The notes beneath the pieces are model-generated. The model had not been told where the DNA came from and did not search any database. It was given only the letters and a program-made list of their open reading frames with translations. From contig NW_013546850.1 in assembly GCF_000711695.1 (NCBI RefSeq), forward strand, positions 1-22,617: a stretch of DNA of 22,617 nt, written 5' to 3'. Numbering within the stretch: position 1 is the first letter of the stretch; every line of letters starts with the position of its first letter. Below, piece after piece: positions 1 through 22,617 of this stretch. This stretch comes from Tilletiaria anomala UBC 951. Its lineage: Eukaryota > Basidiomycota > Exobasidiomycetes > Georgefischeriales > Tilletiariaceae. The position numbers and the translations under genes are program-made.

Positions 1-826
1 TGGAGTTAGTGTTGGGCGCGGCCGTTGGGAAACGGTGATACAAGAGCACCGGAGTAGCTATCGACGGGGTGAATGTTGGGTACTGTACACGCAAAACATA
101 TGCGAAGTCAATGAACGCTCTTGCTTATCCTCGGTATGCGGGAGCTCACAGAGATGAGCGGACCGCTTATGGTGACCACGCTGCCTATCGATTGCAGGTT
201 TGGAGCCCCCGCCCTCGACTGTTTTCGACGGTCGAGCGTCCAGTTAATCGTTCCTTCCAAGGCGGCGGTGCCTCCCTGCCCGAAGCCTAGAAGGTGAATA
301 CTGCTTGCAAGCCATCCACATCCGGGAACATCTGAGCTGCTCTCCGCGACAGGAGATACGAGGTGACAAATCAACTCTGAGAACGATTTCGTGAATGGGG
401 TAGGGTCTTGATTCGGTAGTTCTTCCATTACGCGAGGAGAAGCCAATTAGGACGGTCAGAGCTGGCACGGGACAAGTTCAGCAAGACTGTGACATGGCAC
501 CAACTTTCCATTAAGGGAGTAAAAGTTTCCCACCACATGAATGACTCTGCTTCCAGAAGAGGTACCCTCCATGGTACCCGCAAGCTTAGTACTGCCGTCT
601 GAGGTAAAGTTCGCTGCAAGTGCTTTCCAAGGTCGAAGAAGTTCTTCTCGTTGTCGCCCAACCCATGTAGCAATATGAGCAAGTTGGAGTCGACGTCTGA
701 CGGTGATTTGGCGTAAGAAAAATGAAGGCCAGCTATGGGTGACGAAGGCGCAGGCTTCGACCGTGGCTCTGTAGGCAGAGAATTGAGATGGATCGCAGCT
801 TCTGCGTCCTTTGTTGTTGCTGTCAT
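1..826 (-). CDS. Alpha/beta hydrolase, phospholipase/carboxylesterase type (3' end outside window)
   Basis: Three exons can be joined in frame: 826-505, 421-150 and 82-1. The introns are 504-422 (83 bases) and 149-83 (67 bases, donor GTGAGC, acceptor TACAG). The start is the ATG at 826; the longer open frame upstream has no ATG. About 225 residues are visible. HGLGD at residues 54-58 is the oxyanion-side motif of the COG0400-like esterase family, followed by the usual VPWRVP and WWETFTPL stretch. Exon 2 holds the nucleophile elbow and the strand TISGPLIS, and exon 3 holds TPVLLYHR. The elbow reads GFGQGG, so residue 155 is Gly where catalytic Ser normally sits. The family is clear, but activity and substrate are not. 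Fungal relatives of unknown function (the YDL057W / SPAC9G1.08c kind) seem the closest match, from memory only. The C-terminal part, which would carry the Asp/His pair, lies outside the window. Confidence 0.82.
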
Positions 827-1353
827 GATGTCCGGAACAACTCCCACTGTCGCCGACAATAGCAGGCCAAGATACGGTATATGTATCCCAAGGGTGCTTG
901 GATATTGGAGGCTAGGCGGCAGGCTTAATGCCTCTGGGAATGCCGGTCAAGCCCACTGACTACTGAGCTACTGTCGGGATCGCAGATTCGCGAATCCGAT
1001 GGCGACAAGACCGTCACTGGCGTCCAGACAGCAATCCTTCCGTTCGGTACAGAACCCCAAGCACCAAAGACACCTAGAAGGTATTTAGTTCCAGATCAGA
1101 TGCCCAGTGGGATGCTTTGGGCTTTCTTTCTTTTTTCTTTCCCTGGCTTTCTTTCTTTCTCGGCGCTGCTGATCAAGCGCAGCGTTCACCGCACTGTTAA
1201 CCTTGATCCCCCGCTCGTGTATTATTTGGTTGATGCTGTACAAGACTGGGCTTCAATGGCCTGCGGATTCAGGGACTCTCACACCAGAGAACACCTATGG
1301 TTTCTTCCAAGCCCGTTTCTATATTTCAGAACCTCGCAGTCTAAACGGTCAAT
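827..1353. promoter_or_regulatory. Intergenic region, promoter side of the hydrolase gene
   Basis: No credible coding frame is seen. The stretch separates the end of the first GNAT gene from the ATG of the hydrolase, both on the minus strand, so it should hold the GNAT 3' end and the hydrolase promoter. A strongly pyrimidine-rich tract on the plus strand (about 1123-1162; purine-rich on the transcribed side) is the only visible compositional feature. Confidence 0.4.
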
Positions 1354-2106
1354 TTAAGATTCAGTTCCGTTCGTTTTGGAACCAGTGACCGTGTTGCCCC
1401 TGCATGCCTCTAATTCACGCAACTGAGCGCCTTTCTGGTCGAAATTCTCTGGTGCCAACCACGTTTCGAACCCTTTCTTAATGACGGGCCAATCCGAGTC
1501 CACCATAGCGAACCAGGCCGTGTCTCTGCTCCTGCCCTTGTACACCCAGTGTTTTCGAAAGATACCTTCGAAGCAGTATCCAAGCCGCACTGCCGCGCGT
1601 TTCGACCGTGCATTGAGGGAGTCGCATTTCCATTCCAGGCGCCGATAGCACAGATCCTCAAAGGCGTGCTTGGCGAGGAGGTATTGTAACTCTGTGGCAG
1701 TCTTGCTGCGCTGCAAGCTTGAACCGAAGAGGACGTGCCCCACTTCAATGGTGCCATTGCCTGCCACAATGTTAAGGTAGGAGATGATCCCTTGTGCTTC
1801 GCCCTGCGAGTCGATGACTGCGTAAAAGAATGGATCTGGCCCGCTCGCACTGCGATCCTGCAACCAGGTATCGAATTCAGCGCGGTTCGATGGTCGTGAA
1901 TAAGGCATATATGTCCATTGGTCGTCCTTTGTGCCTTGCCAAAGGTTCTTGCTGAGCGAATCCGCATGGCGAGTGGGATCCAACGGTTCTAATGTGCATT
2001 TTGTTGCAGCTCCATGCAGCACCCTCGAGGCTGATGGAACCGAGGCTGGCTTAAAAGTAGGTAGGGGTGGGCCCACCGGTTGGCCGTGCTCATTTGTTGT
2101 TGACAT
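1354..2106 (-). CDS. GNAT-family N-acetyltransferase, tandem copy 1
   Basis: Intronless gene of 250 residues from the ATG at 2106 to TAA. The protein fits the RimJ/RimL-like branch of GNAT acetyltransferases: a start with GQPVGPPLP, then LEPLDPTRH, a central strand YAVIDSQGEAQGIISYL, the EVGHVLFG strand, and the acetyl-CoA loop region LQRSKTATEL at about residues 128-137. The C-terminal half has RLEWKCDSLNARSKRAA, the GY.FEG turn and KGRSRDTAWFAM, all typical of the fungal YIR042C-like group. The likely reaction is acetyl transfer from acetyl-CoA to an amine, but the substrate is unknown. No signal peptide or membrane segment is seen, so the protein is probably cytosolic. It lies head-to-tail with a close paralogue of identical length at 2746-3498, separated by 639 bases, which implies a local duplication. 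Confidence 0.9.
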   Translation of the reverse strand: MSTTNEHGQPVGPPLPTFKPASVPSASRVLHGAATKCTLEPLDPTRHADSLSKNLWQGTKDDQWTYMPYSRPSNRAEFDTWLQDRSASGPDPFFYAVIDSQGEAQGIISYLNIVAGNGTIEVGHVLFGSSLQRSKTATELQYLLAKHAFEDLCYRRLEWKCDSLNARSKRAAVRLGYCFEGIFRKHWVYKGRSRDTAWFAMVDSDWPVIKKGFETWLAPENFDQKGAQLRELEACRGNTVTGSKTNGTES

Positions 2107-2745
2107 GTTCGAAAAAAAGATGGTAACACTTTTTCAGGAGGTGAATCGTGCCAAATAGAAGTAAAAGTTGATCTTGTATGGATGGAACTGGATGGTCGTG
2201 ATTCCGGGAGTCGTGTGCTCGAGTCACACCACGCAGGAACCACCAAGTCTCCAAGCTCTCGCTGACGGGGTACGGCTCACACGCTCTCACGCCCTGTCCC
2301 GGGTCCCGCACTCTTTGCACTCCCCACAGTCTCACCTCCGCTCGCCGGCACCACCGCACCAAAAGGCGCAAACCTGGGCCACAGTCCGGTTGTCGATTTC
2401 ATAAATTGCGCTAAAAAGCGGTCTTGCGTCCAAACTCGAGACGGCAGTAGCTTGCTTGCGCCAACGGCTGTTTGTACACTTGGACATCTTTGACTGGAGA
2501 CCGCGCAATTAGCTAAACCTGGTGGGAGAGGCACTGCCATCTGATCCGTGTTTAAAGGCAAGAGCTTCGGCACATGACACGTGTTGCGCCAGGCTTTTAC
2601 ACCGCGATGCTATTCAAATCAGAATTAAGTGGTCCGCTTTTATCATTGATGATGTTGCATCAGGTAAAGGACTTCCCATCACATGTATAAAGGTTTATCT
2701 GACGCTGCAAAATCTCGTCTACATGTTTTGACCTTCGTGATTCAA
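2107..2745. promoter_or_regulatory. Intergenic region between the two GNAT copies
   Basis: This holds the promoter of copy 1 and the 3' end of copy 2. No coding frame is convincing. A perfect 8-base palindrome ACACGTGT, which contains the bHLH-type core CACGTG, lies at 2577-2584, about 470 bases upstream of the copy 1 start. Whether it is used cannot be told from sequence. Confidence 0.4.
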
Positions 2746-3498
2746 TCATGGCGCATTCTCATTCGCTTTCATATCCGTGACCGCTTGCTTCCTGCATGCT
2801 TCCAGGTTGCGCACCTGCCTGCTGTGTTTGTCAAAGTTTTCGGGCGCCAGCCAGGTTTCAAAGCCTCTCTTGATCACAGGCCAGTCGTAGTCTACCATGG
2901 CGAGCCAGATTGTGTCCCTTCCCCTACCCTTGTAGATCCAGTGACTCCGAAAGAGGCCTTCATAGCTGTAACCGAGCCGCTCTGCCGCGCGCTTAGAGTG
3001 CACATTGAGAGAATCGCATTTCCACTCCAGACGCTTGTAGCCCAAATCCTCGAAGGCGTGCTTGGCCAAGGCACATTGTGCTTCTGTTGCCAGCTTGGTG
3101 TGCTGTAGATTGGGACCGAAGAGGACGTGCCCTGTCTCGATGCTTCCATTCTTAGGGCTTCCATTCAGGTAGGCGATAATCCCTTGTGCTTCGCCGTGCG
3201 AATCGACAATCGCATAGATGAACGGGTCGGGTCGGGTTGCTCTGCGTTCTTGCAACCATGCATCAAATTCAGCACGACTCGATGGTCGATGGTAAGGGAG
3301 ATAAGTCCAATGGTCGTTCATCGTACCCTCCCAAAGGTTTTTGCTGAGCGATTCTCCGTGCCGAGCGGGGTCCAAAGGCTCCAATTTACAGCCCGTCACA
3401 GGCCCATGCAGAATAGTTGCAGCTGAGGGGGCGGGCGGAGGCTTGAAAGAAGGCAGGGGCGGGCCCACTGGTTGACCGTAGGAATTTAAGAACGGCAT
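2746..3498 (-). CDS. GNAT-family N-acetyltransferase, tandem copy 2
   Basis: Intronless, 250 residues, with ATG at 3498 and TGA at the end. The open frame extends upstream to about 3582, but the ATG at 3498 puts GQPVGPPLP in the same place as in copy 1, so I chose it. The domain layout is the same as copy 1: LEPLDPARH, IYAIVDSHGEAQGIIAYL, ETGHVLFG, the acetyl-CoA loop LQHTKLATEA, RLEWKCDSLNVHSKRAAERLGY, and a shared end WPVIKRGFETWLAPENFD. By eye the two proteins are about 70% identical. Divergence is concentrated in the N-terminal linker, around SPKNGS, and in the last 25 residues. The substrate is unknown; the family acetylates amines. The 5' side faces the SNT1-like gene across 697 bases, so the two may share a divergent promoter. 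Confidence 0.9.
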   Translation of the reverse strand: MPFLNSYGQPVGPPLPSFKPPPAPSAATILHGPVTGCKLEPLDPARHGESLSKNLWEGTMNDHWTYLPYHRPSSRAEFDAWLQERRATRPDPFIYAIVDSHGEAQGIIAYLNGSPKNGSIETGHVLFGPNLQHTKLATEAQCALAKHAFEDLGYKRLEWKCDSLNVHSKRAAERLGYSYEGLFRSHWIYKGRGRDTIWLAMVDYDWPVIKRGFETWLAPENFDKHSRQVRNLEACRKQAVTDMKANENAP

Positions 3499-4195
3499 GA
3501 TATGAGCGAAGGGAAACACAGTGCGGCTTACACTGAAGAGACGTGGATAGGCTCTATCTTGGCAGCCTAGTCGTGAGGGCAAGACGGCAAACTCAGCATG
3601 CGACAGGGCGATATTTATGTTTAGGTCATGTACGATACCGATAGCATGAACTGATTGAGAGAAAGTCGAGTCACTTTGGGGTTAACTCAAGTGTGGCTAG
3701 CCATTAGAACCCCTTAGGAACGCCTAACTGTTGCGAGTATGCCTTCGTAAATCGCAATGGGTCGAGCCTCGAGGTGACGGAGAGTGGATTTACCGGGAAT
3801 GCAAGAGAACCACGGCGATTCCCATTTCCCTCAATTCGGTTTGTGGTTCACCCTGACCACAATTGCGGGAATCCCAACCTTCTGCAAGTTTTTGCCCGAA
3901 TTCGGGTTATCAATCACCACTCATTAATAACCGTTATGCCCCTCGTCGCTCATCGACCGTAGTTCCAAGATCCGTTGTAGATTGCTCAGATTTTGCTGTG
4001 GCCAACAGCACTGCCTGCGAAATGTTCGAGACACTTTCGCGCCTCATCCGCTCATCGCTTCTTCGTGTTTTTGTGCAAAAGCTGTTGCCGACAGCCTTAA
4101 CCGGCGAGTGAAGCCCCAGTGTAGAGCATATCTCGCTGCGCTCAATGCTCTGAGCATGCGAGGACCTACCCTTACCCTCGCTCTCACGGATTGCC
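3499..4195. promoter_or_regulatory. Divergent promoter region, GNAT copy 2 / SNT1-like
   Basis: Non-coding stretch between two genes pointing away from each other. A perfect 12-base palindrome CCCGAATTCGGG lies at 3895-3906. It contains the everted triplet pair CCG-N4-CGG that some fungal zinc-cluster factors can bind, but by itself this is weak evidence. Two upstream ATGs lie just before the SNT1-like start: a two-codon frame at 4145-4153, and a frame starting at 4156 that runs past the main start to 4233. Both could damp translation if they are in the mRNA. Confidence 0.45.
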
Positions 4196-7100
4196 ATGGA
4201 GCAAGGCAGGTCTTGCACAGAAGAAGGCGGTAACGCTGGCGCTGGTGCAGGCGCGCAGGCGAAAGCCGGATCAGCCGATAGAGTCCAAGCTGCTCGTGAG
4301 GTAGAAGGGCAGGGAGGGCAGGACAGAGTACTACCTTCCAAGCTTGTGGATGCAAATATGCCAAATCGCTTAGAGCAGGTGGATGCCATGGACGATATGC
4401 ATCCAGACGCAGCCTGTGCGCAGCAGGTCGTGGCTTCGCGCGTGGATGCAACAGAACAAGCTGAAGGAGATTCCGCAGCAGGGGTGGTAGAAGCAACTGA
4501 GATTGAGCATATGGAGGATGCGCAGTCCATTCGGTTGCGGCAAAGGGCAGCTGAGAAAGGTGCAACAGCCTCAGGGGGCACCTCAAACCAGACACTAGCG
4601 GAGAACCTCGTAGGTGACGCAGTGTATGCGCCTGAAACGATGCAGGTGAGCGTCAGGCCTACCCATTCCTGCACTGCCTTCGGTGGCTGACATTATTCCT
4701 GATTTATCGTCCAACAATCACAGACTGGAAATTCTCATCCAGCATCAAAAGTATCAAAGGTAGTGGCAATGACGACGGTCGGGCCTATCAGATCATTTCA
4801 AACGCGCGAAGTCTCGCAGGATGGACAGGAAGAGGGTGAAGCGATTGATGAAGATGAAACGCGGGTGAAGCCAGGGCAAGTCTTTCCCACCTCTGCTTCT
4901 TCGTCAGGTGCATCCCTTCAGAATGGGGCATCCATGAGCAAGGTGCAACAGTCTTCGGGCCTTTTGGCGGGCCGACCACCAAGCATGCATCGCAGAGAAG
5001 GAGATCAAGACTCAAGCGAAGAGGAAGGGATGATCACTCTTGCTGAGGAGGGCCAGATCAATGAAGAGGAAGAGGAGGAGGGGCAAGAGCCGAGATCAGC
5101 GTCGTCTGGCTCACGGCGTGATCCGAAGCTCAGCTCGGGCCAGCGTGCACCCTCCCCGTTGCACGAAGCCAGCCACAGCTTCAGTCGGTCGCATCTGCGC
5201 CCGGCATACTCTTCTCATCATTCGCTCGCACGCCGACCACCTCCTTTGCTAAGCTCTGGGGATCTTGAGCGCGACCGGGATTGGGGCAGGGAAAGAAGAA
5301 GGCGCACCGACACGTCACGTTCCTTGTCTCACCCTTCTACATCGCTTGACTCGAATAGCCCTAGTGTACCTTCTGTTGCTTCCGTCTGGACAGGTGGCGC
5401 TGCGCCTCTTTCGACTGCCGCATTCAGAGATCGGGACCCGAGCGTTGAGAGCGGCCCTCAAAAGTGGGATGCATCGTACAGGCGCGATTCAAGAGATCGC
5501 GAGCGCGAAGCTTCGAGATATCGGGAGCCTGAGCGTGATCGCGACCGCGAAAGAGAGAGGGATAGAGGATGGGATCGTGACCGGGATCGCAGATCTAGCC
5601 ACCATCGTGAGCGAGAGGGTGTCGTTTCTGCAGCTTATGCCGATGCAAGAAGGTTCAGTGATCGTGGACGGGAAAGGGATGCCAGAGACCCGATGTCGGA
5701 TCGCCGGGCGTCCGGTTGGGACAGAGAAAGGGAAGATTTAGCGAGGACCGAACGGTACGTCCTTGCACACTGCTTTCTTTGTGCAGGTCTTTGCTGACAG
5801 ATGGTCCCATTCTGCAGACATCAGCCTCCGAGCCGCGAGTCAGCACGTCCGAATGCACCTTTTTTGGTTTACCCCATCCCGCCAGAGCGTGACCGATGGA
5901 ATCGACACCACACCAATCGTGAGCGTCCGCGAGAGCCTACGATAGAGCGAGACATCGATGCGCTTTCGACTCCGTTGGCCCAGTCAGCGTCTTCTACCGC
6001 GCTACTCTCTGGGCAAGAAGCCATTCGTAACGCATACAGTAGGCGTAGACCTTCACCCGACTTTCATGAATTAAACGGAAGCGACACTGGGGAGCGTCGG
6101 CGAGGCGCAGCAAGACAGCACTCAGAAGAGCCGCGTCGTCGTTTATCTCCTACGCGCTCTGTCACCGGTGGAAGCGATCGCGGGTCAGGCTCATATGACC
6201 GCCCGAAGCTCATCGACTCACAGCGGGGCCTGGGGAACGAGTGTGAAGGAGCTCGCGATCGAGAGGAGAAGCGTACACCTCAATCCAAGCCTCCTTTGCA
6301 CTTGCAAGCGACAATATTGCAAAAGTCAAACAGTGCAGAAAGCGAGGCAAAGCGCACGGACGCATTTCCCACCCCTCGCAAGACACCTATGGGGACGCCG
6401 ATGGATCCAGGGTTTGTGCAGCGGTGTGATGCTTTGGTACACAAAGCGCTGCAATCTGCGCCTGCAACAGACGCGACTGCAATGGCTGCACCTGTCGCGA
6501 GCCCAAGGACGTCGGTAAGGGCAATCTCGGAGGAGGCTCTGGCAGGCTTGCCCAATGAGCGCAAGCCCGAGGTGAAGACTGAGCCAGTGCTTGAGACTGG
6601 CACTGAGATTGGTCAGGACGATCGGCAGGCGTTCAACGATGAAGCTCAGCGGCATGAAGTGCCAGTGCTCAGCGCCGCCAAACTTGCATCACCCACGACA
6701 ACCATTGCGGTCATCGAAACTGCTCTCTCCGTCTCCGCTCCAAGCACAAGTGTTGCCCCTACCGCAACAATGCCATCAGAACCTTCCGGTTCCTCATTAT
6801 CTCTTGAGACTTTGGCAGACCTAGCCACAGCTGAAGCTGATCCTGCATCCTCGTTCGCGCCTGAAGTGGCACTTGTGGGCGCCAAATCCGACCGAGGCCG
6901 CTCCTCAACTCACGATTTGGTTTCACCGACAGGAAGCTCTCACATCGAACCCGTGACGCGTGTCACAGAAATGGAGAACGCCGTCGCTCACCAGCTTGCT
7001 ACAGAGCTACAGGCTACGGCTGCTTTGGAAGAAGATAGCGTGAAGCAGATCAACTCCGAACCTGAGATGCTCGAAGACACTAGCATGCAAGATGTGCAAC

Positions 7101-9958
7101 TCTTGCAAGAAGAGGAAGAGCATGACGGCCGTGATCCAGAAGCGATCGCGGAAGCGAAACGCAGACGAGAAGAAGCGATGGAGACTGCAATGCGTCGATC
7201 AACTCTACGCATGATTGTCAGTCAGTCAGGCATGCCGAAACCGACACACTCCATCGTCAAGGAGAACCGAGCAGTCGCACAGTGTACTCACGAGCAACTC
7301 CGAGATCAGTCCGTCTTTCCCGACACGTATGTTGAGGAGGGTCCTTTGTGGTTGCGACACGATGACGAGTGCGTTAAAGCTGTTCAGAATCGTGTTCGGA
7401 GCATCGAGGTCCACAGGCAGAAGCGCTTGCATGTCAAGATCGAACAACTCCGACAGCAGTATCGCAAGCTCAATGATGAGTGGCGTGTGCATTGCGAGCA
7501 CCTTAACCGCTGGAATGAGCGCAAGGAACGGCGTTCGGCGGTTCAAACTGGTACTGGCACACCTGCTGCTGAGCAAGACTTCATTGTCTCGATGATGACC
7601 CTGGCCACTTCCCGCACCAATCGGCGCAACATGAACACGGGGTTTGCGGGATTTGGAGACGCTGTCCGGTCTGAAGCCGAATTCTTAGAGATCTTAGCCT
7701 CGCTTGAGAGTGCGGACATGCAAGATCCAACGATGCGTGCTGCGCGGACCACCGCTACGACTCCAAACATGCTTCTAGATCCCGACTCCACCAAGCCTAT
7801 TTTCAACAATTACGAAGACAACAACGGGTTTGTCGCTGACCCGGTTGCGTTCTATTTCAACAAGTTCGACCCAGACTTTTGGTCGGATGAAGAGAGAACA
7901 GTTTTTTTGCGCAAGTACGCCCTCTACCCGAAGCAGTTCGGCAAGATCGCCTCATTCTTGGAGCACAAGACTACTCAGCAATGCGTCTCCTTCTATTATG
8001 CAACCAAGAAACTGCCAAATTACGATTACAAAGCTCTTGCGGCGGCTCGAAATCGCGAGCGCAAACGCAAGGTCCGCCCGAAGTCAAAAAAGGCAAAGGG
8101 CAGCGCGCTGATGGCAGATCTTGCATCGACTAAGCCAGACGACCTGGAATGTGCCGATGATGTGGATTCTCCAGCCGAGCCCGGTGGCATCACAAGCATG
8201 ACGGGCAGTCGTCGCAAGCCGACAATGACCAGCAATCGCTTCACACCTCAAGAAGAGCATGATGAACAGCGTGCGAGCTCCAATTCCAGTCGGAAGCGCC
8301 GGGCCACAGAGGATCAGTCAGGAGACAATATCAACAAGAAGAAAAGCAAGAAGGCAAGAAGACAAAAGGAACCTCGGGAACCCAAGGCAGGCCCCCCAAC
8401 TGCCGCCGAGGAAGTCAAAGTGATAGCATCAGTGGAAGAGATACCTTCTGAAGCAGCCCCATCTCGAGCTCTGAGCGACCTTGCAGCCGCTGCAGTGCTG
8501 GAAGCGTTGGCCGGTGTTACTCCACCAGAGCCTGTTGCTGACAAAGCCACTGGGAAGAGGTTGAAGAAAGCAAAGAGCACATTCCTGGAGGGCGTACAAG
8601 AGGGCAAGAAGAAGTCGCGCTCCTCAACCTCTTCGTACTGGTCGGTCGCTGAGCGTACAGAGTTTCTCAAAGCCTTCGCGATGTATGGCGAAGATTGGGA
8701 CATCATCTCTTCTACCCTTCCTACAAAATCCGCGGCACAAGCAAAGAACTTCTTCCACCGCATGATGGAGAAGGAGAGCGAAGAAAGTAAAGACTTTCAG
8801 GAGGCTGCACAGATTGCGGCAGAAAATGCTTCTCTTCCATTGGAGCAAAGAAGGCAAGAGGCCATCAAGATGATTGTTCGTCAGGGTGCCTCTGCGGTAG
8901 GCCTGTCTGCGCCGGCCGGAAGCTCGCCATCATTGGCAGCAGCATCCAATGCGCTTCCGAGGATGGGCTCATTCACCGGAACACAGAAGGAGGACCGCTC
9001 CAGGACGCCTCCTCCGGTGCAGCCTGTGGGGCCACCACGCGGCTTCGGTATCAGCAGCCTTCTCAATGAAGAGCCGCCACGGGCTGCGTCCAAACCTGCA
9101 CGTGAAGCGGTTCAGGAGTGGTTTGGCAGTGAGCCTCAATCGCAACAAGTGGAAGCTGATGCCAACGAGGAAGACACAGATGAGGAGGCTGATCAAAGAG
9201 CGCATCAAGCACCGCCCCAGGAACCCCCTGTTGGTCACTTCTACGAGCCTCAGCAACGGCATGTGCACGAAGCGCAAGCAGTCCAGAGCAGCTACGGGTC
9301 AACGACAAGCCCGGCACCGCGCCCATACCTACCGAGCCTCGCTCGCACCTACGATCCACCATACGGCCATAACATGCTTGGATCCCGACCATATAGTGCG
9401 TCTAGTTTCACTGGAACGCCACTTCCTCTTCCGTACGAGCAACGCCTTGCAGACGAACCCATGCAAGCGCGACATCACATAGAGCGTTCATCCTCGGCAT
9501 ACCAGCGTTTTCCTTCCACCGAAAGCCCTGGCGTCCGCGATGACCACGGATATGTGCGCTCCGAGACAGCTCCGCTGCACAGCGGGCCACCTCGGTCGGC
9601 AGACCCGCCGCATCTGACGGCGGGTCTGCCTTCGTTCCAGCCCTCGGCGGCGTACAGTCGACCGTCTCCTCTGTCTTCCGGTGTTTCGAGCTCATATAGC
9701 AGCTACCCTGCGCCAGGTGCGAGCTACCGTTCTCAAGGGGGCGCCTTGCCACTGCTTTCCTCTTATACGCGGCCTATGGAGTTCCCTGGTCGCTCTGATG
9801 ATCCGCGCCAAGATTTGCGTCTTCCACCACCGTCAGGTGCTTTCTCCTCGCTTGGACGTCCACCTACTCTCTCGTCCAATCCCGCAGAACACCGCTTCAG
9901 CGGGTCACACTCGCTGTCTCCGTCTGGAGAAGGTCATCCTCACCACAGAGGTTCGTAA
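4196..9958 (+). CDS. SNT1: Snt1/NCoR/SMRT-like SANT-domain corepressor scaffold
   Basis: Three exons: 4196-4645, 4724-5754 and 5818-9958, with introns of 78 and 63 bases that keep the frame, giving 1873 residues. The ATG at 4196 has a strong context (GCCATGG). The first 1000 residues are mostly disordered and charged, with an RD/RE-rich block at about residues 407-448. A basic coiled coil spans about 1016-1070. SANT1 (about 1178-1230; FWSDEER, KQFGKIASFLEHK, FYYATKK) is followed by a very basic stretch. SANT2 (about 1434-1482) has YWSVAERTEFLKAF and AKNFFHRMM. The tail is rich in Pro, Ser and Tyr. Coiled coil plus SANT1 is the deacetylase-activating arrangement of NCoR/SMRT and yeast Snt1. 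In yeast, Snt1 is a scaffold of the Set3 complex with the Hos2 deacetylase. The role is therefore inferred as nuclear, recruiting and activating a class I histone deacetylase. The protein is longer than yeast Snt1 because of the disordered flanks. It converges with the Lunapark gene, 154 bases between stops. Confidence 0.9.
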
Positions 9959-10112
9959 TTTATTCGGGCACATTGCATACGTACATGCAGCATGAGACAA
10001 AGCGTGTGGTTCGCATTCGATGCGATTGCGGCGGTGTTCTGATAGTAAGATACAGTAGTTGAGACATGACCTTTCCTGAGTGTCGCCCTTGAATGTCACG
10101 CCTCAAATTATC

Positions 10113-12158
10113 TTATCTCCGACGATGGATTTCCATCGAAATGTCCGCATCTCCGTCCATCAGCGAGGCGGAGGGCGGGGGCGTATCCTCCTCGTCCTGC
10201 CCTCGTGCGCTGTCGGATGGAGCGCGCACTCGTCTCCTCAGGTTGCCAAGCTTCAGCTTTAGCTCAGCCTCGACATTCTGATCAGGCGTCATCAGCACCT
10301 CTTGAATTTCCACTTCTGACGTTTTATCCACCGCCCTTTTCTTTCCACCGCCCTTGGCCATTAGCATACTAGTTATTGCATCCCCTCCCAAGCGGTGGTT
10401 GTACTCGTCCGACATCATGGGACTGAGGACTGCGCTGTCGTTGCTACTTGAAAGGGTCTCTTTTCCTTCCGGCTTGAACTGATAGACATTGTTGCCAGTA
10501 TCTGCCAGCCCTAGCGAGGGAGCTTTCTTTGCCGGCGTGCTTGGTAGGGACACGTGTGAATTAGACTCGCCAGGCGCAGCGCCAGTGCCACTTCTCAGCG
10601 CAGATGTGTTGGTCACTAGATGGCTGCTACTGATGCGCTGCATAGATCGACTCAATGTCGCATCGGCCGAATGTGGCGGTTGAGTCAATTGTCCGGCTGC
10701 TGCTCCTCCCCCCGCTCCGCCGACGCCGAAAGCGGAAAATAGGAAGGAGCGAATGGACGCATTGCTATCGACGCGCGCACGCCCGCCCCCGCCAGAAGGC
10801 CACGATGTCGGTACCGTCGAAGGCCTATTTGAATTAAAGCGGCCACAATTAGGGCAAATGTACTCTGGGAACTCCGAAGTACGTAAGTTGGCTGCATTCG
10901 GTTACGGCAAGATTCAGAAAGCAGGCACCCCCGACTTACGGATCTCTTCCCAATCTTCCTTCATACACAGGCCATTGTGTCGCTTACAATCTGGGCAAAT
11001 GAGCGCGTACCGCTGCTCAGGCCCGGGACCGCGCGTAGTTGGGTCCGGTCCGAGCATCAAGTCTGCCACTTTATCCAGGAAGGTCCGAGACGGCGCTTGG
11101 ACTTGCGGTTGAATTTGGGCAAGTGGAAGCGGTTTCCGGTAGGATTGTTGCTGTTGGATAGACGATGGTATATGAACATCGTGTGCGCTCGACGCCGAAA
11201 ATGCGGTCGCTTGCTGATTTGCCCGCTGCTGCTGTTGCTGCACTGAGTCACTGGACAGCCTTGGTCGCACGTCTTCACTGCCAGATGCATTCCCATTCTT
11301 GGCTGCAGCAAGGACTGTGTCCACCTGCTGCACGACGGGACTGCCGTTCGATGCTTTGTGCGGAAAGTTCGGGTGTTGCTTTGACGCAAAGGCGGCGCCA
11401 TTTTCTCCGACTTCCGTTGGGCTTTTCTCGGTTTCACTATGCCTGAGGTGGATACCCAGTTGACTTGGATTGGACATGCTTCTTCGCTGTGGATTGTCCA
11501 TGGACGACTGTGTCCCCAGCCCCTTCTGCACCTGCTGTTGCTGTTGTATGTGCGTCAATTGCTGCTGCTGCTGGCCTTCGACCCTTGCAGTGCTGCCACC
11601 AGATGGTACGCCTGGGCTTGGCCGTCTTGGCGTGTTCGTGGCGCCTTGAGTGTCGTCATATTTAGACAGAAGCATGCGCAAGTGGTCATACCGCGTCGCC
11701 TTCTTAATTTCTTCAATTTTGCTGCGCTGTGTCTTTCTAAGCCTGCGCAAGTGCTTCTCCTCCGCAGTTGCGATGCGCTTGTACCACCACCGCACGATTC
11801 TTCGTCCAAAGAGCAACCCCACTGGTGTGGACAGGACAGGTAGCCAGCTGCCCGTCTTTTTCCAATGGAGCTCTTCGCCCGACAGCAGCGCCGCAGGCAC
11901 CTCGGAAAGTGGGCCCAGCCAGGCCATGTACCAGCATAGCCACGTGTGGAAAGCCCAGATGACGAGAATGTAGAATGGAATGGTGATCATCGCGCGGCGT
12001 TCGCGTTGCCGGATCTGCGTCAGACGCGACTGGACCTTGACGACATCTTTCGCTAGTGATTCAAGGATTGTCTCGTAGTCCGTCTCGCTCTTGCGCCGTG
12101 AGAAGAGCCGGAAAGGGAGCCAGTGCCACGGAAGCAGATACCGCAACGAGGACGACAT
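10113..12158 (-). CDS. LNP1: Lunapark-family ER junction protein
   Basis: Two exons, 12158-10940 and 10864-10113, around a 75-base intron with a GTAAGT donor; 656 residues. The start is the ATG at 12158. Residues 31-55 and 130-155 look like coiled coils flanking two membrane segments at about 57-80 and 104-120, giving the hairpin layout of Lunapark. The zinc ribbon is Cys388-x2-Cys391 (ICPDCKRHNGL) and Cys410-x2-Cys413 (YICPNCGRFN). The intron falls at codon 407, between the two Cys pairs; the acceptor at 10865 restores exactly the family spacing from NGL to the second pair. Lunapark proteins stabilise three-way junctions of the ER network together with atlastin/Sey1 and reticulons. Oddities: poly-Gln runs at residues 196-200 and 205-209 plus further Gln-rich patches, a long disordered tail after the zinc ribbon, and no Gly at position 2, so no N-myristoylation of the animal type. 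Confidence 0.92.
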
Positions 12159-12899
12159 GTTGACGGAGGTGTACACCTGTCCACACTGCACCCGATGGGA
12201 CTGCCTCCGCTACTCGAAGGTGCTAAGTAGAACCACCCAGTCGCCTGCGCTCGCCTAGACCGATGGTCCAAAATAGTAATGGTGTCGAAGATGTGTGACG
12301 GTCGTTACGTTTCCGGGTAACCGTCGTCTTTAAAAAACCCTTTTGAGTGTTTCACGTTCATGTACTCAAAGCCGCTGGAAACAACGTTGATTGTCGGGAA
12401 GATGCGTCGCACCAACGAGAGACTATTGGACGTGCTTCGATAGTTCCTGTTGTGGGGTGCCCTTGCCTGAGGCGACAACTCCAACCAGCCACGCAGACAA
12501 CGACAAGACGACCGAACAGAAAATGTTTTTCTGTTTCCTGCTATGAATAGAGCCGCAGGGGCACCCGCAGTCATCAGCGTTTCGCTCGTCGAGTGCCCAT
12601 GGCCTGCAACCCGCAGCGCTGAAGGTGCTGCGGTAATGTGGAAGATAGAGAGCGACGTGGGAAACGAAGCTTTGTGCTATCCTCGCCGAGACGTGATCAT
12701 TTTTTTCTGACGCGCGCTAAAACGACCGTACGTGCCAGTCGCCATCGAGAGGATGAAGAAAAGACTTGTATACACCGCCCACGTAGAAATGTGCTGGTAT
12801 CCGTGTAAAAACCATTTCCATTGCGATTGAAGAGGCTGGGACGGTACTCAGTGCAAGGAGACGTTGCTGTTGGGTGCCAACGGAAGCGATGCCCAGACC
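12159..12899. promoter_or_regulatory. Divergent promoter region, Lunapark / MIP1
   Basis: Non-coding as far as can be seen, between the start codons of two genes pointing away from each other. A minus-strand open frame of 89 codons (12574-12305) starts with ATG but resembles nothing I recognise. No clear regulatory motif was identified. Confidence 0.4.
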
Positions 12900-15800
12900 A
12901 TGGCCAGCGGCAGTCGGACGACGATCTGTCGCCAGCTAGCGCAAGCGGCATATTCCCTCCTTCGCACCGAGCGCCCTCGGAGAAGTCTCTTACCCAGCTA
13001 TCTAGTAGCGAGTCAGGCGGACGCAAGAGCGGATGCCAATGCCGCTATCTGCCTAGCCGCAGCGAGTCCATGTCGCGTGTCACCTCGCAGAGACTACTCT
13101 GCGGCTGCAGTCAAACCTATCGAACCGGAGTCGCTGCGTACTTCTCATTCGAAGCGCCGAGGTGGGTGCTCGCACTTGCACATGATGTGTTAGGGCATCA
13201 CGAGAGCTCACTACAAGATCATGTCTTCTCCCTTACTTCAGCTCCGCGAAACACTGTCGGCGTGCAGCTTCTTTCGCCTTCTCTGCACTCGCAACTCTTT
13301 CCACCGGGTTCATGTTCTCATCTGCCCGGTGTCGACCCCCTTGCCTTGTCCATAGCGCAAGAGCATCTATCTTCGCATGGGCTTCAACCATCTCAAGCTT
13401 CCGTCTTACCCGAAGTCTCATTCCAACTTCCCCCGCTGCGCCATGAGGAGCGTCCGCGCCAGCCGCTTCGGCTGCCATCGCTGCCGTCCGGCCAGAAGGA
13501 TACAAGGGGCATCGACCAAAAGTGTCAGCCCACTGGGCCAAATTTGGCAGAGCACTTTTGGATCATTGGCAGAGAGGCTGCTCAGCCGTGGCTCGGCATG
13601 GCACATCTTCTAGCCAAGCAGGACATGCCGCCGAAGCCAGAAGGCGTCTGTGCCAACTACCGCACCAGGGGGACGTCGGCTGACGAAGGTGAAGCCGAGG
13701 TAGGCTTTGCTGCAGAGGATTGGCTGGCGCTAGAGTCGTCTATCCGCAATATACACGACTTGCGACCCCCGCAATGGGTGCGTCGAGCGGGATGGACGCG
13801 CTACCCTCTCTTGCGCTCTGCCGACAGAGACCCTGCAACCGCTTTGGGGGTCGGCGAACCAATACCTTTCCCACCCGCAGAAGACGGACCGATGGTATTC
13901 GATGTCGAGACAATGCCTCGTTGCAGTCATTTTGCAGTGATGGCCACGGCAGTTAGCGAGAAGGCGTGGTACTCTTGGCTGTCTCCTTGGCTCCTGGGCG
14001 AATCGAACGAGATGGATCACCTCATCCCATTTGGCGCGGGCAGAGGTACAACCGCGCGTCTGATAGTCGGGCATAATGTCGGCTATGATCGTGCGCGCGT
14101 GCTGGACGAGTACAGCCTCGAACGCTCCAGCATCCGCTGGCTCGACACGATGAGCCTGCACGTCGCGACACGCGGCATCAGCTCGCCGCAACGCCCAGCT
14201 TGGATGCAACACGCCAATGCGCGCAAGATGCGTGAGACGGAGAAAAAACTTGAACGCTTGGAAGTGGAGAATGCAGCTCGCGAAGAGATCAAGCGCATCC
14301 TCGGAGGCGAGGGCGTGGTCGACGATGACGCTCTCAGCGGCATGGACGCCGCACAACTTGTGGAAGAATACTTTAGAGAGCAGAGAGAGGCGATGCGCGA
14401 GGCGGTCGCCGACGTTCTCAATTCGCTCAATGCTAACCAACAGCGTTCCCACGCCGAGAGTACCTCCGAAGGACCCCCTGTCGAGGCCGATGGCACCATC
14501 AACGGCAATGGTGATGACGCTGCTTCCGCTTCTCTGTGGCAAGATGTTACATCCAAAAATTCGCTGGCGGATGTTGCTGAGCTGCATTGCGGTATCACGC
14601 TGTCGAAGGACTCGCGTAATATCTTCGTCGAGAGCGAAAACCGAGAAGAGGTGCTGGAACATCTGGACGAACTGCTCGAATACTGTGCAACAGATGTCGA
14701 CGTTACGCACAAGGTCTTCAAAAATGTGTGGCCGTTTTTCGTCGAGGAGAACTGCAGACACCCAGTCACGATGGCTGGCGTATTTGAACTTGGCAGCACG
14801 TTCTTGCCTGTCGATCAGGAGTGGAACAAGTACATTGAGCACAGCGAGCAGTGCTTCCGCCAGGCCAGCGACGCAGTCAGAGACAGCCTCGTGAGCCTCG
14901 CCGAAAGTGTCAGGGAGCAAGGCTGCAAAGACCTGTCATGGGAAAAAGCAGAGGCGATTGCAGAGAGGCGACAGCGAGCGGAGGACCAAGTCGCGGCGTA
15001 TATGGAATTCCGCGATGTAGAGCCATTTCCCTACCAGCACCACAGTCAGATTCAGCCTGAGACGCAAGCATGGTGGGAGCGAGATCCTTGGCTCTCCCAG
15101 CTAGACTGGTCTCCTAAGAAACCCAAGAAGACCAAGGCTAGCGCGGTCGCAGGCAAAAGCGCCGAACTGGGGGAACCACTTGTGGCGGATCCAGGTCACC
15201 GAATCGTGCCGACTTGGTACCGTGACATGGTCTTCAAGGCACCACCGAGCGGCATCAGTTTGCGCTCGCCAATTGCTCTCTCGCTTGTCCGCTTGTCATA
15301 TGAGGGTCAACCGCTGATTCGGGATGACCAAGGTCGATGGATGACCGAGGCGCACGGGGTCCTTAATGAGCTGGGAAATGTTCAGAACCCCTTGACGTCC
15401 ACCTTTCTTAAGACCAAGTTCGGCAAGTCTTTCGCTTCGCTGGCGCAGTCGCTTGGTAATGCAGCTGTCGAAGCACTCCGAGCTAAAGATCAAGAAGCGA
15501 CCAAAGGTGCAATCCATGAGCTCGCAGAGCAGGCATTGGCTGAAAGGAGCAATATTCCTGCACATCTCCAGCATCTCGATTGGAGTCCAGTTCAAGTGCG
15601 GGATCCAGAAAATACTGAAGAAGCAGTTGAAGACCAGTCATGGTGGCCCAAGTGGTATTGGGACTTGTTCAAGTCAGCAACTGGGCAGCTTGAGTTGACG
15701 ATTCGTTCAAAAGTGGCTCCGACGCTCCTTAACGTCAGCTGGCGCGGCCGTCCGCTGTTCCACAGCCGGGAGCACGGCTGGGTGTATCGCGTCGACCCAG

Positions 15801-17893
15801 AAATCAGCCAGGACAACGACTTTACCACGCGCCAGAAGCCCGTCGAGTTCACCCAAAAGGCAGATGCTGCTCTTAAACTCTTGACTGGGCCCCAGGAGCA
15901 CGTCATCAATTCGCGTGGTCGCGAGACGAATGAGCTCGTGTCAGATCCGACGCGTCCTACATTCTTCAAAGTTCCTCACTCTGCAGGTGATGAAGCCAAC
16001 GTGGGAAGTCCGTTCGCCAAGTCTTTTATTACGTTCTTCGAAGACGGCACTCTTCGAAGTGAGCATCCGAGCGAAGAGGGAAGGCTTGCGTCGAAAGCTG
16101 CGTTGGACATGAATGCGCAGTGTAGCTATTGGATCTCTGCGCGAGACCGCGTGAAGCGCCAAATGGTCGTCTGGGACGGCCAATGTAGAGTTGCGATGGG
16201 CGCAAAAGATGAGACCTCATCAGTGCAACTTGGCATGATCCTTCCGCAGGTCATTCAGATGGGCACTGTCACCCGACGCGCCATCGAGAAGACCTGGCTC
16301 ACGGCGTCCAACGCAAAGAAAAATCGCGTGGGATCCGAACTGAAGTCAATGGTGAAAGCACCGCTCGGATGGAGTATTGTCGGCGCGGACGTGGACAGCG
16401 AGGAGTTGTGGATATGCAGCGTGATGGGAGACGCACAGTTTGGCGTTCACGGAGCGACTGCGGTCGGATGGATGACGCTAGAGGGTACAAAAGCGCAAGG
16501 CACCGATCTGCATTCGAAGACTGCCAGCATCCTGGGTACGAGTCGGAACCAGGCAAAAGTATTCAACTATTCTCGCATCTACGGCGCAGGTATTCGACAT
16601 GCCACGCAGCTCATGCTCAAGGCCAACCCATCGATGCCCATTGAGGAGGCGATGCGTCTCTCCAAGCAGCTCTACACAGCAACCAAAGGTCAAAACACGC
16701 ACAGCACAGATTACTTTGGGTCCAAATTCTGGTATGGCGGCAGTGAAAGCTACGTTTTCAACAAGCTCGAAAGCATCGCGATCAGCGACCGTCCGCGTAC
16801 GCCCGCCTTAGACTGCGGGGTCACAGCAGCTCTATCGCGCAAATTCCTTCCCAAACGACGGTGGATGGACGGCAAGGTAGGAGAGGATTACATGCCGAGC
16901 CGTATCAATTGGGTTGTCCAGTCCAGTGGTGTTGACTACCTCCACATGCTGACTGCCGCCATGTCACACCTCTGCACCACGTACGGCATCGACGCACGCT
17001 TCATGTTGAGTGTTCATGACGAAGTCCGATACTTGTGCAAGGAGGAGGATCGGTACCGGACTGCGCTTGCACTGCAGATTGCCAATCTCTGGACACGCGC
17101 GATGTTCGCGTATCGTCTCAACTTCGATGATCTACCCCAAGGCTGTGCTTTCTTCTCTCAGGTCGACATTGATCGGATCTTGCGCAAGGAAGTCGACGAC
17201 GCTTGTGTGACGCCCTCTCATCCTGATCCAGTTCCACCTGGCGAGGCACTTACTATCGAGGAGCTGCTCGAGAAGACCGATAACGGCAATCTCTCCCGTG
17301 CGAAGCCTACGTCTGCATCGCTTTCTTGTCCTCCTTACAGCGCAGATCCGATCATGCGGCCAGTGTTCCCGCCATTCGAGTGGACACATCAGACCCACAG
17401 GTCTTCAGGGCAGGGAGGCCTGCTTTTCCTTCAAGCGCAAGCCACAAGCGATATCAACGAGATCCGCAGCCTTGACAGGCGCGCTCAAGCACTCGTATCC
17501 TCGAACACGCGGCGTAGTGTTCAAACAAACACCAAGGCACAGCGACCCTTCCTCTCTCGTCGTCCTTTTCATGTCTCGAAGACGTTCAGCGCAGGAAGCG
17601 CAGCGCGCGCCTATTCGACGAGCTGTAGATCTCAACCTTCCACGACTCAGCTCATGCCCACCTTCCCGCGGCCACCAGCTCAATCTCCGCAGCCCTTCTT
17701 CCGAACCTTGCGGCATCGGTCGACAGTCTTCAGTCTTTACAGATCCTTGCTGAAGGCTTGTTCCTCGGACCATCCGATGCTGCGGCAGTGGATTTGCCGC
17801 ACTACTCGCCACAATCGACAACAGACAGGTCCTGGGCGCACAGCAGCACAAATTCGTGAGGGCCAACGAGTATGTCAGCATTTTGCCGAATAA
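12900..17893 (+). CDS. MIP1: Mitochondrial DNA polymerase gamma catalytic subunit; frame continues into the LYR gene
   Basis: Exon 1 is 12900-13161 and exon 2 starts at 13242 after an 80-base intron. The ATG at 12900 (context ACCATGG) opens an Arg/Ala/Ser-rich mitochondrial presequence with a probable cut at RRDY/SAA (residue 66). The unspliced frame upstream of the intron has only non-ATG starts and lacks such a presequence. Exonuclease motifs: Exo I D308-V-E310, Exo II with D370, Exo III YCATD with D572. Family A polymerase motifs: A GADVDSEELW (D1137), B K1193 to Y1201 (RIYG), C VHDE (D1347). All catalytic residues are present, so it should replicate and proofread mtDNA. The Exo II-III gap is about 75 residues longer than in human POLG and holds a charged, partly coiled insert (about 415-537). 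Polymerase-like sequence seems to end near residue 1505. No stop follows until 17893, reached only if the downstream LYR intron is kept, so the true C-terminus is uncertain. Spliced through, the frame gives a 1826-residue fusion ending at 18608. Confidence 0.88.
17495..17653 (+). other. Presequence-like linker between MIP1 and the LYR module
   Basis: In the MIP1 frame, residues 1500-1596 contain no Asp or Glu and 17 Arg/Lys, starting just after the last polymerase-like sequence and running into the LYR domain. The middle reads SRRPFHVSKTFSAG and then ARAYSTS. R-A-Y/S-T fits the R-3 type of mitochondrial processing site, with the cut after Tyr1545. The amphipathic, basic, Ser/Ala-rich look is that of a mitochondrial targeting sequence placed inside an open frame. 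No in-frame ATG lies close upstream of it; the nearest is at 17354. Confidence 0.5.
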
Positions 17894-18608
17894 CACGAAT
17901 GCGGTTTGGTGTTGATTGTTTTTGATATCGCTGTACAGCTCCTTTATTTATTCCTTCGGGCCAAGGAAGGGTCAGCTTCGGCCCAAGCTGAGGTGCTGAG
18001 CATAGAGGACAAGCTGCGGATTGAAAAGCACAAACGGGACTGGGAAGCAGTTTATGCCGTATTAGATGTGAGCACCGCCTGTTCGACCACGTCACTCTTG
18101 ATCGATGGAAGGCTCTTAATGCTGACGTTTTCAACTGGATATTTAGGAGCCAGCACGGAGACCTAGACTCTCTGGTGCCCTCTTGAAGCCGACTCTGTTC
18201 AATCCGCCGCTGCCACGCTTCAAGCCTGTTCAACCGGATGCAATCACCATGATGATCTTCAAGCGGAGAAAACGCCGACTGATTCGACGGCAATACCAAG
18301 TGAACAACGCAGAGCTTATCGCAAGCGTGCAAGCAGAAAGGGTGCTTTATCGCTCCTTTCGAACCGCTCGCCGCGCCGGAAACGCTACCTCTGACTGGGA
18401 AGATACGAGCAGCTGGCTGGGCCCATTGAATCAGGATCAAAAAATTCTTGCAGCAACATTTGCTGCGGACGTCAAACGCTCACAGATGGTTTTTCCTGAG
18501 CGCATGCTTCGGCAGGCTAAGCAGGTACGCAGGAACAAGCATTGTGCCCTCCTTCGCAAAGCTGAAGCGCGCAAACGCGAGCGGGATCGCGTCATGGACC
18601 TCGGCTAA
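17654..18608 (+). CDS. LYR-motif (Complex 1 LYR family) mitochondrial protein
   Basis: Exons 17654-17869, 17939-18067 and 18147-18608, with introns of 69 and 79 bases; 268 residues if translation starts at the ATG at 17654. The LYR tripeptide is at residues 28-30 in the context TVFSLYRSLL, followed by the helical pattern of the family (LRQWICRTTRHNRQQT, then REGQRLLYLFLRAKEG across the first splice). LYR proteins bind the ISCU/NFS1/HSC20 machinery or acyl-carrier protein and help to assemble respiratory complexes or mitoribosomes. Which role applies here is unknown. After the domain comes KPTLFNPPLPRFKP and a long, very basic tail (KRRKRRLIRR) that I cannot assign. The ATG has a poor context (C at -3) and lies in the same frame as MIP1, with no stop between them. 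The real start may therefore be the MIP1 start, making this the last part of a fusion. It converges with the CCDC174-like gene, 98 bases between stops. Confidence 0.75.
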
Positions 18609-18706
18609 TGTACCGCATATAGCACAAGCAGTCTTTATTTATGCTTTCCAATGCTATATACGTGGACAGTGAACGCGCATCTGTGCCGCCTGAATTTATG
18701 ACGTCG

Positions 18707-20132
18707 CTAATGCGTCTGGCCTGTGCTCTTTGCCTGCGTAACGATGTCGTTGAGGAACTTTTCGACCCTTTGCACCTGCTGTTCCTTCTTGCGACGCTCC
18801 ACCTCAGCATCTCCGAGGAGCTTGCGTCGCTTGGCCTCCACTTCTGCTCGTCTGTCCGCCAAGCGCTTTTGCGCCGTGCTGAGGGGGCGGCTCGAAGCTT
18901 GTGGTGGCAATGAAGAAAGGACTGGTGCGGTTGAGGATGAGTCACCTTGCGGTCGTACTTGGCCATCGATAGACCTGCCGTGCTTGCGCTCTACATCCGC
19001 GAACGGATCATCTGTCGCTCCTAGGTCCTTCTCCTGGGCTACTCCTTCAGCTTCTCGCAACCGTCGCTCTCGTTCGGTGGATTTGCGCTCCGCTCGCAGC
19101 ATCTCCATCTGTCGACGTCTTTCCCCTTCGTCCTTCGAAAATTGATAGAACGCAGCACCCCGATTCCGGATCTCGTGCTTGGCGTCGAAATGCTTGGATG
19201 CGCCGACACTTTGCTTGGCTTCTATCGCCGCTTTACGCTCGGCGAGCGTCGGTGATGGAGGTCGGTATACGGGGAACGCGGTTTGCCGGCCGTAGGAGAC
19301 GAGAGACTCAGAAGGAAGAGCGAAAGCTGCGGCTGTACGTTGGGTGTCATCTAACAACCCCTCTGTCCCCGATATTGGCAGCAAATGAAGTGGGACCTTG
19401 CTGCGCCGTGCAGTGCGCGTTCTGCCGAAATCGTCCACGTACTCGATGATCGGATCATCTGAGGTTGTGTGAACCTCAGGAGTCCTTCTTCCCTCACCCT
19501 CATATTCGCTGCCACTGGCACCCGCATCACACGAGTCGTCATCACTCCCTCCATCCTCCTCTTTTTCCGCCATTTTGCGTTCCCAGTCGACCAGGCCGAG
19601 AGCTTTTTCCCGCTCTTGTTCGGTGAGGCCTCCATGCAGACCTCTTTTGAGCTTGTCGTACATCTCTGCTTTACGCTGCAGCGCTGCGACTCGCTCTCGT
19701 TCGCGTTCGAGCTCGGCAGAAGGAGTCGATGCCCACCGCGAGGTTGTCATCTTGCCTTTTCCTTTGTCCACTTCTCCAGCTTTGTCGGCACGAGAGAGGA
19801 CGCCGGGCGATGGGCGAAGATGAGCCGGAAGACGCTGCCAGAGCAAGAGTGTATCAGTTGGTAACGATAATCTCCGCATTCTGCATCCCCCTGGTATCTT
19901 CATTTATTCGCATGCGACTCACTTTCTCTGGCTTTTTCCACGATGCCATCGCATCTCCAGCTCTGTTGGAACTCTCTTCGATGAACCCTGCGGCATCTGT
20001 ACGAGCAAGACCATGGACATGGCCGCGAGTACTCTGACGCCGCTTTTCAGCAAGATCTGCTTTCAACGATAGGAAAGACGAAGATGATAATTCCTGGCCT
20101 CTGGCTTTTGCCTTGCCGCTATATGAAGGCAT
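18707..20132 (-). CDS. CCDC174: CCDC174-family nuclear protein
   Basis: Two exons, 20132-19923 and 19834-18707, around an 88-base intron (donor GTGAGT, acceptor GGCAG), giving 445 residues from the ATG at 20132. Exon 1 carries the family start with SSSSFLSLKADLAEKRR, and exon 2 continues with GVLSRADK. Recognisable blocks are LQRKAEMYDKLKRG (about 122-135), LVDWERKM, EYVDDFGRTRT (201-211), and GAAFYQFSKDEGERRRQME (about 296-313), which corresponds to the DUF4078 region. The C-terminus is a basic coiled coil (about 390-430). An acidic stretch lies at about 160-185. Human CCDC174 has been linked to the exon junction complex through eIF4A3, so a nuclear, RNA-related role is inferred; its function in fungi is not established to my knowledge. 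The gene ends convergently against the LYR gene. Confidence 0.85.
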
Positions 20133-20279
20133 TATCCGGGAAGTGGTACGCTAACTCTTGTTATCATGGGCACAAGATGTCGTAATATACGCGGTGGATT
20201 CGGCTCGTAACTGCCGGACGTTGGGAGCCGATCTTATGCTTCAGTCTTTACGGAGCGCGCTGCAGGCTCCACATGGGCC
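20133..20279. promoter_or_regulatory. Upstream region of the CCDC174-like gene
   Basis: Short non-coding stretch upstream of the minus-strand CCDC174-like start. If the small plus-strand frame at 20280 is real, this is a compact divergent promoter. It holds an ATG at 20166 that could be joined in frame to the small frame by splicing 20182-20244 (weak donor GTAATA, branch-like CGTAACT, acceptor TTCAG). Confidence 0.3.
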
Positions 20280-20456
20280 ATGGAGGCATGGGAGCATTAC
20301 AGAAGGCATATCCGAAGCAAGCTAGCACAGTGGCAGACCTTTGTGTCGAAACTCAAAAGCAACGAGCCCGCAACAATTGCACCACGATTTTGGACCTTTC
20401 GTTTTGGACCGTCCATCAGTCACCAATCCGAGTGGTCCTCGTACATTAGCAGGTAG
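20280..20456 (+). CDS. Small open frame, 58 residues, unknown
   Basis: The ATG at 20280 has a near-ideal context (GGGCCATGGAGG), and the frame runs 58 codons to TAG. The peptide (MEAWEHYRRHIRSKLAQWQT at the start, RFWTFRFGP in the middle) has the composition of a real soluble or organelle protein: several Trp, Arg and aromatic residues and no low complexity. The frame stays open upstream to about 20211 and reads SYASVFTERAAGSTWA, so it could be the last exon of a slightly longer protein. I do not recognise it. With no homologue recalled, it remains a candidate only. Confidence 0.35.
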   Translation: MEAWEHYRRHIRSKLAQWQTFVSKLKSNEPATIAPRFWTFRFGPSISHQSEWSSYISR

Positions 20457-22505
20457 AGTGTGTGCTGGCTGCTGAGCGAGAAACGACGCACCTTTACATT
20501 ATGTAATACATACAAAAAATACCAGACCGACCAATCGATCCCGTTTTTGTGAGCACTCGACCCTTGACTCATGGGGACTAAAAATACTTGACTCTGGAGT
20601 CTCCCAATCATAGTCCTCGCCAAACCAATTTCTTCTCAGCGAGCCGGGGCCGGACTGGCGAATCCTTCTGGTCCGTCGGTGAGTATCCGTCCATACGTCG
20701 TCGGTGCGCCGCTCGCGTCTCGAAGGGGGCGCTCTTGACGAGCTCTTGTTGTAAAGATGGAGACAGTAATAATCATGGTAATGAAGACGCCTGCCTCCAC
20801 AATGTCGCGTCCTGCCCTGTGGCTGCGGAATGACACTATCCTCGGTGTGGGCGATCTTCTTTGGACACTCTTCGAGACGGTCTGTGCGTACGTAGACGAC
20901 ATCGCTACTGGCACCAGTGATCGAGATCAGCCCCTCGGCGAGCTTGTTGAAACAATATCGCTAGTGCCGATGGGAATGACATATAAGTACGTGCGGACCG
21001 ATCCTTGCTGTTGGCTGCGATGTGTAGCCAGGCGGTGACGCATGGATGTATGTAACCTGCTTCAACGCCTGAACAACAACGATGCTGTCACACAGTGCAT
21101 GAGCCACACGCCGAGTCCTGGAGCTGAGGCGGACTTCTGAAGAAGGGCTGGTAAGTCTGTGAGACGTGAGAGCCAGCCAGGCGAGGATGCTGCTGTGATC
21201 GTCTTATCACGTAGCCAGCTGCCACTCATTCAAATCGATCAAACTCATGTGCGCTCGCACCTACCCACCAACGTGTATGAGTGCAGCACTTCGGCAGTGA
21301 ATGAGGCTCTCGAGGGACAAATGAAGATTGATTGCGCCAAGGTCAATCCATTGCAACCCTTCCTCCTCTCATGACCAGACTTGCATAATACATACAAGGA
21401 ACACAGGCACAGCCCCCACAAGTGACAGTCGGAAGAGGTTTGTCCGCCCGCGGCATGTACGTAGAGGGCACAGGAGCAGGATGGAATGCGATTGGATGTT
21501 CCTCAAACCTGATTACTGATGCATTGTTGCGTGTTTTGGTGCTAAGTGCACGTGTGGGAAGGCGTGGTCAGGCGGCGTGGGGGCATTGATAGTAAGAGCA
21601 GTCATGGAACCTCCGGGATCTGAAACACGCCATGTGCAAAGCCGTATGGCGAGGCTCTAAACAAGGTTTGGAGTGATCCTCTCCCCCATGTGCCAGGGCG
21701 CAGGGGTGTTGACGCGTGGTGTGTGAGTTTTATTTGCGCATTAGGGACAGCAGTCTAAACAAGACTAGTGGATAAACAATATACGTATGTAGCCAAGCCT
21801 GCGCACGTAGCGAGGATGAGGCAACGTCGAAGCAATACCACTCGGTGAACGCCTGGATCCAACGCGTACATACGTAATGTAACAAGCACTCGCACTGCAA
21901 GTGAGTGATCGAAGATCGTGTTGGTATCTACATGGCTGTATGAATGTACGACTTGCGACGCTGCGACGCACGAGTGCCGCACGGCGCACACGCTCTGGAC
22001 TCTGGGAACGGCTGGATGAGCATCGCAGGTGCTTTACCAGCTTCCCGGGCATTCTCGTGCGTCCCTTCCCACATACTCTACACTGCCTTGGTGGTCCCTG
22101 CTCCTTTGGGGCTCCCAATCGTATTCCCCAGGTTGGTCTGTGCTGGTGTCCGCAGGCGTACTCTCGCAAGAGAAAGGGATGGCCAAGTGGTCCTTGCGGC
22201 CGAACTCTGCGCTGGTCCGTTGTGACATCTCACGCTATTGAGAATATCATCATGACCCCAGTGAGATGTGAAGAACAATCTGGCAAGGTGATGCTATGAT
22301 GGCCACGACGAGCGCTAGATGAGCGGGATGCAGTGAATGAGTACCTTTGCAACAATACAATTACAGGTCAGCAGGAGGTGAGCTGAACAGTGCTATCAGG
22401 TTTGATTTATCGCTGCAGGAAGGCAACGATGTGCGTCAGCGTCAGCTCGAACGTGATGACAGTGTATCCGAGTTGAATGTAAATGCTCACAGATGTGGGC
22501 TACAC
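20457..22505. other. Gene-poor region of about 2 kb
   Basis: No convincing gene is seen. Short overlapping frames exist on both strands, including an 88-codon minus-strand frame at 20902-20636 with a possible membrane segment (GVFITMIITVSIFTT). None has family motifs or a clear splice pattern. The right part should include the 3' untranslated end of the repeat-protein gene at the window edge. The palindrome TACGTA occurs four times (20889, 21458, 21782 and 21871). No tRNA or known RNA was recognised. Confidence 0.4.
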
Positions 22506-22617
22506 TTATTGGTTAATGTGGCCGGGTGGCGCGCCGACGTAGGTTGCTCCAACGCTGTCAGGAGGAGCGCCAACGTAGCGACGGTCGGGTGGCGCGCCGA
22601 CGTAGGTTGCTCCAACG
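22506..22617 (-). CDS. C-terminal end of a tandem-repeat protein (5' part outside window)
   Basis: Reading the minus strand from the right edge gives 36 codons without interruption, ending in TAA at 22508-22506. The peptide is built of YVGAPP units: VGATYVGAPPD, RRYVGAPPDS, VGATYVGAPP, and then the end GHINQ. The DNA repeats with a period of 63 bases (21 residues): 22523-22554 and 22586-22617 are identical 32-base copies, each containing the palindrome GGCGCGCC. A repeat period divisible by three, an open frame through the whole repeat, and an internal half-repeat that matches better in protein than in DNA argue that it is coding. A dibasic RR between units recalls Kex2-processed secreted repeat proteins of smuts (Rep1-type), but only one RR is visible, so this is a guess. 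The plus strand has stops in this stretch. Confidence 0.6.
   Translation of the reverse strand, partial: VGATYVGAPPDRRYVGAPPDSVGATYVGAPPGHINQ
22523..22617. repeat. Minisatellite, 63-base period, at the right edge
   Basis: Two identical 32-base copies lie at 22523-22554 and 22586-22617, separated by a 31-base diverged half-unit that shares the GCGCCAACGTAG-like core. The array probably continues beyond the window. It coincides with the coding repeat on the minus strand. Confidence 0.85.

Follow-up and report, generated by a model that had tools for sequence, protein, structure and literature searches.

It is clear that two mitochondrial proteins can be encoded in a single reading frame, and tandem precursors of this kind, cut in the matrix, are already known. 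In Schizosaccharomyces pombe, Rsm22-Cox11 joins two mitochondrial proteins in one frame, and these are separated after import (PMC4381221); PMC8847149 gives it an internal targeting-like signal and MPP sites recognised in silico, and lists Etp1 and Atp25 with internal signals and MPP sites of the same in silico origin. Arg5,6 of Saccharomyces cerevisiae is a tandem precursor whose internal cut is made by MPP, according to two reports (PMC8847149, PMC8835746), and in yeast mitochondria cutting is also described at an MPP site of 10 residues built into engineered polyproteins (PMC10450427). The first-pass annotation of the locus described here had called on two fission yeast precedents, of which Rsm22-Cox11 is real (PMC4381221, PMC8847149), while its description of Etp1 as a Cox15-ferredoxin fusion finds no confirmation in PMC7140478, which names the S. 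pombe tandem Yah1-Arh1, citing the etp1 paper. Proteins of the LYR family have themselves been discussed as fusion partners. Angerer 2015 reports 30 predicted LYR fusions in the Pfam LYR clan, nine of them chosen for its Table 2, suggests that such fusions are of use through efficient import and matched expression, and cautions that many of them may be annotation errors (PMC4381221). The Cup1 protein of S. pombe is described as a mitochondrial LYR protein (PMC12811382). On the side of the polymerase, the polymerase domain of yeast Mip1 is reported to be followed by an extension with much positive charge and no BLAST similarity to known proteins (PMC3303844).

The locus considered here lies in a window (the whole stretch of DNA that was analysed, 22,617 nucleotides) in which MIP1, assigned to mitochondrial DNA polymerase gamma, runs in one frame into a sequence that is probably of the LYR family. 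The best available reading, to which we give about an even chance, is that MIP1 and the LYR-type protein form a single tandem precursor that is cut in the matrix. As in Rsm22-Cox11, two mitochondrial modules would stand in one frame; the protein pair differs, and the cut that has been shown for Rsm22-Cox11 is inferred for MIP1-LYR. Arg5,6 comprises two enzymes of one pathway, whereas a polymerase and a LYR protein have no known common pathway. The predicted fusions of Angerer 2015 likewise join LYR to another protein, and the word "polymerase" is absent from the main text of that paper (PMC4381221). As in yeast Mip1, an extension follows the polymerase domain, but the one found here goes on into a LYR domain (Table 1).

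MIP1 begins at ATG 12900 in a good context (ACCATGG), downstream of a divergent spacer of about 0.7 kb, and the window, judged from its genes, has the character of eukaryotic nuclear DNA in which introns are short. Removal of intron 13162-13241 (GTGGGT...TTCAG) brings back the polymerase frame, and alternative acceptors likewise leave the frame open. Pfam matches to DNApol_Exo (2.1e-81) and DNA_pol_A (6.6e-12) are joined by alignments over long stretches with solved Pol gamma chains, the best of them 9c51_A (E 1.6e-212), and it is on the exonuclease and family A domains together with this long similarity that the body of the gene is identified as mitochondrial DNA polymerase gamma (Mip1/POLG). 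The alignments with POLG subunit gamma-1 stop at about nt 17308, which is the natural end of the chain, its last residues being aligned, and the alignment with 9c51_A goes on past this point to about nt 17380 with low per-residue confidence. Over 17309-17508 the codon score is 0.13 in the MIP1 frame (frame 0) versus -0.01 and -0.01 in the other two, a preference consistent with the C-terminal extension known from fungal Mip1, here in a shortened form (PMC3303844).

Table 1. Features of the MIP1-LYR locus, with positions in the window
Feature	Position	Strand	Basis and remarks
MIP1 exon 1	12900-13161	+	presequence-like; RDY/SAA, of R-x-Y/S type, would place the mature end at nt 13098, from motif alone
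MIP1 exonuclease and polymerase domains	13242-17308	+	ends where human POLG does
MIP1 short C-terminal extension	17309-17508	+	weak 9c51_A alignment to about 17380; codon score
Spacer, presequence-like	17510-17614	+	basic, no Asp/Glu, ends RAY; holds pyrimidine tract 17546-17570
Candidate MPP/Icp55 site RAY/STS	17606-17623	+	motif; residues 1543-1548; mature LYR start expected at nt 17615
Rival LYR start ATG	17654-17656	+	sole in-frame ATG between 17354 and LYR motif; poor context
LYR coding part 1	17654-17869	+	contains SLYRSLL; PF05347 match on spliced protein
LYR intron 1	17870-17938	+	predicted; 69 nt, GTATGT...TACAG; its retention would bring in an in-frame stop at 17891
LYR coding part 2	17939-18067	+	frame kept; codon score 0.10
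LYR intron 2	18068-18146	+	predicted; GTGAGC...TTTAG, 79 nt
LYR coding part 3	18147-18608	+	open frame, codon score 0.18; basic C-terminal tail; stop 18606-18608

Beyond the polymerase the MIP1 frame runs on without interruption, as had been claimed for it: the first in-frame stop, at 17891-17893, lies inside the LYR-type gene and past the LYR motif. The joined frame arises on removal of introns 17870-17938 and 18068-18146, and the predicted product of 1,826 residues was recovered from exons 12900-13161, 13242-17869, 17939-18067 and 18147-18608, with its stop at 18606-18608. The open spacer is on its own weak evidence for a shared frame. Frame 0 stays open through the 60 codons of 17474-17653 in 688 of 2,000 dinucleotide shuffles, and through the 115 codons of 17309-17653 in 281 of 2,000; among 3,000 sequences drawn at random from intergenic composition, as given by three stretches taken as intergenic, 8.5% were open for 60 codons and 0.7% for 115. 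What is not chance-like is a conserved polymerase that has no stop of its own ahead of a LYR domain. At the level of sequence two mitochondrial modules occupy one frame, as in the tandem precursors, the location of the second being assigned from its family. Of the interpretation that the first-pass annotation had placed on the joint, the shared frame is supported: between the two modules there is no stop and no good donor, and a separate promoter and leader would have little space. The internal presequence and the matrix cut are plausible and agree with the N-terminus of MIP1.

The LYR part, spliced and counted from ATG 17654, has 268 residues and matches PF05347 with an E value of 7.7e-5, scoring 23.0 bits against a curated cutoff of 24.8, and the L-Y-R tripeptide is present in FSLYRSLLK. 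The claim that the frame enters a LYR domain is supported by the motif and the match and is tempered by a score that falls below the Pfam curated cutoff. Assignment to the LYR family (Complex1_LYR) is probable on these grounds, and the LYR part is probably mitochondrial, as the family suggests. The LYR part may resemble S. pombe Cup1. Pfam includes a Cup1-like model, and the spliced LYR part, searched against Pfam at E values up to 10, matched no family besides PF05347; no match was obtained for it among PDB sequences or in NCBIfam. Ahead of the acceptor of LYR intron 1 a CTNAY branch motif was sought and not found. The stretch 17237-17653, searched alone, matched no Pfam family; among PDB sequences it matched only a phospholipid-transporting ATPase, weakly (E 0.094), and this was judged to be due to chance.

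The whole spacer up to ATG 17654, about 17510-17653, is basic and acid-free. As was noticed at first reading, Asp and Glu are absent from 97 consecutive residues. This run, whose 17 Arg/Lys agree with a count by hand, is the longest of its kind in the four sequences examined (the joined MIP1-LYR frame and the Myb, lunapark-like and CCDC174-like ORFs), the next being one of 58 residues in the Myb ORF; 38 of the 97 residues, the LYR helix among them, lie at or past ATG 17654. The RAY/STS motif is likewise where it was said to be, at residues 1543-1548, and RxY/S is described as the type of site used by MPP and then Icp55 (PMC8847149). The 45 residues ahead of it have a net charge of +9 and no acid, and windows of 45 residues that are acid-free and as positive number 8 of 4,298 in six proteins, all of them at the joint and the joint window itself included. 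When the dinucleotides of 17477-17653, a segment chosen to begin just past the last Asp, were shuffled, 30 of 5,000 sequences were open and acid-free with at least as many Arg/Lys, and single-base shuffles of 17510-17653 were open, acid-free and as basic in 15 of 5,000 cases. Among the 14,846 overlapping 48-codon windows that are open in the six frames of the window, 299 lack acids and are no less basic, and these fall in 28 places, the spacer being one. Of 5,000 linker shuffles, 1,449 contain the pattern R-x-[YFL]-[AS], and three other ORFs of the window have it seven times between them; the joined frame read from 12821 has it once, at the joint. Because composition and a short motif also arise by chance, and because the codon usage of the spacer is not coding-like, the internal presequence at the joint is only suggestive; an MPP-type cut at RAY/STS, made in the matrix, is plausible. 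The RDY/SAA site of MIP1 itself makes a cut at the joint more credible without proving it. The N-terminal 45 residues of MIP1 contain three acids and have a net charge of +4, so that a strictly acid-free joint is not required here.

Codon usage was dropped as an arbiter, undecided, since the MIP1 presequence exon (-0.05) and LYR exon 1 (0.03) score as low as the spacer. The 60-codon linker has a score of 0.03, which is reached by 40% of 407 open off-frame windows, while the Myb ORF has only 5% of its in-frame windows at or below it, and the 48-codon spacer, at -0.05, scores under its other frames (0.05 and 0.10); the set on which the scores were trained includes MIP1 itself and ORFs with mechanical starts. 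The low score of the spacer neither excludes coding nor backs it. Over 17650-17829 it is frame 2 that has the top codon score (0.16-0.18), and the LYR match lies nonetheless in frame 0. Frame 2, open at 17627-17857, overlaps LYR exon 1, and its better scores perhaps follow from the richness of the LYR frame in Arg. Among the GA dinucleotides of 17474-17653, one of ten begins a frame-0 codon, a number too small to decide the matter.

A serious rival to the tandem precursor is overlapping transcription, in which the LYR protein would have its own transcript, starting at about 17572-17653 and translated from ATG 17654, and MIP1 would read on by chance to end in or after the LYR sequence; we regard this as unlikely. 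The in-frame ATG 17654 sits 26 residues ahead of the LYR motif, as would suit a normal N-terminus, the codon usage of the linker is no better than off-frame sequence, and 60 codons are open by chance as often as the 688 of 2,000 shuffles indicate. Pyrimidine tracts are often found upstream of fungal transcript starts, and the coding strand has one at 17546-17570, of 25 nt and 92% pyrimidine, that could mark a promoter or transcript start region belonging to LYR alone. The like of it was seen in none of 156 coding 200-mers and in none of seven other upstream regions (some of these lying before mechanical ORF starts). Two other tracts of such strength occur on the plus strand of the window, at 1120-1137 and 19542-19547, and the second is inside the minus-strand CCDC174-like ORF, so a pyrimidine tract need not flag a promoter. 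An overlapping pair would still leave MIP1 without its own stop and with LYR sequence attached, and, as frame-0 codon preference reaches to about 17508, the MIP1 3' UTR, the LYR promoter and the LYR leader would have to share about 145 nt, or the last two would have to overlap MIP1 coding DNA; the divergent spacer ahead of MIP1, for comparison, measures about 0.7 kb. The poor context attributed to ATG 17654 was confirmed, with C at -3 (CTCATGC), and the out-of-frame ATG 17571 opens a 60-codon ORF that runs beyond ATG 17654, so that the most suitable start for a LYR transcript of its own would lie within 17572-17653, with a leader of at most about 82 nt.

The joint might instead be an artefact, an assembly base error or an unrecognised weak intron masking the true stop of MIP1, which we hold to be rather improbable. 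Stops in another frame are near at hand, at 17473, 17515 and 17626 (the last being the off-frame stop that had been reported near 17627), and an intron with a weak donor, for example 17298-17392, leads to the stop at 17473. The donors of the region are nevertheless poor. With introns of 40-300 nt and donor scores above -2 considered, the best GT donor within 17300-17855 scores -0.44 (17625), where the LYR introns have donors of 3.92 and 2.60, which makes a hidden intron giving MIP1 an early end unlikely; splicing of MIP1 into a nearby stop, the event which the first-pass annotation held would overturn its reading, finds no good donor there among those predicted. From 17625 some acceptors lead back to frame 0 and others to a stop in LYR exon 1 or its intron. 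Another fair donor, 17856 (2.01), sits within LYR exon 1, and weaker ones lie farther 5', at 17205 (1.14) and 17298 (0.73). Introns from these two were rejected on account of the weak donors and of the residues aligned, weakly, to 9c51_A (RPVFPPFE) that most of their acceptors delete, a loss that the intron 17298-17392 would also entail. Frame-0 codon preference is moreover kept to about 17508, and no long single-base run is seen at the joint. It is similarly improbable that the frame is translated whole and left uncut as a permanent polymerase-LYR fusion protein. Such a fusion would draw on the same open-frame evidence as the tandem precursor, and long C-terminal extensions are described for the Mip1 of yeasts (PMC3303844), but the joint is basic and acid-free and has an MPP-type RAY/STS, and the tandems that have been studied, Arg5,6 and Rsm22-Cox11, are reported to be cut (PMC8847149, PMC4381221).

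If MIP1 and the LYR-type protein are indeed made as a tandem precursor, the 1,826-residue chain would enter mitochondria by way of the MIP1 presequence, which MPP would take off at RDY/SAA, and MPP would cut the RAY/STS joint as well, with Icp55 trimming the Tyr. The cuts would release a LYR protein of about 280 residues, starting STSCRSQ, and a MIP1 that keeps about 100 residues as its C-terminal extension. Made in tandem, the two products would stand in a fixed ratio, and the LYR protein would share the promoter and import signal of MIP1. More tentatively, there may be a fungal lineage in which the mtDNA polymerase and an assembly factor of LYR type come from one precursor that MPP splits at an internal presequence, and in which the capacity for mtDNA replication is in this way held in a fixed ratio to a step of respiratory or mitoribosome assembly; that replication of mtDNA is thereby coupled to either kind of assembly is speculation. 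Were the tandem reading true, the polymerase-LYR pairing would be a new pair on the short list of mitochondrial tandem precursors, one in which an mtDNA replicase is joined to an assembly-type protein, and the coupling of mtDNA copying to mitochondrial biogenesis could be tested through a single change at the cleavage site. It would also be a warning that, in such fungi, the gene models of LYR proteins and the C-terminal extensions of Mip1 may be wrongly annotated.

The pairing of Pol gamma with LYR may already be present, unremarked, in public gene models. No title on a fusion or tandem of polymerase gamma with LYR appeared among the literature matches listed, and LYR is not mentioned in the text of PMC11205540. 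The collections searched for relatives hold viral, bacterial, archaeal and plasmid records and no fungal nuclear genomes, so that misses in them are uninformative on conservation in fungi. In these collections P0001 gave no pattern match in viral_contigs, no match in plasmids and nine pattern matches in genome_contigs, none of which was confirmed, and an alignment of the palm domain (A1, three sequences) gave 76 pattern matches in genome_contigs and 25 in viral_contigs, again with none confirmed.

Several other features of the window may be recorded. Two minus-strand ORFs, 1354-2106 and 2746-3582, both match GNAT acetyltransferases (Acetyltransf_3, 3.8e-14 and 1.3e-15) and are possibly a tandem duplicate. 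The plus-strand ORF 5801-9958, of 1,385 residues, has a Myb domain and a weak match to Myb_DNA-bind_7, and is possibly the TFIIIB subunit Bdp1; an open frame just 5' of it, 4763-5797, may belong to the same gene. The end of the LYR part is separated by 98 nt (18609-18706) from that of the CCDC174-like ORF, which runs towards it, and their 3' UTRs may overlap.
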